64,000 nt of DNA. Origin: Hufsiella ginkgonis. Its GTDB lineage: Bacteria > Bacteroidota > Bacteroidia > Sphingobacteriales > Sphingobacteriaceae. The notes below the pieces were generated by a model. The model was not told the origin of the DNA and did no database searches. It saw only the letters and a program-made list of their open reading frames with translations. Numbering within the stretch: the stretch's first letter is position 1; the number at the start of each line of letters is the position of its first letter. Below, in pieces: positions 1 through 64,000 of this stretch. Location: contig NZ_WVHS01000004.1 of the NCBI RefSeq assembly GCF_009834915.1, positions 62,001 to 126,000 of the forward strand, in the 5' to 3' direction. The position numbers were made by a program, and so were the translations under genes.

Positions 1-95
1 ATCGATTTTCGCTGAGCCGGGCCCGGTTGTGCGAAACCTGTGAGTCCCGCTATGATCAATAAGAGCGTTCCTGTAAATACGTTAAATTTATACAT
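1..95 (-). CDS. N-terminus of a secreted protein, cut by the window edge
   Basis: On the minus strand an ATG at 95-93 opens a frame without stops to base 1. Its 31 visible codons begin with a basic start, then a hydrophobic stretch (LLLIIAGLTG) and a cleavage-like FAQ, which is a typical Bacteroidota signal peptide. The mature part starts with a Pro/Gly-rich segment. The body lies outside the window, so no function can be given. It is divergent from the gene at 318, with 222 bases between them. Confidence 0.6.
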   Translation of the reverse strand, partial: MYKFNVFTGTLLLIIAGLTGFAQPGPAQRKS

Positions 96-317
96 ATAAT
101 TTTTCTTTACCGGCTTCAAACTTTCTACTTCGCAAACCCTATCACAGGAGTTCCGGCGTTCCTGGAATTATGGGTTCCGCAAAATTATCAGATTAATTGA
201 TATTTAATGTAATTTATAAAATACAGATCACCCGAAAGGTGATTACGGACAGCTAAATTAATCTTTTGCCCGTCCGTTAAACGCCTTTTAACTAATTTTA
301 ACACATCATTTCGCGAT

Positions 318-890
318 ATGTCCAAACATCTTATCACCACCGATCCTTTCGCTTTGCGGACGCTGATGACGGAAGATCTTTACCAGCTCCATGAACCTGC
401 ACCTGCTGCCATAATGGAGGTTGCCGCAGCAGCAGAAAAGCCGGTACCCCACGCGGCTGCTGCGGCCGACATACCCGCTGTCAGCGCCAAGCAGGAAGCC
501 GCTTTTGCGCCTTCGTTCAACTACCTGGGCGAGAACAACCGCTTTTTCCTGCTGCTGGTAAACGAACCCGGGCATATGCATGCCGATGCGAAAACGATCG
601 ATACCCTTACCCTCATACTGAAGGGAAAGCAACTGGAGGTCCGCGATATCGCCCTGCTTAACCTGGCCGGCCATCCGCAAGCCCGGTTCGCCGATATGAA
701 ATCGTTTTTTATGTGCTCTAAAATGGTGATCTTCGGCATAGACCCAACCGCTACCGGGCTTCCCCCGACCCCGGGGAACACGATCACGGTACACGAGGGG
801 GTTAAGGTACTTGCCACCTACAGCATCAAAGAAATGCAGGCCGATGAGCAGAAGAAACGGGCCTTCTGGGCTGAAATGAAAAAACTATAA
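318..890 (+). CDS. Hypothetical protein translationally coupled to rdgB
   Basis: This encodes 190 residues with no signal peptide or membrane segment, so it is probably cytoplasmic. Residues about 22-62 are an Ala/Pro-rich linker. Residues about 66-190 form a compact domain with FFLLLVN, a central FGIDP and a C-terminal FWAEMKKL. The layout faintly resembles a DNA polymerase III psi-like accessory subunit, but I cannot support that from sequence alone. The stop codon overlaps the rdgB start by one base (TAATG), so the two are co-translated, and a role near nucleotide metabolism or replication is possible. Confidence 0.75.
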   Translation: MSKHLITTDPFALRTLMTEDLYQLHEPAPAAIMEVAAAAEKPVPHAAAAADIPAVSAKQEAAFAPSFNYLGENNRFFLLLVNEPGHMHADAKTIDTLTLILKGKQLEVRDIALLNLAGHPQARFADMKSFFMCSKMVIFGIDPTATGLPPTPGNTITVHEGVKVLATYSIKEMQADEQKKRAFWAEMKKL

Positions 891-1471
891 TGGAAAAACT
901 GCTGGTTTTTGCCACCAATAATGCACATAAGCTGGAAGAAGTACGGGCTATCCTGGCGGAAAAATTTGCCATCAGGAGCCTCGCAGAGATCGGCTGTGAA
1001 GCGGATATCCCGGAAACGGGTGTAACTTTTGAAGAAAACGCCTCGCTGAAAAGCCATTATGTGCTCGAACATTTCGGCCTCCCGTGTTTTGGAGACGACT
1101 CGGGACTGGAGATCGATGCGCTGGACGGGGCGCCCGGTGTTTACTCGGCAAGGTATTCGGGCTCGCGCGAGCCGGCGAAAAACATCGACCTGGTGCTGCA
1201 GCAGATGACCGGGAAAACCGACCGGGCGGCACGCTTCAGAACGGTGATCTCGCTGGTAAAAGACGGCGGGGAGCACTTTTTCGAAGGCACGATCAGCGGC
1301 ACCATCCGGAACGGGCGATCCGGGACCGCCGGTTTTGGCTATGATCCCATCTTTCAGCCGGACGGCTACACGAAAACTTTTGCAGAGATGACAGCCGGGG
1401 AAAAAAACGCAATAAGCCACCGGGCAATTGCCATACAAAAACTGGTATTATTCCTGAAACAGGAGGCGTAA
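890..1471 (+). CDS. rdgB: XTP/dITP diphosphatase (RdgB/HAM1 family)
   Basis: Cytosolic house-cleaning enzyme that hydrolyses non-canonical purine triphosphates (dITP, XTP) to monophosphate and pyrophosphate, keeping them out of DNA and RNA. The 193 residues match the usual family length. Visible hallmarks are the N-terminal substrate loop ATNNAHK (residues 8-14), the GDDSGLEIDAL segment near residue 68 with its metal-binding acidic residues, and the C-terminal FGYDPIF and KNAISHRA motifs. The ATG overlaps the stop of the upstream hypothetical gene, so both are read from one message. There is no clear terminator before the convergent gene at 1517. Confidence 0.95.
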   Translation: MEKLLVFATNNAHKLEEVRAILAEKFAIRSLAEIGCEADIPETGVTFEENASLKSHYVLEHFGLPCFGDDSGLEIDALDGAPGVYSARYSGSREPAKNIDLVLQQMTGKTDRAARFRTVISLVKDGGEHFFEGTISGTIRNGRSGTAGFGYDPIFQPDGYTKTFAEMTAGEKNAISHRAIAIQKLVLFLKQEA

Positions 1472-1516
1472 TAGTTTATCGCGGCTACCAGGCCGCCCCG
1501 CAGGAAATACAGCGAT

Positions 1517-2221
1517 TTAAAACCGGGTGTAAACCGCCGCCTGGATCACATGATTGGTGGTATTTACAGCCAGGCCGTTGACCGACTGCCGGAGATACCC
1601 CGCTTCCAGGTCGATCTTAGGGCTGATCCGGTAACCTCCTGCCAGGTAAAACCGGTTCTGGTCGAATACACTGTTATTCAGCTGGCTTTTATTCTGGAGA
1701 TTGAGAAAAACCTCGTTTTGTACGGCCGCGAAAAAGCCCTTCGAAAACGTTTGTTCCCGTTTCTTCAGCGGAACGATGAAACGTGCAAAATAACGGAACC
1801 GCTGCGAAAACAGCCGATCGCCCGCAGGCTGCTCTATGAACCGCTGCTCCAACCGGAAACGATGGGCCGCAAATACGCCGCCTATCTTGTGATTCTGCAT
1901 AAACTGCTCCCAGGCGCGATGTTCGGTCAACCGGTTATTGGCTGTACCGTCCAGGTTCCGGTTAGTTTCGGCGAGCAGGTACCCCAGGGTAAGCGACTGG
2001 TTTTTATTCAGGTAGTAAGTGATCCCCGGTCTGATCAGGACATTGCGGATATAATCGCGGTCATCGCCGGTACGCACCTGCATATCGAAATGAGCGCCCC
2101 AATGCGGCCCGAATTTGATGGATTGCAGGTACATATACCAACTTGAATGCTCCGCCTGCTGGGCAAAAGCAGGGCTGCTGAACAACAAAAAAACGAAGAC
2201 AAGAAATTTACGGTTACGCAT
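1517..2221 (-). CDS. DUF2490 outer-membrane beta-barrel protein
   Basis: A predicted 234-residue protein with signal peptide (FLVFVFLLFSSPAFAQ) followed by alternating hydrophobic/polar strands, ending in an aromatic residue (VYTRF), as in outer-membrane barrels. Repeated Tyr/Arg-rich strands such as HWGAHFDMQVRTG and HRFRLEQRFIEQ fit the DUF2490 family, whose function is unknown. I chose the ATG at 2221 because the signal peptide starts there; an in-frame ATG at 2239 would add six residues and run into the upstream hairpin. It lies downstream of sucB behind a terminator, so it is likely a separate unit. Confidence 0.75.
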   Translation of the reverse strand: MRNRKFLVFVFLLFSSPAFAQQAEHSSWYMYLQSIKFGPHWGAHFDMQVRTGDDRDYIRNVLIRPGITYYLNKNQSLTLGYLLAETNRNLDGTANNRLTEHRAWEQFMQNHKIGGVFAAHRFRLEQRFIEQPAGDRLFSQRFRYFARFIVPLKKREQTFSKGFFAAVQNEVFLNLQNKSQLNNSVFDQNRFYLAGGYRISPKIDLEAGYLRQSVNGLAVNTTNHVIQAAVYTRF

Positions 2222-2242
2222 AGCTGATTGGTTAAACAAAAA

Positions 2243-2262
2243 AGTCCCGCACTTGCGGGACT
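2243..2262 (-). terminator. Intrinsic terminator after sucB
   Basis: An 8-bp perfect stem (AGTCCCGC with GCGGGACT) and a 4-base loop. On the minus strand it is followed by a run of six T (2237-2242). It lies 36 bases past the sucB stop and just before the DUF2490 start, so it should end the sucAB transcript. Confidence 0.8.
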
Positions 2263-2297
2263 AAAATATACTTTTTCCTGAAACTTAATCAAGACTT

Positions 2298-3848
2298 TTA
2301 AACGCCGAGCAATAGGCGCGCCGGATCTTCCAGCAATTGTTTCACTCTTACCAGGAAGCTTACGGATTCGCGTCCGTCGATGATACGGTGATCATAAGAA
2401 AGCGCGATGTACATGATCGGGCGGATCACCACCTGGCCATTGAGGGCTACGGGACGCTCCACGATATTGTGCATACCCAGGATAGCCGATTGCGGTGCGT
2501 TAATGATCGGGGTCGACATCATGGAGCCGAAAACACCGCCATTGGTGATGGTGAATGTGCCTCCCGTCATCTCCTCGAGCGTAAGCTTGCTTTCGCGGGC
2601 CTTGGTGGCCAGGCTGATCACTTCTTTCTCGATACCGGCCAGGCTTAACGCACCGGCATTGCGGATCACCGGGACAACCAGGCCTTTCGGCGCCGATACG
2701 GCGATGGAGATATCCGCGTAATCATGGTAAACGATCTCATCGCCGTCGATCCTTGCGTTTACGGCGGGGAACTCTTTCAGCGCTTCACACACCGCTTTGG
2801 TAAAGAAAGACATGAATCCAAGGCCTACGCCATGTTTTTCTTTAAACTTATCTTTGTATTTCGAGCGGAGCTCCATTACCGGCTGCATATCCACTTCGTT
2901 AAAGGTGGTAAGCATCGCGGTTTCGTTCTTCACGGCCACAAGGCGCTTTGCCACCGTTTTGCGTAACGACGACATTTTTTCGCGGCGCTCAGGCTTGGCA
3001 GGCGAGCTGGCCCCGGGTTGCTGGCTAACCGCCGCTGGCTGTGCCGGCTTTTGCGGAGCGGGGGCCTGCGGAGCCGGTTGCTGCGCTTTTACGGCATCTT
3101 CTTTCGTAATGCGGCCACCCACGCCTGTACCTGTTACAGAAGAGGCTTGTACACCTTTCTCTGCCAGGATCTTAGCTGCAGAAGGGGACGGTGTGCCGGA
3201 TGCATATGTTTTAGATGTTTCCGCGGGGGCGGAAGGCTGGACACTGGCGGGCGCGGGCGCGGCTGCCGGCTGTGTACCTGCTGCCGACGACAAGATCTCG
3301 CAAACTACGGCGCCGATGGCCAGGGTATCCCCTTCTTTCGCGATCTGCTTTAACGTACCGGCTTTCTCCGCGGTTAATTCGAACGTGGCTTTGTCCGACT
3401 CCAGTTCGGCTATCTGATCATCCATTTCCACGTTCTCGCCGTCTTTTTTCAGCCAGCGGGAAAGTACTACTTCGGTGATCGACTCGCCTACCTGCGGAAC
3501 CTTTACCTGGATAGAAGCCGGCGGTTCCTGGCTGCCGGCTGCCGGCTCATTCGCGGCAGCTGGCGGGGTACTGGCAGGCGCCGATGATTGGTCACCCGTA
3601 ACCGCCGATTCCCCGTTCTCATCGATGGTACAAACCAAGGCGCCTATTTCCAGGGTATCGCCTTCTTTGGCCACTGTTCTCAAAATTCCTGGTTTTTCGG
3701 CAGTCAGTTCAAATGTCGCTTTGTCTGATTCCATTTCAGCGATCACTTCGTCCATCTCAACCGCATCGCCATCCTTTTTAATCCAGCGCGACAGGGTAAC
3801 TTCCGAAATTGATTCGCCTACTGCAGGAACTTTAATTTGCAAACTCAT
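2298..3848 (-). CDS. sucB: 2-oxoglutarate dehydrogenase E2 (dihydrolipoyl succinyltransferase) with two lipoyl domains
   Basis: TCA-cycle E2 that moves the succinyl group from E1-bound ThDP to CoA. Its 516 residues contain lipoyl domain 1 (about 2-76, lipoyl Lys43 in ESDKATFEL), a Pro/Ala linker, lipoyl domain 2 (about 113-187, Lys153 in the same motif), a second linker, an E3-binding domain (about 215-255, [12 protein letters not shown] and [11 protein letters not shown]), and the catalytic domain with HRIIDGRE (His487, Asp491). The usual single-lipoyl SucB has about 400 residues, so this one has an extra domain. It starts 21 bases after the sucA stop, which marks an operon. The adjacent sucA supports 2-oxoglutarate specificity. 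Confidence 0.93.
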
Positions 3849-3869
3849 ATAGTAATAATTGCTTAAGAT

Positions 3870-6665
3870 TTAATCGATATTGACCACTTTGCGGGTTGTT
3901 TTGGTAACCGCTTTTTTCACTTCGGGACCTGCGGCGTCTTCGAACGCTTTGCCTACAATTGCCAACTGCTGCGAAATATGTTGTTTGGCATAACCTGTTG
4001 CGGTGCTGCTGCTCTCGTGCCGCGCGATCACATCAAAATCAAAGTCCGTCTTGCGGAACTTCCGGCTGATAAATGGCCATGCACCCATATTTTCCGGCTC
4101 TTCCTGCACCCAGATCCATTGTTTGGCGTTCGTGTACCTCGCTTTTATCGCTTCCAGCCGTTCCTGGGCGACAGGATAGATCTGCTCCATCCTTACAATG
4201 GCGACATCGCTGCGGTTATCTGCCTGTTGTTTTTCGAGCAGGTCATAATATACTTTACCGGTACAAACCAGCACACGCTTTACTTCTTTGGCACGAACGT
4301 ATGCATCGTCGATCACTTCCTGGAAGCCGCCGGTGGTAAATTCCTCGAGTTTGCTTACCACCAACGGATGACGAAGCAAGCTCTTCGGGCTGAATATGAT
4401 CAGCGGTTTACGGAAATTCCGTTTTAATTGTCTCCGCAAAATATGGAAGAAGTTGGCAGGCGTGGTACAATTGGCTACCTGGATATTATTTTCGGCACAC
4501 AAGGCAAGGAAGCGTTCCATACGCCCGGAAGAATGCTCCGGTCCCTGGCCCTCGTAACCATGCGGCAGCAGCATGACTAAGCCGTTCGAGCGCTGCCATT
4601 TGGTTTCGGCACTGGTGATGAACTGGTCGACAATGATCTGCGCACCGTTTACGAAATCGCCGAACTGGGCTTCCCAGATCACCAGCGCCTGCGGGTTAGC
4701 CAGTGCGTACCCATATTCGAACCCGAGTACGCCGTACTCAGACAGGTGCGAGTTATAAATACAAAAGCGGCTGCCGTTCCCGATCTGCTTAAGAGGCACG
4801 AATTCTTCTTCCGAATCCTCCAGGGTGAGTACGGCGTGGCGGTGCGAGAAAGTCCCGCGTTCCACGTCCTGCCCGCTTACCCTGACCCGAAGATCTTCCT
4901 GCAGCAGCGTTCCGTACGCCATGAGCTCGCCCATGGCCCAATCGAACGTTTTGTTCTGCACCATCTTCTTGCGGTCTTCGAACAGTTTCTCGATCTTCTT
5001 AAAAAATTTCTTGTCAGATGGCAGTGTAGTGATCTTCTCCGCGATGGAAAGAAATACCTCTTCAGACACCGATGTATCGGCCGGGGCCGGAGTTTCTCCC
5101 TCCGCAGCCGGCCGAAGCCCTTTCCACGCGCCCGAAAACATCGGGTTGGTATTAGAATACGGTTCTTCTTTCGATTCGTTCAGTCGCTCCTGCAGCATGG
5201 CCCGGAAGCTCTTTTCCATTTCCTTGGCAAGGTCCTTGTCTACGCTGCCCTGTTCCTGCAGTTTCTGGTTGTAGATTTCGCGCGGGTTGGGGTGTTGCTC
5301 GATCGCTTTATACAACAGCGGCTGGGTGAATTTCGGTTCATCCGATTCGTTATGCCCAAAGCGGCGATAACATAAAATATCTATAAATACGTCGTTATGG
5401 TATTTCTGGCGATATTCAACCGCCATATTGATTGCGTATACCAGCGCCTCCACATCATCACCGTTCACGTGGAACACGGGGGAAAGCGTTACCTTGGCGA
5501 GGTCGGTGCAATACGTGGAAGAACGTGCGTCTTTAAAGTTAGTAGTAAAGCCTACCTGGTTGTTGATCACCAGGTGAATGGTTCCGCCGGTAGCGTAGCC
5601 GTCGAGTTTCGCCATCTGCAGTACCTCGTATACGATTCCCTGGCCGGCAATGGAGGCATCGCCGTGGATCAGGATCGGTGCGATGCGTTTGTGGTCGCCA
5701 TCGTACTTGAAATCGATCTTGGAGCGTACCATGCCTTCCACCAGCGGGTCGACCGCTTCGAGGTGCGAGGGGTTAGGACAAAGGCTCAGGTGTACTTTTT
5801 TACCGACCGCGGTTTCCACATCGGTGGAGTAACCGAGATGGTATTTTACGTCGCCGCCAAACTGCTCTGCGGCATCATACGCTTTTCCTTCAAACTCTGA
5901 GAAGATCTCCTTATAGGTTTTGTGCATGATGTTGGCCAGCACATTGAGGCGTCCGCGGTGCGCCATACCGATCACAAACTCTTCAATGCCCAGTTCGGCG
6001 CCCTTTTCGAACACCGAGTCGAGTGCGGGGATCACGCCTTCTGCACCCTCCAGCGAAAACCGCTTTTGTCCCAGGAACTTAGTAGCCAGGAAATTCTCGA
6101 ATACCACCGCTTCGTTCAGCTTCTGGAGGATCCGTTTCTTGGTTTCGATAGAAAAGTTGGGCGTATTTCGTTCGCGCTCCATGCGGGTAACGAACCATTT
6201 CATTTTATCCGGGTTGCGGATATAGGTGAATTCCGCACCGATAGACTGGCAGTAAGTTTCTTCAAGCAGTGCCAGGATATCGCGTAACTTGGCAGCTCCC
6301 AGGCCAACCTCTACCCCGGCGTCGAACACGGTATCCAGGTCGGCGTCAGACAGGCCGAATGTTTCCAGCTCTTTACCCGGGTAATATTTCCTGCGCTCGC
6401 GTACCGGGTTCGTTTTGGTGAACAAGTGCCCCCTGTCGCGATAACCATTGATCATGTTAAGCACATTGATCTCTTTTAATACATGTGCGGGTGTGGCTGC
6501 CGACGAAACTGCGGCCGGCCTGTTTTCGTTATCCTGGCCAAAGTCAAATCCTTCAAAAAATTTCTGCCAGCCAAAATCTACGGAACCGGGGTCCTCTTTG
6601 TATGATTGATAAAGTGACTCAATATAGGCGGTATCTGCGTTGCTTAAATATGACAAATTGTCCAT
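3870..6665 (-). CDS. sucA: 2-oxoglutarate dehydrogenase E1 component
   Basis: ThDP-dependent decarboxylase of the 2-oxoglutarate dehydrogenase complex, forming succinyl-lipoyl E2 in the TCA cycle. The 931 residues match normal E1o length. Landmarks are the N-terminal E2-docking segment (YLSNADTAYIESLYQSYK), the ThDP/Mg site (HGDASIAGQGIVYE and NNQVGFTT), the RFGHNESDEP stretch, and the C-terminal transketolase-like half with QFGDFVNGAQ and LPHGYEGQGPEHSS. It is the first gene of the sucAB operon, and a Bacteroidota -7 box lies just upstream. Confidence 0.97.
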   Translation of the reverse strand: MDNLSYLSNADTAYIESLYQSYKEDPGSVDFGWQKFFEGFDFGQDNENRPAAVSSAATPAHVLKEINVLNMINGYRDRGHLFTKTNPVRERRKYYPGKELETFGLSDADLDTVFDAGVEVGLGAAKLRDILALLEETYCQSIGAEFTYIRNPDKMKWFVTRMERERNTPNFSIETKKRILQKLNEAVVFENFLATKFLGQKRFSLEGAEGVIPALDSVFEKGAELGIEEFVIGMAHRGRLNVLANIMHKTYKEIFSEFEGKAYDAAEQFGGDVKYHLGYSTDVETAVGKKVHLSLCPNPSHLEAVDPLVEGMVRSKIDFKYDGDHKRIAPILIHGDASIAGQGIVYEVLQMAKLDGYATGGTIHLVINNQVGFTTNFKDARSSTYCTDLAKVTLSPVFHVNGDDVEALVYAINMAVEYRQKYHNDVFIDILCYRRFGHNESDEPKFTQPLLYKAIEQHPNPREIYNQKLQEQGSVDKDLAKEMEKSFRAMLQERLNESKEEPYSNTNPMFSGAWKGLRPAAEGETPAPADTSVSEEVFLSIAEKITTLPSDKKFFKKIEKLFEDRKKMVQNKTFDWAMGELMAYGTLLQEDLRVRVSGQDVERGTFSHRHAVLTLEDSEEEFVPLKQIGNGSRFCIYNSHLSEYGVLGFEYGYALANPQALVIWEAQFGDFVNGAQIIVDQFITSAETKWQRSNGLVMLLPHGYEGQGPEHSSGRMERFLALCAENNIQVANCTTPANFFHILRRQLKRNFRKPLIIFSPKSLLRHPLVVSKLEEFTTGGFQEVIDDAYVRAKEVKRVLVCTGKVYYDLLEKQQADNRSDVAIVRMEQIYPVAQERLEAIKARYTNAKQWIWVQEEPENMGAWPFISRKFRKTDFDFDVIARHESSSTATGYAKQHISQQLAIVGKAFEDAAGPEVKKAVTKTTRKVVNID

Positions 6666-6691
6666 GGGAATTAAAATTGTGGTAGCGGGGG

Positions 6692-6699
6692 CAAAATTA
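6692..6699 (-). promoter_or_regulatory. -7 element of the sucAB promoter
   Basis: The minus strand reads TAATTTTG, a perfect match to TAnnTTTG, 26 bases upstream of the sucA ATG. No convincing -33 TTTG was found at 19-21 bases, so only the -7 half is supported. Confidence 0.45.
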
Positions 6700-6760
6700 A
6701 GAACTTTAAAGGTATAAATCAGTACAAAGACTGGTTAAATATTGTTTCGGCCGGTTACAG

Positions 6761-8179
6761 TTATACCAGCGAAAAGCCGGGTTGAAAATAAACGGGATCG
6801 GGCGTTAACCCGTAATTCCGCCATTGCGCTTCCGTAAGTTCCCATGGCTTATGGATCTGGCTACCAGGGATTGCGGCCAGCGCGGGGATCCAGCTCCGCA
6901 CGTAATCGCCCTTGGGGTCGTACTCCTGGGCCTGTTTGAGGACATTAAAATGCCGGTTTTCCCGCGGATCATTGCCCACTCCCGCGATATAAGCCCAATT
7001 CCCCCAGTTACTAGCCGGTGAGTAGTCGATCAGCTTTTCTTCAAAATAAGAGGCGCCCCAGGTCCAGTTCACCTTCAGTTCTTTTACCAGGAACGAGGCC
7101 GTGTTTTGCCTGCCGCGGTTACTCATAAAGCCGGTAGAATTAAGCTCGTGCATGTTCGCATCGATAAAAGGGACACCGGTTTGCCCGTTTTTCCACTTGT
7201 CGAACATTTCCTGCTGATTGGCAGCCGTCTCTGGTGCGCGACCTTTAAAGCCTTCCTCGCTAAAAAACTTGTTGCCGTGCTTTTTAAACATGAAGCGGAA
7301 ATAATCCCGCCACAGCAACTCGAATATAAGCGCGTAGGTAGAATCATTGGCTACACGGGTACGTTCATATTTTTTGATCTCCCAGTATAACTTGCGGGTA
7401 GAAAGGCAGCCCAATGCCAACCAGGGGGATAGTTTCGAGGAATAATCCGCACCAACAAGGCCATTACGGGTCGTTTTGTAATTTTTTAAGGCGTCGCCGT
7501 CCCATATGTATTCCTGCATCCGCTTCAGGCCTCCGGTTTCTCCTCCTTTAAAACGGAGCACGGAACGTTCGCCAGAAACAGGTTCCTCAAAACCCAGCTC
7601 ATTGATAGAAGGAATGGAACTTTCTTCGAGATTTACCGGAACTTCGATCGCCGCGGGCGAATCAAAACCAGGCCTGATGTTACTGTCGCGCTCTATCTTT
7701 TTCCGGAAAGTGGTAAAAACATCCGGGATATCTTTTATCGGGAACGGGAGATCTTCTTTATGGTACAGGGTATGACCGATGAAATGTTTCAGGTTGATCT
7801 GCAGTTTCCAGAGCGCCGCTTCCACCAGCCCCGAAATGGCCGTTTCTTCAAACGCTACTTCCCGGTGGTGATAAACTTCCGTTACGTGGTATCGCTGTGC
7901 GATCTCCGGCAATAATTCCTCGGGCCGGCCATTTACTACGAGCAGGTCGCCACCCAGCTGTTTAAGCGAGCGTTTGAGATCCGCCACGCTTTCAAGGAGG
8001 AAGCGCACCCTTATCGCGCCCGTTTTTAACGTACCATAAGCGCTGCCGGTAAAATATCGCGGGTCAAAACAATATACAGGAAGTACCTTGCCGCCTTTTT
8101 TTACAGCTTCTGAAAGGATTTCGTTATCATGTATCCTCAGATCATTTCTAAACCATACAAGAATGGTTTTTTCAGACAT
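6761..8179 (-). CDS. DASH-type cryptochrome / photolyase-like flavoprotein
   Basis: Flavoprotein of the photolyase/cryptochrome superfamily; DASH members repair single-stranded or looped cyclobutane dimers and may act as blue-light receptors. The 472 residues start with the Rossmann photolyase fold (ILVWFRNDLRIHDNE). They then show the DASH-specific stretch LPFPIKDIPDVFTTFRKKIE and a FAD-binding C-terminal half with RDYFRFMFKKHG, STGFMSNRGRQN and the hallmark NWAYIAGVGNDPRE. It is divergently transcribed from the SDR/TIGR01777/photolyase set at 8373, with a 193-base shared upstream region, and is distinct from the CPD photolyase at 10784. Confidence 0.92.
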   Translation of the reverse strand: MSEKTILVWFRNDLRIHDNEILSEAVKKGGKVLPVYCFDPRYFTGSAYGTLKTGAIRVRFLLESVADLKRSLKQLGGDLLVVNGRPEELLPEIAQRYHVTEVYHHREVAFEETAISGLVEAALWKLQINLKHFIGHTLYHKEDLPFPIKDIPDVFTTFRKKIERDSNIRPGFDSPAAIEVPVNLEESSIPSINELGFEEPVSGERSVLRFKGGETGGLKRMQEYIWDGDALKNYKTTRNGLVGADYSSKLSPWLALGCLSTRKLYWEIKKYERTRVANDSTYALIFELLWRDYFRFMFKKHGNKFFSEEGFKGRAPETAANQQEMFDKWKNGQTGVPFIDANMHELNSTGFMSNRGRQNTASFLVKELKVNWTWGASYFEEKLIDYSPASNWGNWAYIAGVGNDPRENRHFNVLKQAQEYDPKGDYVRSWIPALAAIPGSQIHKPWELTEAQWRNYGLTPDPVYFQPGFSLV

Positions 8180-8372
8180 CGTGTTTCCTAGAACTTTGCG
8201 TTATACAGGCCAGCGTCGATGGATGACGGTTCGGCCTCGTAGTATGTAATGGGATAATGTGGCAAAAATACTACAGGTACCGGCAAAATATCGATCATTT
8301 TAGTGTAAGATTTTAAATAGGTTAGGGAGAATCTGCTAAAAACAGCAATTCATATTCCGTGTTAATCCTACG

Positions 8373-9848
8373 ATGAAAGTTCTTCTTACGGGTGCAAACG
8401 GCTATATCGGGATGCGCCTTCTTCCGCTGCTGCTTGAGCAAGGACATGAGGTATGCTGCCTGGTGCGCGATAAACGACGCTTTCGCGAAGAGAGCGATCC
8501 TGGTGACCGCGTACAGATCATTGAGGGTGACCTGCTGCGTGAGGAAACACTGGACGGCATTCCCCGCGACATCGACGCCGCCTACTACCTTGTTCACTCG
8601 ATGGCCTCCACTTTTAAAGGGTTTGCCAGGCTGGAAAGCCTTTCGGCCGAAAATTTTGTTGCGGCTATCGAAAAAACCGCCTGTAAACAACAGATCTTTC
8701 TCACCGGGATTGTCAACGATGAAGCGCTTTCAGACCATTTACGGTCGCGCCGGGAAGTGGAAAACATCCTGAAAAGCAGCAAGATCCCTCATACCATTCT
8801 CCGGGCGGCCATTATCATCGGTTCGGGAAGTGCTTCGTTTGAAATTATCCGGGACCTTACGGAAAAGCTCCCCGTTATGATCGCACCCAAGTGGGTAAAA
8901 ACCCGTTGTCAGCCCATCGGTATACGCGATGTGCTGGCCTATCTTGCCGGGGTACTGATGAACGAAAAAGCGCTTAACCAGCAAGCCGACATCGGCGGCC
9001 CCGATATCCTCACCTATAAGGAAATGATGCTCACCTATGCGTCGGCAAGGAAACTCAGGCGCCTTATCGTCACCGTCCCGGTACTTACGCCAAAGCTTTC
9101 TTCGTATTGGCTAAACCTGGTTACTTCGGTACCCTTTGCCCTGGCAAGAAGCCTTGTTGAAAGCATGAAAAACGAAGTGATCTGCGCAGATGACAAGATC
9201 AACGAAATTTTCCGGCATCGATGTGTCTCTTACCGGGAGGCGCTCGCGCTGGCTTTCACCCGGATCGAACAAAATTCGATCGTATCCAGCTGGAAAGATG
9301 CGCTGAACCGCGGGTACCTGCAAACAAGTTTCATGGACCAGGTAAAGGTGCCGCAGAACGGAACGGTTAACTACCACGTGAAGATGCCGTTCGAGCGGGG
9401 CAGCGACGAAGTATTCGATAATGTGTGGAACATCGGCGGGCATCGCGGCTGGTATTACCTCGACTGGCTGTGGAACCTGCGGGGATTTATCGACAAGTTA
9501 CTTGGGGGCGTCGGTTCGCGGCGCGGGCGCACCAGCGCCGCCGACCTGCAGCCGGGCGATGCACTCGACTTTTGGCGTGTGCTGCTCGCCGACCGCAAAA
9601 ATCACCGCCTGCTGCTGTATGCGGAAATGAAAGTGCCCGGCGAAGCCTGGCTCGAACTAACCATCAGTCATCAAAATAACCGAAGCTTTTTATGCCAGAC
9701 CGCAACTTTCAGACCCAGCGGGTTGTGGGGGCGCCTGTACTGGTATGCGATGTGGCCGTTTCACGTGGTGCTGTTTAAAGGTATGGCCCGGGAAATTGCC
9801 GGTTATGGATTAAAAAAGATCGCTGGGATCGTGGAAAAGAGACACTAA
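8373..9848 (+). CDS. SDR-type NAD(P)-binding protein with C-terminal DUF2867
   Basis: The 491 residues have two parts. Residues 1 to about 300 are an atypical short-chain dehydrogenase Rossmann domain (LLTGANGYIGMRLLPLLL, with the GxxGxxG dinucleotide loop) and a NAD(P)H-sensing-like body. Residues about 310-491 fit DUF2867, with FDNVWNIGGHRGWYYLDWLWNLRG and a hydrophobic C-terminus (GLWGRLYWYAMWPFH) that may touch the membrane. The substrate is unknown. It is the first gene of a tight three-gene unit: the next ATG begins one base after this stop. The photolyase genes around it suggest expression under light or UV stress. Confidence 0.85.
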   Translation: MKVLLTGANGYIGMRLLPLLLEQGHEVCCLVRDKRRFREESDPGDRVQIIEGDLLREETLDGIPRDIDAAYYLVHSMASTFKGFARLESLSAENFVAAIEKTACKQQIFLTGIVNDEALSDHLRSRREVENILKSSKIPHTILRAAIIIGSGSASFEIIRDLTEKLPVMIAPKWVKTRCQPIGIRDVLAYLAGVLMNEKALNQQADIGGPDILTYKEMMLTYASARKLRRLIVTVPVLTPKLSSYWLNLVTSVPFALARSLVESMKNEVICADDKINEIFRHRCVSYREALALAFTRIEQNSIVSSWKDALNRGYLQTSFMDQVKVPQNGTVNYHVKMPFERGSDEVFDNVWNIGGHRGWYYLDWLWNLRGFIDKLLGGVGSRRGRTSAADLQPGDALDFWRVLLADRKNHRLLLYAEMKVPGEAWLELTISHQNNRSFLCQTATFRPSGLWGRLYWYAMWPFHVVLFKGMAREIAGYGLKKIAGIVEKRH

Positions 9849-9849
9849 C

Positions 9850-10794
9850 ATGAACGAAATCACTTCAAATAGCGCACCGGGCGAAACCGGCAAAACCATC
9901 CTGCTAACCGGCGGAAGCGGCCTCGTAGGTAAAACACTTACCGAATTATTGCTTAAAAACGGGCATACTGTACACCACCTTACGCGTAACAAAACCAATC
10001 GCACACCGGGCGCCAGGCTATTCCTGTGGAATGTAGGCCAGGAGCAGATCGACCCGGCGAGCATTCGCGGGGTAACTACCGTGATCCACCTGGCGGGGGA
10101 AGGCATCGCGGAAAAACCGTGGACGACCAAACGGAAAGAAGCGATCATAAAAAGCCGCACGGATTCCATCCGGCTGATCTACGGACTGATGAAAACCCAC
10201 CCGCACACCATTGATACCGTGATCTCAGCTTCGGCGGTAGGCTACTACGGCGACCGCGGGGAGGAGGAACTTACGGAAGAAAGCGGCGCGGGAACAGGCT
10301 TTCTTTCAGCGGCCTGTGTTGCATGGGAAGCGGCTGTAGACGAAGCGCCGGAAGGCACCCGCGTAGTAAAATTCCGTACCGGCATCGTGCTCGGACAAGA
10401 CGGCGGGGCGCTCGGTCCACTTGCGAAAACGGTAAAGTTCGGCCTGGGTACACCATTGGGATCCGGTAAGCAATGGATGCCCTGGATCCATATAGACGAT
10501 GCTGCCCGGCTATATGCCCGGGCGGCCGAAGATCCTTCTATAAGGGGCGTGTTCAATATGGCGGCTCCAAACCCGGTGCGGAATGAAGACTTCACAAGAA
10601 TGCTGGCCCATTACTTTAAAAAACCGCTATGGCTGCCAAATGTCCCCGCATTCGCTCTGCGCATCCTGGTAGGCGAAATGAGCACCATGGTACTTGCCAG
10701 CGACCGGACCTCCGCCCGGAAAGTAACGGACACCGCATTCGTATTCTCTTATCCCAACCTCGCCGACGCGCTAAAAAAGATCTATGGCAAATAA
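9850..10794 (+). CDS. TIGR01777 family NAD(P)-binding epimerase-like protein
   Basis: The 314 residues fit the YfcH/TIGR01777 family: an N-terminal nucleotide loop (LLTGGSGLVGKTLTELLL), the HLAGEGIAEKPWT signature, SASAVGYYGDRGEE, RTGIVLGQDGG, WIHIDDAARLY, and a C-terminal DUF1731-like tail. The function is poorly known; the fold is that of extended SDR epimerases. It begins right after the SDR/DUF2867 gene and overlaps the photolyase start by 11 bases, so it belongs to the same message. Confidence 0.9.
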   Translation: MNEITSNSAPGETGKTILLTGGSGLVGKTLTELLLKNGHTVHHLTRNKTNRTPGARLFLWNVGQEQIDPASIRGVTTVIHLAGEGIAEKPWTTKRKEAIIKSRTDSIRLIYGLMKTHPHTIDTVISASAVGYYGDRGEEELTEESGAGTGFLSAACVAWEAAVDEAPEGTRVVKFRTGIVLGQDGGALGPLAKTVKFGLGTPLGSGKQWMPWIHIDDAARLYARAAEDPSIRGVFNMAAPNPVRNEDFTRMLAHYFKKPLWLPNVPAFALRILVGEMSTMVLASDRTSARKVTDTAFVFSYPNLADALKKIYGK

Positions 10795-12103
10795 ACGGTC
10801 GCCGGTAAACATCTTCTGGTTCCGGCGTGATCTCCGGTTAACCGACAACGCAGGATTGTATCATGCCCTGAAACAAGGCCTGCCGGTGATCCCCCTGTTC
10901 ATTTTCGACACTCATATCCTGGACAAACTCCCCGACAAAAATGATGCGCGTGTAACGTTCATCCACCACGCGTTAGCCGAAATGAACGAAGAATTGACAC
11001 GTTTCAGTTCATCGCTTTGCGTGAAATACGGCAAGCCGGAAGAAGTATGGCAGGAACTAACGGCTGAATTCGACATCCGCGAAGTGATCGCTAACACAGA
11101 TTATGAGCCTTATGCCACGGAACGTGAAGATAAAGTACGGAAGGTACTCGGAAAAAATAAGATCCCGTTAACAACCTATAAAGACCAGGTGATCTTTGAA
11201 AAAGACGAGGTGGTGAAGGACGACGGTAAACCCTACACCGTTTTTACCCCCTATAAGCGCAAATGGCTGGCCACACTTAACCCGGAACTTCACCTCAAAG
11301 CGTATCCTGTTACGAAATATGCTAAGAATTTCTACGCCCATACCTCGTGGGAACTGCCCTCACTAAAACAAATAGGCTTTGAAAAAAGCGACCTGGAGCT
11401 CCCCGGTAAAACCTACCGCGATGTGATCGAAGATTACCACCGTACGCGTGATTTTCCGTCCGTTGAAGGCACTTCCAGGATCGGTGCGCATTTACGCTTC
11501 GGTACGCTTAGCATCCGTAAGGTGACCCTGGATGCCTGGGAAGCCCGGGAAAAAACCTGGCTTAACGAGCTGGTATGGCGCGACTTTTACGCCATGATAC
11601 TTTGGCATTTCCCGGAAACGGCAACGGCTGCTTTCAGGAAAAATTTCGACAACATCCGCTGGCGCAACCATGAAGCCGAATTTGAGGCATGGTGCGAGGG
11701 AAAAACCGGCTACCCGCTGGTAGATGCAGGCATGCGGCAGCTCAATGAGACCGGCTGGATGCACAACCGGATCCGCATGGTAACCGCCAGTTTCCTGGCC
11801 AAGCACCTGCTGATCGACTGGCGCTGGGGTGAGGCTTATTTCGCGCGGCGGTTAATTGATTACGACATGGCGAGCAACGTAGGCGGCTGGCAGTGGGCGG
11901 CGGGCTCCGGCAATGATGCGGTCCCCTACTTCAGGGTGTTTAACCCGCAGCTGCAGCAGGAACGGTTCGACCCGGAGATGAAATATATCAGGCGCTGGGT
12001 ACCCGAATTCCACGATCCGTTTAAATACCCTAAACCGATCGTCGATCACAGGGAAGCCCGGGAAAGGGTATTGAAGGAATTTAAACGGGCGTTCGCCGGC
12101 TAA
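10784..12103 (+). CDS. phrB: Deoxyribodipyrimidine photolyase (CPD, class I)
   Basis: Light-dependent repair enzyme that splits cyclobutane pyrimidine dimers in DNA with FADH-. The 439 residues are of usual length. The N-terminal antenna domain begins NIFWFRRDLRLTDNAGLYHAL. The FAD-binding helical domain shows SRIGAHLRFGTLS, LNELVWRDFYAMIL, PLVDAGMRQLNETGWMHNR and the conserved NVGGWQWAAGSGND segment. The ATG lies inside the 3' end of the TIGR01777 gene. It is convergent with the FKBP gene at 12118, with only 14 bases between. Confidence 0.95.
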   Translation: MANKRSPVNIFWFRRDLRLTDNAGLYHALKQGLPVIPLFIFDTHILDKLPDKNDARVTFIHHALAEMNEELTRFSSSLCVKYGKPEEVWQELTAEFDIREVIANTDYEPYATEREDKVRKVLGKNKIPLTTYKDQVIFEKDEVVKDDGKPYTVFTPYKRKWLATLNPELHLKAYPVTKYAKNFYAHTSWELPSLKQIGFEKSDLELPGKTYRDVIEDYHRTRDFPSVEGTSRIGAHLRFGTLSIRKVTLDAWEAREKTWLNELVWRDFYAMILWHFPETATAAFRKNFDNIRWRNHEAEFEAWCEGKTGYPLVDAGMRQLNETGWMHNRIRMVTASFLAKHLLIDWRWGEAYFARRLIDYDMASNVGGWQWAAGSGNDAVPYFRVFNPQLQQERFDPEMKYIRRWVPEFHDPFKYPKPIVDHREARERVLKEFKRAFAG

Positions 12104-12117
12104 GGAAAAGAGGAATG

Positions 12118-13038
12118 TTATTCGATCTTGGTTACCGTCACTTCGAAATCAAGCGAAGAGAAGGCAGGAATGGCGGTAGAGCCCGAAACTCTTGACCCGT
12201 ACACTCCATATGCCTGTTTTGAGGGGGTGACAAACCTGACGGTTGCGCCGGTGGTAACCAGCGGAAGGATCTTTTGCCATGCAACTACCAGGCCGGATAA
12301 AGTCGCGGTATAATCCGTGCCGCTGTCGAACACCTTTCCGCTCAGCAGTTTACCGGTGTAGTTCACCACGACGGTGCTGTCTACGCCGATCGCCGCGGTG
12401 CCGGTACCGGCTTTGGTGATCTTATAATAGATCCCTTCGAGCTTGCTGAAACCGGTCAGGTTATTCGCGGAGAGGTATTTCTGGATCGTAATATCTTCAT
12501 ACTGATCGATCTTTTTCTCGTCGAGCACTTTGAATGTCACATCAAGCGATGCATTTTCAGGTACCTGTATGTTACTGTATCCCGGCAGGTTGGTATAAGC
12601 GTTCTTTCCGTAAGCGAGGCGCGAAGGAATAAGCACCCTAACGCTCCCGTTCTTTTTCAGCACCGCCGTTTTAACAAGTGTCGGCAGCGTCTCTGTCCTT
12701 TTGGTGCCGTACAGGGAAAGATACCCGGCGAAATCATAGATCCGGTTATAAAACGCCAGGGTGTCGGTAGCCGTAAACTTGCCGTCCAGGGAACGTACGG
12801 AGACCAATACCGGGGTTTCTTTCGAAAAGTCGATCGCATCGCCTGTACCGGCCTGCTCCACTTTGTAGTATAATCCCGAAGCGCCGTACTGCTGGAAGGA
12901 CTGGCCCGAGGATTTGATGTAGGCCTGGATGTTGCGCTCATCCTGCTGCTCTACCGTCTCGTAATCCTTTTCACAGGCCGTAAACGCTGTAACCGACAGG
13001 AACAGCAACAGGAATATTCTATTGGAAAATAACTTCAT
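12118..13038 (-). CDS. FKBP-type peptidyl-prolyl isomerase lipoprotein with two FKBP domains
   Basis: Predicted 306-residue lipoprotein. The start at 13038 gives a signal peptide with lipobox-like FTAC. Domain 1 (about 50-170) has the FKBP outline but lacks the FD and GW active-site pattern. Domain 2 (about 195-306) keeps YTGKLLSGKVFDSG, an AW in place of GW, and AYG, so it is probably the active one. Such proteins assist folding of exported proteins on the periplasmic side or at the surface. It begins 10 bases after the stop of the single-domain FKBP, so the two form an operon. An upstream in-frame ATG would add 12 residues ahead of the signal peptide and was rejected. Confidence 0.85.
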   Translation of the reverse strand: MKLFSNRIFLLLFLSVTAFTACEKDYETVEQQDERNIQAYIKSSGQSFQQYGASGLYYKVEQAGTGDAIDFSKETPVLVSVRSLDGKFTATDTLAFYNRIYDFAGYLSLYGTKRTETLPTLVKTAVLKKNGSVRVLIPSRLAYGKNAYTNLPGYSNIQVPENASLDVTFKVLDEKKIDQYEDITIQKYLSANNLTGFSKLEGIYYKITKAGTGTAAIGVDSTVVVNYTGKLLSGKVFDSGTDYTATLSGLVVAWQKILPLVTTGATVRFVTPSKQAYGVYGSRVSGSTAIPAFSSLDFEVTVTKIE

Positions 13039-13048
13039 CGATCTTCTT

Positions 13049-13519
13049 TTAATTCTTAACATCAAGCAATTCAACCGTAAAATCCATGACCGAGTTAGCG
13101 GGAATAGATCCGCGGGCCATATTGCGGTAGCCTAACGGCGACGGAATAATCAGCCTGATCTTGCCGCCTTTCTGGATAAGGGGGATGCCGATCTGCCAGC
13201 CGTCTATCACCTGACCAAGAGGGATATCTGTTCCGGTAGTTGCACTATCAAACAACTGCCCGTTTAGCAGGGTACCGGTGTACTTAACGTTCACAACGGT
13301 GTTGGTGGTATAATTATAAGATCCGGAACCCGGGTTAATGATCGTGTAATACAACCCGGTGCTGTGACGTACTGCCGTGATGTTATTTTTTGCGATAAAA
13401 TCTTTGATCAGGACTTCATCCGCAACCAATTGCTTTGCCGCGTCATATTGATCTTCTTTGGCACAACCCGCACTGAACAGCGTAATAACAAACGCAAAAA
13501 GTATAAATCTCCTCATCAT
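13049..13519 (-). CDS. FKBP-type peptidyl-prolyl isomerase lipoprotein
   Basis: Single-domain FKBP, 156 residues, with a lipoprotein signal (FAFVITLFSAGC). The catalytic domain has VKYTGTLLNGQLFDSA, PLGQVIDGWQIGIPLI, GGKIRLIIPSPLGY and the C-terminal VMDFTVELLDV, with the key Tyr, Phe-Asp, Gly-Trp and Tyr positions present. Expected role: proline isomerisation in exported proteins. The double Met at 13519/13516 is chosen because the -7 promoter box lies at 13535-13542, inside a longer alternative frame that starts at 13585. It heads a two-gene operon with the two-domain FKBP. Confidence 0.9.
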   Translation of the reverse strand: MMRRFILFAFVITLFSAGCAKEDQYDAAKQLVADEVLIKDFIAKNNITAVRHSTGLYYTIINPGSGSYNYTTNTVVNVKYTGTLLNGQLFDSATTGTDIPLGQVIDGWQIGIPLIQKGGKIRLIIPSPLGYRNMARGSIPANSVMDFTVELLDVKN

Positions 13520-13534
13520 GTAAACTTGCGGCTG

Positions 13535-13566
13535 CAAATTTATCTTTTTAAACGGCATTATTGAAG
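13535..13566 (-). promoter_or_regulatory. Promoter of the FKBP operon
   Basis: The minus strand reads TAAATTTG (13542-13535), a perfect -7 element. CTTC sits 20 bases upstream as a weak -33. The expected start of transcription near 13529 leaves about 10 bases of leader before the chosen ATG and rules out the longer start. Confidence 0.5.
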
Positions 13567-13584
13567 GATTAACATTTTTTAACA

Positions 13585-13605
13585 AGCTGAAAGCTAAAAG
13601 CGCAA
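13585..13605. repeat. Heptamer-periodic intergenic repeat, 3 units
   Basis: Three consecutive 7-base units of pattern AGCNNAA, lying between the fadE stop and the FKBP promoter. The period, not the exact sequence, is conserved. The same AGC-type units recur at 19524 and 62552. Confidence 0.5.
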
Positions 13606-13654
13606 GACAGGAAGCGATTGGCAGGCGCCGGCGCGTTTCGCTCTCAGCATCCGG

Positions 13655-15445
13655 TTAAAAACAATATTTACCTGCTTCGACCAGCTGTTTGGCTACGCGC
13701 TGCCTGGCATCCTTTACATTGAACGGCGCAGATTTCGTAAAGCGGCGCAGGCCGACCATCATCACCGCCAGTTCGTCGCCTTCTGCAAACGAGTTAAGCG
13801 CTTCTTTCCCGGCCACCGCTACTTTGTCGACAGCGCCGTACAGGTAAATGCGCATCATATCCAACTGCCCTTTTACCGCTTCTTCGCCGCGAAGGCTGAC
13901 CAGTTTCTCTACCCGCAGCAGGGCCGATTCGGCGAGATATACATAACCGATGATGTCGGCGATGTTCATCAGGATCTCCTGCTCTTTGGCCAGGGTCATC
14001 ATCAGCTTTTGTACCGCGGAGCCCGCGATCATCAGGCCAGCCTTTTTCAGGTTCCTGATCACCTTCTTCTCCGCAGAAAAGAGCGTTTCCTCCTCCTCTG
14101 AAAAGTCGGGAATTGACATCAGCTCTGCGGCCACCGCCTGTGCAGGTGTCATCAGGTCGAGCTCGCCTTTCAGGGCGCGTTTCAGCAGCATGTCTACGAT
14201 CAGCAGGCGGTTGATCTCGTTGGTTCCCTCGAAAATGCGGTTGATCCGGCTATCCCGGTAGGCACGTTCCATCGGGGCTTCGGCAGAATAACCCATTCCG
14301 CCGTAAACCTGCAGGCCTTCATCTACGATATAGTCGAGCATTTCTGAGCCCCACACCTTCAGGATGGCACATTCCACGGCAAACTGTTCGGTCGCTTTCA
14401 GCTTGGCTTTAACAGGGTCCGTTCCGCCGGCAACCAGGTTCCCGTAAGCGTCGTCGATATGCTGGCCGGCCCGGTACGCGGCGCTTTCCACCGCGAAGTT
14501 CCGGGTAGCCATCTCCGCCAGTTTATACCGGATAGCGCCGAACCTGGCGATCTGTAACCCGAACTGCACACGCTCGGTAGCATACTGAATGGCCTGGTCG
14601 AGCGCACGCCGCGACGACCCGATGGCTGCGGCCCCCAGCTTGATCCGCCCGATGTTGAGGATATTCACGGCGATCTTGAACCCGTTTTCGCGCTCGGAAA
14701 GCATATTTTCCACCGGTACAGGGCAGTCGTTAAAGAATACCTGGCGGGTCGACGAGCCTTTGATGCCCAGTTTATGTTCCTCGGGATTCATGGTAATGCC
14801 GCCGAAAGTACGTTCCACAATAAAAGCCGTCAGGTTTTTATCCTCCCCTATTTTCGCAAACACGATGAAAATATCGGCAAACCCGCCATTGGTGATCCAC
14901 ATCTTCTGGCCGTTAATGAGGTAATGCGTACCGGCCTCGTTCAGTTTGGCACTGGTGCGGCCGCTATTGGCATCCGATCCCGCATTGGGCTCCGTTAAAC
15001 AATAACAGGCTTTCCATTCGCCGGAGGCCAGCTTTGGCACGTACTTATTTTTTTGCGCATCGTTGCCGTAATAGAGGATAGGCAGCGTGCCGATACCGGT
15101 ATGCGCAGAGATGGCTACCGCGAAGGAATGACCCGGCCCCATGGAATCGGCCACCAGCATTGAGGTGTTAAAGTTTTTGCCGAAGCCCCCGTATTCCTCG
15201 GGCACCGAAACGGCCAGGAGGCCCAACTCACCCGCTTTGTCCAGGAGACGCTGCATCAGCCCTTCCTCCTGGTCGTCGATCCTGGCGAGGTTCCCGTACA
15301 CTTCACTTTCCAGGAAATCCTCACAGGTTTTCCGGATCATCAGTTGTTCTTCGTCAAACTCCTCGGGGATAAAAATATCTTCGAAAGAGGTTTCGCTGAT
15401 AATAAATTCGCCGCCTTTAATTTTGCTGTTCTTTAATGATTCCAT
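13655..15445 (-). CDS. fadE: Acyl-CoA dehydrogenase (FadE-type, with C-terminal extension)
   Basis: FAD enzyme for the first step of beta-oxidation, turning acyl-CoA into trans-2-enoyl-CoA. The 596 residues consist of the standard about 380-residue ACAD core plus an about 200-residue C-terminal extension, as in very-long-chain enzymes and Bacillus FadE. Core motifs are CYCLTEPNAGSDA, LINGQKMWITNGGFAD, YGGMGYSAEAPMERAYRDSRI and IFEGTNEINR, which holds the catalytic Glu. It is the last gene of marR-fadN-fadA-fadE and starts 15 bases after the thiolase stop. Confidence 0.93.
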   Translation of the reverse strand: MESLKNSKIKGGEFIISETSFEDIFIPEEFDEEQLMIRKTCEDFLESEVYGNLARIDDQEEGLMQRLLDKAGELGLLAVSVPEEYGGFGKNFNTSMLVADSMGPGHSFAVAISAHTGIGTLPILYYGNDAQKNKYVPKLASGEWKACYCLTEPNAGSDANSGRTSAKLNEAGTHYLINGQKMWITNGGFADIFIVFAKIGEDKNLTAFIVERTFGGITMNPEEHKLGIKGSSTRQVFFNDCPVPVENMLSERENGFKIAVNILNIGRIKLGAAAIGSSRRALDQAIQYATERVQFGLQIARFGAIRYKLAEMATRNFAVESAAYRAGQHIDDAYGNLVAGGTDPVKAKLKATEQFAVECAILKVWGSEMLDYIVDEGLQVYGGMGYSAEAPMERAYRDSRINRIFEGTNEINRLLIVDMLLKRALKGELDLMTPAQAVAAELMSIPDFSEEEETLFSAEKKVIRNLKKAGLMIAGSAVQKLMMTLAKEQEILMNIADIIGYVYLAESALLRVEKLVSLRGEEAVKGQLDMMRIYLYGAVDKVAVAGKEALNSFAEGDELAVMMVGLRRFTKSAPFNVKDARQRVAKQLVEAGKYCF

Positions 15446-15460
15446 AACGTTTCAGGTCAT

Positions 15461-16636
15461 TTATAAAAGTTCAAATATTCCCGCCGCGCCTTGCCCGGTG
15501 CCCACGCACATGGTCACCATTCCAAACCGCTGTTCTCTTCTTTTCAGCTCGCTAAAAAGCTGTACGGTAAGCTTTGCGCCCGTGCAGCCAAGCGGGTGAC
15601 CAAGGGCGATAGCGCCACCGTTCACATTTACCACTGCGGGATCAAGGTCCAGCGTACGGATCACCGCGAGCGATTGCGACGCAAAGGCCTCGTTCAGCTC
15701 GATCAGCTGTAGCTCATCCTGTTTCATCCCGGCTTTCTTTAGCGCGAGCGGGACCGCCTCGATCGGCCCGATGCCCATGATCCTCGGCGGAACGCCTGCT
15801 ACTCTATAACTTACCAGCCTGGCGATGGGCGGCACCCCGAGTTGCTTCAGCATCGTTTCCGACACCACGATCACAAAGGCGGCGCCATCCGAGGTTTGCG
15901 AGGAATTGCCGGCCGTAACGCTGCCCCCGGCGGCAAAAACAGGCTTTAATTTACTTAATTTTTCGATGGAGGTGTCGGCACGCGGACCTTCATCCGTATC
16001 CGCCACATATTCTTTTACCTGCTTTTTCATGTTGTCATCCAGGAAAGTTTCTCTCACCTTTACCGGCATCAAACCGTCTTTCAAATGCCCTTTCGCTATG
16101 GCGCTGATGGCCTTCCGGTGCGACTGGTACGCAAACTCATCCTGGTCATCGCGGCTCACCGCATATTCTTTCGCCACCGCCTCGGCCGTTAGGCCCATAC
16201 CCCAATACCAGTCAGGATGCGCTTTGGCCACCGCGGGGTTTGGCACGAGTTTCCAGCCGCCAAACGGCATGCCCGACATTACCTCTACGCCGCCTGCGAT
16301 AATACAATCGGCCATGCCCGCTTTTATCTTAGCGGCCGCCGTCGCAATGGTTTCCAACCCGGAGGCACAGTAGCGATTAATGGTCATCCCCGGCACTTTC
16401 GCGGTATCTAAACCCATGAGCGAAATCATCCGCCCGATGTTAAGGCCCTGCTCCGCTTCGGGCGTTGCGTTGCCCACGATCACGTCGTCCACCTGCTCCT
16501 TATCCAGCGCCGGCACAGAAGCCATTAGTTCCCTGATCACTTCCGCCGCCAGGTCGTCGGCCCGGGTAAACCTGAACAGCCCCCGCGGCGCTTTTCCTAC
16601 CGCGGTGCGCAATCCTGCAATAATGTATGCTTCCAT
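15461..16636 (-). CDS. fadA: Acetyl-CoA C-acyltransferase (thiolase)
   Basis: Thiolase for the last beta-oxidation step, cleaving 3-ketoacyl-CoA with CoA to acetyl-CoA. The 391 residues are of usual length. The active-site Cys lies in NRYCASGLETIA, the GHPLGCTGA motif holds the catalytic His, and the second Cys is in CVGTGQGAA near the C-terminus. It lies 43 bases downstream of fadN and directly upstream of fadE. This order matches the fadN-fadA-fadE operon of Bacillus subtilis, supporting a degradative rather than biosynthetic thiolase. Confidence 0.94.
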   Translation of the reverse strand: MEAYIIAGLRTAVGKAPRGLFRFTRADDLAAEVIRELMASVPALDKEQVDDVIVGNATPEAEQGLNIGRMISLMGLDTAKVPGMTINRYCASGLETIATAAAKIKAGMADCIIAGGVEVMSGMPFGGWKLVPNPAVAKAHPDWYWGMGLTAEAVAKEYAVSRDDQDEFAYQSHRKAISAIAKGHLKDGLMPVKVRETFLDDNMKKQVKEYVADTDEGPRADTSIEKLSKLKPVFAAGGSVTAGNSSQTSDGAAFVIVVSETMLKQLGVPPIARLVSYRVAGVPPRIMGIGPIEAVPLALKKAGMKQDELQLIELNEAFASQSLAVIRTLDLDPAVVNVNGGAIALGHPLGCTGAKLTVQLFSELKRREQRFGMVTMCVGTGQGAAGIFELL

Positions 16637-16679
16637 CCTGCTTTTCTATATCTTTTGAATGAATTTGTTATGCGCTCCC

Positions 16680-19052
16680 CTAATTACGCAGCGCTTTACC
16701 ACTGTTTAAAATGCCCTGGATCCTTTCCAGCGTTTTCCGCTCACCGCAAAGTGACAGAAAAGCCTCACGCTCCAGGTCGAGGAGATATTTTTCGGTAACC
16801 AGCGTAGGTTGCGATAGGTCTCCGCCGCACATCACCCAGCCAAGCTTCTCCGAGATCTTGCGATCGTGTTCAGTAATAAAGTTACCGGCAAACATCGAGT
16901 TGGCGCCTGCGTACACAATCCCGAGCCCTTGTTTACCCAACACCCGGATATCTTTACGGGGCACAGGCTGTGTATAACCCGCTTCGGCCAGGGCAATTGC
17001 GCGGTCCTTCGCGTCTGCCAGTAGCCGCCGGGCGTTCATGGTAATGCCATATTTTCCTTTTTGGAGGTAACCAAGCTCGTACGCTTCCTCACCGGAGGTA
17101 GAAACCTTAGCCATTGCGATGGTCAGGAAACGGTCTTTGAGCGCGTTCTGATCGATCTGGCCGTCGCGAAACTCGTCTGATACCCGCAGGGCAAACTCCT
17201 TGGAGCCGCCGCCGCCCGGTATCACGCCTACCCCAAATTCCACGAGCCCCATATACGTCTCGGCGCTCGCCTGCACGTAATCGGCATGAAGCGAAAACTC
17301 GCATCCGCCGCCAAGCGCCATCTGGTGCGCAGCTACCACTACGGGGATAGACGAGTACCGGATACGCATCGAGGTGTTCTGGAACATTTTTACGGCCATG
17401 TTCAGCTCGTCCCAATCCTGCTCTACCGCCATCATAAAGATCATAGCCACGTTGGCCCCGGCAGAGAAGTTGGCGCCATTATTCCCGATCACCAATCCGC
17501 GGAAATCCTTTTCGGCCAGGTCTATGGCTTTATTAATGCCCTGGATCACCTCGCCGCCTATGGTATTCATTTTGGTATGAAACTCCACATTCAGGATGCC
17601 GTCGCCCAGATCGATCAGCGAGGTCCCGGCATTTTTCCACACGGTAGCAGAAGCCCTCAGCTGATCAAGGATGATCAGGCTTCCGCGCCCCGGAATAGGC
17701 TTATAGCTTTTGGAAGCAGGATCATAAAATTTCCTGGTCCCGTTTTCGAGCTTGTAAAAAGATTTGTTACCCGAGGCTAACATGTCGGCCACCCAGCCGG
17801 CGGGCTGATGTTGGTATTCGGCCATCCCGCTAACGGCTTCGGCTACGCCCAGCGCGTCCCAAACCTCAAAGGGGCCCATCTCCCAGCCGAAACCGGCGCG
17901 CATGGCATCGTCTACCCGGTACAGCTCATCCGAGATCTCAGGCACCCGGTCTGATACGTATTCAAACAAGCCATAGAACGACCTGCGGTAAAACTCTCCG
18001 GCTTTATCAGTACCAGCCAGCAGCACTTTCATACGCCCGGGCAGCTTCTCTACCAGTTTGGCGGCATCCAGCGTAGCTGACTTTACCTTTTGCCGGGGTT
18101 CATATTCCAGCGTTTGCAGGTTCAGGGCAAGAATTTCGGTCGGCCCGTTGTGCTTTATTTTCTTGTAAAAACCCTGCCCTGTTTTGTCGCCCAACCATTT
18201 ATTCCCGGCCATTTTCTCTACGTAGTCCGGAAGACGGAACAGCTCCCGCGCCTTATCCCCGGGGCAGTTTTTGTACAAGCCGCTGGCCACATGGATCATC
18301 GTATCCAATCCCACCACGTCGCTCGTGCGGAAAGTCGCAGATTTGGGCCTGCCCAACGCCGGGCCGGTATATTTATCCACCTCGTCTACGGTAAGGCCCA
18401 TTTCTTTTACCAGGTGCAGCAACGCCATGATCGAGTATACGCCTACCCGGTTGGCGATAAACGCCGGTGTATCTTTGCAAAGCACCGTATTCTTGCCCAG
18501 GAACTTATCGCCATAATCCAGCAGGAAATCGACCACTTCAGGCCGGGTATACTGCGTCGGGATGATCTCCAGCAGCCTAAGATAGCGGGGCGGATTAAAA
18601 AAGTGAGTGCCACAGAAACAGGCTTTGAAATCTTCCGACCGGCCCTCATCCAGCATCCCGATGGGTATCCCGGACGTGTTGGTAGTGATCAGCGTACCCG
18701 GTTTGCGGTATTTCTCTACCTGCCCGTAGATAGATCGTTTGATATCGAGGTTCTCCACCACCACTTCGATCACCCAATCGCAGGACGCGATGTCTTTCAT
18801 ATGGTCGTCGAAATTGCCGGTGGTGATCCGCTGGAGTGCCTTTTGCGTATACAAGGGCGAAGGGCTTGATTTAACCGCCGCTTCAAGCGACGCGTTCACG
18901 ATCTTGTTTCGGGCGGCCTGGTCCGTCCCGGCGTCCCCGGGAACCATGTCCAGCAGCAATACCTCTACCCCGATATTTGCAAAATGGCATGCAATCCGCG
19001 ATCCCATGATCCCGGAACCCAGCACCGCAGTCTTTTTGATTGTTCTTTTCAT
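16680..19052 (-). CDS. fadN: 3-hydroxyacyl-CoA dehydrogenase / enoyl-CoA hydratase fusion (FadN-type)
   Basis: Bifunctional beta-oxidation enzyme of 790 residues with the dehydrogenase part first. There is an NAD loop at VLGSGIMGSRIA (about 10-21), then the helical 3HCDH C-domain (CKDTPAFIANRVG, LGRPKSATFRTSDVVGLD). The crotonase part follows (about 470-680), with GNNGANFSAGANVAM and HQMALGGGCEFSLHADY forming the oxyanion and active-site segments. This order is opposite to E. coli FadB and matches Bacillus FadN. It starts 29 bases after marR, and transcription should be under MarR control. Confidence 0.93.
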   Translation of the reverse strand: MKRTIKKTAVLGSGIMGSRIACHFANIGVEVLLLDMVPGDAGTDQAARNKIVNASLEAAVKSSPSPLYTQKALQRITTGNFDDHMKDIASCDWVIEVVVENLDIKRSIYGQVEKYRKPGTLITTNTSGIPIGMLDEGRSEDFKACFCGTHFFNPPRYLRLLEIIPTQYTRPEVVDFLLDYGDKFLGKNTVLCKDTPAFIANRVGVYSIMALLHLVKEMGLTVDEVDKYTGPALGRPKSATFRTSDVVGLDTMIHVASGLYKNCPGDKARELFRLPDYVEKMAGNKWLGDKTGQGFYKKIKHNGPTEILALNLQTLEYEPRQKVKSATLDAAKLVEKLPGRMKVLLAGTDKAGEFYRRSFYGLFEYVSDRVPEISDELYRVDDAMRAGFGWEMGPFEVWDALGVAEAVSGMAEYQHQPAGWVADMLASGNKSFYKLENGTRKFYDPASKSYKPIPGRGSLIILDQLRASATVWKNAGTSLIDLGDGILNVEFHTKMNTIGGEVIQGINKAIDLAEKDFRGLVIGNNGANFSAGANVAMIFMMAVEQDWDELNMAVKMFQNTSMRIRYSSIPVVVAAHQMALGGGCEFSLHADYVQASAETYMGLVEFGVGVIPGGGGSKEFALRVSDEFRDGQIDQNALKDRFLTIAMAKVSTSGEEAYELGYLQKGKYGITMNARRLLADAKDRAIALAEAGYTQPVPRKDIRVLGKQGLGIVYAGANSMFAGNFITEHDRKISEKLGWVMCGGDLSQPTLVTEKYLLDLEREAFLSLCGERKTLERIQGILNSGKALRN

Positions 19053-19081
19053 GTTGTAGCACCTAACGTGTTTGTAGTACC

Positions 19082-19516
19082 TTACTTCTGCTCCTCGTAT
19101 CCCAGCGTCAGCTCATTAATCTTCTTCAATGTTTCGGTAAGCTGCAGGCGTTCTGTCTCGCTGATGCGGGCATTCAGGTACTCGTTAAATGACCGCACCA
19201 CTTCCTTGGCTACCTGCCTTTTTTGTTTTCCCAGCGGGGTGAGAAAGATCTTCACAGACCGCTTATCTTCCGGGCTGCTCTCCCGGTAAATGAGGCCCAG
19301 GTCTTGCATATTGTTCAACATTCGCGACAAGCTCGTCGCCTTCACGCCCAGCAATGCCGCGATTGCTGAAACCGCCGCTCCGTCCTCGTGGATGTTAATG
19401 AGCATGTACCCGAGTGCCTGCGTAATGCCGTATGCCGAGGCGATCTGGTTGTACTTGTTCGCCACGCTTTGCCACGTGATCTTTAGGAAGTAATCGATGG
19501 TATCTTCGGGTCTCAA
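19082..19516 (-). CDS. MarR family regulator of the fad operon
   Basis: Winged-helix MarR-type repressor, 144 residues, with DNA-binding core AISALLGVKATSLSRMLNNMQDLGLIYRESSPEDKRSVKIFLTP split over about 47-95 and long dimerisation helices at both ends. The start is TTG; no in-frame ATG lies between the promoter and the domain. As first gene of marR-fadN-fadA-fadE it likely represses its own operon until an acyl-CoA or fatty acid binds. Two identical palindromes overlap the mapped -33 box and the transcription start. The ligand is inference. Confidence 0.9.
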   Translation of the reverse strand: MRPEDTIDYFLKITWQSVANKYNQIASAYGITQALGYMLINIHEDGAAVSAIAALLGVKATSLSRMLNNMQDLGLIYRESSPEDKRSVKIFLTPLGKQKRQVAKEVVRSFNEYLNARISETERLQLTETLKKINELTLGYEEQK

Positions 19517-19523
19517 TTTTGTT

Positions 19524-19558
19524 AGCTGAAGGCTTTGAGCTCAAAGCTGGAAGCCTGG
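19524..19558. repeat. Heptamer-periodic repeat in the marR leader, 5 units
   Basis: Five 7-base units with consensus AGCTNNA (one unit is GGCTTTG). The last 16 bases of the array (19539-19554) are the inverse of 19605-19620, with 14 of 16 positions matching. The marR leader RNA could therefore fold into a long hairpin. Confidence 0.5.
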
Positions 19559-19595
19559 TTACCGTTTAAAATAATGTATCGCATTGCATTATACT

Positions 19596-19623
19596 TGGCT
19601 TTAAGCTTCCTGCTTTGAACCAT
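19596..19623. repeat. Inverted heptamer array in the marR leader
   Basis: Read on the minus strand, the units follow AAGCNNN with a 7-base period. The segment 19605-19620 pairs with 19539-19554, leaving a 50-base loop. It lies between the operator at 19628 and the array at 19524. Confidence 0.4.
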
Positions 19624-19627
19624 TTAC

Positions 19628-19639
19628 TATGCAAGCATA
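19628..19639. promoter_or_regulatory. Operator 1 of the marR-fad operon (palindrome at the transcription start)
   Basis: TATGCAAGCATA: two 5-base arms with a 2-base centre, flanked by C and G so that the palindrome extends one more pair. It begins two bases after the -7 box of the marR promoter and covers the expected transcription start. An identical copy lies 37 bases away. Confidence 0.7.
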
Positions 19640-19640
19640 G

Positions 19641-19672
19641 CAAATCTAACCACAAACGATCAACTATGCAAG
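19641..19672 (-). promoter_or_regulatory. Promoter of the marR-fadN-fadA-fadE operon
   Basis: The minus strand shows CTTG (19672-19669), exactly 20 bases, then TAGATTTG (19648-19641), a full match to the Bacteroidota -33/-7 pattern. The -33 box is the centre of operator 2, and the -7 box abuts operator 1. The leader to the TTG start is about 120 bases. Confidence 0.65.
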
Positions 19673-19676
19673 CATA
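19665..19676. promoter_or_regulatory. Operator 2 of the marR-fad operon (palindrome over the -33 box)
   Basis: A second perfect copy of TATGCAAGCATA, centred 37 bases from operator 1 and containing the -33 CTTG of the marR promoter. It ends 12 bases before the -33 box of the divergent gcvH promoter, so MarR bound here could also affect gcvH. Confidence 0.7.
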
Positions 19677-19687
19677 ATCTCAGATAG

Positions 19688-19719
19688 CTTGTAATTGACG
19701 CCGTCAAACGCTATTTTTG
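19688..19719 (+). promoter_or_regulatory. Promoter of gcvH
   Basis: CTTG (19688-19691), a 20-base spacer and TATTTTTG (19712-19719) match the Bacteroidota promoter. The start near 19725 gives a leader of about 17 bases, too short for a glycine riboswitch. Confidence 0.65.
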
Positions 19720-19741
19720 GCTCAACAAAAACCAGACAAGA

Positions 19742-20122
19742 ATGAATTTCCCTTCCGAATTAAAATATACAAGCGATCACGAGTGGATCAGGGTTGAGGG
19801 CGGCGAAGCGTATGTTGGCATCACCGAATTCGCGCAGCGGGAGCTTGGCGATATTGTTTACATCGACATCAACACAGTAGGCGACGAAGTGGCAGAAGGC
19901 CAGGTGTTCGGCACGGTGGAAGCGGTAAAAACGGTTTCCGAGCTTTTTATGCCGGTAAGCGGCACTGTGCTGGAAGTGAATAGCGAGTTAGACGCCAGTC
20001 CTGAGCTGGTAAATACCGATCCGTACGGCAAGGGCTGGATGGTAAAGATCGCGATCGCCGACATTTCCTCAATCGGCACCCTGCTATCGTCCGAAGATTA
20101 CGCGGCACAGGTAGGCGCTTAA
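19742..20122 (+). CDS. gcvH: Glycine cleavage system H protein
   Basis: Lipoyl carrier of the glycine cleavage system, shuttling the aminomethyl group between P, T and L proteins. The 126 residues are normal length. The lipoyl lysine is in the [16 protein letters not shown] segment, and the N-terminal [20 protein letters not shown] and C-terminal [11 protein letters not shown] signatures are present. The other gcv genes are not in the window. It is coupled to the VanZ-like gene by a one-base stop/start overlap. Confidence 0.96.
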
Positions 20123-20520
20123 TGATCAATACGCTAAAACACCAGTATTTAGCGATCGCGTGGGCAGTATTTACGCTGATCATTTGCGACATGCACATGG
20201 ATGGTGGTATCCGGCAAGTCCGTTTTTTCGAAGGATTTGACAAGTTGGTGCATACCGGTGTTTTTTTTACCTTCAGCGTATTGCTTTTTTATGGGAAGAT
20301 CACACAACAAAAGAGCTATTCTTACCGTATAGTAACTATACTGAAGATCTTTGCGTTATCGACCATTCTCGGGGGTAGCATCGAGTTGCTTCAATGGAAG
20401 GTGTTCACCTGGCGCAGCGCCGATTGGTGGGACTTATTTTGCGACATTCTGGGCACCTGCATGGCGATCTTCAGTTATATATTTTTACATAGAGTCCGCT
20501 TCAATGGAAAAGTCGTTTAA
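20122..20520 (+). CDS. VanZ-like membrane protein
   Basis: A 132-residue integral membrane protein with four hydrophobic segments (about 9-25, 43-60, 75-92, 105-125) and the VanZ-like pattern of a DKLVHTGVFFTFSVLLF helix and a later GGSIELLQ...WWDLFCDILGT stretch. VanZ relatives have unclear roles, with teicoplanin resistance known for the founder. Coupling to gcvH is likely one of genome layout, not function. Its last 17 bases overlap the small lipoprotein gene. Confidence 0.8.
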   Translation: MINTLKHQYLAIAWAVFTLIICDMHMDGGIRQVRFFEGFDKLVHTGVFFTFSVLLFYGKITQQKSYSYRIVTILKIFALSTILGGSIELLQWKVFTWRSADWWDLFCDILGTCMAIFSYIFLHRVRFNGKVV

Positions 20521-20620
20521 AGTTATCCTCGTAGTGGTTACGCTCGTCTCACTGGGCGGATGCGGGATCTTTAAGAAGAAATGTAATTGCCCGCATTTTA
20601 GTACGGTCGTCTCTAAGTGA
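20504..20620 (+). CDS. 38-residue predicted lipoprotein with CxC-P motif
   Basis: The ATG at 20504 lies inside the end of the VanZ-like gene in another frame. The product has a basic start (MEKSFK), a hydrophobic core (VILVVVTLVSLGG) and a lipobox (LGGC). The mature peptide of only 19 residues begins CGIFKKK and contains CNCPHF. Three cysteines in so short a chain suggest lipid attachment plus metal or disulfide chemistry. The function is unknown. The overlap and the signal peptide make a chance frame unlikely. Confidence 0.65.
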   Translation: MEKSFKVILVVVTLVSLGGCGIFKKKCNCPHFSTVVSK

Positions 20621-20700
20621 TTGACTTTCATACATTTCCTTAGTACGTTTATATCCTTCGCTTACCGTATGGCTGCCTTGGCAGTTAACGGGGACAAGAA

Positions 20701-20735
20701 ACGTTAAACGTACCACGTAAAACGCAAAACGTTGT
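20701..20735. repeat. Heptamer-periodic intergenic repeat, 5 units
   Basis: Five 7-base units beginning ACGT or ACGC, consensus ACGTAAA, in the gap between the small lipoprotein and the outer-membrane protein gene at 20782. The period is exact while bases 5-7 vary. Confidence 0.5.
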
Positions 20736-20781
20736 AACGCTTTCCCATCTCCCGCGTCTTGTAGCAACAAACAAGACAAAT

Positions 20782-23631
20782 ATGCGATCAGCTTACTCCC
20801 CTATTTTCACGATCCTGGTATCTTTTTTTTTGACTATAACCGTCCGTAATGCCGGGGCCCAAAACGCCGCTACCGGTACTTTCACAGCGAAGGTAGCAGA
20901 TGCCGGCAGCGGCCAGCCGATTGAATTCGCCGCTGTTACGCTTAAAAACTCCGCCGACAGCACGAAGGTCTTCGGCGCCGTGACGGGCAGCACGGGCCAG
21001 GTAAAGCTGCTGAACATCCCGGCAGGCGCCTATAACCTGCGGGTATCATACCTCGGCTACCGCACGATAGAGCGCCAGGTTCGGGTGGAAGTTACCGGTA
21101 CGGATGCAGGAACCATCCTGCTCGATCAATCGGGCATCGACCTGAAAGAGATAGCCGTAAAGGGCGAAAAAGCGGCGGTAACGCTAAAAAAAGACACCCT
21201 CGAATTTAATGCCGGCTCGTTTAAGACAAGACCCGACGCCACCACCGAGGAGCTGCTCAAGAAGCTGCCGGGCGTGGAGGTGGACAAGGACGGGAACATC
21301 ACCGTAGGCGGACAACGTGCTTCGAGGCTTACGGTAGACGGCAAAGACTTTTTTGGCACCGACCCGAAAACCGCGACAAAAAACCTCCCCGCAGACGCTA
21401 TCGATAAGGTGCAGATCGTAGACAGCAAAACCCAGGAAGCCAAAACCACGGGTATTGATGATGGTCAGCGCGAAAAAGTGCTGAACCTTACGATCAAAAA
21501 AGACAAGAAAAAAGGATGGTTCGGCAATGCCACCGCTTCCATGGGAAACACCGACCGGTACAATGGCTATTTAAGCGCCAACAGTTTTAGCGACACCCGT
21601 CAACTCGCCATCCTGGCGATGAGCAATAACGTAAATGCCGCAAATTTCTCTTTCGACGACCTCAGCGCTTTCTCCGGAGGCAATATCGGCGATGTATTTG
21701 CCCCTCCTGCCGGCGGCTCGTTCTCCATCAATGTGAATAACGGCACTACCACCATCGGCGGCTCCGGTGTATTTGACAACGCCGCGAGGGGCATTGTGAA
21801 CACCCATGCAGGCGGTATCAACTACAGCAATGAATTTGGTAAGAAGAAAAACCTGAAGGTGAGCAGCAGTTATTTCACCTACTTTTCTGACGGAGTGCAG
21901 AACAAATTCTCCGACATCCAGGACCTGGGGAAGAACGATATCCTCCGTACCACTGAGAACAGCCTGGTAAATAGCGACAACTTTGCGCACCGCGCCAACA
22001 TGAAGGTGGAATATCACCCCGATACACTTACCGACATTTTCTTCAGACCTAACGTAATTTATAACCACACGGAAAACGTAAGCAGCCGCAACTTCCAGAG
22101 CAACTACGACCAGGGGGGTAATCTGAATGCAGGTACCCAAAATTTCAAACAGTACAATACGCAGCCTTCGTATTTCGGGGAGTTTACCGCGCTGCGCAGG
22201 CTGGGTTACCAAAAGGGATCACTCTCGGTACGCATAAACGGTACCTGGACAAAAGCCACCAGCGACTGGAACAACATTTCCGCCCTTAACACTTTTACCG
22301 GCGGCAATCCTGTTACCCGGGACATTAACCAGGACGCCGATCAATACACCCGCACGCAAGGGTTTACGCTTAACGGGAACTATGCGCGTCCGCTGGGCAA
22401 AAAATGGAGCAGTAACGTTACCTACACCTATAACGAGAGTAATAGCCTCGCCGACCAGGTAACGTTCGACTATAACCCGGTAACCGATAAATACGAAGTG
22501 ATCGTGCCCTCGCTTACCAACCGTTTCGATTATACCAACTGGAACCAGGCCGCCAGGCTAGGCTTCATCAACACGCCCAGCAAGGTGCTGAACTACAACT
22601 TCGGCGTCTCCCTGCAGCAACCCGGGTTGACCGGGAAGACTATATTTAACAATGGCGGTAATGAGGGCCTCCTCAACAAAGACTATTGGAACCTGCTTCC
22701 CCGCTTTTCGCTGAACTACAACCCGGCTAATAACCGCAGCCTCCAGGTAAATTATGCCGAAACGGTGGTAATGCCTTCGGCGATCAACCTTCAGCCGGTA
22801 CAAAACAACACCAATCCATTGTTCCAACGCGAAGGGAACCCGGACCTGCAACCGCGAAAAAACCACCGGCTAACCCTGAACTTCAACACGTTTAAGCCAG
22901 GTACAGATTATTATTGGAACGGTTATTTCGCGTACAACGTAGCGTTCGACGCCATCACGAACGACACGCGCGTAGAAAACGGGGTGCAGTATTACAGACC
23001 GCTAAACGTAGACGGGAATTTTAATATCAATACCGGCAGCTACTTCGGCATGCCAACCGGCCTGAAAGGATTGCGCCTGAACCTGGGGATAAACGTGTAC
23101 GCCGATCATTCGAAAAACTTTATCAGCTCGGTTGCAAATGCCACAGACCGGCTTAACCTGGGGCCGAATGCCAGCATTAACTACGACATCGCCGACAAGC
23201 TTAACGTTTCTTACGGCACCTATTACGGCTACAACAAGGTAAACAATCAATTAAAAGAGGCGCAGGACGACAGCTATCTTAACATCGGCAATAACCTGAA
23301 TATCAGCTATGAGTTTATCAAAGATTTCCGTATCGAGACGGAAATCAACCACAACGGCGTTACCGGCAGGCCTGCAGGCTATAACATTAACTATTTTCTG
23401 TGGAACGCGTCGCTGGTAAAGTACTTTATGAACAGGCGGATCAATGTCGCATTCCGCGGGTTCGATATTCTCGACCAGAACACCAACGTAAATCGTTCCG
23501 TATTTAACACCCGCATAGAGGATACCCGCTACAATAACCTGACCAGGTACTTCTATCTCTCGCTCACCTACCGACTGGCGAAGGCAGGCGCCGGCAACGA
23601 GCGGAGAAATCCAAGGAATACGGTGAATTAG
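20782..23631 (+). CDS. Outer-membrane beta-barrel protein (PF14905-type) with carboxypeptidase-regulatory N-domain
   Basis: A 949-residue TonB-receptor-like barrel. Signal peptide at 1-26, an Ig-like carboxypeptidase-regulatory domain (about 31-115, GQPIEFAAVTLKN and YNLRVSYLGYRT), a plug-like segment (about 125-235, LLKKLPGVEVDKDGNI and DGQREKVLNLTIKKDKK), then a long barrel rich in Asn/Tyr/Phe strands. The barrel ends in YLSLTYRLAKAG, short of the true C-terminus. No TonB box or substrate can be assigned. It is a close relative of the gene at 26179, the two flanking a hydrolase and a nucleoid-associated gene. It abuts the stop of the convergent hydrolase. Confidence 0.88.
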   Translation: MRSAYSPIFTILVSFFLTITVRNAGAQNAATGTFTAKVADAGSGQPIEFAAVTLKNSADSTKVFGAVTGSTGQVKLLNIPAGAYNLRVSYLGYRTIERQVRVEVTGTDAGTILLDQSGIDLKEIAVKGEKAAVTLKKDTLEFNAGSFKTRPDATTEELLKKLPGVEVDKDGNITVGGQRASRLTVDGKDFFGTDPKTATKNLPADAIDKVQIVDSKTQEAKTTGIDDGQREKVLNLTIKKDKKKGWFGNATASMGNTDRYNGYLSANSFSDTRQLAILAMSNNVNAANFSFDDLSAFSGGNIGDVFAPPAGGSFSINVNNGTTTIGGSGVFDNAARGIVNTHAGGINYSNEFGKKKNLKVSSSYFTYFSDGVQNKFSDIQDLGKNDILRTTENSLVNSDNFAHRANMKVEYHPDTLTDIFFRPNVIYNHTENVSSRNFQSNYDQGGNLNAGTQNFKQYNTQPSYFGEFTALRRLGYQKGSLSVRINGTWTKATSDWNNISALNTFTGGNPVTRDINQDADQYTRTQGFTLNGNYARPLGKKWSSNVTYTYNESNSLADQVTFDYNPVTDKYEVIVPSLTNRFDYTNWNQAARLGFINTPSKVLNYNFGVSLQQPGLTGKTIFNNGGNEGLLNKDYWNLLPRFSLNYNPANNRSLQVNYAETVVMPSAINLQPVQNNTNPLFQREGNPDLQPRKNHRLTLNFNTFKPGTDYYWNGYFAYNVAFDAITNDTRVENGVQYYRPLNVDGNFNINTGSYFGMPTGLKGLRLNLGINVYADHSKNFISSVANATDRLNLGPNASINYDIADKLNVSYGTYYGYNKVNNQLKEAQDDSYLNIGNNLNISYEFIKDFRIETEINHNGVTGRPAGYNINYFLWNASLVKYFMNRRINVAFRGFDILDQNTNVNRSVFNTRIEDTRYNNLTRYFYLSLTYRLAKAGAGNERRNPRNTVN

Positions 23632-24948
23632 TTATAACCCCGCTTTTATCCAGGCTGCCGTTTCGTTTATAACATAGTCGGCCACGTTGGTCATCAGTGC
23701 GTATTGGTCGGTCGTCCCTTTTTCGGTTTGCGGCGAAAGCAAGTGATTCAGGCGCGGGTAGAATTTAAAGTTCGCGTTTTTACGGAGGCTGAGGGCGGTT
23801 TTCCAGAGGTCGAAATCCTTTACCGACACCTGGAAGTCGTTGCCGCCCTGGATCACCAGGATGCGTCCGGGGTATCGTTTTGCGGCGGCAACCTGGTCGT
23901 TGGTATTCATATCAATCCAATAAGCGGCAGGCAGGCCCAGTATCGCCGAATCCGGTTTCATGGCACCCAGGCGCAGGACCCTTGATTTTTCGATATAGGC
24001 AACGTCTTCTTTCAGGGCCCTTCTTGCGGCAGCGGTAGTGTCTTTGCGTTGATCGAACATGTATTTGTTCTGCTCGAGCAGCACATCCGTAAACTTACGT
24101 GCGGGTGCGGCAGCCATAATAATGCCTTTCAGATCGGGCGCCAGCCCTGCAATCCGCGGCGCCAGCATCCCGCCCAGGCTATGCCCGAAGAGATAGATCT
24201 TTTTAGGGTCGGCATCCGGGATGGTTTTGGCCAGTGCGATGGCGGCCACCGCATCGTCGAGCACTTCCTCTTTCACCGTAAACAGCTTCGAGAACTCTGC
24301 AGCGTATACCAGCGTGCGCTTCACGTACCTGATGCTGCCGATTCCCTTGGAAGCCAAGCCGGTAGCGATGTCTTTGAAGGGCTTGTTGGGACCGATCGAT
24401 TCATCCATATCCGACGGCCCCGACCCGTGTACGAACACTACGACGGGGAAATTTTTCACGTTCCTGGGCACGGTAAGTAAAGCGGCGAGCTCATGGCCCG
24501 GCGTTTTAACCGAAACCATTTTCTCGGTATACAGCGCAGTGTCGGCATAAGCCGGTTTAGCGTATACCGGCGCCGTACTCTTGGGAACTACGAAGAATCC
24601 GGCGATCCGTTCGCTTTTGTTCCAGGCAAACTGGAAAGCCTGCGAATCATTCCGGAACCTGCAATTGAGGGTAACTACGAAGAAATCGCCCTGCGAACGG
24701 TTCTGGGCGCCGTCCACCGATTCAAAAGCGCCAAGCTTACCGGTAATGGACGTCCAGAAACCTTTCAGCGCATCGGCCGAGATCTTGGTTTTCACGCTAT
24801 CGTCGAAAAACGCGTGCGCATCTTCATATTTTCCCTTATCCAGCAAGTCGAAAAACTCGTTCGATTTATTGATTAATGTAATGATCCCTTGTGCGTAAGA
24901 TAAGTTAGCCACGAACAGGAACAGGAGTACGGTAATTATTTTCTTCAT
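23632..24948 (-). CDS. Alpha/beta hydrolase with N-terminal DUF3887 domain
   Basis: A 438-residue exported hydrolase. Signal peptide at 1-19 (VLLFLFVANLSYAQ), a DUF3887-like domain (about 25-130, with FFDLLDKGKYEDAHAFFDDSVK), then an alpha/beta hydrolase of the peptidase S9-like type with VVFVHGSGPSDMD (oxyanion region) and nucleophile elbow FGHSLGG. The C-terminal HLLSPQ His may complete the triad. It is probably an esterase or peptidase of the periplasm. It follows the nucleoid-associated gene by 38 bases on the same strand. Confidence 0.85.
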   Translation of the reverse strand: MKKIITVLLFLFVANLSYAQGIITLINKSNEFFDLLDKGKYEDAHAFFDDSVKTKISADALKGFWTSITGKLGAFESVDGAQNRSQGDFFVVTLNCRFRNDSQAFQFAWNKSERIAGFFVVPKSTAPVYAKPAYADTALYTEKMVSVKTPGHELAALLTVPRNVKNFPVVVFVHGSGPSDMDESIGPNKPFKDIATGLASKGIGSIRYVKRTLVYAAEFSKLFTVKEEVLDDAVAAIALAKTIPDADPKKIYLFGHSLGGMLAPRIAGLAPDLKGIIMAAAPARKFTDVLLEQNKYMFDQRKDTTAAARRALKEDVAYIEKSRVLRLGAMKPDSAILGLPAAYWIDMNTNDQVAAAKRYPGRILVIQGGNDFQVSVKDFDLWKTALSLRKNANFKFYPRLNHLLSPQTEKGTTDQYALMTNVADYVINETAAWIKAGL

Positions 24949-24986
24949 GTTGGAGGGTAAAATTATACTTTTAAAGTATTCGTTGC

Positions 24987-26042
24987 CTATTGTTCATTGT
25001 TAAAATAAACCTTGTAGTAATTCATCGCCTTTCCGTCGTCGAATCCCTTCTCTATCAGGTCCTTATTTCCGTGGATATAAATATGAAAATTCTTGTCCAG
25101 CTTTAACACGCTTTTGTATACCCGCGCCTGTTTCTTCACGGCGGCGTCCGAGATCCCGAACGTGCCGGCAATCGGCGTGCCGAACTCTTTTTCGTAGTTT
25201 TCCTTGAAGTTCTTAAACGATTCGATGCCTTCCGCATTGCCTATCACCTCGTTCGAAAACTCATCGATATCAAAGGTTTCCTTGTCCTTGAAGTATTTCA
25301 TCGAGCGGTTAAGCAGGTCGATCTTGTCGGCTTTGGAGATCTCGAACGATTCATCGAGCTTCTCCGTCACAAAATGCTTGTACACGCCCAGCACGTTGCT
25401 GGTCTGGTTGTAATTATCGTTGCGGACTTTCAGCTTCAGGAAATCGTCTTTCCAGTACACCGCATCGGTCGTCCGGTTCGTCTGGTCGATCACCGCCACT
25501 TTATAGCCTTCTTCTTTCTCCGTGTTAAAAATAAGGCAACCCTTATCCAGCTTGTGGATGTTGATGGCGCCTTCTTCGTAAGCGAGGCCGAAACCGCCGC
25601 CCTGCGGGTACACCTTCAGGTAAGTTTCCTTGGTTTCTGACTTAAAGATCCCCAGGGCGTCGTGGAGCTCCCCGTCGACCTGTACGTTGTGGAAAGCCGC
25701 TACGTATAGTTCGCCGCTTTTGATCTTCGGATGACTTGCCACATCGAACAGGAATTTGGCGATCTGCTTACTGTTTTCGTGAAAAGTGGCAGGATCACTA
25801 AAAATCGCGGAAGAGAAATGAAAGATCTCGTTCAGGTCAGGGTTTTCACTGGTGTGAAATAAATGGTAAAGCTCGTTTACTTTCTCGTACGGACTGAGAA
25901 AATACTGCATGAGCAGGTTCTTCAGTATCTCGTCGTTTATCTCCACCGGGTTTTCGGACAGCGCGTAGTGCTCATCCTGCATTTTGTTCCCCACGTAATG
26001 CACAGAAAGGGTTGTTAAAGAAGCTTCGAAAAAGGAGATCAT
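24987..26042 (-). CDS. Nucleoid-associated protein, NdpA/YejK family (PF04245)
   Basis: A 351-residue cytoplasmic protein with no signal peptide. The start MISFFEASLTTLSVHYVGNK, the middle HFSSAIFSDPATFHENSKQIAKFLFDVA and the later AAVKKQARVYKSVLKLDKNFHIYIHGN fit the 37-kDa nucleoid-associated family. Its E. coli member YejK binds DNA near topoisomerases; the role in Bacteroidota is not established. It is divergent from the barrel gene at 26179 and upstream of the hydrolase on the same strand. Confidence 0.8.
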   Translation of the reverse strand: MISFFEASLTTLSVHYVGNKMQDEHYALSENPVEINDEILKNLLMQYFLSPYEKVNELYHLFHTSENPDLNEIFHFSSAIFSDPATFHENSKQIAKFLFDVASHPKIKSGELYVAAFHNVQVDGELHDALGIFKSETKETYLKVYPQGGGFGLAYEEGAINIHKLDKGCLIFNTEKEEGYKVAVIDQTNRTTDAVYWKDDFLKLKVRNDNYNQTSNVLGVYKHFVTEKLDESFEISKADKIDLLNRSMKYFKDKETFDIDEFSNEVIGNAEGIESFKNFKENYEKEFGTPIAGTFGISDAAVKKQARVYKSVLKLDKNFHIYIHGNKDLIEKGFDDGKAMNYYKVYFNNEQ

Positions 26043-26178
26043 GAAAATTGGTTTTAACGCAAAGAAAGGGATTTTCTACCCTATATGCTTTTTTCCCTTT
26101 TAACATCTCTTAACAAACCTTTAACAAATTACCCCTCGCCAGCAAGTTAATTTCGTGCCAACAGAAAAACCAAACGTT

Positions 26179-29037
26179 ATGAAACAATTGTACTTCAGAA
26201 TATTACGGCTTCTGCCGGTGCTCTTTTTGGGATTAGCCGGCAACCATGCGTTCGGCCAGCGCGTAAACGGGACCATTACCGGGAGAATTATCGACGGCAA
26301 AACCAAAGAGCCCGTAGAATACGGGGTAGCCTCGCTTTTATCGGCCATCGATTCTACCGTAGTAGACAATGCGATGACCGGCAAAACCGGTGATTTTAAG
26401 TTTTACGGCGTAAAGGCAGGCTCCTATACGCTTAAGATCAGCTACCTGGGCTACCGGACGATGCGGAAGATCATCAATATCACCGCTCTTTCATCTAAAG
26501 TCGAGCTCGGTCTGCTGGAAATTGAAGCAGCCCCGCTAGGTTTAAAGGAGGTAGCCGTAGTAGGTGAAAAACCACCGGTAGTGGTAAAACCGGATACCAT
26601 CGAATTTAACGCGGGATCTTTTAAGACCCGCGAAAACGCGATGACCGAGGACCTTTTGAAGAAACTCCCGGGCGTTACGGTCGATAAAGACGGCAACATT
26701 ACCGCCTACGGCGAAAGCATAAAGAAAGTATACGTTGACGGCCGCGAGTTCTTTGGCAATGATCCCAAGATCGCTACACGTAACCTGCCTGCCAATATTA
26801 TCGATAAGGTACAGGTGATCGACAAGAAATCGGACCAGGCCGAATTCACCAAGATCGACGACGGCCAGCGTGAAAAAGTATTAAACCTCACTATTAAAGA
26901 AGATAAAAAGATCGGGCTTTTCGGCAATGCCAGCCTGGGCGGCGGCGGGCAGGACCTTGCCATGTCGGGCGATGACCGTTTTGACGGCAGCCTGAGCATC
27001 AACCGCTTTAATAAACAGCAGCAGATCTCGCTCATTACCAACGGCAACAACACCAACAAAAGCAATTTCTCCATGCAGGACCTTGGCGACCTTACCGGCA
27101 ACAACATGCTGGGTGCCATGGGCGGCGGCGGCGGAGGAGTGGTGGTGCGTTCTGTGAGCGTTAACGGCGCAAGCGCAGCTTCGGGGCCGGATAACTTTGC
27201 GCCTGCGCAGGGAGGGATCACCACGGCAGGTTCCGGCGGCATAAACTACCGCGATACCTGGGGGAAAAAATTCGATGTGAACGGAAGCTACTTCTACAAT
27301 TACTCCGAAGCAGAAAACGAGCTGTCGAATAACCGCACCAACTTACTGGCGAACGGAAACTCGTACGCCAGCTCCAATACGAGCATGAACAACCAGCGCA
27401 GGAACCAGCGCCTGAACATGACGGTCGACTACAAGATCGATTCGCTGAACTCGATCCGGGTTACCCCTTCGCTCAGCTATAACAAGAACCAGCAGAACCA
27501 GTCGACCGGGTTTTCGGCAATGAACGACGCACTCGCTCCCATCAACTCCGGCAGCCGCACCAACCAAACCGGTTTCTCCGTACCTGCGTTTAATAACAAC
27601 CTGCTCTATCGCCACAGCTTTATGAAAAGGGGACGTTCATTCTCTTTAAACGTGGCAAGCACGATAAACGGGTCGGCAACCGACGCCTACAACAACTCCA
27701 GCACGCAATATTACACCGCCGGGAACCCTAAGGAGGTGATCAGCCAGTACATCGACCAGCAATCACGCGTGAGCAACCACACCATCCGGGCCGCTTACAT
27801 CGAGCCCGTTTCCCGCAACCGTTTCCTGGAGCTTAATTACCAGCTCACCGATAATTACAGTCATGCCGACCGTTCTACGTATAACTTCAGCCCGGTAACC
27901 AATGATTATACCGTGATCGATCCTGCACTGAGTAACATTTACAACAATACTTTCCTGGCCAACCAGTATGGATTTAACCTCCGCACGGTGCTTAAGAAAA
28001 TGAATTACACGCTGGGACTTTCGCTGCAGCAGACAAATCTGAAGGGTGAAGCCACCAATTTACCAAGTGCCATCGATCACGATTACACCAGCATCCTTCC
28101 CAACGCAAATTTCAATTACCAGTTCACCCAGAACAAGCGTTTCTCGGCAAACTACCGCGCTTCGGTACGTCAGCCGACTATCGCGCAGCTACAGCCGGTT
28201 CCCGATAACAGCAACCCGCTCAACATCCGCAATGGTAACCCCGGCCTTAAACCGGAGTATAACAACATGCTGAACATGAGCTTCAGCAACTTCAGCGTAG
28301 CCTCTAAAAAGAGTTTCTTCGCATCGGCCATTGTGCAGCAAACGGATAACCGCATTGCCACGAAAGTCGACCTGGACCCTAATACCGGCAAACGGGTAAG
28401 CACCCCGGTGAACGTAGACGGCAACCTGCTGGCCAGCGCCAATATCTCGATCGGCGTTCCGTTAAAACGGCTTAAAACTTCCGTAAACGTGAATACTACC
28501 GTAAACACCCGCAGAGATGTGAACTTCAGTAATAACGACAAGAACATTACCAATGCGTACGCGGTTAGCGAAGGCATTAGTTGGAGCTACTCGTCCAAAG
28601 ACACTTATGATTTCTACGTGAGCGTAAATGCCACGTATAACCGTACCGACTATTCGTTGCGATCGCTCGACGACCTGAACTATTATGACTACAGTGCCAG
28701 CACTGACTTCAACTACAACTTCCCCGGTGGCTTTAAAGCCGGTTTCGATATCGAATTTATTGCCAGCACCGGCCGCGGCGAAGGCTATAACCGGAACCTG
28801 GCATTGGTAGGCTCGAATGTTCAAAAAGACATCCTTAACAAGAAGGCGACCATTAAACTCTCGGTAAACGACCTGTTTAACAAGAATGTGAACGTGAATC
28901 GCAACGTTACCGAAAATGCCATCGACGATACCCGCAGCAACGTACTCCGCAGGTACTTCATGCTTAGTTTCACTTACCGGTTCAACAAATTCAGCGGCAG
29001 CGCACCCACCGTGGCGAATCAGGTGATAGTGAGGTAA
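26179..29037 (+). CDS. Outer-membrane beta-barrel protein (PF14905-type), paralogue of the one at 20782
   Basis: A 952-residue protein with signal peptide (YFRILRLLPVLFLGLAGNHAFG), a carboxypeptidase-regulatory domain (about 25-110, YTLKISYLGYRT), a plug-like segment (LLKKLPGVTVDKDGNI, DGQREKVLNLTIKEDKK) and a long Asn/Ser/Tyr-rich barrel ending MLSFTYRFNKFS. A Gly-rich loop (GAMGGGGGGVVV) lies near residue 320. The ATG at 26179 was chosen since the signal peptide starts there. The N-terminal third is clearly homologous to the 20782 gene; the substrate is unknown. Confidence 0.88.
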   Translation: MKQLYFRILRLLPVLFLGLAGNHAFGQRVNGTITGRIIDGKTKEPVEYGVASLLSAIDSTVVDNAMTGKTGDFKFYGVKAGSYTLKISYLGYRTMRKIINITALSSKVELGLLEIEAAPLGLKEVAVVGEKPPVVVKPDTIEFNAGSFKTRENAMTEDLLKKLPGVTVDKDGNITAYGESIKKVYVDGREFFGNDPKIATRNLPANIIDKVQVIDKKSDQAEFTKIDDGQREKVLNLTIKEDKKIGLFGNASLGGGGQDLAMSGDDRFDGSLSINRFNKQQQISLITNGNNTNKSNFSMQDLGDLTGNNMLGAMGGGGGGVVVRSVSVNGASAASGPDNFAPAQGGITTAGSGGINYRDTWGKKFDVNGSYFYNYSEAENELSNNRTNLLANGNSYASSNTSMNNQRRNQRLNMTVDYKIDSLNSIRVTPSLSYNKNQQNQSTGFSAMNDALAPINSGSRTNQTGFSVPAFNNNLLYRHSFMKRGRSFSLNVASTINGSATDAYNNSSTQYYTAGNPKEVISQYIDQQSRVSNHTIRAAYIEPVSRNRFLELNYQLTDNYSHADRSTYNFSPVTNDYTVIDPALSNIYNNTFLANQYGFNLRTVLKKMNYTLGLSLQQTNLKGEATNLPSAIDHDYTSILPNANFNYQFTQNKRFSANYRASVRQPTIAQLQPVPDNSNPLNIRNGNPGLKPEYNNMLNMSFSNFSVASKKSFFASAIVQQTDNRIATKVDLDPNTGKRVSTPVNVDGNLLASANISIGVPLKRLKTSVNVNTTVNTRRDVNFSNNDKNITNAYAVSEGISWSYSSKDTYDFYVSVNATYNRTDYSLRSLDDLNYYDYSASTDFNYNFPGGFKAGFDIEFIASTGRGEGYNRNLALVGSNVQKDILNKKATIKLSVNDLFNKNVNVNRNVTENAIDDTRSNVLRRYFMLSFTYRFNKFSGSAPTVANQVIVR

Positions 29038-29048
29038 GGCGGGGAAAT

Positions 29049-29076
29049 GGGAATGGAGAACAGGGAATAGAGCACG
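29049..29076. repeat. Heptamer-periodic intergenic repeat, 4 units
   Basis: Four 7-base units alternating GGGAATR and GAGMACR, between the barrel gene and the feoA promoter. It shows the same 7-base period as the other arrays in the window but a G/A-rich sequence. Confidence 0.4.
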
Positions 29077-29115
29077 GGCGGGCGCCCAATTACTTTCTGT
29101 TCTCCAGCCGCCCTA

Positions 29116-29147
29116 TTTGGATTTGTTTTAAATAAGCCCTACATTTG
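29116..29147 (+). promoter_or_regulatory. Promoter of feoAB
   Basis: TTTG (29116-29119), exactly 20 bases, TACATTTG (29140-29147): a perfect Bacteroidota promoter. Transcription should start near 29153, about 13 bases before the feoA ATG. This excludes an in-frame start at 29145. No Fur-like palindrome was recognised. Confidence 0.7.
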
Positions 29148-29165
29148 AGCTGTTTAGAATCAAAC

Positions 29166-29381
29166 ATGAAGCTTTCGCAACTAGAGCCAGGGGAATCTGG
29201 TGTGATCAAAGAATTTACGGACCTCGAGATGTCGGTTAAGTTGATGGAGATGGGGTGCCTTCCGGGCGAATCCGTTAAAGTTCAGCGATTTGCGCCGCTT
29301 GGCGACCCGATTGCGATCACCGTTTCCGGCTACCAACTGAGCCTTCGCAAGCGGGAAGCCTCCACCATTATTTTGCACTAG
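29166..29381 (+). CDS. feoA: Ferrous iron transport protein A
   Basis: Small cytoplasmic SH3-like protein of 71 residues that assists FeoB in ferrous iron uptake. It begins MKLSQLEPGESGVIKEF and has LEMSVKLMEMGCLPGESVKVQRFAPLGDPIAI and SLRKREASTI, the usual FeoA layout. The start at 29166 is set by the promoter just upstream. FeoB follows after 11 bases with a GTG start, so the two are co-transcribed. Confidence 0.94.
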   Translation: MKLSQLEPGESGVIKEFTDLEMSVKLMEMGCLPGESVKVQRFAPLGDPIAITVSGYQLSLRKREASTIILH

Positions 29382-29392
29382 CCGGATGATAA

Positions 29393-31507
29393 GTGAGCAG
29401 CGAGCTAAAAATTGCATTGGTAGGCAATCCCAATACCGGGAAATCCACACTCTTTAATGTTCTTACCGGGCTTAACCAGAAAATCGGGAACTTCCCGGGT
29501 GTTACGGTTGATAAAAAACTAGGCAGTTGCAAGCTCTCCGACGAACGTACCGTACAGGTGATCGACCTTCCGGGCACCTACAGCCTGTACCCGAAAAGCA
29601 AGGACGAGAGCATCGTTTTCGAAGTACTTGCTGACCGCAACAACTCAGCGCACCCGGACCTGGTGGTGATCGTAGCCGATGCATCCAACTTAAAACGTAA
29701 CTTATTGCTGTACACGCAGGTGGCCGATCTTAAGATACCGGTCATCATTGCGCTGAATATGATGGACGTTGCCAGGAAAACCGGCACCACCATCAACGTC
29801 GATGCGCTGGCGTCGAAACTTGGGGTAAGGATCGTCCCCATCGCGGCACGCCAATCTGAAAACGTCCAGGCGCTTAAAGAGGCGATCTCGAATGCCTCGC
29901 GGCTGGCGCTGCAGGAAGACACCATCGAAGTAGAAGCCCTCGCGCCCGGCCTCATCGGTAAGATCCGGGAGGAACTGCAGGTAGATGCGCCTTACGTAGC
30001 GCTGCAGATCGCACACCAGCATGAGAACCTTACCTTCCTCACCGCTGCGCAAAGCGGCCGGGTGGAGGAACTCGAACGGGAGTTCTCTTTTCACTCGGCG
30101 AAATCGCAGGCAGCCGAAACAATTGCCCGTTATAATTACATCAACGACGTACTTTTCGATACCGTTGAAACCACCAACGACGCCCGGCAGGAACCGGTGA
30201 GCAATCGCATCGATAAGGTACTGACACACCGGTTCTGGGGCTTTATCATCTTTTTCGGCATCCTGTTCCTTATTTTCCAGTCTATATTCGCGTGGTCGGA
30301 ATACCCGATGGGCCTTATCGAGGACCTGTTTGTCTGGCTCGCATCTGCCGTGCAGGCTGTGCTTCCCGAAGGCATCCTGGCCGACCTGCTGGTAGATGGC
30401 GTGATTGCGGGGCTAAGCGGCGTACTCGTATTCATCCCGCAGATCGCTATCCTGTTCGCTTTTATTTCCGTGCTCGAAGATACCGGCTACATGGCAAGGG
30501 TTACGTTCATGATGGACAAGCTTATGCGGAAAGTAGGACTGAATGGAAAATCGGTCGTACCTATGATCGGCGGACTGGCGTGTGCCGTGCCTTCCATCAT
30601 GAGCGCCCGCAACATCGAAAACTGGAAAGACCGCATGATCACCATTATGGTTACGCCGCTGGTAAGCTGCTCGGCGCGTTTACCGGTATATACCCTGCTC
30701 ATTTCGCTGGTAGTTCCTGACACCCGCGTTTGGGGAGTTATCAACATGCAGGGACTGGCCATGATGTCTATGTACGTGCTCAGCATCGTAAGCGCCATCC
30801 TGGTGGCCTGGGTGATGAAGGGCCTGATCCGCGCCCGCGACCGGGGGTACTTCATCATGGAGCTGCCGGTTTATCGCTTCCCGCGATGGAGCAACGTAGG
30901 CCTCACCATGTATGAAAAAGTAAAAGCCTTTGTGTTCCAGGCCGGCAAGGTGATCATTGCCGTTTCTATCGTACTATGGGTATTGGCCTCCTACGGCCCT
31001 CCCGGGAAGATCGAAGCCGCACAGCAAAAATACGATACCCCCGAATATTCGCAAAAATTCTCCCCGGAAGAGATCGGGCGGATGAAATCTTCCCAGAAAC
31101 TGGAAAATTCATATGCCGGCGTACTTGGCCACGCCATCGAGCCTGCCATCCGCCCGCTGGGATACGACTGGAAGATCGGCATCGCACTTATTACGTCTTT
31201 CGCTGCGCGCGAAGTGTTTGTAGGTACGATGGCCACCATCTACAGTGTGGACGCCGACGACTCGAACATGGACTCGGTACGCGATAAGATGAACAATGCC
31301 CGCGACACGGAGACCGGCAGACCGGTATTCTCCCTGGCGACCTCGTTTTCCCTGATGTTGTTTTATGCGTTTGCGATGCAGTGTATCAGCACCATCGCCA
31401 TTGTATACCGCGAAACCAAAAGCTGGAAATGGCCGGCGATCCAGTTCGGGTACATGACCGTAATGGCTTACGTGGCCGGCCTCATCGCATACCAGCTTTT
31501 AAAATAA
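29393..31507 (+). CDS. feoB: Ferrous iron transporter B
   Basis: Inner-membrane Fe2+ transporter with an N-terminal G domain. The 704 residues start at a GTG. G-motifs are GNPNTGKST (G1), DLPGTYS (G3) and NMMD (G4). From about residue 280 on come the gate regions and some eight to ten membrane segments, including GLACAVPSIMSARNIE and TPLVSCSARLPVYTLL. An SFAAREVFVGTMATIY segment follows near the end. It is shorter than E. coli FeoB (about 770), as is common in this phylum. It is paired with feoA. Confidence 0.95.
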   Translation: MSSELKIALVGNPNTGKSTLFNVLTGLNQKIGNFPGVTVDKKLGSCKLSDERTVQVIDLPGTYSLYPKSKDESIVFEVLADRNNSAHPDLVVIVADASNLKRNLLLYTQVADLKIPVIIALNMMDVARKTGTTINVDALASKLGVRIVPIAARQSENVQALKEAISNASRLALQEDTIEVEALAPGLIGKIREELQVDAPYVALQIAHQHENLTFLTAAQSGRVEELEREFSFHSAKSQAAETIARYNYINDVLFDTVETTNDARQEPVSNRIDKVLTHRFWGFIIFFGILFLIFQSIFAWSEYPMGLIEDLFVWLASAVQAVLPEGILADLLVDGVIAGLSGVLVFIPQIAILFAFISVLEDTGYMARVTFMMDKLMRKVGLNGKSVVPMIGGLACAVPSIMSARNIENWKDRMITIMVTPLVSCSARLPVYTLLISLVVPDTRVWGVINMQGLAMMSMYVLSIVSAILVAWVMKGLIRARDRGYFIMELPVYRFPRWSNVGLTMYEKVKAFVFQAGKVIIAVSIVLWVLASYGPPGKIEAAQQKYDTPEYSQKFSPEEIGRMKSSQKLENSYAGVLGHAIEPAIRPLGYDWKIGIALITSFAAREVFVGTMATIYSVDADDSNMDSVRDKMNNARDTETGRPVFSLATSFSLMLFYAFAMQCISTIAIVYRETKSWKWPAIQFGYMTVMAYVAGLIAYQLLK

Positions 31508-31528
31508 GCGGTTCTTCGCGTATCTTTG
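31497..31528 (+). promoter_or_regulatory. Promoter of the SprT-like gene
   Basis: TATCTTTG (31521-31528) is a perfect -7 box. TTTT at 31497-31500 sits 20 bases upstream as an imperfect -33 within the feoB 3' end. Transcription would start near 31534, about 11 bases before the TTG start. Confidence 0.45.
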
Positions 31529-31544
31529 GCTTTCTTTTGAGCGC

Positions 31545-32162
31545 TTGGATAAAATTACCGTCCTTTCCAGATACCTTCCGCCCGACGCCGCCCCGTTAAT
31601 CGCCCGGTGGATAGACTACTTTAACTGCGAGTTCAAGGTCTCCCGGAGCAGGAATTCCAAGTATGGGGATTATCGTCCGCCTTACCAGGGTAAAGGGCAC
31701 CGGATCTCCGTGAACTACAATCTTAACCCTTACGCGTTCCTGGTAACCACCGTGCACGAATTTGCTCACCTGCATACCTGGAACGAGCATAAGTTTAAAG
31801 CCAAACCGCACGGTACGGAGTGGAAATCGAATTTTAAACGGATGATGCGCCCTTTTTTCGACAAAGAGATCTTTCCACAGGACGTTAAACGTGCGATCGT
31901 CGGCTACCTGGAAAATCCCGCCGCTTCCAGCTGTACCGACCTGACGCTGTTCCGCACTTTAAGAAATTACGATGTGAAAAAAACGGCGGAAGCTGCAATG
32001 ATCACGGTGGAAAAGGTAAAGGCAAACAGCCTGTTTAAAATGAAAAACGGGCGTGTATTCCGGAAAGAGGGGCTGATCAGGAAAAGATATCGCTGCGTGG
32101 AGGTTAAAACGGGACTGGTGTACCTGTTTAACCCGGTGGCGGAGGTGTTTGAGGTTGAGTGA
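31545..32162 (+). CDS. SprT-like zinc metallopeptidase domain protein
   Basis: A 205-residue cytoplasmic protein starting at TTG. The SprT-like domain has the zinc motif VHEFAHLHTW (HExxH) at about 70-79 with a further His downstream (HGTEWKSNFK). SprT/Spartan relatives cleave DNA-protein crosslinks, but bacterial short forms are uncharacterised. The C-terminal 60 residues look like a basic zinc-ribbon relic without paired cysteines (FRKEGLIRKRYRCVEVKTG). It has its own promoter after feoB and is convergent with the E1 gene. Confidence 0.85.
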   Translation: MDKITVLSRYLPPDAAPLIARWIDYFNCEFKVSRSRNSKYGDYRPPYQGKGHRISVNYNLNPYAFLVTTVHEFAHLHTWNEHKFKAKPHGTEWKSNFKRMMRPFFDKEIFPQDVKRAIVGYLENPAASSCTDLTLFRTLRNYDVKKTAEAAMITVEKVKANSLFKMKNGRVFRKEGLIRKRYRCVEVKTGLVYLFNPVAEVFEVE

Positions 32163-32174
32163 TTCCCTGATCCA

Positions 32175-34151
32175 TTAATAAGCCACCAGTTTCTCCAGCA
32201 TCTCTCCCAGCCTCGCTTTTGCGAGAAACGCTCCTTCCAGTACCGGGTGCATCGGCACGGCCGTATCCAAACTCGCGCACCTCATCACTGGCGCGTCCAG
32301 GTACCGGAAACAATGCTCCCCTATCCAGGCCGCCAGTTCGGCGCCGAACCCGCAAGTCAGCGTATCCTCGTGGAGGATAAGTACGCGGCCTGTTTTCTTC
32401 ACGGTAGTCGTCACCGCCTCTTTGTCCCAGGGCTGCAGGCTGCGCAGGTCGAGCAGGTCTGCGGCAATACCCGGGTGGCCGGCCAGGTAGCCTAACGCCC
32501 AATGTACGCCCATACCATAAGTAATGATGCTGCAAGCTTCGCCTTCCTGTACTAAACGGGCTTTCCCGATCGGGGTATGGTAATACCCTTCGGGAACTTC
32601 TTCCGTAAGCGCACGATACAGGTATTTATGCTCGAAGTACATTACGGGGTTAGGGTCGTCGATGGCTGCAAGCAGCAAGCCCTTCGCATCTGCGGGAAAA
32701 GCAGGATAAACTACCTTCAGCCCCGGGGTCTTAGTGAACCAGGCTTCATTGCTTTGCGAATGGAACGGGCCTGCCCCGGTTCCCGCGCCGGTTGGCATCC
32801 GGATCACTACATCGGCTTTTTCCTGCCAGCGATAGTGTGTTTTGGCGAGGTTGTTAACCACCTGGTTAAAGCCGGAGCTTACGAAATCTGCGAACTGCAT
32901 CTCCACCATCGCTTTATACCCGTTGATGGAAAGGCCCAATGCGGCGCCCACGATGGCCGACTCACAGATCGGGGTGTTCCTGACGCGCTCCCGGCCGAAG
33001 GCCTCTGCCATTCCCTGCGTGATCTTAAAGGCGCCTCCGTATTCGGCTATGTCCTGCCCCATCAGCACCAGTGTCGGGTGACGCTGCATGGCGAGGTTTA
33101 ACGCGCTGCTGATGGCGTCGATATAACGCACGGGAGATGAACCGGTACCCGCCGGCTCGTAGGGAACGGTCGCCGGCGCATACATATCGCCGAGCTCTTG
33201 TGCCGCATCGGCCACAGGCTCCTCATCCGCGAAAGCGAGGTCGATCTCGTGTTCCAGCCCGGCTTTTATGCGCTCACGGCTGGCAACGATCATCGCCGGG
33301 CTAAGCACCTCCTCCTGCAGCAGGTATCGCTCAAAATTCTGCAGTGGGTCCTTCCTACCCCACTCTTCGATCAGGGAGGGCGGTACATATTTTACACCCG
33401 AAGCCTCCTCGTGTCCGCGCATGCGAAAAGTGGCGCATTCCACCAGCACCGGGCGCGGGTGTCGCCGGATATCGGCAGCCAGCTCATTAATGGTGTGGAA
33501 AACTTCGAGAATGTTATTGCCGTCTATCAGCCGTCCCTCTATCCCGTACCCGATCGCCCTGTCGGCCAGGTTCTTACAACGATACTGTTCGCTTACGGGT
33601 GTGGATAACCCATAACCGTTATTCTCCACCAGGAAGATCACCGGCAGGTCCCATACGGCCGCCACGTTAACGGCTTCGTGGAAATCGCCCTCGCTGGTGG
33701 CGCCCTCACCTGTAAAAACGAGGGTGGCCAGGGGCTCTTTTTTCAGCAGGTGCGCCAGGGCGATGCCATCGGCCAGGGCCATCTGCGGGCCAAGATGCGA
33801 GATCATGCCGATGATCTTATACGCCTGTGTTCCGAAATGAAAGGAGCGGTCGCGCCCTTTTGTAAAACCGGTAAGCTTTCCCTGCCACTGTGCCATCAAC
33901 TTACGTAACGGGATGTTCCGGGTGGTAAAAACGCCGAGGTTCCGGTGCATCGGCAGGATGTATTCGGCGGGTTTCATGGCCAGCGTGCTCCCTACCGCAA
34001 TGGCTTCCTGCCCGATCCCGGAGAACCATTTGCCGATCTTCCCCTGGCGGAGGAGAACCAGCATCTTTTCCTCGATCATCCTGGGAAGCAGCAAACACTC
34101 GTAAAAGTGGAGCAATGCAGCGTCATCAAGATCCTTTCTATCAAAAAACAT
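32175..34151 (-). CDS. Fused alpha/beta E1 subunit of a 2-oxo-acid dehydrogenase (branched-chain/pyruvate type)
   Basis: A 658-residue ThDP enzyme with both E1 subunits in one chain. The alpha half (about 1-310) has GIGQEAIAVG, the ThDP motif GEGATSEGDFHEAVN ending in ENNGYGLSTP, and RMRGHEEASG. The beta half (about 335-658) has LMGQDIAEYGGAFKIT, CESAIVGAALGLSINGYK and EMQFADFVSSGFNQ. This fused form is common in Bacteroidota and usually assigned to 2-oxoisovalerate dehydrogenase. No E2 or E3 gene is adjacent, so it probably shares subunits encoded elsewhere. Its exact substrate cannot be read from the sequence. Confidence 0.88.
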   Translation of the reverse strand: MFFDRKDLDDAALLHFYECLLLPRMIEEKMLVLLRQGKIGKWFSGIGQEAIAVGSTLAMKPAEYILPMHRNLGVFTTRNIPLRKLMAQWQGKLTGFTKGRDRSFHFGTQAYKIIGMISHLGPQMALADGIALAHLLKKEPLATLVFTGEGATSEGDFHEAVNVAAVWDLPVIFLVENNGYGLSTPVSEQYRCKNLADRAIGYGIEGRLIDGNNILEVFHTINELAADIRRHPRPVLVECATFRMRGHEEASGVKYVPPSLIEEWGRKDPLQNFERYLLQEEVLSPAMIVASRERIKAGLEHEIDLAFADEEPVADAAQELGDMYAPATVPYEPAGTGSSPVRYIDAISSALNLAMQRHPTLVLMGQDIAEYGGAFKITQGMAEAFGRERVRNTPICESAIVGAALGLSINGYKAMVEMQFADFVSSGFNQVVNNLAKTHYRWQEKADVVIRMPTGAGTGAGPFHSQSNEAWFTKTPGLKVVYPAFPADAKGLLLAAIDDPNPVMYFEHKYLYRALTEEVPEGYYHTPIGKARLVQEGEACSIITYGMGVHWALGYLAGHPGIAADLLDLRSLQPWDKEAVTTTVKKTGRVLILHEDTLTCGFGAELAAWIGEHCFRYLDAPVMRCASLDTAVPMHPVLEGAFLAKARLGEMLEKLVAY

Positions 34152-34183
34152 CCGATAAACTTACCTATTATTTCAAAACTTTG

Positions 34184-34191
34184 TAGGTTTG
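34184..34191 (+). promoter_or_regulatory. Possible -7 box of the DUF4198 gene
   Basis: TAGGTTTG matches TAnnTTTG and ends five bases before the ATG at 34197, which would make the message nearly leaderless. No good -33 box was found. Confidence 0.3.
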
Positions 34192-34196
34192 AGGTT

Positions 34197-35003
34197 ATGA
34201 AAAGAATACTGTGTTGTATTATGCTGCTGGCGATTACCCCTGTTGCTTTCTCGCAAGATTACATCCTCCTGCCGGGAGAGTTTTTCCTGTCGAAAGGGCA
34301 ATCATTAAATGTCGGTCTGCTGATCAGTAACAAACTCGAAAACCCGAAAGAAGATAAGTACGAATCTGCAAAGGTCACCAAGTTCACCATCCTGGAAGAT
34401 GGTAAGAAAGCGGACCTGAAAGCCGGTGCTGCCGAAGGTGCAAAACCCGTGCTGCTACGCCCCATGGCTTATAGCGGACTCGCATTGCTGGCCATGGAAC
34501 GAAGCCCGCAGGCATATGATTTTGAAAAAACCGAATTCCTGGAACACCTGGAGCAGGAAGGGCTCTCTGACCTGCATAAAAAGGCGGAAACCATGGGACA
34601 GCCCGAATTCCGGGAGAAATATACCAGCTATATGAAAGCACTGGTAATGGTAGACAAGGCCTCCGGCGGGATCTACGGCGAAAAACTTGGCCAGGAGCTC
34701 GAGATCCTGTTGCTGCAGAATCCTTACAAAATGAAATACGGCGACGACATGATCGCGCAGGTACTTTTCCAGGGGAAACCGTTGAGCAAGGCACGGGTCG
34801 GCGTACAAACGAAAGGGCTGAATGGCAGCGTGTTCGAAGCCAATTACACGTCTGACATTGAAGGAAAGATCTATTTCAAATTGAACCGATCCGGTAAATG
34901 GGTGATCAGGATGATCTACTTACGGCCCGCCACCACCGATAAAACAGCCGATTTCGAGAGCTGGCGGTCCAGTTACAGCTTTGGATTCAAAGAAGGGCTG
35001 TAG
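34197..35003 (+). CDS. DUF4198-like exported protein
   Basis: A 268-residue protein with signal peptide (ILCCIMLLAITPVAFS). The body resembles the DUF4198 family: an N-terminal beta-rich part (LLPGEFFLSKGQSLNVGLLI), a helical insert (about 105-165), then an Ig-like C-terminal domain with KMKYGDDMIAQVLFQGKPLS and SDIEGKIYFKLNRSGKWVIR, ending FESWRSSYSFGF. DUF4198 proteins often accompany metal transport, but no transporter lies beside it here. It is convergent with the LutB-like gene; the two stops abut. Confidence 0.7.
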   Translation: MKRILCCIMLLAITPVAFSQDYILLPGEFFLSKGQSLNVGLLISNKLENPKEDKYESAKVTKFTILEDGKKADLKAGAAEGAKPVLLRPMAYSGLALLAMERSPQAYDFEKTEFLEHLEQEGLSDLHKKAETMGQPEFREKYTSYMKALVMVDKASGGIYGEKLGQELEILLLQNPYKMKYGDDMIAQVLFQGKPLSKARVGVQTKGLNGSVFEANYTSDIEGKIYFKLNRSGKWVIRMIYLRPATTDKTADFESWRSSYSFGFKEGL

Positions 35004-36377
35004 CTAGTTTTCCCGTTCCTTAAATTGCTGGGAGAACGACTTTCCGGCTACCTTTGGCAGCTCACGATGTTTTCCCCACGTCTTCTTAAAGAACAGCTTC
35101 AGGACCCGGTTTTTCCATTTTCCGCCAAAGAAGTCCATCAGGCTTCGTTTAAGCATGGCTTTTCTCCAGCTTTTCCAGCCCATGGATTCGGCGTTGGTAA
35201 CCAGTCCGCCTTTCACGGAATCGCGGCGGTTGAGCAGCAACATTTTGTGGATATCGATCTTCGCCGGGCAAACTTCCGAGCATTTCCCGCAGAGCGAAGA
35301 AGCGTAGCTCAGGTGCTTAAAATCCTCCATCCCGCGTAGATGCGGGGTAATGATCGATCCGATCGGTCCGCTATAAGTGGTTTCATACGTGTGTCCGCCG
35401 ATGTTTTTGTACACCGGGCATGCATTGAGACAAGCGCCGCAGCGGATACAATACAGCCCTTGCCGCTGGTCCTTTTGCGCAAGCAGGTTCGTGCGGCCGT
35501 TGTCGAGCAGGATCACAAACATCTTTTCGGGGCCATCGGTTTCGGTTTCCTGGCGGGGACCGCTTAAAATGGTATTATAAGCGGTGAGGTTCTGCCCGGT
35601 GCCATGCGTGGCGAGCAAGGGCCAGTACAGGTCGAGGTCGGCTATGGAAGGGATGATCTTTTCGATCCCGGCAATGGCGATGTGAATCCTGGGGAAAGTG
35701 GTGGTAAGCCTCGCGTTGCCTTCGTTCTCGGTAACGGCTATGCTCCCGGTATCGGCCAGGAGAAAATTCGCGCCGGTAATACCGACATCAGCCGTAATAT
35801 ATTTTTCGCGCAGCAGCTCCCGTGCTTTCAGGGTAAGCTGTTCGGGGGTTGCATCGGGCGGCGTGCCGAACTTCTCGTGGAACAGTTTGGCGATATCCTC
35901 TTTGCTGAGGTGCATGGCCGGGGTCACAATGTGGTAGGGCTTCTGGCCAAGCAGCTGTACGATGTATTCGCCGAGGTCGCTTTCGAGGGCTTCCACCCCG
36001 TTCTCCTGCAGGAACCCGTTCAGGTGGATCTCCTCGGTGGTCATCGATTTACCTTTGATCACCGTCTTGGCGCCGGCCTCCCGGAGGATCTGGAGGATCT
36101 CTCTGCGCGCCTCTTCCGCATCATTTGCCCAGATCACTTTCCCCCCGCGGCGCTGGAAATTGGATTCGAACTCAGGCAGGAGCTTATCCAGGTTCTCCAT
36201 CACTTTCCACTTGATCACGTGCGCTTTGCGCTTCGAGTTTTCCAGGTTAGCCAGCCGTGAAAGGCCGCGCTGCACAGATGTGTCGTACCTGCCGATATTG
36301 AAGTTAATGATGCGCCGGTGATCAGCATCAAAGGCTTTGGCCTCAGACTCCGACTGGAAATTGTCTGCGAATTTCAT
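35004..36377 (-). CDS. lutB: LutB-like iron-sulfur protein (lactate utilisation family)
   Basis: A 457-residue cytoplasmic protein with an N-terminal LUD domain (VIKGKSMTTEEIHLN, ADVGITGANFLLADTGSI) and two 4Fe-4S motifs, CIRCGACLNACPVYK and CGKCSEVCPAKIDI, followed by a basic C-terminal tail. In the LutABC system this subunit transfers electrons during L-lactate oxidation to pyruvate. Neither lutA nor lutC is adjacent, so either they lie elsewhere or this copy serves another oxidase. It is divergent from the lipoprotein at 36458. Confidence 0.88.
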   Translation of the reverse strand: MKFADNFQSESEAKAFDADHRRIINFNIGRYDTSVQRGLSRLANLENSKRKAHVIKWKVMENLDKLLPEFESNFQRRGGKVIWANDAEEARREILQILREAGAKTVIKGKSMTTEEIHLNGFLQENGVEALESDLGEYIVQLLGQKPYHIVTPAMHLSKEDIAKLFHEKFGTPPDATPEQLTLKARELLREKYITADVGITGANFLLADTGSIAVTENEGNARLTTTFPRIHIAIAGIEKIIPSIADLDLYWPLLATHGTGQNLTAYNTILSGPRQETETDGPEKMFVILLDNGRTNLLAQKDQRQGLYCIRCGACLNACPVYKNIGGHTYETTYSGPIGSIITPHLRGMEDFKHLSYASSLCGKCSEVCPAKIDIHKMLLLNRRDSVKGGLVTNAESMGWKSWRKAMLKRSLMDFFGGKWKNRVLKLFFKKTWGKHRELPKVAGKSFSQQFKEREN

Positions 36378-36457
36378 TATTACGAAGGTAGGATATTTAC
36401 AGCCGCTTGTAACCTGTGTGGAAAAATCTTCGTCTGCTCCATATAAATAAAGAACTC

Positions 36458-37159
36458 ATGAATAAGCTAATCATTTACACGATCGTTGCAGCTGCGGCAT
36501 TTTTGCAGGCTTGCTCCTCACAGGTTTACAACAACAAATCATATGTTAAGTCGAACGATCTTACCGGGAAAAAAATCGCCATCCTGCCCGTAGAGGTTGA
36601 ATTCACCGGCCGGCTGCCAAAAGGGTACTCGCTTGACAAAAAGGTCGCCGAAGAAGAAACAGAAGGCGTAACCATCCAGAACACCATCTACAGCCAGTAC
36701 CTTTATCATTCTGCAAAAGGCGGGAGCCGCAAATCGGTTGAGCTGATCAACGTCGACCAGGTGAACAGCCGGTTAAAAGCAAACGGCATCGGCGTTCGCG
36801 AGTCGTGGAGCATGAATCCCGATAGCCTTGGCAAACTGATAGGTGCCGACCTCGTGTTAAAAGTCCGTATTAAGAAGAACCGGATCATGTCAGAAAGCGC
36901 CGCGTTCGGCATGGATGTAGCCGGCAATGTGCTGGATAAGATCCTAAGCAACAAAAATAACAGTTCTGTAGTACCTGTTGTAAACTCGAAAACCTACAAT
37001 ATCTATGTTCAGGCCACGCTCAGCGACGCAAAGAGCCACGAGGTGGTTACCAAGTTCTCCCGCCAACGCGATGCCGACTGGAACAGATCACCTGAAACGG
37101 TGGTAAAATCCACCGGGAAGAAAATAGTGAAGAAGGGAGTGGTTTACGCGCAGCAGTAA
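36458..37159 (+). CDS. Hypothetical lipoprotein
   Basis: Start ATG at 36458. 233 residues, with signal peptide IIYTIVAAAAFLQAC and a lipobox (LQAC). The mature part has GKKIAILPVEVEFTGRLPKGY, a helix and LGKLIGADLVLKVRIKKNR, an arrangement like the periplasmic GNA1162/CsgG-type lipoproteins that handle outer-membrane assembly, but I cannot assign it firmly. It carries one gene in its unit, followed by a heptamer array and a strong terminator. Confidence 0.7.
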   Translation: MNKLIIYTIVAAAAFLQACSSQVYNNKSYVKSNDLTGKKIAILPVEVEFTGRLPKGYSLDKKVAEEETEGVTIQNTIYSQYLYHSAKGGSRKSVELINVDQVNSRLKANGIGVRESWSMNPDSLGKLIGADLVLKVRIKKNRIMSESAAFGMDVAGNVLDKILSNKNNSSVVPVVNSKTYNIYVQATLSDAKSHEVVTKFSRQRDADWNRSPETVVKSTGKKIVKKGVVYAQQ

Positions 37160-37172
37160 AGTTAAGCCATAA

Positions 37173-37221
37173 CTGATCGCTGATCGCTGATCGCTGATCA
37201 CTGATCACTGATAACTGATAA
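37173..37221. repeat. Tandem heptamer array, 7 units of CTGATNN
   Basis: Seven direct units in step: three CTGATCG, two CTGATCA, two CTGATAA. Base changes come in neighbouring blocks, as expected from slippage or unit duplication. It lies between the lipoprotein stop and its terminator. Confidence 0.85.
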
Positions 37222-37230
37222 CCCAACAAC

Positions 37231-37268
37231 AAAAAGCCTGAAGTAACGTTCGTCGCTTCAGGCTTTTT
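37231..37268. terminator. Bidirectional intrinsic terminator
   Basis: A 13-bp perfect stem (AAAAAGCCTGAAG with CTTCAGGCTTTTT) and a 12-base loop, with T runs in both directions. It serves both the lipoprotein gene (+) and the convergent M28 peptidase (-). Confidence 0.9.
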
Positions 37269-37286
37269 TACGTTAACTATGCGGGA

Positions 37287-38873
37287 TTACCTCGGCGGGA
37301 TCACGGTCTTCACGTCCACCACGGGGCGCTTGTCGCGGTTGGCAAGGTCCCAGCCGGTGTAAAACGCCAGTTGTGCGCGTTTGGCCAGTAACGGGAAATT
37401 AATCTTGCTTACCTCGTCGCCGGGACGATGGTAGTCTGCGTGCACTCCGTTGAAGTAAAAAATGATCGGAACATTATGTTTCGCAAAGTTATAATGATCG
37501 GAGCGGTAATAGTAGCGGTTCTTGTCGTTCAGGTCGTCGTATTTATAATCGGCCACCATATTCAGGTAAGTAGCATTGGCCTTCTCGCTTACTTCACGCA
37601 GGGTGGTGCTCAGCATGGCCGAGCCGATCACGTATACATAGTTGGCAGAATCCGGCTTTCCGATATATTCTTCGCCGATGCGGCCGATCATGTCGATGTT
37701 CAGGTCGGCGACAGTGTTCTCTAACGGGAAAACCGGGTGATCGGTATACCACTCAGAGCCCAGCAGCCCCTTTTCTTCGCCTACGTTGCCGAGGAACAGG
37801 ATGCTGCGGCGCGGGCCGTGTTTTTCCTTTTTCGCTTTTGCGAAGGCTGTAGCGATCTCGAGGATACCGGTAGTGCCGGAACCGTCATCATCTGCGCCGT
37901 TGTTCACTTTATCGTTAGGATTATTGGTGGTTAAACCGATATGGTCGTAATGTGCCGAAAAAACGAGTACTTCATGTTTAAGCTTAGGATCAGATCCTTC
38001 CATAAAGCCAAGTACTTCTCTTGCCAGTACCGGTGTGTAAGTGGCTTGTACGTCGACCGTTAGCGACGACGTAAATGTTACCGGCGACGATTTTCCGCTT
38101 TCCTGGATACCTTTCTGGAGATCTTCCACTTTCCTGCCGGCAGAGGCCATCAGCTGGTTTACCGCATCGGCGGATAGCGTGATGGAATTGATCTGCGTTT
38201 TTTCTTTACCCATAATGAGCTGCGGACGTGCGGCACCCCCGGCACGACCCTGGAAGCCCCCTGCGTTTTGTGCGCCGGCAGAAACGGTAACGATCAGCGC
38301 CGGGTTCTTCTCTCTTAAAACCGTCAGCTTTTTGGGAGTACGTCCGGCTGTCCATTCAGAAGGTGTAGCGGTACCGCTTACCAGCGAAACACCGTTCACC
38401 ATCGGCTCGCCGGATAGCACCACCACTACTTTTCCCGCCAGGTCGACGCCTGTAAGATCATCGTATTTAGGCGACTGGATACCATAGCCTACGAAAACGA
38501 AATTAGTGAAGGTAGACTTCGTACCCACATAGTTGGCAATGGTAAAATCTTTTGATTCCAGGGATTTATCATTTACTGCAATGCTCCTGTTGGTGATCAA
38601 TTTCTCGGTCAGTTCCAGGTTCTGGAAATAGTCGCCTTTTACCGGGCCTTTTAATCCGAGCGACTGGAAGTGCTTTTTAATATACTGGGCGGCTTTCTCA
38701 GCGCCTGCCTTCCCGGTTTCCCGTCCTTCGTATTCATCAGATGCCAGGATGCTCAGGTGTTTTTTCGCTTCTTCGGCAGTGATAAGGCCTGCGTACTTCT
38801 GTGCGAATTTATCCTGTGCAAACAACTGCGTTGCGAAGCCCAGCGATAATGTGAAGAGTAATTGTTTTCTCAT
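37287..38873 (-). CDS. M28 family zinc peptidase with PA domain
   Basis: Exported aminopeptidase-like enzyme, 528 residues. Signal peptide at 1-19, an N-terminal part with SILASDEYEGRETGKAG, an inserted PA domain (about 110-260, YVGTKSTFTNFVFVGYG) and the M28 catalytic domain. Zinc ligands and catalytic residues are visible in SAHYDHIG, NGADDDGSGT, NVGEEKGLLGSEWY, LNIDMIGR and DHYNFAKHNVP...HADYHRPGDE. The probable role is trimming peptides in the periplasm or outside the cell. It shares a terminator with the lipoprotein gene. Confidence 0.92.
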   Translation of the reverse strand: MRKQLLFTLSLGFATQLFAQDKFAQKYAGLITAEEAKKHLSILASDEYEGRETGKAGAEKAAQYIKKHFQSLGLKGPVKGDYFQNLELTEKLITNRSIAVNDKSLESKDFTIANYVGTKSTFTNFVFVGYGIQSPKYDDLTGVDLAGKVVVVLSGEPMVNGVSLVSGTATPSEWTAGRTPKKLTVLREKNPALIVTVSAGAQNAGGFQGRAGGAARPQLIMGKEKTQINSITLSADAVNQLMASAGRKVEDLQKGIQESGKSSPVTFTSSLTVDVQATYTPVLAREVLGFMEGSDPKLKHEVLVFSAHYDHIGLTTNNPNDKVNNGADDDGSGTTGILEIATAFAKAKKEKHGPRRSILFLGNVGEEKGLLGSEWYTDHPVFPLENTVADLNIDMIGRIGEEYIGKPDSANYVYVIGSAMLSTTLREVSEKANATYLNMVADYKYDDLNDKNRYYYRSDHYNFAKHNVPIIFYFNGVHADYHRPGDEVSKINFPLLAKRAQLAFYTGWDLANRDKRPVVDVKTVIPPR

Positions 38874-38912
38874 ATGTTTATTTTGCTAATAAGTCATTAT
38901 TTGTCCGGCAAT

Positions 38913-39344
38913 TTAACAGGATATCTTGCCCACCCTGCCGGCATGCCTTCCGCCTTCAAAAGCGGTATCCAGGAATTTCCTAACGATGTGCTGGGTCAAC
39001 TCTTTCGAAATAAACCGGGCAGGGATACAAAGCACGTTCGCATCGTTATGCTGGCGTGCCAGTGAAGCGAGCTCCTCGGTCCAGCAGATGGCCGCACGAA
39101 TGCCCTGGTGCTTGTTGGCGGTGATGGCCACACCGTTGGCGCTGCCGCATACCAGGATCCCGAAAGTGAAACCGCCGCTTTCCACGGCCGATGCTACCGG
39201 GTGGGCGAAATCCGGGTAATCAACGGAATCTGCACTATATGTGCCAAAATCTTTCAACTCGCAGTCGTCCAGCAAGCTGATAATAAACTCCTTATAATCG
39301 AAGCCGGCATGGTCGGCGCCGATCGCTACAGATAGTGTGCTCAC
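38913..39344 (-). CDS. rpiB: Ribose-5-phosphate isomerase B
   Basis: Interconverts ribose-5-phosphate and ribulose-5-phosphate in the pentose phosphate pathway. The 143 residues start at GTG (VAIGADHAGFDYKE), with the catalytic Cys in ILVCGSANGVAITANK and RAAICWTEELASLARQHNDANVLCIPAR in the second half; these are RpiB hallmarks. It begins one base after the tatC stop, so translation is coupled. Confidence 0.95.
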   Translation of the reverse strand: MSTLSVAIGADHAGFDYKEFIISLLDDCELKDFGTYSADSVDYPDFAHPVASAVESGGFTFGILVCGSANGVAITANKHQGIRAAICWTEELASLARQHNDANVLCIPARFISKELTQHIVRKFLDTAFEGGRHAGRVGKISC

Positions 39345-39345
39345 G

Positions 39346-40227
39346 TTATCTTTTATAAAATTCTAATTCCGCTTTTTTCTTGCTTCGCTCCACCATCCCA
39401 GAAATGGTGATGCTGAATTCATATAAAATGAACAGCGGGAAGCTTACCACCATCATGGTCAGGATATCCGGGGTTGGCGTAACCACGGCCGCAATAATGA
39501 GGATGATCACGATCGCGTACCTGCGCGACGAACGCATGAACTTCGGTGTCATCAGGCCCATTTTGGAAAGTACGAAGATCACTACCGGCAGCTCGAAAAC
39601 GATACCAGTGCCGATGGTGAGCGTGGCGACAGACGACATGTATGAGTCGATCTCGATCATGTTCTTAATGTCGCTGCTCACCACGAAGCCGGCAAGGAAA
39701 TTGATCGACATCGGCGTGATGATGTAATAACCGAAAAGAATTCCCAGCAAGAACAGGGCGCTCGCAAAAAAAACAAAACCGGTGGTAGATTTCTGTTCTG
39801 TTTCATTCAGGCCCGGCTTAATAAAACGCCAGAGCTCGAACAGCAGGTAAGGAATGCCGAAGATCACACCGATCATCAGCGAGGAGTTCATCTGCAGCGT
39901 AAACTGCCCCGCCATTTCGGTATTGATCAGCTCGAAATTGATCTTGGTAACACAAAAATCCGAAAAAAGCGACGGGAAATTCTTGCTGAGCAGGCACATC
40001 ATCCGGTAGGTCCAGAAGCCAGTGTGCTTGGGCCCCAGGATCACCTCGTTGTAGATGAAATCGTAATAACACCAGGCAAGCGTGGCGAAAATACAAATAG
40101 CAATTGCCGAACGGATTAAATGTCCCCTGAGCACATCTAGGTGATCGAAGAAGGACATTTCTGCTTCAATATTCTTTCCCTTTTCTTTTATGGCCTGGAT
40201 CAGGTCTTCTGAACGCTTTTTACTCAT
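39346..40227 (-). CDS. tatC: Sec-independent translocase protein TatC
   Basis: Inner-membrane core of the twin-arginine export pathway, receptor for RR signal peptides. The 293 residues begin with an amphipathic stretch and MSFFDHLDVLRGHLIRSAIAI, the conserved TatC N-terminus. Six hydrophobic segments follow, with FIKPGLNETEQKSTTGFVFFASALFLLG in the middle and RRYAIVIILIIAAVVTPTPDILTM near the end. It is separated from accC by a strong terminator and followed at once by rpiB. tatA/B are not in the window. Confidence 0.96.
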   Translation of the reverse strand: MSKKRSEDLIQAIKEKGKNIEAEMSFFDHLDVLRGHLIRSAIAICIFATLAWCYYDFIYNEVILGPKHTGFWTYRMMCLLSKNFPSLFSDFCVTKINFELINTEMAGQFTLQMNSSLMIGVIFGIPYLLFELWRFIKPGLNETEQKSTTGFVFFASALFLLGILFGYYIITPMSINFLAGFVVSSDIKNMIEIDSYMSSVATLTIGTGIVFELPVVIFVLSKMGLMTPKFMRSSRRYAIVIILIIAAVVTPTPDILTMMVVSFPLFILYEFSITISGMVERSKKKAELEFYKR

Positions 40228-40240
40228 AGTGCGGAAACAA

Positions 40241-40274
40241 AAATACCATTCTGTAAGATGTAAGAATGGTATTT
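40241..40274 (-). terminator. Terminator between accC and tatC
   Basis: A 12-bp perfect stem (AAATACCATTCT with AGAATGGTATTT) and a 10-base loop. On the minus strand it is followed by a T-rich run. It closes the yceD-to-accC unit and leaves tatC-rpiB with its own promoter. Confidence 0.8.
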
Positions 40275-40307
40275 ACGGTATTTTTTTGATTACGGATGGC
40301 CTGGCAC

Positions 40308-41651
40308 TTATTCTTCCTCCAGGTCAAAGGTCTCCATAAACTTGGTGGTGAAGTTACCCGCCCGGAAATTCGGGTCTTTTAGCAGCCTGAGGTGAAAGGG
40401 GATCGTGGTTTTAACCCCTTCGATCACGAACTCGCTGAGTGCGCGTTCCATGGTCGACAATGCTTCTTCGCGGGTTTGCGCCACGCAGATCAGCTTGGCT
40501 ATCATCGAATCATAGTTCGGCGGGATCTGGTAGCCCGAATACACGTGCGTATCTACGCGAACGCCATGGCCGCCGGGTGAGTGGAAGTTGGTGATCTTTC
40601 CCGGAGACGGGCGAAAGCCATTAAACGGGTCCTCGGCGTTAATGCGGCACTCGATGGCATGCATCTCGGGAGTATAGTTCTTCCCGGAGATGGGAATACC
40701 GGCCGCAACTTTGATCTGTTCTTTGATCAGGTCGAAGTTGATCACTTCCTCCGTTACGGGGTGCTCCACCTGGATACGGGTGTTCATCTCCATGAAATAG
40801 AAATTACGGTGTTTATCTACAAGAAACTCTATGGTTCCCGCACCTTCGTAATTAACGGCCTGCGCGCCTTTAATAGCAGCCTCGCCCATTTTCTCGCGCA
40901 GCGCGGGAGTCATGAACGGTGACGGTGATTCCTCTACCAGTTTCTGGTGCCTGCGCTGTATGGAACAATCGCGTTCCGAAAGGTGCGAAACTTTGCCGTA
41001 TTGGTCGCCCACCACCTGGATTTCGATGTGCCGGGGATCTTCTACGTATTTCTCCAGGTAAATGCCATCGTTGCCGAAAGCGGCACCGGCTTCCTGTCGG
41101 GCAGAATCCCAGGCATTTTCAAACTCCGAATCTTTCCAGACGATGCGCATTCCGCGTCCGCCGCCACCGGCTGTCGCTTTCAGGATAATGGGGTAGCCGA
41201 TCTGATTAGCGATGACGATACCTTCTTTAACGTCGCCGAGCAAACCGTCGGAGCCGGGGATAGTAGGTACGCCTGCCTGTTTCATGGTTTCCTTGGCGGA
41301 AGCTTTATCGCCCATTCCGTTGATCTGTTCCGGCGTCGCGCCGATGAACTTGATCCCGTAATCGCGGCAGATTGCCGAGAACTTGGCATTTTCTGAAAGA
41401 AATCCATACCCTGGGTGAATCGCGTCGGCATTGGTTACTTCCGCCGCCGAAATGATATTCGGGATGCTCAGGTACGAGTCTTTGCTGGCGGGAGGACCGA
41501 TACATACTGCTTCGTCGGCGAACCGCACATGGAGGCTATCACGGTCGGCTGTAGAATAAACAGCTACGGTTTTAATGCCCATCTCTTTGCAGGTGCGAAT
41601 GATACGCAAAGCGATTTCTCCACGGTTTGCAATTAATATTTTTTTGAACAT
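40308..41651 (-). CDS. accC: Acetyl-CoA carboxylase, biotin carboxylase subunit
   Basis: ATP-dependent carboxylation of biotin on AccB, the first step of malonyl-CoA synthesis. The start at 41651 ([18 protein letters not shown]) gives 447 residues, the usual length; an upstream in-frame ATG would add 16 atypical residues. ATP-grasp features are [12 protein letters not shown], the biotin carboxylase signature [12 protein letters not shown], and [18 protein letters not shown]. It is the last gene of the yceD-rpmF-plsX-fabH-accB-accC run. Confidence 0.97.
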
Positions 41652-41714
41652 GTTTCGATGCTTTGTAGGGATGCAATGGTCGAACACGGTGCCGCGCACC
41701 GGAGTGATTGCTGA

Positions 41715-42185
41715 TTATATAGGCTCGATCAGGAACAGGGGTTGATCGTATTCAACCGGGCTGGCGTTGTCGACCAGGACTTTTACCACGCGGCCAGAAA
41801 ACTCAGCTTCGATCTCGTTGAAAAGTTTCATGGCCTCGATGATGCAAACCACATCACCGGCTTTGACCTCATCGCCCACGTTCACGAAGAGCGGCTTATC
41901 CGGCCCCGAAGAGCGGTAAAAAGTACCGATCATGGGAGATTTCAGTGTTACCAGGTTAGTAGGCTCTTCCGCCGTGGCGGCAGGCGCAGCAGCGGCCGGC
42001 GAAGCGGGGGCTGTTGCCGGAGCCGGGGCGTGGTAAGCAGGTGCCTGCGGAACAGTTGCCTGTACGTACGTTGGAGCCTGGTTCGTCTTTATAGTAATCT
42101 TAAAGTTCTCCTGCTCAATCGCAACTTCGTTTACGCCCGATTTGGAAACAAACTTGATAAGCTCCTGAATTTGTTTAATATCCAT
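41715..42185 (-). CDS. accB: Biotin carboxyl carrier protein of acetyl-CoA carboxylase
   Basis: Carries biotin between AccC and the carboxyltransferase. The 156 residues have an N-terminal helix region (MDIKQIQELIKFVSKSGV), a Pro/Ala-rich linker (about 48-80) and a C-terminal biotinyl domain with the biotin Lys in CIIEAMKLFNEIEAE. It lies 63 bases upstream of the accC start and 102 bases after the fabH stop. Confidence 0.96.
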   Translation of the reverse strand: MDIKQIQELIKFVSKSGVNEVAIEQENFKITIKTNQAPTYVQATVPQAPAYHAPAPATAPASPAAAAPAATAEEPTNLVTLKSPMIGTFYRSSGPDKPLFVNVGDEVKAGDVVCIIEAMKLFNEIEAEFSGRVVKVLVDNASPVEYDQPLFLIEPI

Positions 42186-42287
42186 TTTTTCCGGTTTGAT
42201 TATGTTTTGAAGAGTTCAAAAGTCGAAAATATAATCTCAAAACAGTGTATAAGGTTTTTACTTTTTTTGTATGTGTGCGTGCCGCGC

Positions 42288-43277
42288 TTAATACGCCCAT
42301 TTGAGGTATACGGAGCCCCAGGTAAAACCGCCGCCAAATGCCGCAAGTATCAGGTTATCACCCTTTTTCAGGCGGCTTTCCCATTCCCACAAACAAAGCG
42401 GGATAGTGCCATTGGTGGTATTTCCGTAACGTTCGATATTGATCATCACTTTATCAGAGGTAACGCCGGTGCGGTTGGCCGTGGCATCGATAATACGTTT
42501 ATTGGCCTGGTGAGGTACCAGCCACGCGATATCGTCTGAAGTAAGGTTGTTACGCTGCATGATCTCCGCAGCCACATCGGCCATATTGGTCACCGCAAAT
42601 TTAAAAACCGTTTGTCCCTCCTGGTAGGCGAAATGCTCGTGGGCATCTATGGTTTCGTGCGAGGCCGGCTTAAGAGAGCCGCCCGCCTTCATGTTAAGGT
42701 ATTGTGCACCTGAGCCGTCGCTTTTCAGGATCGAATCCATCACGCCGTAAGGTTCTTCGGAAGGCTCGAGCAAGGCTGCTCCGCAACCATCGCCAAAGAT
42801 GATACAGGTGGTACGGTCTTCGTAGTTAATGATAGACGACATTTTATCGCCGCCCACTATCAGCACTTTTTTGTGCTTACCCGATTCGATGAACTGGGCG
42901 CCGGTAGTTAGCCCGAACAGGAAACCCGAGCAAGCGGCCTGCAGGTCGTATCCCCAGGCCTTGGTGGCGCCAATCTTGTGTGCAAGGATGTTCGCTGTCG
43001 CCGGAAAAGGCATATCTGGCGTAGAAGTGCAGAAGATGATGAGGTCGATCTCATCGGCAGTTATGCCGCGTTTTTTTAGCAACCCATTTACCGCTGGAAC
43101 AGCCATGTCTGAAGTTGCCAGCCCCTCTCCCTTTAGTATCCTTCTTTCCCTGATCCCGGTACGGCTGAGGATCCATTCATCATTCGTATCCACCATGGCT
43201 TCCAGTTCATGGTTGGTGAGAATGTATTCAGGTGCGTACCCATTAACCGCTGTGATGGCAGCGAAAATTTTTTGCAT
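42288..43277 (-). CDS. fabH: 3-oxoacyl-ACP synthase III
   Basis: Starts fatty-acid synthesis by condensing acetyl- or branched acyl-CoA with malonyl-ACP. The 329 residues are of usual length. The catalytic triad is visible: Cys in [12 protein letters not shown], His in [11 protein letters not shown], Asn in [13 protein letters not shown]. The Gly-rich end [16 protein letters not shown] is typical. It is 15 bases downstream of plsX. The usual neighbour efp is not found between fabH and accB. Confidence 0.96.
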
Positions 43278-43292
43278 ACTGATCTTTTAGAA

Positions 43293-44231
43293 TTAGTTGA
43301 AAGCCGCCGTGATCTTGTCAACCAGCTTTGACAGGATCATACTGCGGGATAAAAGGATCATATTTTTAATCGCTTCGGGATTTGAGATTCCGTGCCCGAT
43401 GATCACCGGGGCATTCACGCCCAGGATAGGGCTGCCACCATACTGCTCATAGTTAAAGCGATCAAAGAACTCGTCCTTAAAGCCCTTTTTAAGCGTCAGG
43501 ATATAAAAAGTTTCGGCCAGTTTTAACATTACGTTACCTGTAAAACCGTCGCAAACGACCACATCGGCTTTGCTGTTAAACAGGTCACGGCCCTCGATAT
43601 TCCCGATAAAATTGTAAAGGTGTGTGTCCTTCATTACAGAATGAGTGGCCATCGAAAGCAGGTTTCCTTTTTCTTCCTCTTCACCGATGTTCATAAGGCC
43701 CACTTTGGGATTTTTAATATGCAGGATATTTTCTGCATACAAGCTTCCCAGGGCGCCGAACTGGAGGAGGTTATCGGGTTTGCAATCGGCGTTGGCACCA
43801 ACATCGAGCATCAACCCGTAACCGGATTTAAGCTTGGGAACGATGGTAGCGAGTGCCGGCCGGATAATCCCCGGAATGGTTTTGATGCTGAACATGGCGC
43901 CAACCAGCATAGCACCGGTATTACCAGCAGAAGAAAACGAGTCAAGCTTCTTTTCTTTCAGCAGCCTAAAGCCCAGGCTGATACTTGAATTAGGCTTCTG
44001 TACGATGGCTTTGGTGGGATGCTCGCCCATACCGATCACGTCTGTGGTATGCACGAACTCAAACAGGTCGGGGTTAAAATCCTGTTCGGCAAAAAAAGGT
44101 AACGCCTGGTCCCTGTTGCCGATCAGGACGATGGCCTGGTCCTTTGACAATGCTTTATAAGCAGCTATAGCGCCCAAAACCGCTGCTTTGGGAGCGAAAT
44201 CACCGCCCATAATATCTAAGCCGATCTTCAT
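43293..44231 (-). CDS. plsX: Phosphate acyltransferase PlsX
   Basis: Makes acyl-phosphate from acyl-ACP for phosphatidic acid synthesis at the membrane. The start at 44231 gives MKIGLDIMGGDFAPKA and 312 residues; a longer frame would extend into the upstream hairpin. Motifs are SAGNTGAMLVGA, MLDVGANADCKP and VVCDGFTGNVMLKLAE. It follows rpmF across a hairpin at 44251-44278, so its transcription may be partly separate. Confidence 0.96.
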   Translation of the reverse strand: MKIGLDIMGGDFAPKAAVLGAIAAYKALSKDQAIVLIGNRDQALPFFAEQDFNPDLFEFVHTTDVIGMGEHPTKAIVQKPNSSISLGFRLLKEKKLDSFSSAGNTGAMLVGAMFSIKTIPGIIRPALATIVPKLKSGYGLMLDVGANADCKPDNLLQFGALGSLYAENILHIKNPKVGLMNIGEEEEKGNLLSMATHSVMKDTHLYNFIGNIEGRDLFNSKADVVVCDGFTGNVMLKLAETFYILTLKKGFKDEFFDRFNYEQYGGSPILGVNAPVIIGHGISNPEAIKNMILLSRSMILSKLVDKITAAFN

Positions 44232-44233
44232 CA

Positions 44234-44243
44234 GGATAAAGAT
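44234..44243 (-). promoter_or_regulatory. Possible internal promoter of plsX-fabH-acc
   Basis: The minus strand reads TATCTTTA, seven of eight matches to TAnnTTTG, directly between the hairpin at 44251-44278 and the plsX ATG. This suggests a terminator followed by re-initiation. Confidence 0.3.
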
Positions 44244-44250
44244 ATAAGAT

Positions 44251-44278
44251 ATAAAAAGCCCGTACAAGGGCTTTTTAT
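44251..44278 (-). terminator. Hairpin/terminator between rpmF and plsX
   Basis: An 11-bp stem (ATAAAAAGCCC with GGGCTTTTTAT) and a 6-base loop. The T run inside the 3' arm gives an intrinsic terminator on the minus strand, 14 bases after the rpmF stop. It probably reduces the flow from ribosomal-protein to lipid genes. Confidence 0.65.
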
Positions 44279-44291
44279 CGCTGAAGTTTCG

Positions 44292-44483
44292 TTATGCAAC
44301 CGGAGCCGACTCAACAAGGATTTTTCCGTTGTAGTAAAGGTTACCGTCAACCTCGTACGCACGATGCGGAAGGTGCACAGTACCAGTGGTTTGGCAGGTG
44401 GTTAACGAAGGCATCTTCGCCTTGTCATGCGTTCTTCTCTTATCTCTCCTGGATTTGGATATTTTTCGTTTTGGGTGTGCCAT
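44292..44483 (-). CDS. rpmF: 50S ribosomal protein L32
   Basis: Small protein of the large ribosomal subunit, 63 residues, with the conserved N-terminus MAHPKRKISKSRRDKRRTHD and HLPHRAYEVDGNLYYNGK. Only one Cys (TTCQTTG) remains of the four zinc ligands found in zinc-binding L32, so this is a zinc-free form. It is 10 bases after yceD, the usual pairing in bacteria. Confidence 0.97.
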   Translation of the reverse strand: MAHPKRKISKSRRDKRRTHDKAKMPSLTTCQTTGTVHLPHRAYEVDGNLYYNGKILVESAPVA

Positions 44484-44493
44484 TGTTCACTCT

Positions 44494-45033
44494 TTAGTTA
44501 TTTTTTATCTTCTTCAGCGCTTCCCACCTTGGGTCGGCTGTATTTTCCGTTGTTTCGTCAGACTCTTCCTTCGGTGCCAGGCTCTCCAGCCGGCTGATCA
44601 TTTCCTTGTCGCACCACTCGGTATTTCCTTCGTCTGCGCAGCGGTTTATATAAGGTACCGCTACGTTCACATACTCGTACAGGAGTGTAGAAATATCGAT
44701 CTCATGATCATTCCTTCCCAGTATGATGATCTCGTCCATGTCATCCTCTTCGCTGCTGCCAAATTTAGCGATCTGCCTTTCAGCGATCTCTACCGGGTAA
44801 GGGTAATCCGCCAGGCACACATCGCAGCTCAGGAAAATGATTCCTTTTATCGTGAAAGATAAGATCAGCATGGTTTCCTGTTTCTCCATTTCCAGGAGAA
44901 CGGTCAGTTTACCATTCTTCACCAGGGAGTATTCAAACTCTGCAAAGAAGCGCTCATCCAATTCGTACCCGAATTGGTGTTTACCAATCTTAAGACCTGT
45001 AAACGGAATGCGATATTGCTGCAACGATTTCAA
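44494..45033 (-). CDS. yceD: YceD/DUF177 family protein
   Basis: Conserved partner of rpmF; family members are linked to 23S rRNA/L32 accumulation. With the TTG start at 45033 it has 179 residues and begins LKSLQQYRIPFTGLKIGKHQF. A Cys pair lies at SCDVCLADYPYPVE and further Cys at INRCADEGNTEWCDKEM. I prefer this start to the ATG at 45072 because a perfect -7 box (45053-45060) lies between them, so a transcript from this promoter would lack that ATG. It is first in the lipid operon. Confidence 0.9.
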   Translation of the reverse strand: MKSLQQYRIPFTGLKIGKHQFGYELDERFFAEFEYSLVKNGKLTVLLEMEKQETMLILSFTIKGIIFLSCDVCLADYPYPVEIAERQIAKFGSSEEDDMDEIIILGRNDHEIDISTLLYEYVNVAVPYINRCADEGNTEWCDKEMISRLESLAPKEESDETTENTADPRWEALKKIKNN

Positions 45034-45052
45034 AGCACGACAATTGAGCCTG

Positions 45053-45060
45053 CAAAGATA
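45053..45060 (-). promoter_or_regulatory. -7 element of the yceD-rpmF operon promoter
   Basis: The minus strand reads TATCTTTG, a perfect -7 box. CTTT stands 20 bases upstream as a partial -33. Transcription near 45047 gives a leader of about 14 bases to the TTG start. Confidence 0.5.
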
Positions 45061-45097
45061 GAAATTTATCATATGCAGTGAAAGTTTTTTTTAAAGT

Positions 45098-47014
45098 CTA
45101 CCGCTTGCCTGCGCGGGTCTCCATTTCGCGCACCGGCATGGTGATCATCCGGCCCACCGGCTCCTGGTCGCGGTAGGTGATCACTTTCAGCGTAGTGGCA
45201 TCTTTTGGCGGCGTTAACGGGGCGGTGTACTTGGGATAAAACCTGTCGGGAAAAGTGTTATCGAACGTATAATATATTTCCAGCCCCTCTATTTCCGTAG
45301 CAAGCTGAATGCTGATCTGGCCGTTCGCCTCCTTTTTTGCCGAAAAGATAGGGTCATACATACTGCGCGAATATTTCACGTTCGCCTGGTCGAAGCGGTT
45401 AAAGTGATGCTCTACGCGCGATATGAAATTACCCCAGTTCTTCTTGTTTTTTGGCGACCAAACGGATTCGGCGATGGCCAAAGCCCGTGGCCAAATCATG
45501 TATTGCACCTGCCGGAAGTTATATACCTGCTCGGTCCATAGGTTTGCCTGCCCACCTTTAATATACTTTTCGTCGGCGCCTGCGGGTACCGGGTCAAACT
45601 GGTAAGCCTTGTTGAGCCGAAGGGAGGCGTAGATCACCGGCTCAACGATGGCGTCCCCCTGCATATAATCGAGGTAAGAATAGGCCGTGGGGCTCATCAC
45701 CACATCATGCTGCATTTTGGTAGCTTCTATGGCTGCTTTATCCCCGCGCCAGGCCATTACCGCCGCACCGGGAGCCAGGCCTCCTTCGAGGATCTCGTCC
45801 CAGCCGATCACTTTCTTTCCCTTGGATTCCACGATCTTCACCACCCGCTTTTCGAAGTAGCTTTGTACTTCCTGCATGGTTTTCAGGTTCTCGCGCTGCA
45901 TCAAGGCTTTTATGCTGTCACTCTTGGCCCAAAAGTTTTTTGCACATTCGTCGCCACCAACATGAATATATTCAAACGGGAATAATGTGGATAACTCACC
46001 AAATACTTTATCCAGGAAGTTATACACATTTTCATTGGCCGGGCAAAGCGTGTTATCCACACTGGCGAGGATCACTCCACCTCCTACCCAGTTCATAAAA
46101 CCTGCTTCACCAGAATATACCTGGTAATTTACGGCATCCGCGGTACAGGAGAGCTCGGGATACGACGCCACCGCCGCCATGCTGTGGCCGGGGACATCGA
46201 TCTCGGGAAGCACATTTACAAACCGCTCTTGGGCGTACCGCACCACTTCTTTGATGTCTTCCTGCGTGTAAAAGCCGCCCTGTGTACGGGGCTCATCGGG
46301 CATAGATGCGGAGAACGTTCCGAACTTGCCTACTTTGGGAACGTTCCACGCGCCCTTTTGGGTAAGGTTCGGCAAGCTCTTTATTTCTACGCGCCAGCCG
46401 GAATCGTCGGTAAGGTGCCAATGAAATACATTGTATTTATAACGGGCCATGCGGTCGATATACGCTTTCACTTCATCTTTGGTAAAAAAGTGACGGGCAA
46501 CATCGAGCATCAATCCCCGCCAGGGGAAACGCGGGTAGTCGGTAATGGTTACGGCAGGTGCCTGCCATTTCACATGGCTTTTAACCAGGTCACTTTCAAT
46601 CTCTTCGGGAAATAGCTGAAGCAGTGTTTGCGCTCCATAAAACAACCCGGCCGGTTCGTTGGCGGTGATGGTCGCCCCCTTTGGTGTTACCGAAAGATAA
46701 TAGCCCTCAGGCCCGATCAGGGCATCAGCCTGTGAATTCAATACCAGGTTAATAACTGACGCGGGGCCATGAGCACCTACTTTAACCGGGTAACCGGTGG
46801 CTTTTACCAACCGCTGCTGCAAAAATGACGCAACGGATAGTACCGCCGGTTGTGAACCCGCTACGATTACCGTATTTTCCTGGAGCACGAAGCTTCCGGG
46901 AAGCTGCACCACCTTTACAGGCTGAGGGATAATAGAGATCGGTTCTGCGGCCGTTTGCGCGAAGACCGGGGAAGTGAACAACCAGCAAAAAAGCGCTGTT
47001 AATGCGTATTTCAT
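45098..47014 (-). CDS. Beta-N-acetylhexosaminidase, GH20
   Basis: Exported hydrolase of terminal GlcNAc/GalNAc residues from chitin oligomers, glycans or peptidoglycan. The 638 residues have a signal peptide (ALTALFCWLFTSPVFAQ), the GH20b N-domain (about 25-150), then the TIM barrel with FPWRGLMLDVARHFF, HWHLTDDSGWRVE and the catalytic Asp-Glu in HVGGDECAKNFW. A short C-terminal Fn3/chitobiase-like domain follows (EGLEIYYTFDNTFPD). It stands alone in its unit, with no sus-like genes nearby. Confidence 0.94.
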   Translation of the reverse strand: MKYALTALFCWLFTSPVFAQTAAEPISIIPQPVKVVQLPGSFVLQENTVIVAGSQPAVLSVASFLQQRLVKATGYPVKVGAHGPASVINLVLNSQADALIGPEGYYLSVTPKGATITANEPAGLFYGAQTLLQLFPEEIESDLVKSHVKWQAPAVTITDYPRFPWRGLMLDVARHFFTKDEVKAYIDRMARYKYNVFHWHLTDDSGWRVEIKSLPNLTQKGAWNVPKVGKFGTFSASMPDEPRTQGGFYTQEDIKEVVRYAQERFVNVLPEIDVPGHSMAAVASYPELSCTADAVNYQVYSGEAGFMNWVGGGVILASVDNTLCPANENVYNFLDKVFGELSTLFPFEYIHVGGDECAKNFWAKSDSIKALMQRENLKTMQEVQSYFEKRVVKIVESKGKKVIGWDEILEGGLAPGAAVMAWRGDKAAIEATKMQHDVVMSPTAYSYLDYMQGDAIVEPVIYASLRLNKAYQFDPVPAGADEKYIKGGQANLWTEQVYNFRQVQYMIWPRALAIAESVWSPKNKKNWGNFISRVEHHFNRFDQANVKYSRSMYDPIFSAKKEANGQISIQLATEIEGLEIYYTFDNTFPDRFYPKYTAPLTPPKDATTLKVITYRDQEPVGRMITMPVREMETRAGKR

Positions 47015-47160
47015 AAGAGAGCGGGAAAAGTAAAACGGGAAAGTTACGCATTTTGGGCTTAAAACCCGGTTAGTTCGCCCATATTTTGAAAGGGATTATA
47101 TAACCTGGTCGGGATCATATCCCGTATAGTTCATTTCAGCCTCTTTAAAACCGATCCTGT

Positions 47161-48687
47161 TTATGATTGTGTTATTGCAGCCAGGTCCCTGGTAGCCGGT
47201 CCGGTTAACACCTTGCCATCAATATCATAACGGGCGCCGTGACAAGGGCAATCCCAGCTTTTTTCTGCGCCGTTCCAGTTAACGATACATCCGGCATGAG
47301 TGCAGGTAGGATTAAGGGCATGAACTACGCCGTCTTCATCCCGGTATGCCGCGACCTTCTCCCCGTCTACTTCAACCAACTTGCCGGTGCCTGGTTTTAA
47401 ACGCTTCAGCGAATCGGTTTCCCGGAAACTGAAACGATCAGCGACAAAGCGACGCACTACATCCGCGTTTTCTTTCACGAATTCGGTGAAACCCGCCATA
47501 GGTTTAATACGCGACGCATTAAAAAGACCGGCATACTTGTTTTCCCTGCCCGATACCAGGTCGGCGAGAATGCCGGCGGCGACACTGCCCAGCATCATGC
47601 CGTTGCCATTATAACCTGTAGCACAATAAATTCCTTTTTCTGCAAACGGCATTTGCCCGATGTACGGTAATCCGTCTACCGGCACATAATACTGGCTGGA
47701 CCAGCGGTATTTGACCGAGGATATGTTATAATATTTCCGGGTATATTTTTCAAGGTCGGCAAATGACTTTTCCGGGTCTTCGTGACCAGTTTTATGATCG
47801 AGACCGCCCACCAATAAGAGCTCCTCCCCGTTGACGATGTGGCTCCGCACGTAATGATAAGGTTCCTGGGTATCGTAAATCAGTGCATCCGGGTATTTAC
47901 CGCTTTTCAGTTTCACTGCCAGCACATAACTCCGGTAAGGTGCGCACTCGAAATTAAAAACATTAATATTGGGAGGCATGTGGGTGGCATAGATCATATT
48001 TTTGGCGCGGACACCGCCTGCAAGGTGAATCCCGTCCTCATATCCGGTCTGTTCGATCCTGGTATTCTCCAATAACCGCCCGCCCGCATCGAGGTAGGCG
48101 TGCTTCAGCGCCTGGAGGTATTTTAAAGGATGAAATTGTGCCTGACCGTCGAATAGTAACGCCTTTTTGTAGGGCACGGGGGTTGGCACTTCACTGGCAT
48201 ATTGTACCGCAACCCCGACTTTACCCGCGCCCTCATAAATATCGTCGAGCTGTTTTACTTCCTCGTCACTTTCGGCGTACACGTAGCCAGGCTTGCTTTC
48301 ATAATCGCAATCGATCTCCAGGTCGTCCACATGACGCTTGATCATTGTCATTCCCTCAGCAATAGCATCAGCGAAAAGCTGTGCGCCTTCTTTACCAAAT
48401 GCACTTTCAACTTCGTTAAACGTTGTATCTGCGAATGTGTTGATGTGCGCGCTGGTACCGCCGGTGGTGCCAAAACCTACGCCCCGGGCATCTGCCAATA
48501 CGGTCTGCTTCCCGGCTTTTTGCAATAGCAGGGCAGCGGTAAGGCCTGTTATGCCGCCACCCACTATCAGGCAATCGTATACAAGGTTGTTGGTTGGCGT
48601 ATTATCCGGTAGTGAAACATTTGGTTGATCCTGCCAGGGACTTAGATTCCCGCCGTCTCTCCCTGTCACAGTTTTATCGGTTTGCAT
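47161..48687 (-). CDS. FAD-dependent oxidoreductase with C-terminal Rieske domain
   Basis: A 508-residue protein. The DAO-type FAD domain (about 35-400) starts with DCLIVGGGITGLTAALLLQKAG and has the FAD contact GYNGNGMMLGSVAAGILADLV. The Rieske 2Fe-2S domain (about 415-508) has CTHAGCIVNW and CPCHGARYD, giving the two Cys and two His ligands. This fusion is common in soil bacteria; the amine or amino-acid substrate is not known. I chose the ATG at 48687 over 48720, since upstream residues look unlike the family. It is divergent from the large unknown gene. Confidence 0.88.
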   Translation of the reverse strand: MQTDKTVTGRDGGNLSPWQDQPNVSLPDNTPTNNLVYDCLIVGGGITGLTAALLLQKAGKQTVLADARGVGFGTTGGTSAHINTFADTTFNEVESAFGKEGAQLFADAIAEGMTMIKRHVDDLEIDCDYESKPGYVYAESDEEVKQLDDIYEGAGKVGVAVQYASEVPTPVPYKKALLFDGQAQFHPLKYLQALKHAYLDAGGRLLENTRIEQTGYEDGIHLAGGVRAKNMIYATHMPPNINVFNFECAPYRSYVLAVKLKSGKYPDALIYDTQEPYHYVRSHIVNGEELLLVGGLDHKTGHEDPEKSFADLEKYTRKYYNISSVKYRWSSQYYVPVDGLPYIGQMPFAEKGIYCATGYNGNGMMLGSVAAGILADLVSGRENKYAGLFNASRIKPMAGFTEFVKENADVVRRFVADRFSFRETDSLKRLKPGTGKLVEVDGEKVAAYRDEDGVVHALNPTCTHAGCIVNWNGAEKSWDCPCHGARYDIDGKVLTGPATRDLAAITQS

Positions 48688-48908
48688 AGGTTTTTGTTTG
48701 GGTAACCTGAGTATAACCAATTACATGCCAGCCTTTGTTTCTTAAACATTCCGCCCGGGAATAGTTAAGCGGTTATCCGGGGCTGTATTCTTAATGGTAC
48801 ACGGGCAATTTTAGCGTAGCGCTTTCCCGACACGTATAAATCCGGCTGGTCGGGGGGTATGTACTTAACCTGGCCGGGATTTAAACATTTAGCCGGCAAG
48901 GCCGTTTT

Positions 48909-51134
48909 ATGTATCTGCTAACAAGCGCTGCTATGAACGACTTATCTCCCTGGGCGGCATCTGTAGAAGAGATCTTTGACGCCAATACTGCTCGTGAGCT
49001 GTATACTCACCTATTGGGAAGTTATAAAATTAAGGTTTACTGCATTACCAATACGCTATGGCTGAGAATTGAATGCCCGGGCGGTATGCTTGCTATCGTT
49101 CGCGCAGCCTATACGCCTACCGGATCGTTTAAGATCACTTTGCGGGAGAAAACGACCGAAGGGTTTCGGGTCAGGCTGAAATTTGCGACGGGCTTTTTCG
49201 AAACCACAATTAGTTTTCCGGGTGGGGAGTTCCCAATGGTTAGGTATACCACTTCTATGAAAACATTGGAAGGCCTTTACATTCCCTTCTCACCGCGCGA
49301 CCTTGTGATTACAGATAATAAGGGCGCCAGGAACACCAGTAAAGGCCGGATCCAAATCACACAAACCGGCGCGCGCTCGGGTCTCCAATACCTCAGTTTA
49401 GATGAGCCTGCTTCCGGCAGCCTGCTCTATTTCCAGAACCTGACAGCGCTTAACGAGTATTGCCAGCTTACCGGGACCTCGGCCGGCGGAACGGTTGGAG
49501 GTAAATGGCCGGAGATCGGGTTTGCTTTGCCGTCCTCAATAGAGAAATCGATACCCAAAGGTAAAGAGCTGATCCTGTCAGATGCCATCCTGGCCCTCAG
49601 CCCGGAACTCCCTGTAAAAAACGCCGGCCTTGCGAAACAATTCCTGGACATGCTGGCGGCAGTGTATTTACATCTTCCTAAACCGGATACGCAAATGCAT
49701 GACTGGCCCGGCATACTGCAAAAAGGGCTCAAAGACCTTGACAGTCCGGCGTGCTGGCTCCATCGTAAAGGACAGGACTACCTGAACGCTTACGTGTGTG
49801 ATTACTCGACGCCACCGGAGCTGATGGTGCAAATGGCGGTACTTCTTCCGTTGGTAGACTATAAGATGTGGTCCGGCGAAGATATGCCGGTAATTAATAC
49901 CATCCGGAAGGGTATGCCCACCTTTTACGACCAAAAGCTGAAAACCGTGACGCGTTTCTTGCCATCTATGGAGGGCGACCTCAGCCAGGAAGAGGAGCAG
50001 CTAAAACCCAAAGTAATGGACGCCTGGTACCTGCACCACCCGATGCTAAACCTATGCCGGATGGCGCTTCACGGGGATGACGTCGCAAAAGATCTTTTCC
50101 TGAAATCGCTGCCATTTACTATTAAAGTCGCTCATCATTTTAATTACCGGTGGCCGGTGTTCTACAATATGGAGACGCTTGAAGTGATTAAAGCCGAAAC
50201 ATCTCCCGAAAAAGGCGGCGAAAAAGACGTGGCAGGATTGTATGCGCTGGTGCTCCTTCATGCATGGCAGCTTACTAAAGAAAAGAAATACCTGAAAGAA
50301 GCGGAAAAAGCCGCAAAGACCCTTGAAGAAAAAGGTTTCGACCTCTTTTACCAGGGGAATAATACGGCCTTTTCGGCCAAGGCTTTGTTACAGCTATACC
50401 TGGAAACCGGGAACGAGAAATATCTCGACCTGAGCTATCTCTGCATTGCGGGGATCATGAAGAACGTACAGCTATGGGAATGCAATTACGGTTACGCAAA
50501 ACATTATAATACGTTCTTCGGCGTCTTCCCGCTTAACGACGCTCCCTATACCGCCGCCTATGAAGAACAGGAAATCTTCGCTGCATTGCACGATTATTTG
50601 ATCCAGGCGCAAACCGTGGACCTCAGGCCATCGGTAAAGCTCCTCCTTGCGGAGTTCATTCGTTTTCTTGTGCAGCGGGCTATGTTCTATTACCCGCCGA
50701 ACTTGCCGGCCGAAATGCTTTCGGAAGAAGTGAAAATGGGAGAAGTAGACAAGAATCTCTGGATCGCGCTGGAAGACATCTATGATGGATGGGAAAAATC
50801 GGGACAGGTCGGCCAGGAGGTGTATGGCGCCGGCGTCGCATTCGGTATCGTTCCGAGGCATTACCACCAGGTTAAAGATCAACAGGTGCTCATCTATTGC
50901 GATTACCCGGTTTCGGGGTTCCGCAGCAAGGGCCGTAAGGCAACCTTCACTACGGGCGGCGACAGGCGTTTATCCTGCAGGATGGTGATCGTGGTGCAGG
51001 ACGATAAAAAGATGCCGCATTTCAAGGTCGACGCCGGCGGGAGCGCATCGGGTGAGGTAACAGGCGTTCACCGCGCGGACCGGCAAATAGAATTCACGGT
51101 GCCCGGAAACCAGTATATAGAAATAACCTGGTAA
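48909..51134 (+). CDS. Unrecognised 741-residue protein with a probable alpha/alpha-toroid domain
   Basis: I do not recognise this protein. It lacks a signal peptide, so it seems cytoplasmic. Residues about 1-230 are beta-rich. Residues about 230-640 are helical with repeated helix pairs such as VAGLYALVLLHAWQLTKEKKYLKEA and ALLQLYLETGNEKYLDLSYLC, resembling a six-hairpin glycosidase or epimerase toroid. The last 100 residues are beta-rich and end YIEITW. A catalytic pair cannot be named. A second in-frame ATG at 48933 (MNDLSPWAA) may be the true start. It stands alone and ends at a terminator. Confidence 0.75.
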   Translation: MYLLTSAAMNDLSPWAASVEEIFDANTARELYTHLLGSYKIKVYCITNTLWLRIECPGGMLAIVRAAYTPTGSFKITLREKTTEGFRVRLKFATGFFETTISFPGGEFPMVRYTTSMKTLEGLYIPFSPRDLVITDNKGARNTSKGRIQITQTGARSGLQYLSLDEPASGSLLYFQNLTALNEYCQLTGTSAGGTVGGKWPEIGFALPSSIEKSIPKGKELILSDAILALSPELPVKNAGLAKQFLDMLAAVYLHLPKPDTQMHDWPGILQKGLKDLDSPACWLHRKGQDYLNAYVCDYSTPPELMVQMAVLLPLVDYKMWSGEDMPVINTIRKGMPTFYDQKLKTVTRFLPSMEGDLSQEEEQLKPKVMDAWYLHHPMLNLCRMALHGDDVAKDLFLKSLPFTIKVAHHFNYRWPVFYNMETLEVIKAETSPEKGGEKDVAGLYALVLLHAWQLTKEKKYLKEAEKAAKTLEEKGFDLFYQGNNTAFSAKALLQLYLETGNEKYLDLSYLCIAGIMKNVQLWECNYGYAKHYNTFFGVFPLNDAPYTAAYEEQEIFAALHDYLIQAQTVDLRPSVKLLLAEFIRFLVQRAMFYYPPNLPAEMLSEEVKMGEVDKNLWIALEDIYDGWEKSGQVGQEVYGAGVAFGIVPRHYHQVKDQQVLIYCDYPVSGFRSKGRKATFTTGGDRRLSCRMVIVVQDDKKMPHFKVDAGGSASGEVTGVHRADRQIEFTVPGNQYIEITW

Positions 51135-51190
51135 ACCGTCTAGATCAAATCTTGTTGGTGAAACAATTATCGCCGGATCCAAATACACCG

Positions 51191-51220
51191 AAGCCCCTTG
51201 CGGGGCTTTGGCTATTTTTT
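51191..51220 (+). terminator. Terminator after the 741-residue gene
   Basis: A short strong stem (AGCCCC with GGGGCT, extended by A-T) and a TTGC loop, followed on the plus strand by GGCTA and a run of six T. It also overlaps the end of the small minus-strand gene at 51212. Confidence 0.75.
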
Positions 51221-51385
51221 ATTTTCGAGCTTTTTTTCTACCGCACTTCGTTTACCGGAACCAGCGGCCTTTTTAGCTGCCTGGACTTTCTCCGGCGTCG
51301 TGCTTTCTTTTTTCGCTTCGTATGCTAACTCGTGGGGTTGTTCAGATACTGAGTTTCTTTCCACTTTTGTTCCTCTTGTTGCCAT
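51212..51385 (-). CDS. 57-residue DUF3606-like basic protein
   Basis: An ATG at 51385 opens a 57-residue frame closed by TAG at 51214-51212. The product is Lys-rich and hydrophilic, with PHELAYEAKKESTTPEKVQ followed by KKAAGSGKRSAVEKKL. This matches the helix-turn layout of DUF3606 (EYEAKKxGVxPEKVxEA...SRxxVExYL) seen in small stress-associated proteins. The core GV is replaced by ST and the C-terminal helix is short, so it may be a divergent member. It faces the 741-residue gene, with which it shares the hairpin region. Confidence 0.55.
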   Translation of the reverse strand: MATRGTKVERNSVSEQPHELAYEAKKESTTPEKVQAAKKAAGSGKRSAVEKKLENKK

Positions 51386-51683
51386 GTTTTAAATTTTAGT
51401 AAATGTTGAAGAGATAACAACGTGAAGGCCAATTAAGTTTGAAAAAAGATGCAACCCGGGAAGCCGCTGAACGGATAGGCGCTTATCTTTTATATGGAGC
51501 CGGATCCCCGTCGCGAAGCTGAGAAATGGCAAAAAAATAATTCCCTGATTTCCGGATATCAATTTGCCGCGTCCAACTGTAACCTCAAAGCAGGCATCGG
51601 CCAATTCAGGGGAACATCTCTCCTATCGAATTTTATTTTTAGGCTATAATCTCGTAACCCACTGCCCCGCTCGCGACTGATGT
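51386..51683. other. Gene-free stretch
   Basis: About 300 bases between the DUF3606-like gene and the kinase remnant. I see no reading frame with protein character, no repeat and no tRNA. It may hold the promoter of the small gene and eroded upstream parts of the kinase. Confidence 0.5.
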
Positions 51684-51884
51684 ATGGCCAGGAATCCTTT
51701 ATGCACTACCGAGCTGCTGGGAAAGATCTTTCAGCCGTTCTTTACCACCAGGCCAACCGGGCAGGATACTGGCCCCGGGCTTTCTATTAGTTATGACATC
51801 ATCGTAAACGGGCATAACGGCGGGTTCAGCGTGGTTGCCGGGGAAAATAACTACACCGGGTTCACCCTAACGTTACCTGTATGA
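51684..51884 (+). pseudogene. Remnant of a histidine-kinase ATPase domain
   Basis: The 66-codon frame holds only the C-terminal end of a HATPase domain: GKIFQPFFTTRPTGQDTGPGLS, SYDIIVNGHNGG and a final FTLTLPV. The intact kinases at 51923 and 55522 have KIFQPFFTTKPTG(E/Q)GTGLGLSLSYDIV at the same place. Here the G2 loop GTGLGLS has become DTGPGLS, and the phospho-His, N and G1 boxes are missing. A TGA lies two codons upstream. It is most likely a decayed third kinase of the array, ending 39 bases before the next start. Confidence 0.75.
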
Positions 51885-51922
51885 AATGGATAGTTTATCG
51901 TCTTACTCCCCCTCATCGATCT

Positions 51923-54900
51923 ATGAATACCGGGCGGTTTGTAATCCTCTCCCTTTTAACGGCCTTCATGGCGGCAACCGTGCATGCGCAGGAACCGCGC
52001 TTTGAACCTCTTACGGTAGAACAGGGCTTGCCCACCGACGCAATCGCCGGGGCATTCCAGGACAAACGCGGTTATATCTGGATCTGCACCGACGGCGGCG
52101 TTGCTCGCTACGACGGGTACATCCTAAAAAAGTACCTGTTTAAAACCGCTTCCGGCCAGCCGCTTCGTTCGGATATGACGCTCGCCATGCTGGAGGATAA
52201 TGCCGGAACGATCTGGGCGGGCACCTGGCATGACGGTCTTTTCCGGTACGTACCGGAACGCGACGAGTTCGTACAAGCCGTCACCCGCCGTCGGGGCAAA
52301 CCAGGCGGACTGCCGACGGACGACATTCATCATATCACCGATGCCGGTCAAAAGCGGCTGTGGATCCACACCTATGATCACGATCGTGAACGCGGATACA
52401 TGAGCCTGTACGACACCGGTTCCGGCCGGATACGAAACTTCTCATTCGGTACGAATAGTATCGGCTACCCGATCAATACCTATTATGACCCATCGCATGC
52501 GTTATGGTTCCAGGGCTTGTCAGGGCTTTATATGTACGACCGGTCGGCAAATAGATTCCTCCAGTACCCGATAGGTTCACCTGATACGTCGGGTATGCCT
52601 TATAACCCGGTCATCTACCAGCAACCTTCCAGGAAACAGGTACTTTGGCTCTCCTACCGCTCAGGACCCCTGATACTTAACCGCTTCGATACCGGGAACA
52701 GGCGCTACCGCTCATACCGGCTGCCAGGTCCGGAAGCACGTTCCAACAGCGCCTGCAGCTTCCTGGAGGACAGGAACGGCCGGCTATGGATGGGCGGAAG
52801 CGCCGGCCTGTTCTATTTCGACGAGCAACATGACAAGTTCATTTCTTATCCCCTGCCCGCAGGCGCAAAGGACGGTACAACAAGTATCAGCAGTATTACC
52901 GCCGACAAAAGTGGTATGATATGGATCTCCGGAAACACGGGGCTTTACACACTGGATCCAGTTACCGGGAAACTCAGACAGCTGAGCGATGCCCGGGCTG
53001 ATGGGAAGGCCGTAGACAGGATAACGACCTTTGGAGGCACCGCCCTTGTTGACCGGAACGGCGGTTTCTGGCTGGAGGGGCGGGGAGGTCTTTACCGGTT
53101 AAAGGAAGGATCGCAGGCATTCAGACTATATGAAAAAAGCGCGCCTTCGGAGAAGCCATGGGGCCGGGTTTATGATATTCTTCAGGTTTCGGACAGCAGC
53201 TGTCTCGTTGCCACGGCGACCGGCCTGTATACCTGGAATACAAAGGCCGACCAGTTCACAGCCTATCGCCCTTCCGGGCAGGAACAACTTCAGCCCCTGG
53301 TGTTTTATAGTCTTGCAATGGATAAAAACGGATGGGTCTGGGGATCAGCGAATTCGAACGGAGACGTTATCATCGCCTTCAGGCCCTACAGGGGCCGGCC
53401 CCGCATTTACCGGAACGCTCCCGGTGATCCGTGGAGCGTCCCGTACCACGGGCTGTCTCTCGTTTACATCGACCCGAAGAACGAGGTTTGGATAGGAACT
53501 ACGAACGACGGCCTGGTACGGTACGACCGTGCCCGCGATCACTTTATCCGGTACCCCACCGCTGTCCTGCAGGAAACCGGCACCAGTATGCTGAACGACG
53601 AGCATGTTTATTCCCTGTATAAAGACCGGCGGGGCACGCTTTGGGTCGGTTGTTATAACCAGGGCCTGAGCAGGCTCGACGAGAAGTCGGGTCGTTTTAC
53701 GCCATATAACTTCCGGGGAATGGAAAAAATTTCGTCCATGCTCGAGGATTCTAAAGGGCGGTTTTGGGTGGGATCGGCGCTATACGGTCTGCACCTGTTC
53801 GACCGGGCGAAAGGAACATCGCGCCTGTTCACCGAAAAAGACGGGCTTTTATCGAACGGCGTGCTCCACATCCGCGAAGACCCGAAGGGCTTATTGTGGA
53901 TCGCCACAAACCGCGGCCTGTGCTGCCTGGACCCGCAGTCGTTCACATTCCGTCCGGTGACCAGCGACCACGGGTTGCCGGAAAACGTGCTCACACACGA
54001 TGTTGCCGAATCCCTGCCCGACGGGCGCATGGCGATCAGCAGCGCAAGCGGGTTTATTACCTTTAACCCCGGCAAGTTACGGGTGAACCGTGTCCCGCCG
54101 CAGGTAGTGCTCGAGTCGGTTTCTTACTATGCCGGGTCTTCCAAAGGCACAGCGACCCGGGAGTCGACTCTCGTGGCTTACGGAAACAAGCAGCTGGCCT
54201 TCAGATACGATGAGAACCGGTTAACCTTTCATTATACGGCCCTGCATTTCAAGAATCCCCGGCTCAACCAGTACGCTTACCGGCTCGATGGGTACGACCG
54301 TTCGTGGATCCCTGCAGGCGGGCAACGATCGGCGGTATATACCAGTCTTTCGCCCGGGACGTATGTGTTCCGTGTAAAGGCAGCGAACGCAGATGGTGTT
54401 TGGAGCCCCGGCGATGCCAGCATCACCCTGGTAATCTCCCCTCCCTGGTGGCGAACCTGGTGGGCTTATTGCGGGTATACGATCCTGTTTATTGCCGCCA
54501 CTTGGGCGTTCATCGAGCATCGCTCGCGTTCCGTTCGCAGGAGAAACCGGGAACTGGAAGAAAACGTGAACTTGCGTACGGCGGAACTGAACCGCTCCCT
54601 CGAAAAGCTGAAATCCACACAGGCCCAGCTCATCCAATCCGAAAAGATGGCGTCGCTGGGTGAGCTTACCGCCGGTATCGCCCATGAGATACAGAACCCG
54701 CTCAACTTCGTAAACAACTTCTCCGAAGTGAGCCACGAGCTGGTGGGGGAGCTAAAGGAAGAAATAAGAAATGGAGAATGGGAGACGGTGGCGGAAATAG
54801 CCGATGATATCGGAACAAACCTGGAAAAGATCGTCCACCACGGCAAGCGGGCCGATGGTATCGTTAAAGGCATGCTGGAGCACAGCCGCGCTTCTACGGG

Positions 54901-55438
54901 CGAGAAAGAATTTACCGACATCAATAAGCTGACCGATGAGTATTTGCGGCTGGCATACCACGGTATCCGCGCTAAGGACAAGAGTTTCAACGCCGAACTG
55001 GTAACGGACTTCGATAAGGCGCTGCCCAAAGCCGGGATCGTACCGCAGGATATCGGCCGCGTGCTGCTGAACCTGCTGAACAACGCATTCCAGGCGGTAC
55101 AGGAACGGGGCAGAAAGGAAGGCGCTGATTTCAAACCAAAAGTAACCGTAGTTACCTGCGGCAGCGCCGATGAGATCGAAATACAGATCTCCGACAACGG
55201 CCCGGGCATTCCTGAGCCGATCAGGCAGAAGATCTTCCAGCCGTTTTTCACTACCAAGCCTACCGGCGAGGGGACCGGGCTCGGCTTATCCCTGAGTTAC
55301 GATATAGTGGCCGCTCACCATGGGAAAATGGAAATGCGCGCTCTCGCTTCGGATGGCGGGGAAGACCCGGACCGCCGAACGACGTTTATCGTCCGGTTAC
55401 CCGTAAATTCAAGCAACCGAAATAATCAAACCGTATGA
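51923..55438 (+). CDS. Sensor histidine kinase with two-component-regulator propeller and Y_Y_Y domain
   Basis: A 1171-residue membrane kinase. Signal peptide at 1-22, a periplasmic propeller of reg_prop-like repeats (about 30-715, with QDKRGYIWICTDGG, EDNAGTIWAGTWHDG and EDRNGRLWMGGSAG), a Y_Y_Y domain (about 760-825, YRLDGYDRSWIPAG), one membrane segment (about 845-862), a coiled coil, HisKA with LTAGIAHEIQNPLNFVNNF (phospho-His about 921) and a HATPase ending RTTFIVRLPV. It lacks the receiver/AraC part of HTCS regulators. The ATG at 51923 begins the signal peptide; an earlier one at 51881 overlaps the remnant. Likely partner is the receiver at 57700. Confidence 0.9.
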   Translation: MNTGRFVILSLLTAFMAATVHAQEPRFEPLTVEQGLPTDAIAGAFQDKRGYIWICTDGGVARYDGYILKKYLFKTASGQPLRSDMTLAMLEDNAGTIWAGTWHDGLFRYVPERDEFVQAVTRRRGKPGGLPTDDIHHITDAGQKRLWIHTYDHDRERGYMSLYDTGSGRIRNFSFGTNSIGYPINTYYDPSHALWFQGLSGLYMYDRSANRFLQYPIGSPDTSGMPYNPVIYQQPSRKQVLWLSYRSGPLILNRFDTGNRRYRSYRLPGPEARSNSACSFLEDRNGRLWMGGSAGLFYFDEQHDKFISYPLPAGAKDGTTSISSITADKSGMIWISGNTGLYTLDPVTGKLRQLSDARADGKAVDRITTFGGTALVDRNGGFWLEGRGGLYRLKEGSQAFRLYEKSAPSEKPWGRVYDILQVSDSSCLVATATGLYTWNTKADQFTAYRPSGQEQLQPLVFYSLAMDKNGWVWGSANSNGDVIIAFRPYRGRPRIYRNAPGDPWSVPYHGLSLVYIDPKNEVWIGTTNDGLVRYDRARDHFIRYPTAVLQETGTSMLNDEHVYSLYKDRRGTLWVGCYNQGLSRLDEKSGRFTPYNFRGMEKISSMLEDSKGRFWVGSALYGLHLFDRAKGTSRLFTEKDGLLSNGVLHIREDPKGLLWIATNRGLCCLDPQSFTFRPVTSDHGLPENVLTHDVAESLPDGRMAISSASGFITFNPGKLRVNRVPPQVVLESVSYYAGSSKGTATRESTLVAYGNKQLAFRYDENRLTFHYTALHFKNPRLNQYAYRLDGYDRSWIPAGGQRSAVYTSLSPGTYVFRVKAANADGVWSPGDASITLVISPPWWRTWWAYCGYTILFIAATWAFIEHRSRSVRRRNRELEENVNLRTAELNRSLEKLKSTQAQLIQSEKMASLGELTAGIAHEIQNPLNFVNNFSEVSHELVGELKEEIRNGEWETVAEIADDIGTNLEKIVHHGKRADGIVKGMLEHSRASTGEKEFTDINKLTDEYLRLAYHGIRAKDKSFNAELVTDFDKALPKAGIVPQDIGRVLLNLLNNAFQAVQERGRKEGADFKPKVTVVTCGSADEIEIQISDNGPGIPEPIRQKIFQPFFTTKPTGEGTGLGLSLSYDIVAAHHGKMEMRALASDGGEDPDRRTTFIVRLPVNSSNRNNQTV

Positions 55439-55521
55439 AAGATACTGTTGCCGATAACGGGTCGCACACAGCCGCTCTCTTTACCAAACAAGTAACCTTA
55501 TTCCAATTAACCTAAAGCAGG

Positions 55522-57675
55522 ATGAAAAAGAATTCACTGCGCTGCTTTTGGAGCTTTCTCCTCGCTGCAGCGGCTTTCTCCCAGTCCCGGGCGCAGGTTA
55601 TTGATTACCGGGCCATGCCCAAAGACGGCATCACCCTCGATACCGGCTGGCGGTTCAGCTCCGCAGATAACCCCGCTTTTCGCCTACCCCGCTTTAACGA
55701 TGCGACCTGGGATACCATTCGCCCCACCAACTATTTATCTGCTTATCCCCGGCTCAAAAACCTGAAGATCGGCTGGCTCCGCTTACACTTCAGGGTCAGC
55801 GATACGCTGGCTGCACAAACCCTGTTGCTCACTGTTGAGCATTGCGGCGCCTCGGAGATCTACCTGGACGGCCGCTTGCTGCAACGGCACGGCAAGCTCA
55901 ATACCGGCCCCGCGACGCTCGACGCTACCGGCCTGAATATGCCGCCGGACGGAATTCGCCTGTTGCCCGGGCAAGAGCATCTGCTGGCTATCCGCTTCGC
56001 GATGCATCCGCGTGCGTTCTGGTATCCGAATACCTATGAGGTGCTTTTTGCCCGGATAACGGGAACGTTGAAGTATCACGATTACCTGGTCTACCAGACG
56101 ACCCGGACGTTTTTGTATGGCTCCCTGTTTTTTGTATTTCTCCTGCTAAGTCTGCTGCACATCGCGTTTTACGGCTATAACCGGGCGCAACGGGCCAACT
56201 TGTTTTTCGCCGTTTATGCCATGTTCATGATGGTCGGTTTCCTGGCGGTAAAATTAATAGCCGACGTACAGGACGCCGCCCTGGCTATACTGGTATATAC
56301 AGTGGCTAATTCCTTCACGTTGATCGGCGGCGTCTGGATCGTTTACGCCCTGTATGTGCTGTTTAATTTCCGGATAAATAAAATGATCGTGATCCTCCTA
56401 TGGACTATTGTCTTTACCGGCCTTATCATGGGGCTTTTCCTTCCCGGGAGGCTCAGTATATGGGGGTTTATACTCGGCACGGTAGGCCCCGCCGTCACTC
56501 AGCTATGGATCACCGGCAAGGCGCTTAAACAAAAGAAACGCGGAGCAGGCATCATCGCGGTCGGGTTCGCATTATGTATCCTGGCGGCAGTGGCCGCCTT
56601 CGGCGTTATGTCGCAGGCAGCCGGTTCCAGTGCCTCCATTATCCAGATGACCCTGCTCTTCCTCACCTTCCTGGCGCCCGGGTTGGGCATCTCCATGTAC
56701 CTGGCGCGCGAATTCGCCCTCGACAGCCAGTTGCTCCAGGAAAAGCTGGTCCAGGTAGAATCGCTCTCGGCGCAAAGCCTTCGGCAGGAACAGGAGAAAC
56801 AACAGTTACTGGCCACTCAAAACGAAACATTGGAAAAACTAGTCGCCGAACGCACCGCTCAACTCAATTATTCGCTCGGGCACCTGCAAGCCACGCAAAA
56901 CCAGCTGATACAGGCGGAGAAAATGGCTTCGCTCGGTGAGCTGACGGCCGGCATCGCCCACGAGATACAGAACCCGCTGAACTTCGTGAATAATTTTTCG
57001 GAGGTAAGCAGGGAACTGGTGGATGAGCTGAAAGAGGAAATAGAGAAGGCGGAATGGAACATAGTGTCGGAGATCGCCGATGACATCGGAACGAACCTGG
57101 AAAAGATCGCCCATCACGGGAAACGGGCCGATAACATCGTCAAAGGCATGTTACAGCATTCGCGGGCAAGTTCCGGTCAAAAAGAGGCGACAGATATGAA
57201 TGCTTTAACGGATGAATACCTTCTGCTAAGCTATCATGGCCTCAGGTCGAAGGATCAATCATTCAACACGGAATTGGTGACCGACTTCGACCCGGCATTG
57301 CCGGAAGCTGACGTAGTGCCGCAGGATATCGGCCGCGTACTCCTCAACGTGTTCAACAACGCGTTTCAAGCGGTGCAGGAGCGGGCCGGGAGGGAGAACA
57401 GGGATTTCAAGCCCAGGGTGACAGTAGTTACATCCGGGACGACCGATGCGATTGAGATACGGGTCACAGACAACGGTCCCGGCATTCCGGAACAGGTCAG
57501 GCATAAAATCTTCCAGCCGTTCTTCACCACCAAACCTACCGGCCAAGGAACGGGACTCGGCCTGTCGCTGAGTTACGACATTGTAGCTGCCCACAACGGA
57601 AAAATGGAGGTACTTTCCCCGGCCGATGGCCCGGAACCGGGAACTACATTCATTATCAAGTTACCATTAAAATGA
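55522..57675 (+). CDS. Sensor histidine kinase with seven-helix (7TMR-DISM-like) input
   Basis: A 717-residue membrane kinase. Signal peptide at 1-25, an extracellular galactose-binding-like domain (about 35-180, TGWRFSSADNPAFRLPRF and EIYLDGRLLQRHG), seven hydrophobic helices (about 195-400), coiled coil (about 405-455), then HisKA LTAGIAHEIQNPLNFVNNF (phospho-His about 480) and HATPase with DNGPGIPE, FFTTKPTGQGTGLGLS and TTFIIKLPLK. The cytoplasmic half is nearly the same as that of the preceding kinase, which points to tandem duplication with swapped sensors. It is 24 bases upstream of the receiver. Confidence 0.9.
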   Translation: MKKNSLRCFWSFLLAAAAFSQSRAQVIDYRAMPKDGITLDTGWRFSSADNPAFRLPRFNDATWDTIRPTNYLSAYPRLKNLKIGWLRLHFRVSDTLAAQTLLLTVEHCGASEIYLDGRLLQRHGKLNTGPATLDATGLNMPPDGIRLLPGQEHLLAIRFAMHPRAFWYPNTYEVLFARITGTLKYHDYLVYQTTRTFLYGSLFFVFLLLSLLHIAFYGYNRAQRANLFFAVYAMFMMVGFLAVKLIADVQDAALAILVYTVANSFTLIGGVWIVYALYVLFNFRINKMIVILLWTIVFTGLIMGLFLPGRLSIWGFILGTVGPAVTQLWITGKALKQKKRGAGIIAVGFALCILAAVAAFGVMSQAAGSSASIIQMTLLFLTFLAPGLGISMYLAREFALDSQLLQEKLVQVESLSAQSLRQEQEKQQLLATQNETLEKLVAERTAQLNYSLGHLQATQNQLIQAEKMASLGELTAGIAHEIQNPLNFVNNFSEVSRELVDELKEEIEKAEWNIVSEIADDIGTNLEKIAHHGKRADNIVKGMLQHSRASSGQKEATDMNALTDEYLLLSYHGLRSKDQSFNTELVTDFDPALPEADVVPQDIGRVLLNVFNNAFQAVQERAGRENRDFKPRVTVVTSGTTDAIEIRVTDNGPGIPEQVRHKIFQPFFTTKPTGQGTGLGLSLSYDIVAAHNGKMEVLSPADGPEPGTTFIIKLPLK

Positions 57676-57699
57676 CGAACCATTTATATTTAATAAAAT

Positions 57700-58074
57700 A
57701 TGATAAAAATCCTAGTTGTCGACGATGAAGCGGACGTACAGCCGCTCTTTTTACAACGTTTCCGGAGAGAGATCCGGGAGCATAAAATTGACCTCTCTTT
57801 CGCGCTTTCAGGGGAGGAAGCCCTGAAATTCCTCGACCATCATGCTTCCGGCATGGTATTGATCTTGTCGGATATCAACATGCCCGGCATGAGCGGCCTC
57901 GAACTGCTGGACCGGATCCGACAGAAATTCCCGGTACCGCCGCCCCTGATTATGATGATCACCGCCTATGGCGACGACGATAACCGGCAGTATGCGATTT
58001 CGCATGGCGCCAATGATTTTCTTACTAAGCCATTGGATTTTAACTTGCTGAAGGAGAAGCTGCAAGCAATATGA
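57700..58074 (+). CDS. Stand-alone response-regulator receiver
   Basis: CheY-like receiver of 124 residues without any output domain. Acidic pocket Asp8-Asp9 (LVVDDE), phospho-acceptor Asp58 (LSDINMPGMSG), Thr near 88 (MMITAYG) and Lys near 110 (FLTKPLD) are all in place, so it should be phosphorylated normally. It directly follows the kinase at 55522, the probable phosphodonor. The signal must pass on by protein contact or to another kinase. Confidence 0.92.
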   Translation: MIKILVVDDEADVQPLFLQRFRREIREHKIDLSFALSGEEALKFLDHHASGMVLILSDINMPGMSGLELLDRIRQKFPVPPPLIMMITAYGDDDNRQYAISHGANDFLTKPLDFNLLKEKLQAI

Positions 58075-58118
58075 ATTTCTACTTGATGCGCAACTTCCCG
58101 GACTGATCCCCTTCTGTC

Positions 58119-58475
58119 CTAATTTTTCCCGGTAATTTCCTTTCGGTGCGCTATTCCCCAATCCGTCAGATTGTTAATGATGGTCTGTAACGTTTTGCCG
58201 TGTTTGGTAAGCTCGTACTGAACAGTTACAGGTTGCGTGTCTAAAACGGTTCGTTTTACCAACTTGTTTAGTTCCAGCTCCTTTAATTCCTTGCTCAGCA
58301 TTTTGTTCGAAATACCGGTCACATCATTCAGAATATCAGAAAATCTTCTCTTGTTATAATGACAGATAGAAGAGATGATATAGATCTTCCATTTCCCGTT
58401 CAGCACGTCCATTGCATCGTGAACAGCCATCATCTCTTTTTTGCGATCCATTTGAAATTCTTTTTCACACTCCAT
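58119..58475 (-). CDS. HxlR family transcriptional regulator
   Basis: Winged-helix regulator of 118 residues: AMDVLNGKWKIYIISSICHYNKRRFSDILNDVTGISNKMLSKELKELE split over about 20-70 is the HxlR signature, followed by a wing (VQYELTKHGKTL). Cys at about 3 and 38 could be redox-sensing, as in YodB/HypR. It is divergent from two SDR genes, and the shared 104-base gap has several GTTACTT repeats beginning two bases upstream of its ATG. Likely controls itself and the SDR pair. Confidence 0.9.
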   Translation of the reverse strand: MECEKEFQMDRKKEMMAVHDAMDVLNGKWKIYIISSICHYNKRRFSDILNDVTGISNKMLSKELKELELNKLVKRTVLDTQPVTVQYELTKHGKTLQTIINNLTDWGIAHRKEITGKN

Positions 58476-58477
58476 AG

Positions 58478-58525
58478 GTTACTTCGTTACTTCGGGGTTA
58501 CTGTTACTTTTTGACACAAAGTAAC
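58478..58525. promoter_or_regulatory. Cluster of GTTACTT sites, candidate HxlR operator
   Basis: Direct copies of GTTACT(T) start at 58478, 58486, 58497 and 58503. The last pairs with an inverted AAAGTAAC at 58518-58525, forming an 8-bp perfect dyad with a 7-base spacer. They fill the region between the HxlR start and the SDR promoter. Confidence 0.5.
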
Positions 58526-58545
58526 TAAAATATATTTACCTGGTC

Positions 58546-58553
58546 TACCTTTG
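58546..58553 (+). promoter_or_regulatory. -7 element of the SDR pair
   Basis: TACCTTTG, a perfect -7 box, 26 bases before the ATG at 58580. There is no TTTG at the right distance; instead the dyad of the HxlR sites ends 20 bases upstream, where the -33 should be. This fits activator or repressor control at that spot. Confidence 0.5.
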
Positions 58554-58579
58554 CAGCTCAATAATTCAATATATACAGA

Positions 58580-59335
58580 ATGAGTAAGCTAAAAAACAAG
58601 GTGGCCATAGTAACAGGGGCATCAAAAGGAATAGGCGCATCGATTGCCAGGTATTTTGCGGCAGAAGGGGCAAAAGTTGTGGTAAATTACGCATCGAGCA
58701 AAGAAGGCGCAGACAAAGTGGTGAAAGCCATAACGGATAACGGCGGCACCGCTATTTCGGTACAGGGTGATGTGTCGAAAGGAGCTGATGTAACCAGGCT
58801 GTTCGAAGAAACGAAGCATGCTTTCGGTACGCTGGATATCCTGGTAAATAATGCGGGCATCTACCAGTACGCGCCGGTAGAGCAAGTGACGGAAGCATCT
58901 TTCCACCAACAATTCAACATCAATGTTTTGGGATCTTTACTTGCCATCCAGGCGGCTTTAGCACTGTTTGGTGATCAGGGCGGAACTATCATTAATATCA
59001 GTTCAGAGGCAGGTAAAACGCCTCTCCCGACGGGCTCGGTATACTCTGCCACTAAAGCGGCATTAGATGCCATTACCATTTCCTTGTCGAAGGAATTCAG
59101 CGGAAAAAATATTCGGATCAATTCTATCCTGCCAGGCGTTGTAGAAACCGAGGGCTCGCATAGTGCAGGTTTTATCGGCAGCGATGCAGAAACAAAACTG
59201 GTTGCCAATACCCCGCTTGGCCGCACTGGTCAGCCAGAAGATATTGCGAAAGTGGCGGTATTTCTTGCTTCGGATGATGCAGCCTGGATCACGGGAGAGA
59301 AGATATCCGTTTCAGGCGGTATTTACGGAATTTAA
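58580..59335 (+). CDS. Short-chain dehydrogenase/reductase
   Basis: Classical SDR of 251 residues using NAD(P)H. Cofactor loop VTGASKGIGASIA (12-24), NNAG motif (ILVNNAGIYQY), catalytic Ser in INISSEAGK and YxxxK in VYSATKAALDA. An Arg-free, Ser-containing start of the second strand (YASSKEGAD) suggests NADP(H). The C-terminal ITGEKISVSGGIYGI is typical. The substrate is unknown. First gene of a pair with 59367 and divergent from HxlR. Confidence 0.93.
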   Translation: MSKLKNKVAIVTGASKGIGASIARYFAAEGAKVVVNYASSKEGADKVVKAITDNGGTAISVQGDVSKGADVTRLFEETKHAFGTLDILVNNAGIYQYAPVEQVTEASFHQQFNINVLGSLLAIQAALALFGDQGGTIINISSEAGKTPLPTGSVYSATKAALDAITISLSKEFSGKNIRINSILPGVVETEGSHSAGFIGSDAETKLVANTPLGRTGQPEDIAKVAVFLASDDAAWITGEKISVSGGIYGI

Positions 59336-59366
59336 GATATATACAAGATTTGTAAAGCACAGAAAC

Positions 59367-60137
59367 ATGAGTAAGTTAAAAAACAAAGTAGCCCTAATAA
59401 CGGGGGGTAATAGCGGTATTGGATTCGGTATCGCAGAAGCCTTCCGAAACGAGGGTGCGATCGGTACGATCACCGGAAGAAACCAGGAAACGCTGGACCG
59501 GTCCGTTCAGGAGCTCGGAACAGCCTTTACAGGCATTAACGGCGACGTAACGAAGATGGAAGACCTGGAACGGATCTTCAAAGACACCTTTGACAGGTTT
59601 GGCAGGATCGATACGTTGGTCGTTAATGCGGGCGGCATCGTGGATGGTATTCCCATGGCTGCCATTGCTGGTGTTACGGAAGAAAATTATGACCGGTATA
59701 TGGACCTGAATTTAAAAAGCGCCTACTTCACCGTTCAGAAAGCGCTTCCCTATCTGAACGATGGAGCCTCTATTATTCTTATTGGATCGAGTGCTGCGCA
59801 CCGTGCCGCACCGGGAATGACGATATATGGGGCCGCTAAAGCTGCGGTCATATCATTGGCTAAAGGATTATCGCTTGATCTGTTAGAAAGGAAGATCAGG
59901 GTGAACACACTGTCGCCCGGGTCTATTGATACACCGGTATTCGGTAAAATAGTACCGCAGGATCAGGTAGAACAGGTTAAACAAGTTTGGAAAGACCTCA
60001 TACCTATAGGCCGGATGGGGCTGCCCTCTGATATGGGTAAAGCAGCGGTTCTCCTTGCTTCTGACGACTCTTCCTTTATTGTGGGCACGGAAATCCTTTC
60101 AGACGGGGGTATGACAGCTATCAGCCTGATGAAATAG
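59367..60137 (+). CDS. Short-chain dehydrogenase/reductase (second of the pair)
   Basis: SDR of 256 residues. The start at 59367 repeats the MSKLKNKVA opening of its neighbour, so the two probably arose by duplication, though the bodies differ. It has ITGGNSGIGFGIA, LVVNAGGIVDG, catalytic Ser in IGSSAAHRA and YGAAKAAV (YxxxK). It starts 31 bases after the first SDR stop, so they are co-transcribed. A longer in-frame extension into the first gene was rejected as a shadow. Confidence 0.93.
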   Translation: MSKLKNKVALITGGNSGIGFGIAEAFRNEGAIGTITGRNQETLDRSVQELGTAFTGINGDVTKMEDLERIFKDTFDRFGRIDTLVVNAGGIVDGIPMAAIAGVTEENYDRYMDLNLKSAYFTVQKALPYLNDGASIILIGSSAAHRAAPGMTIYGAAKAAVISLAKGLSLDLLERKIRVNTLSPGSIDTPVFGKIVPQDQVEQVKQVWKDLIPIGRMGLPSDMGKAAVLLASDDSSFIVGTEILSDGGMTAISLMK

Positions 60138-60185
60138 TAAAGGGTGAAAGTTAGAAGACGAAGGCTATTAACCGTTTGGTACCGT

Positions 60186-61082
60186 TCAGTTAAAAGTTTG
60201 CCGAAATTCAAAGGGCGACATTTTTGTTTTCTTTTTAAAAAGTGTACTGAATGACTGGGCATATTCGAAACCGAGTGCGTAAGCAATTTCACTAACGGAC
60301 AAGCTGGTGGCAGAAAGCTTTTCCTTGGCTTTTTCAATCAGCTTTTCGTGGATATGTTGCTGTGTGTTTTGCCCGGTGTGCACGCGCAGCATATCGCTCA
60401 GGTAATTTGGTGAAAGATTCATGAGGCCGGCAACGTGATGGACCGTTAGGAGGCGGCGCGGCGCGTCATTATTCGTATCAAAATAGTTCTCTACGATCTG
60501 CTCAAATTTAGCAAGCAATTGATGGTTGTTGTTCTTCCTGGTAATAAATTGCCGCTCATAAAAACGTTTGGAGTAGTTAAGCAGCAATTCAACTTGCGAT
60601 AGAATTATTTCCTGGGTATGTTTATCGATATGCAGGCATTCTTTGTCGATCTTGTTCAGTATACCGATAAGATCATGTTCTTCTTCGGCGGAAAGATGTA
60701 AGGCCTCGTTGACCGCGTAAGAGAAAAACCCATAATTGTTAATAGTGCTTGCTAATGCATGACTGAGCAAAAAATCCGGATGAAAAATCAGCAGGTAGCC
60801 TGATCCGCATTCCAAATTCTGCAGATCCAGGTACTGCACCTGGTTGGGCGCGGTGAAGCTTAATACGCCCTTATCGTAATCATAGTGTTGCTGGCCATAT
60901 TTTATTTTGCCCTTTGCTTCTCTTTTTAAGGCTATACAATAGAACCGGTTAACGAAGCCTTTCCACACATCATCCTCCAGGAAAATGCTTTCGGCCAGGT
61001 TAATAACGCTCACCAGCGGATGACGGGGTTCGGGCAAAGACAATAACCGGTGAAATTCTGAAACAGACCTGATGGCATTCAT
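60186..61082 (-). CDS. AraC family transcriptional regulator
   Basis: A 298-residue regulator with an AraC N-terminal cupin-like domain (about 15-160, HPLVSVINLAE, VLSFTAPNQVQYLDLQ) and two C-terminal helix-turn-helix units (about 195-298, VAGLMNLSPNYLSDMLRVHTG and VSEIAYALGFEYAQSFSTLFKKKTKMSPFEFR). The start at 61082 (MNAIRSVSEFHRLL) fits relatives; an ATG at 61115 lies inside a palindrome. It follows the aldo/keto reductase gene on the same strand and is its likely regulator. Confidence 0.92.
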   Translation of the reverse strand: MNAIRSVSEFHRLLSLPEPRHPLVSVINLAESIFLEDDVWKGFVNRFYCIALKREAKGKIKYGQQHYDYDKGVLSFTAPNQVQYLDLQNLECGSGYLLIFHPDFLLSHALASTINNYGFFSYAVNEALHLSAEEEHDLIGILNKIDKECLHIDKHTQEIILSQVELLLNYSKRFYERQFITRKNNNHQLLAKFEQIVENYFDTNNDAPRRLLTVHHVAGLMNLSPNYLSDMLRVHTGQNTQQHIHEKLIEKAKEKLSATSLSVSEIAYALGFEYAQSFSTLFKKKTKMSPFEFRQTFN

Positions 61083-61107
61083 AAACCTTATGGTTGGTAA
61101 ACTAAGT

Positions 61108-61132
61108 GGCTGCATTTTTAAAAAATGCAGCC
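61108..61132. promoter_or_regulatory. 25-base near-perfect palindrome between the AKR and AraC genes
   Basis: Two 12-base arms (GGCTGCATTTTT and its exact complement) around one A. In RNA it would fold as a GC-capped stem with an A/U centre. It lies 12 bases after the reductase stop and 25 bases before the AraC start, so it may be a terminator, an attenuator or an autoregulatory site. Confidence 0.55.
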
Positions 61133-61144
61133 GTCCAAAGATAG

Positions 61145-62149
61145 TTAATCAATGAGTTCCATACTAAAATCATCATATGGCTTACCGGTATCCATACCTA
61201 ACGGCACAATGCTTTCCAGTTTGGAAAGGTCTGCTTCGCTTAATTGAATAGCGGTGGCAGCTATGTTTTGCTCCAAATATTTTCTCCGTTTGGTACCGGG
61301 AATAGGCAGAATACCCTTGCTCATGATCCATGCTAATGCCAACTGAGAAGGAGTGATGGTTTTCTCTTCGGCTAAAGTTTCAATGGCTTTAACTAATTCT
61401 AAATTTTTATAGAAATGAGCTTCCTGGAAGCGAGGGATCGCCCGGCGAAAATCATTCTCGGGTAAATCATCAATGGAGCGGATCTGGCCGGATAAAAATC
61501 CGCGGCCCAGCGGCGAGTAAGCCACGAACCCGACACCAAGCTCATGTAAGGTTTGCAGTACACCCCGTTCTTCTACGGTGCGCTCAAATAAAGAGTATTC
61601 GCTTTGAACTGCCGTAATCGGATGTACCGCATGCGCTCTTTTTATGGTATCTGAAGATACTTCTGATAAACCGAGATAGCCGACTTTGCCTTCCCTCACC
61701 AGCTCGCTCATCGCATCAACCGTTTCTTCGATGGGGGTAGTTTTATCAAGGCGGTGCAGGTAATACAAATCGATATAATCGGTGTTAAGATTCTTTAGCG
61801 AGCGCTCCGCCGCTTTTTTCACATAGTCCTTTTTTCCATTAATGGCCCAGGTCACCTTATTATTATCGTCTATTTCCCAACCGAATTTAGTGGCGATAAT
61901 GTATTTATTGCGATTGCCCGCAATAGCTTTTGCAATAAGCTGCTCATTTTTTACAGGGCCATAGAGGTCTGCCGTGTCCAAAAAGTTACCGCCTGATTCA
62001 AGCGATCGGTGAATCGTGGCAATGGCTTCCTGCTCATCTGCCTTTCCATACATGTCGCCTTCTTCAAAGCCGGTCATACCCATGCAACCCAAACCTATGT
62101 TCGGAACGATCAGGCCTTGACTGCCTAATGTTACTTTCCTTATTTCCAT
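61145..62149 (-). CDS. Aldo/keto reductase
   Basis: NADPH-dependent reductase of 334 residues with the AKR barrel. It opens VTLGSQGLIVPNIGLGCMGM, then shows catalytic Asp and Tyr in FLDTADLYG, Lys in IIATKFGW and His in LYYLHRLD. The C-terminal cofactor-binding ILPIPGTKRRKYLEQN is present, as is the YSPLGRGFLSG segment. It belongs to the YajO/AKR13-like group that reduces aldehydes and quinones. It is first gene of a unit with the AraC regulator. Two direct repeats 21 bases apart lie upstream. Confidence 0.94.
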   Translation of the reverse strand: MEIRKVTLGSQGLIVPNIGLGCMGMTGFEEGDMYGKADEQEAIATIHRSLESGGNFLDTADLYGPVKNEQLIAKAIAGNRNKYIIATKFGWEIDDNNKVTWAINGKKDYVKKAAERSLKNLNTDYIDLYYLHRLDKTTPIEETVDAMSELVREGKVGYLGLSEVSSDTIKRAHAVHPITAVQSEYSLFERTVEERGVLQTLHELGVGFVAYSPLGRGFLSGQIRSIDDLPENDFRRAIPRFQEAHFYKNLELVKAIETLAEEKTITPSQLALAWIMSKGILPIPGTKRRKYLEQNIAATAIQLSEADLSKLESIVPLGMDTGKPYDDFSMELID

Positions 62150-62196
62150 ATTACTGTTTTTATCACATCAAAGTTCGGTAACACGAGCAAGATGGC

Positions 62197-62227
62197 TGTA
62201 TGCAAAGCCCGGAAGCATGTATGCAAA
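62197..62227. promoter_or_regulatory. Direct repeats with 21-base period, candidate AraC-type site
   Basis: TGTATGCAAA occurs at 62197-62206 and 62218-62227, on the same strand and two helical turns apart. A near -7 box (GAACTTTG on the minus strand, 62176-62169) lies between them and the reductase start. The first copy reaches the -33 position, the usual place for an AraC-type activator. Confidence 0.5.
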
Positions 62228-62551
62228 TCGAGGGTATGTTAACGCGATGGTGGATAATTCCTCCCCGTTAGCCGTGATCATGGCAGGATTGCTGGCAGGC
62301 AGCCATTGTTTTAACAGAAGCCAACCTACGTTGTAAGTGAATATTTCGAAAGGTATTGATCGTTGTATCTGTCAGAACATAAATAGCGTTCTATGGATCG
62401 CATTTTTAAACCGTTTTGGGATCAAGGTGAATTTCTGGGAGTAGATTTGGCTGTCAGCTATGAGCATTCAGCCTGTAAGTATACCTCATAAGATAAGTAA
62501 TTGACGTTGACCTATTTCTGAGTAGTATTCCAGGTTTGACAGTGTAATTAA

Positions 62552-62579
62552 AGCTGATCGCTGAAAGCTAATAGCTCCC
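62552..62579. repeat. Heptamer-periodic intergenic repeat, 4 units
   Basis: Four 7-base units with consensus AGCTNAN, lying between the AKR control region and the tRNA terminator. They are of the same AGC class as the arrays at 13585 and 19524. Confidence 0.5.
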
Positions 62580-62624
62580 AAACTTTTAAGCCTGATCCCC
62601 GTTTTGAATCACTTTTGGAGTTAC

Positions 62625-62659
62625 TAAAAAAAGGCACTTACCAGTATATGTAAGTGCCT
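62625..62659 (-). terminator. Terminator of tRNA-Ala
   Basis: A 10-bp perfect stem (AGGCACTTAC with GTAAGTGCCT) and an 8-base loop, followed on the minus strand by seven T. It lies 11 bases after the tRNA 3' end. Confidence 0.85.
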
Positions 62660-62670
62660 AATTACCAGTG

Positions 62671-62744
<74 letters not shown>

Positions 62745-62851
62745 GGTTGGGGTGCAAAACTACCAAAACTTCTGATACCCGCAAAAAAGATTGAAAATTT
62801 AGTAGCGGCCCGTAATTTGCTTTATAAAAGTACAAGCATAAAGCACATCCT

Positions 62852-63034
62852 ATGATTATTCGTTTACAAAATCCCTTCAACGCTCTTAGCAGGCCAAAAA
62901 CTCATCAAATTGAGGTAGAAAAGGCGCCTTTGTCTGCCGAAGAGCGGGTAAAATCAGATCGCCTTGTAACTGTGCTGCTGTTAACGCTGGTATTGGTGGG
63001 AACAGTGGTGTATCAAATATTATACTCCTTGTAG
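62852..63034 (+). CDS. 60-residue predicted single-span membrane protein
   Basis: Starts ATTCGTTTACAAAATCCC-like after ATG (MIIRLQNPF). A hydrophilic first half (HQIEVEKAPLSAEERVKSDR) is followed by one hydrophobic helix (LVTVLLLTLVLVGTVVYQILYSL) at the C-terminus, which gives a tail-anchored layout. No family is recognised. It is convergent with the next small gene, eight bases away. The clean charge/hydrophobic split supports a real gene. Confidence 0.6.
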   Translation: MIIRLQNPFNALSRPKTHQIEVEKAPLSAEERVKSDRLVTVLLLTLVLVGTVVYQILYSL

Positions 63035-63042
63035 GTTTTTCC

Positions 63043-63270
63043 TTACACTCTGTATCTCAGTGATATAGAGTTACCGATAGCTTTGATCGCCTCCCCTAGT
63101 ATCGAAGCTGCACCATCCTTTTGGATCCAGCCGTGTTTTTCTTTACAAAGCGTCACTGTTCCTTCAGGTACAAGCACCTGCAGTTCAGGGACGTCTCCTG
63201 TTAAGTTGGCCTGTACGATGCGGTATTGGTAACGTGACTGGTTAAATGTGACGGTAAAGATCTGCCCCAT
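63043..63270 (-). CDS. 75-residue hypothetical protein
   Basis: The start at 63270 gives MGQIFTVTFNQSRYQYRIVQANL, then PELQVLVPEGTVTLCKEKHGWIQKDG and a C-terminal helix (SILGEAIKAIGNSISLRYRV). It looks like a small beta-strand protein with no signal peptide. I do not recognise the family. An upstream possible promoter/hairpin unit (63320-63419) may give a separate RNA or a long leader for this gene. Confidence 0.65.
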   Translation of the reverse strand: MGQIFTVTFNQSRYQYRIVQANLTGDVPELQVLVPEGTVTLCKEKHGWIQKDGAASILGEAIKAIGNSISLRYRV

Positions 63271-63319
63271 AAGTTTTAGGTTTATGACTGTGAACAATAA
63301 AAAGTACTGATTGTTTTAA

Positions 63320-63405
63320 AAAGAAAAGCTCCTGATGGGCAGGAGCTAATCAAACTAACCAATTATAAACCTAATTAAGGGAATTTCTTACTATATATTT
63401 AAAAA
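63320..63405 (-). ncRNA. Candidate small RNA (or attenuated leader)
   Basis: On the minus strand a perfect -7 box (TACATTTG, 63419-63412) would start an RNA near 63405. About 60 bases on, an 8-bp perfect hairpin (63347-63327, AGCTCCTG with CAGGAGCT) is followed by a T-rich run to about 63318. The predicted transcript is about 85 bases and has no reading frame. It may instead be a regulated leader of the gene at 63270. No -33 box was found. Confidence 0.35.
63327..63347 (-). terminator. Hairpin with T-rich tail
   Basis: AGCTCCTG and CAGGAGCT form an 8-bp stem with a 5-base loop. The minus-strand sequence after it is TTTCTTTTT, as in intrinsic terminators. Confidence 0.6.
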
Positions 63406-63411
63406 GATATA

Positions 63412-63419
63412 CAAATGTA
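63412..63419 (-). promoter_or_regulatory. -7 element of the candidate small RNA
   Basis: TACATTTG on the minus strand, a perfect match to the Bacteroidota -7 box in A+T-rich surroundings. A chance match is possible here. Confidence 0.35.
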
Positions 63420-63567
63420 GCTAAAACGATCACATTTCTTTCAGCTAAATGTAATATTATTAAAATAATATCAATACACATGCCAAAATCAAGCGAAATC
63501 GAAATTTAATAATCGTTTTAGCCAAATAAAAATTCAAAAGCCGGTGCAATTAAGCGCGTATTTTATC

Positions 63568-64000
63568 TTATTTAGCCAAGTATTGCGCCATAAGTGTGGC
63601 CGCGTGGGCAGAAGCGCCCGGTTTTCCCATCAAATTTGCCAGTTCCTTGTATTCCGCTAACATTTTTATGCGTGAAGGCTCATTTTTTAATAGTTTCTTC
63701 ATCTCTGCGGCAATTGCTGACGGGTTACAGTCTCCCTGGATCAGTTCTTTTACAACTTCGCGGTCCATAATGAGATTAACCAGGGAAATAAATCGTGTGC
63801 GTATCAAAAAACGGGCAATTCCAATGGTCAGGCTGTTGCCTTTATAGACCACTACCTGCGGAACTTTTAGCAGGGCGGTTTCCAGCGTGGCTGTCCCTGA
63901 AGTTACCAGGGCACATTCGGCATGGCTGAGCAGGTCGTAGGTATGATCGAAAACCACGGGGATGCTGGCGTCACCCATGTATTGAAGGTAATATTCCCGG
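63568..64000 (-). CDS. lpxB: Lipid-A-disaccharide synthase, C-terminal part (cut by window edge)
   Basis: About 143 C-terminal residues of a GT19 enzyme that joins UDP-2,3-diacylglucosamine and lipid X in lipid A synthesis at the inner membrane. The frame runs without stop to base 64000. Visible are DLLSHAECALVTSGTATLETALLKVPQVVVYKG split over the middle, then ISLVNLIMDREVVKELIQGDCNP, the conserved LpxB donor-side region, and a helical end. An internal ATG at 63978 is not the start. The N-terminal two thirds are outside the window. Confidence 0.92.
   Translation of the reverse strand, partial: REYYLQYMGDASIPVVFDHTYDLLSHAECALVTSGTATLETALLKVPQVVVYKGNSLTIGIARFLIRTRFISLVNLIMDREVVKELIQGDCNPSAIAAEMKKLLKNEPSRIKMLAEYKELANLMGKPGASAHAATLMAQYLAK

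Follow-up and report, generated by a model that had tools for sequence, protein, structure and literature searches.

The window analysed here, a stretch of 64,000 nucleotides of Hufsiella ginkgonis DNA, carries a long open reading frame at positions 48909–51134, and the question was what its product does. A preliminary description, made from the letters, had called it a cytoplasmic protein of unknown family, 741 residues long, with a beta-rich N-terminal part, helix pairs resembling an alpha/alpha toroid and a beta-rich end, a layout like that of glycoside hydrolases or epimerases. Structure prediction with a fold search, profile searches for homologues and conserved acids, and a comparison of gene neighbours across genomes had been proposed as checks. 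Based on these analyses, the protein belongs to an enzyme-like, unnamed family that is conserved in Bacteroidota and Alphaproteobacteria, and the genes around it suggest a mannoside pathway that runs inside the cell and is connected with stress. The protein is best explained as an inverting glycoside hydrolase or phosphorylase of the cytosol that acts in a stress-linked, probably beta-1,2-mannoside pathway. Predicted fold, family membership, conservation and linkage to other genes come from the analyses themselves, while reaction, catalytic residues, substrate and physiology are inferred; this reading is given a probability of about one half. The GH65-like layout of the whole protein, the SDR partner, the linkage to GH130 and the stress-gene setting are additions to the preliminary description.

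The gene and its predicted fold

The 741-residue open reading frame was confirmed, with the start codon as the sole correction. Because the window protein shared 44–61% identity with 21 relatives and 141 columns were invariant in the joint alignment, the reading frame is more than a chance occurrence and is conserved across relatives. The alignment was built from 21 of the 25 public loci carrying the gene; the remaining four were left out as lying at a contig end (L009), as near-identical to L020 (L018) or as split reading frames (L027 and L030). The first residue of most relatives corresponded to residue 9 of the 741-residue frame, so the true start is probably the ATG at 48933, giving a gene at 48933–51134 (+) and a protein of 733 aa. 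The gene is present as a single copy in the H. ginkgonis genome. The claimed lack of a signal peptide agreed with the hydropathy, as no hydrophobic leader was found in the first 75 residues, where the best 15-mer had a mean Kyte-Doolittle value of only 1.3. The terminator ascribed to the gene was recovered as an intrinsic-terminator-like, GC-rich hairpin of 10 pairs at 51188–51211 (+) followed by a T run. The oxidoreductase that the gene had been said to face away from, at 47161–48720 (−), matched both DAO (FAD) and Rieske domains.

An AlphaFold2 model of the full-length protein (pLDDT 80.3, pTM 0.88) contained all three of the parts described earlier, the toroid included. Along the chain, it consisted of an N-terminal beta-sandwich (residues 1–232; 48933–49628, +), defined by modelling the domain alone (pLDDT 85.8) and by VIA-align, a linker helix (230–245), twelve main helices (258–643) and a C-terminal beta domain (residues 645–733; 50865–51131, +) assigned from DSSP of the model. 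The (alpha/alpha)6 toroid (about residues 257–645; 49701–50867, +) was assigned by VIA-align to the GH76 structure 4v1s, its best structural match (Z 25.5, rmsd 3.6, 321 residues aligned). This was followed by cellobiose 2-epimerase, AGE and unsaturated glucuronyl hydrolase, with Z values of about 20 for the cellobiose 2-epimerases and 18 for AGE (18–21 for the two together), so that the suspected likeness to glycoside hydrolases and epimerases held. The polysaccharide lyase 5no8 scored a Z of 19.7.

For the N-terminal domain, VIA-align gave Z values of 13.2 to the galactosaminidase GalN (9ayu), 12.8 over 194 residues to residues 35–263 of the GH65 enzyme FjGH65A (7fe3), and 11–12.5 to GH65/GH94 phosphorylases, GH97, lyases and mutarotases. 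These values of 11–13 came from VIA-align only, a Foldseek search with the domain alone having returned no match at E 0.001. YidC scored about as high as the sugar enzymes; since GH97, mutarotases, lyases and YidC score alike, the N-terminal domain alone does not single out GH65. Taken as a whole, the predicted model has the same four-part layout as GH65 (clan GH-L), which includes kojibiose phosphorylase and FjGH65A, an alpha-1,2-glucosidase of Flavobacterium johnsoniae.

An unnamed sequence family

The designation as an unknown family was borne out by the profile searches, from which no clear match to a characterised family emerged. No Pfam or NCBIfam match to the window protein passed the cut-off. 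The sub-threshold Pfam matches were to C5-epimerase, GH88, GH127 and LanC-like families, all of which we take to be toroid families. The D-glucuronyl C5-epimerase profile PF06662 reached 18.8 bits over 30 residues only (cut-off 23.3), GH88 (PF07470) 15.5 bits (cut-off 26.6) and GH127 (PF07944) 11.5 bits (cut-off 24.9). When 22 members of the family were searched, 12 matched PF07470 and eight matched PF06662 at E up to 1, with best E values of 0.0011 and 0.00046, respectively. The profiles for GH65 (PF03632), GH76 (PF03663) and AGE (PF07221) gave no match at E up to 1 to either the window protein or the 22 members. Sequence searches of the PDB also produced sub-threshold matches only, mostly to toroid proteins; the single-sequence search additionally returned an antibody, three lectins and a viral protein at E 0.7–1.9. 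In the libraries searched, the protein therefore represents a sequence family without a name, within the known toroid glycosidase fold, and no paper on this family was present among the matches listed in the literature searches.

Profiles were compared using hhalign, with six of seven GH76 loci (L085 was omitted owing to a stop) and ten each of the fetched GH88, GH127 and AGE loci. Probabilities for the toroid family were 88% with GH127 (129 columns), 87% with GH76 (147 columns), 68% with AGE (73 columns) and 35% with GH88, and the same four profiles gave 33–97% among themselves. The best fold match, to the GH76 alpha-1,6-mannanases, was thus accompanied by a weak profile match. The catalytic residues of GH76 are an Asp-Asp pair; hhalign placed D432 on the first Asp and V433 on the second, in an uncertain register, as the alpha/alpha repeats permit shifts in such an alignment. 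We know of no GH76 catalytic domain with an N-terminal beta domain of this kind. The GH127/GH146 beta-L-arabinofuranosidases have both the toroid and beta domains in common with the protein. The nucleophile of GH127 is a cysteine and, unlike these enzymes, the toroid family had no invariant cysteine in 27 sequences. Membership of GH65 by sequence was also considered and rejected: with 12 of the 20 fetched GH65 loci, the hhalign probability was 0.3–0.4%, and the protein is therefore GH65-like in its layout but does not belong to GH65 by sequence.

Relatives were found in six of 60 near genomes, a count that takes in the window genome itself and a single weak, partial match, and in 11 of 395 genomes across the phylum. 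Within the taxonomic family to which the window belongs, the distribution was patchy: a profile search, fragments included, detected the gene in 93 of 301 genomes. All 25 public loci were from Mucilaginibacter, Chitinophaga, Flavobacterium or the family of Flavobacterium, with the closest named relative in Mucilaginibacter. Four further relatives, 34–40% identical and all annotated as hypothetical protein, were encoded on plasmid records of Spirosoma, Novosphingobium and two Asticcacaulis. Split or stop-bearing copies were present at L027, L030 and in several of the 301 family genomes, a pattern like that of an accessory gene subject to gain and loss. At L079 (8166–8987, −; G016), a truncated N-terminal remnant of 273 aa was observed.

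Conserved loops of the toroid

Conservation was determined over 27 sequences from the two phyla, Bacteroidota and Alphaproteobacteria, in which 55 columns were invariant. The invariant acids of the toroid were D363, D432, E456, E544, E574, E614, D615 and E629, while E422 was kept in 26 of the 27 sequences, with a gap in Novosphingobium. Polar and aromatic invariants of the toroid lay mainly (18 of 22) in the loops or first turns preceding the six inner helices (Fisher p 0.004, with the loop/helix borders set from the model by the analyst after the invariants were known). No histidine was invariant in the 27 sequences; the closest of the positions examined was H369, present in 26 and replaced by Tyr in L074.

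In GH65, the general acid is situated in the alpha5–alpha6 loop and the general base of the hydrolases in the alpha11–alpha12 loop, and the same four-part layout and acid/base loops are given for both GH65 and GH15 in the available part of PMC8626586. Conserved acids were found in these same two loops. The alpha5–alpha6 loop (residues 403–433; 50139–50231, +), with W407, E422 and D432, is the proposed general-acid loop, based on conservation in the 27 sequences and on analogy with GH65 and GH15. From conservation, the model and the same analogy, the alpha11–alpha12 loop (residues 587–629; 50691–50819, +), with E614, D615 and E629, is the proposed general-base loop. The model was weak within both (pLDDT under 50 for residues 408–429 and 616–625), so the exact catalytic residues are not fixed and those named are candidates. 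By this analogy, a glycosidic bond would be cleaved, or by phosphorolysis reversibly made, through an inverting single displacement. The donor sugar would sit in the mouth of the toroid, where D432 or E422 may protonate the leaving oxygen and E614, D615 or E629 may activate water. In a phosphorylase, phosphate would take the place of the activated water and base at the alpha11–alpha12 loop; the phosphorylases of GH65 have a pair of serines that binds phosphate.

Gene neighbourhood and probable pathway

Comparison of gene neighbours across genomes revealed recurrent SDR, GH130 and stress-gene partners. For this purpose, 45 loci were used, comprising the window, the 25 public loci and 19 family loci out of 20 chosen by hand (the one omitted, L079, held a fragment only), with the names of neighbour clusters taken from one representative each. 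In 20 of the 45 loci, the toroid gene was immediately followed by a co-directional gene of the SDR cluster, and in 27 such a gene was within 5 kb. Within the same distance were DUF892 (23 loci), DUF6766 (12), a zinc alcohol dehydrogenase cluster (11), Mn-catalase (7) and catalase (6). Homologues of the FAD/Rieske oxidoreductase were within 5 kb in seven loci, the window included, and at L148 and L149 the FAD/Rieske, GH130 and toroid genes stood in a row.

All 27 toroid-adjacent SDRs had another toroid-adjacent SDR as their best match outside their own locus, a figure that owes part of its size to near-identical copies in Flavobacterium (34 pairs of adjacent SDRs exceeded 85% identity); six of 13 non-adjacent SDRs likewise had a toroid-adjacent one as best match, two of them at 59–67% identity. 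The alphaproteobacterial partners were 36–42% identical to those of Bacteroidota, which is the stronger sign of an old toroid–SDR pairing. An SDR adjoined the toroid gene in three of the four plasmid loci; on the Spirosoma plasmid, the nearest SDR was two genes past GH130 and only 25–28% identical to the other SDRs. The window genome does encode an SDR with 54% identity to the Chitinophaga partner, but on a different contig.

In all four plasmid loci, a GH130 gene lay beside the toroid gene or with a single gene in between. Close linkage of the two is nevertheless a minority pattern: a GH130 of the recurrent neighbour cluster was within 5 kb in only seven of the 45 loci, and among 84 toroid-bearing genomes of the family (the 93 minus nine with only short or weak matches), 13 had a GH130 within 10 kb (16 pairs) and 71 had none. 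About 0.24 such pairs would be expected by chance (hand arithmetic: 22 kb of a 5-Mb genome, over 54 genomes). Across the 301 family genomes, 54 had both genes, 30 (of the 84) the toroid only, 54 GH130 only and 163 neither (p 3e-10), counting near-full-length toroid proteins and GH130 of the L007 kind at E 1e-60, in a test that ignores phylogeny. The window genome encodes a GH130 of the L007 type 123 kb from the toroid gene on the same contig. Among solved structures, the L007 GH130 was closest to the mannoside synthase Uhgb_MS; the Novosphingobium GH130 (L092) was nearest to Lin0857, followed by beta-1,2-mannoside phosphorylases. The plasmid-borne GH130s formed another subgroup, 28–31% identical to L007; that GH130s of two subgroups with about 30% identity should both neighbour the toroid gene speaks against one inherited accident.

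Because the SDR and GH130 enzymes most similar to beta-1,2-mannoside phosphorylases and synthases are recurrent neighbours, the substrate is probably a small glycan inside the cell that is connected with the metabolism of beta-1,2-mannosides. The pathway looks stress-linked, with the sugar probably handled inside soil bacteria under stress. Uhgb_MS is a relative of the toroid gene's neighbour and not of the toroid protein, GH130 having a different fold. It is listed in a review (PMC8950772) as a mixed-linkage mannoside synthase that produces beta-1,2-mannobiose from alpha-mannose-1-phosphate, the available part of which gives the reaction and no cellular role. The gene context offers a testable cellular role for GH130 of the Uhgb_MS type, together with a candidate for a new family of glycosidases or phosphorylases.

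In Thermoanaerobacter, cytosolic GH130 beta-1,2-mannoside phosphorylases lie beside GT4 in a GH130/GDP-mannose cluster, as the divergent toroid copies at L072–L074 likewise lie with a GT4-type gene; unlike the toroid loci, that cluster includes ABC transporter genes and a mannose-1-phosphate guanylyltransferase, and two hypothetical proteins are also there (PMC4264767, in part). Mannose salvage was proposed for this GH130 in the same available text, and a similar role would be the soberer interpretation here. The bolder interpretation takes mannogen, the beta-1,2-mannan energy store of Leishmania that is turned over by GH130-fold enzymes (PMC8950772, in part), as its model: the toroid protein, SDR and GH130 would form an intracellular beta-1,2-mannoside reserve or protective-solute pathway of soil Bacteroidota and Alphaproteobacteria, and the toroid protein would found a new glycoside hydrolase or phosphorylase family. 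This mannogen-like proposal is speculative and we regard it as doubtful. The minority of genomes with GH130 close by counts against the salvage and the mannogen-like interpretations alike.

Other activities were weighed against hydrolysis or phosphorolysis. The GH130 neighbours and the toroid Z values of 18 to about 20 would also suit a sugar epimerase or isomerase like AGE or cellobiose 2-epimerase, altering a reducing-end sugar before or after GH130 acts; cellobiose 2-epimerase is known to work with mannosylglucose phosphorylase in such a route. AGE enzymes use two histidines, however, and unlike them the toroid family has no invariant histidine, H369 being the nearest approach. The AGE enzymes also lack, to our knowledge, an N-terminal beta-sandwich, and their profile matched at only 68% over 73 columns, which makes an epimerase unlikely. 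An oxidative route, in which the SDR and the toroid protein form a two-step pair, the former making a keto-sugar and the latter acting on it by elimination or hydrolysis, with the part of GH130 limited to providing the substrate, would account for the SDR being the most frequent partner, and toroid folds are known in polysaccharide lyases such as 5no8, with lyase beta-domains resembling the N-terminal domain. Against this, the only PDB relative of the SDR at E 1e-30 was clavaldehyde/clavulanic acid dehydrogenase, and in Spirosoma no such SDR was adjacent; this route is also judged improbable.

A non-catalytic or non-carbohydrate role, such as that of a scaffold or of a LanC-like enzyme, would fit the sub-threshold LanC-like matches and the many functions that toroids serve. 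It is very unlikely given the carbohydrate genes nearby, the glycoside hydrolases as strongest structural matches, the 55 columns invariant across two phyla, and the invariant acids and aromatics in loops at the predicted toroid mouth. The inverting hydrolase or phosphorylase remains the preferred reading.

Several smaller features were also observed. At L072–L074, a protein of approximately 360 aa is encoded alongside the GT4-type glycosyltransferase; that of L073 (15382–16452) had no Pfam or NCBIfam match, and L072 and L073 also encode a GH130 of 488 aa. In the window, a small lysine-rich open reading frame of 57 aa (51212–51385, −) is convergent with the toroid gene just past its terminator. 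Further downstream are tandem sensor kinases at 51881–55438 and 55522–57675 (+), with kinase halves that by eye are closely similar and sensor halves that differ, a pattern as after duplication with sensor exchange. Directly upstream of the first kinase, a 66-aa open reading frame (51684–51884, +) resembles the C-terminal end of these histidine kinases, having the KIFQPFFTT and SYDI stretches in common with both, and looks like the remnant of a third copy.
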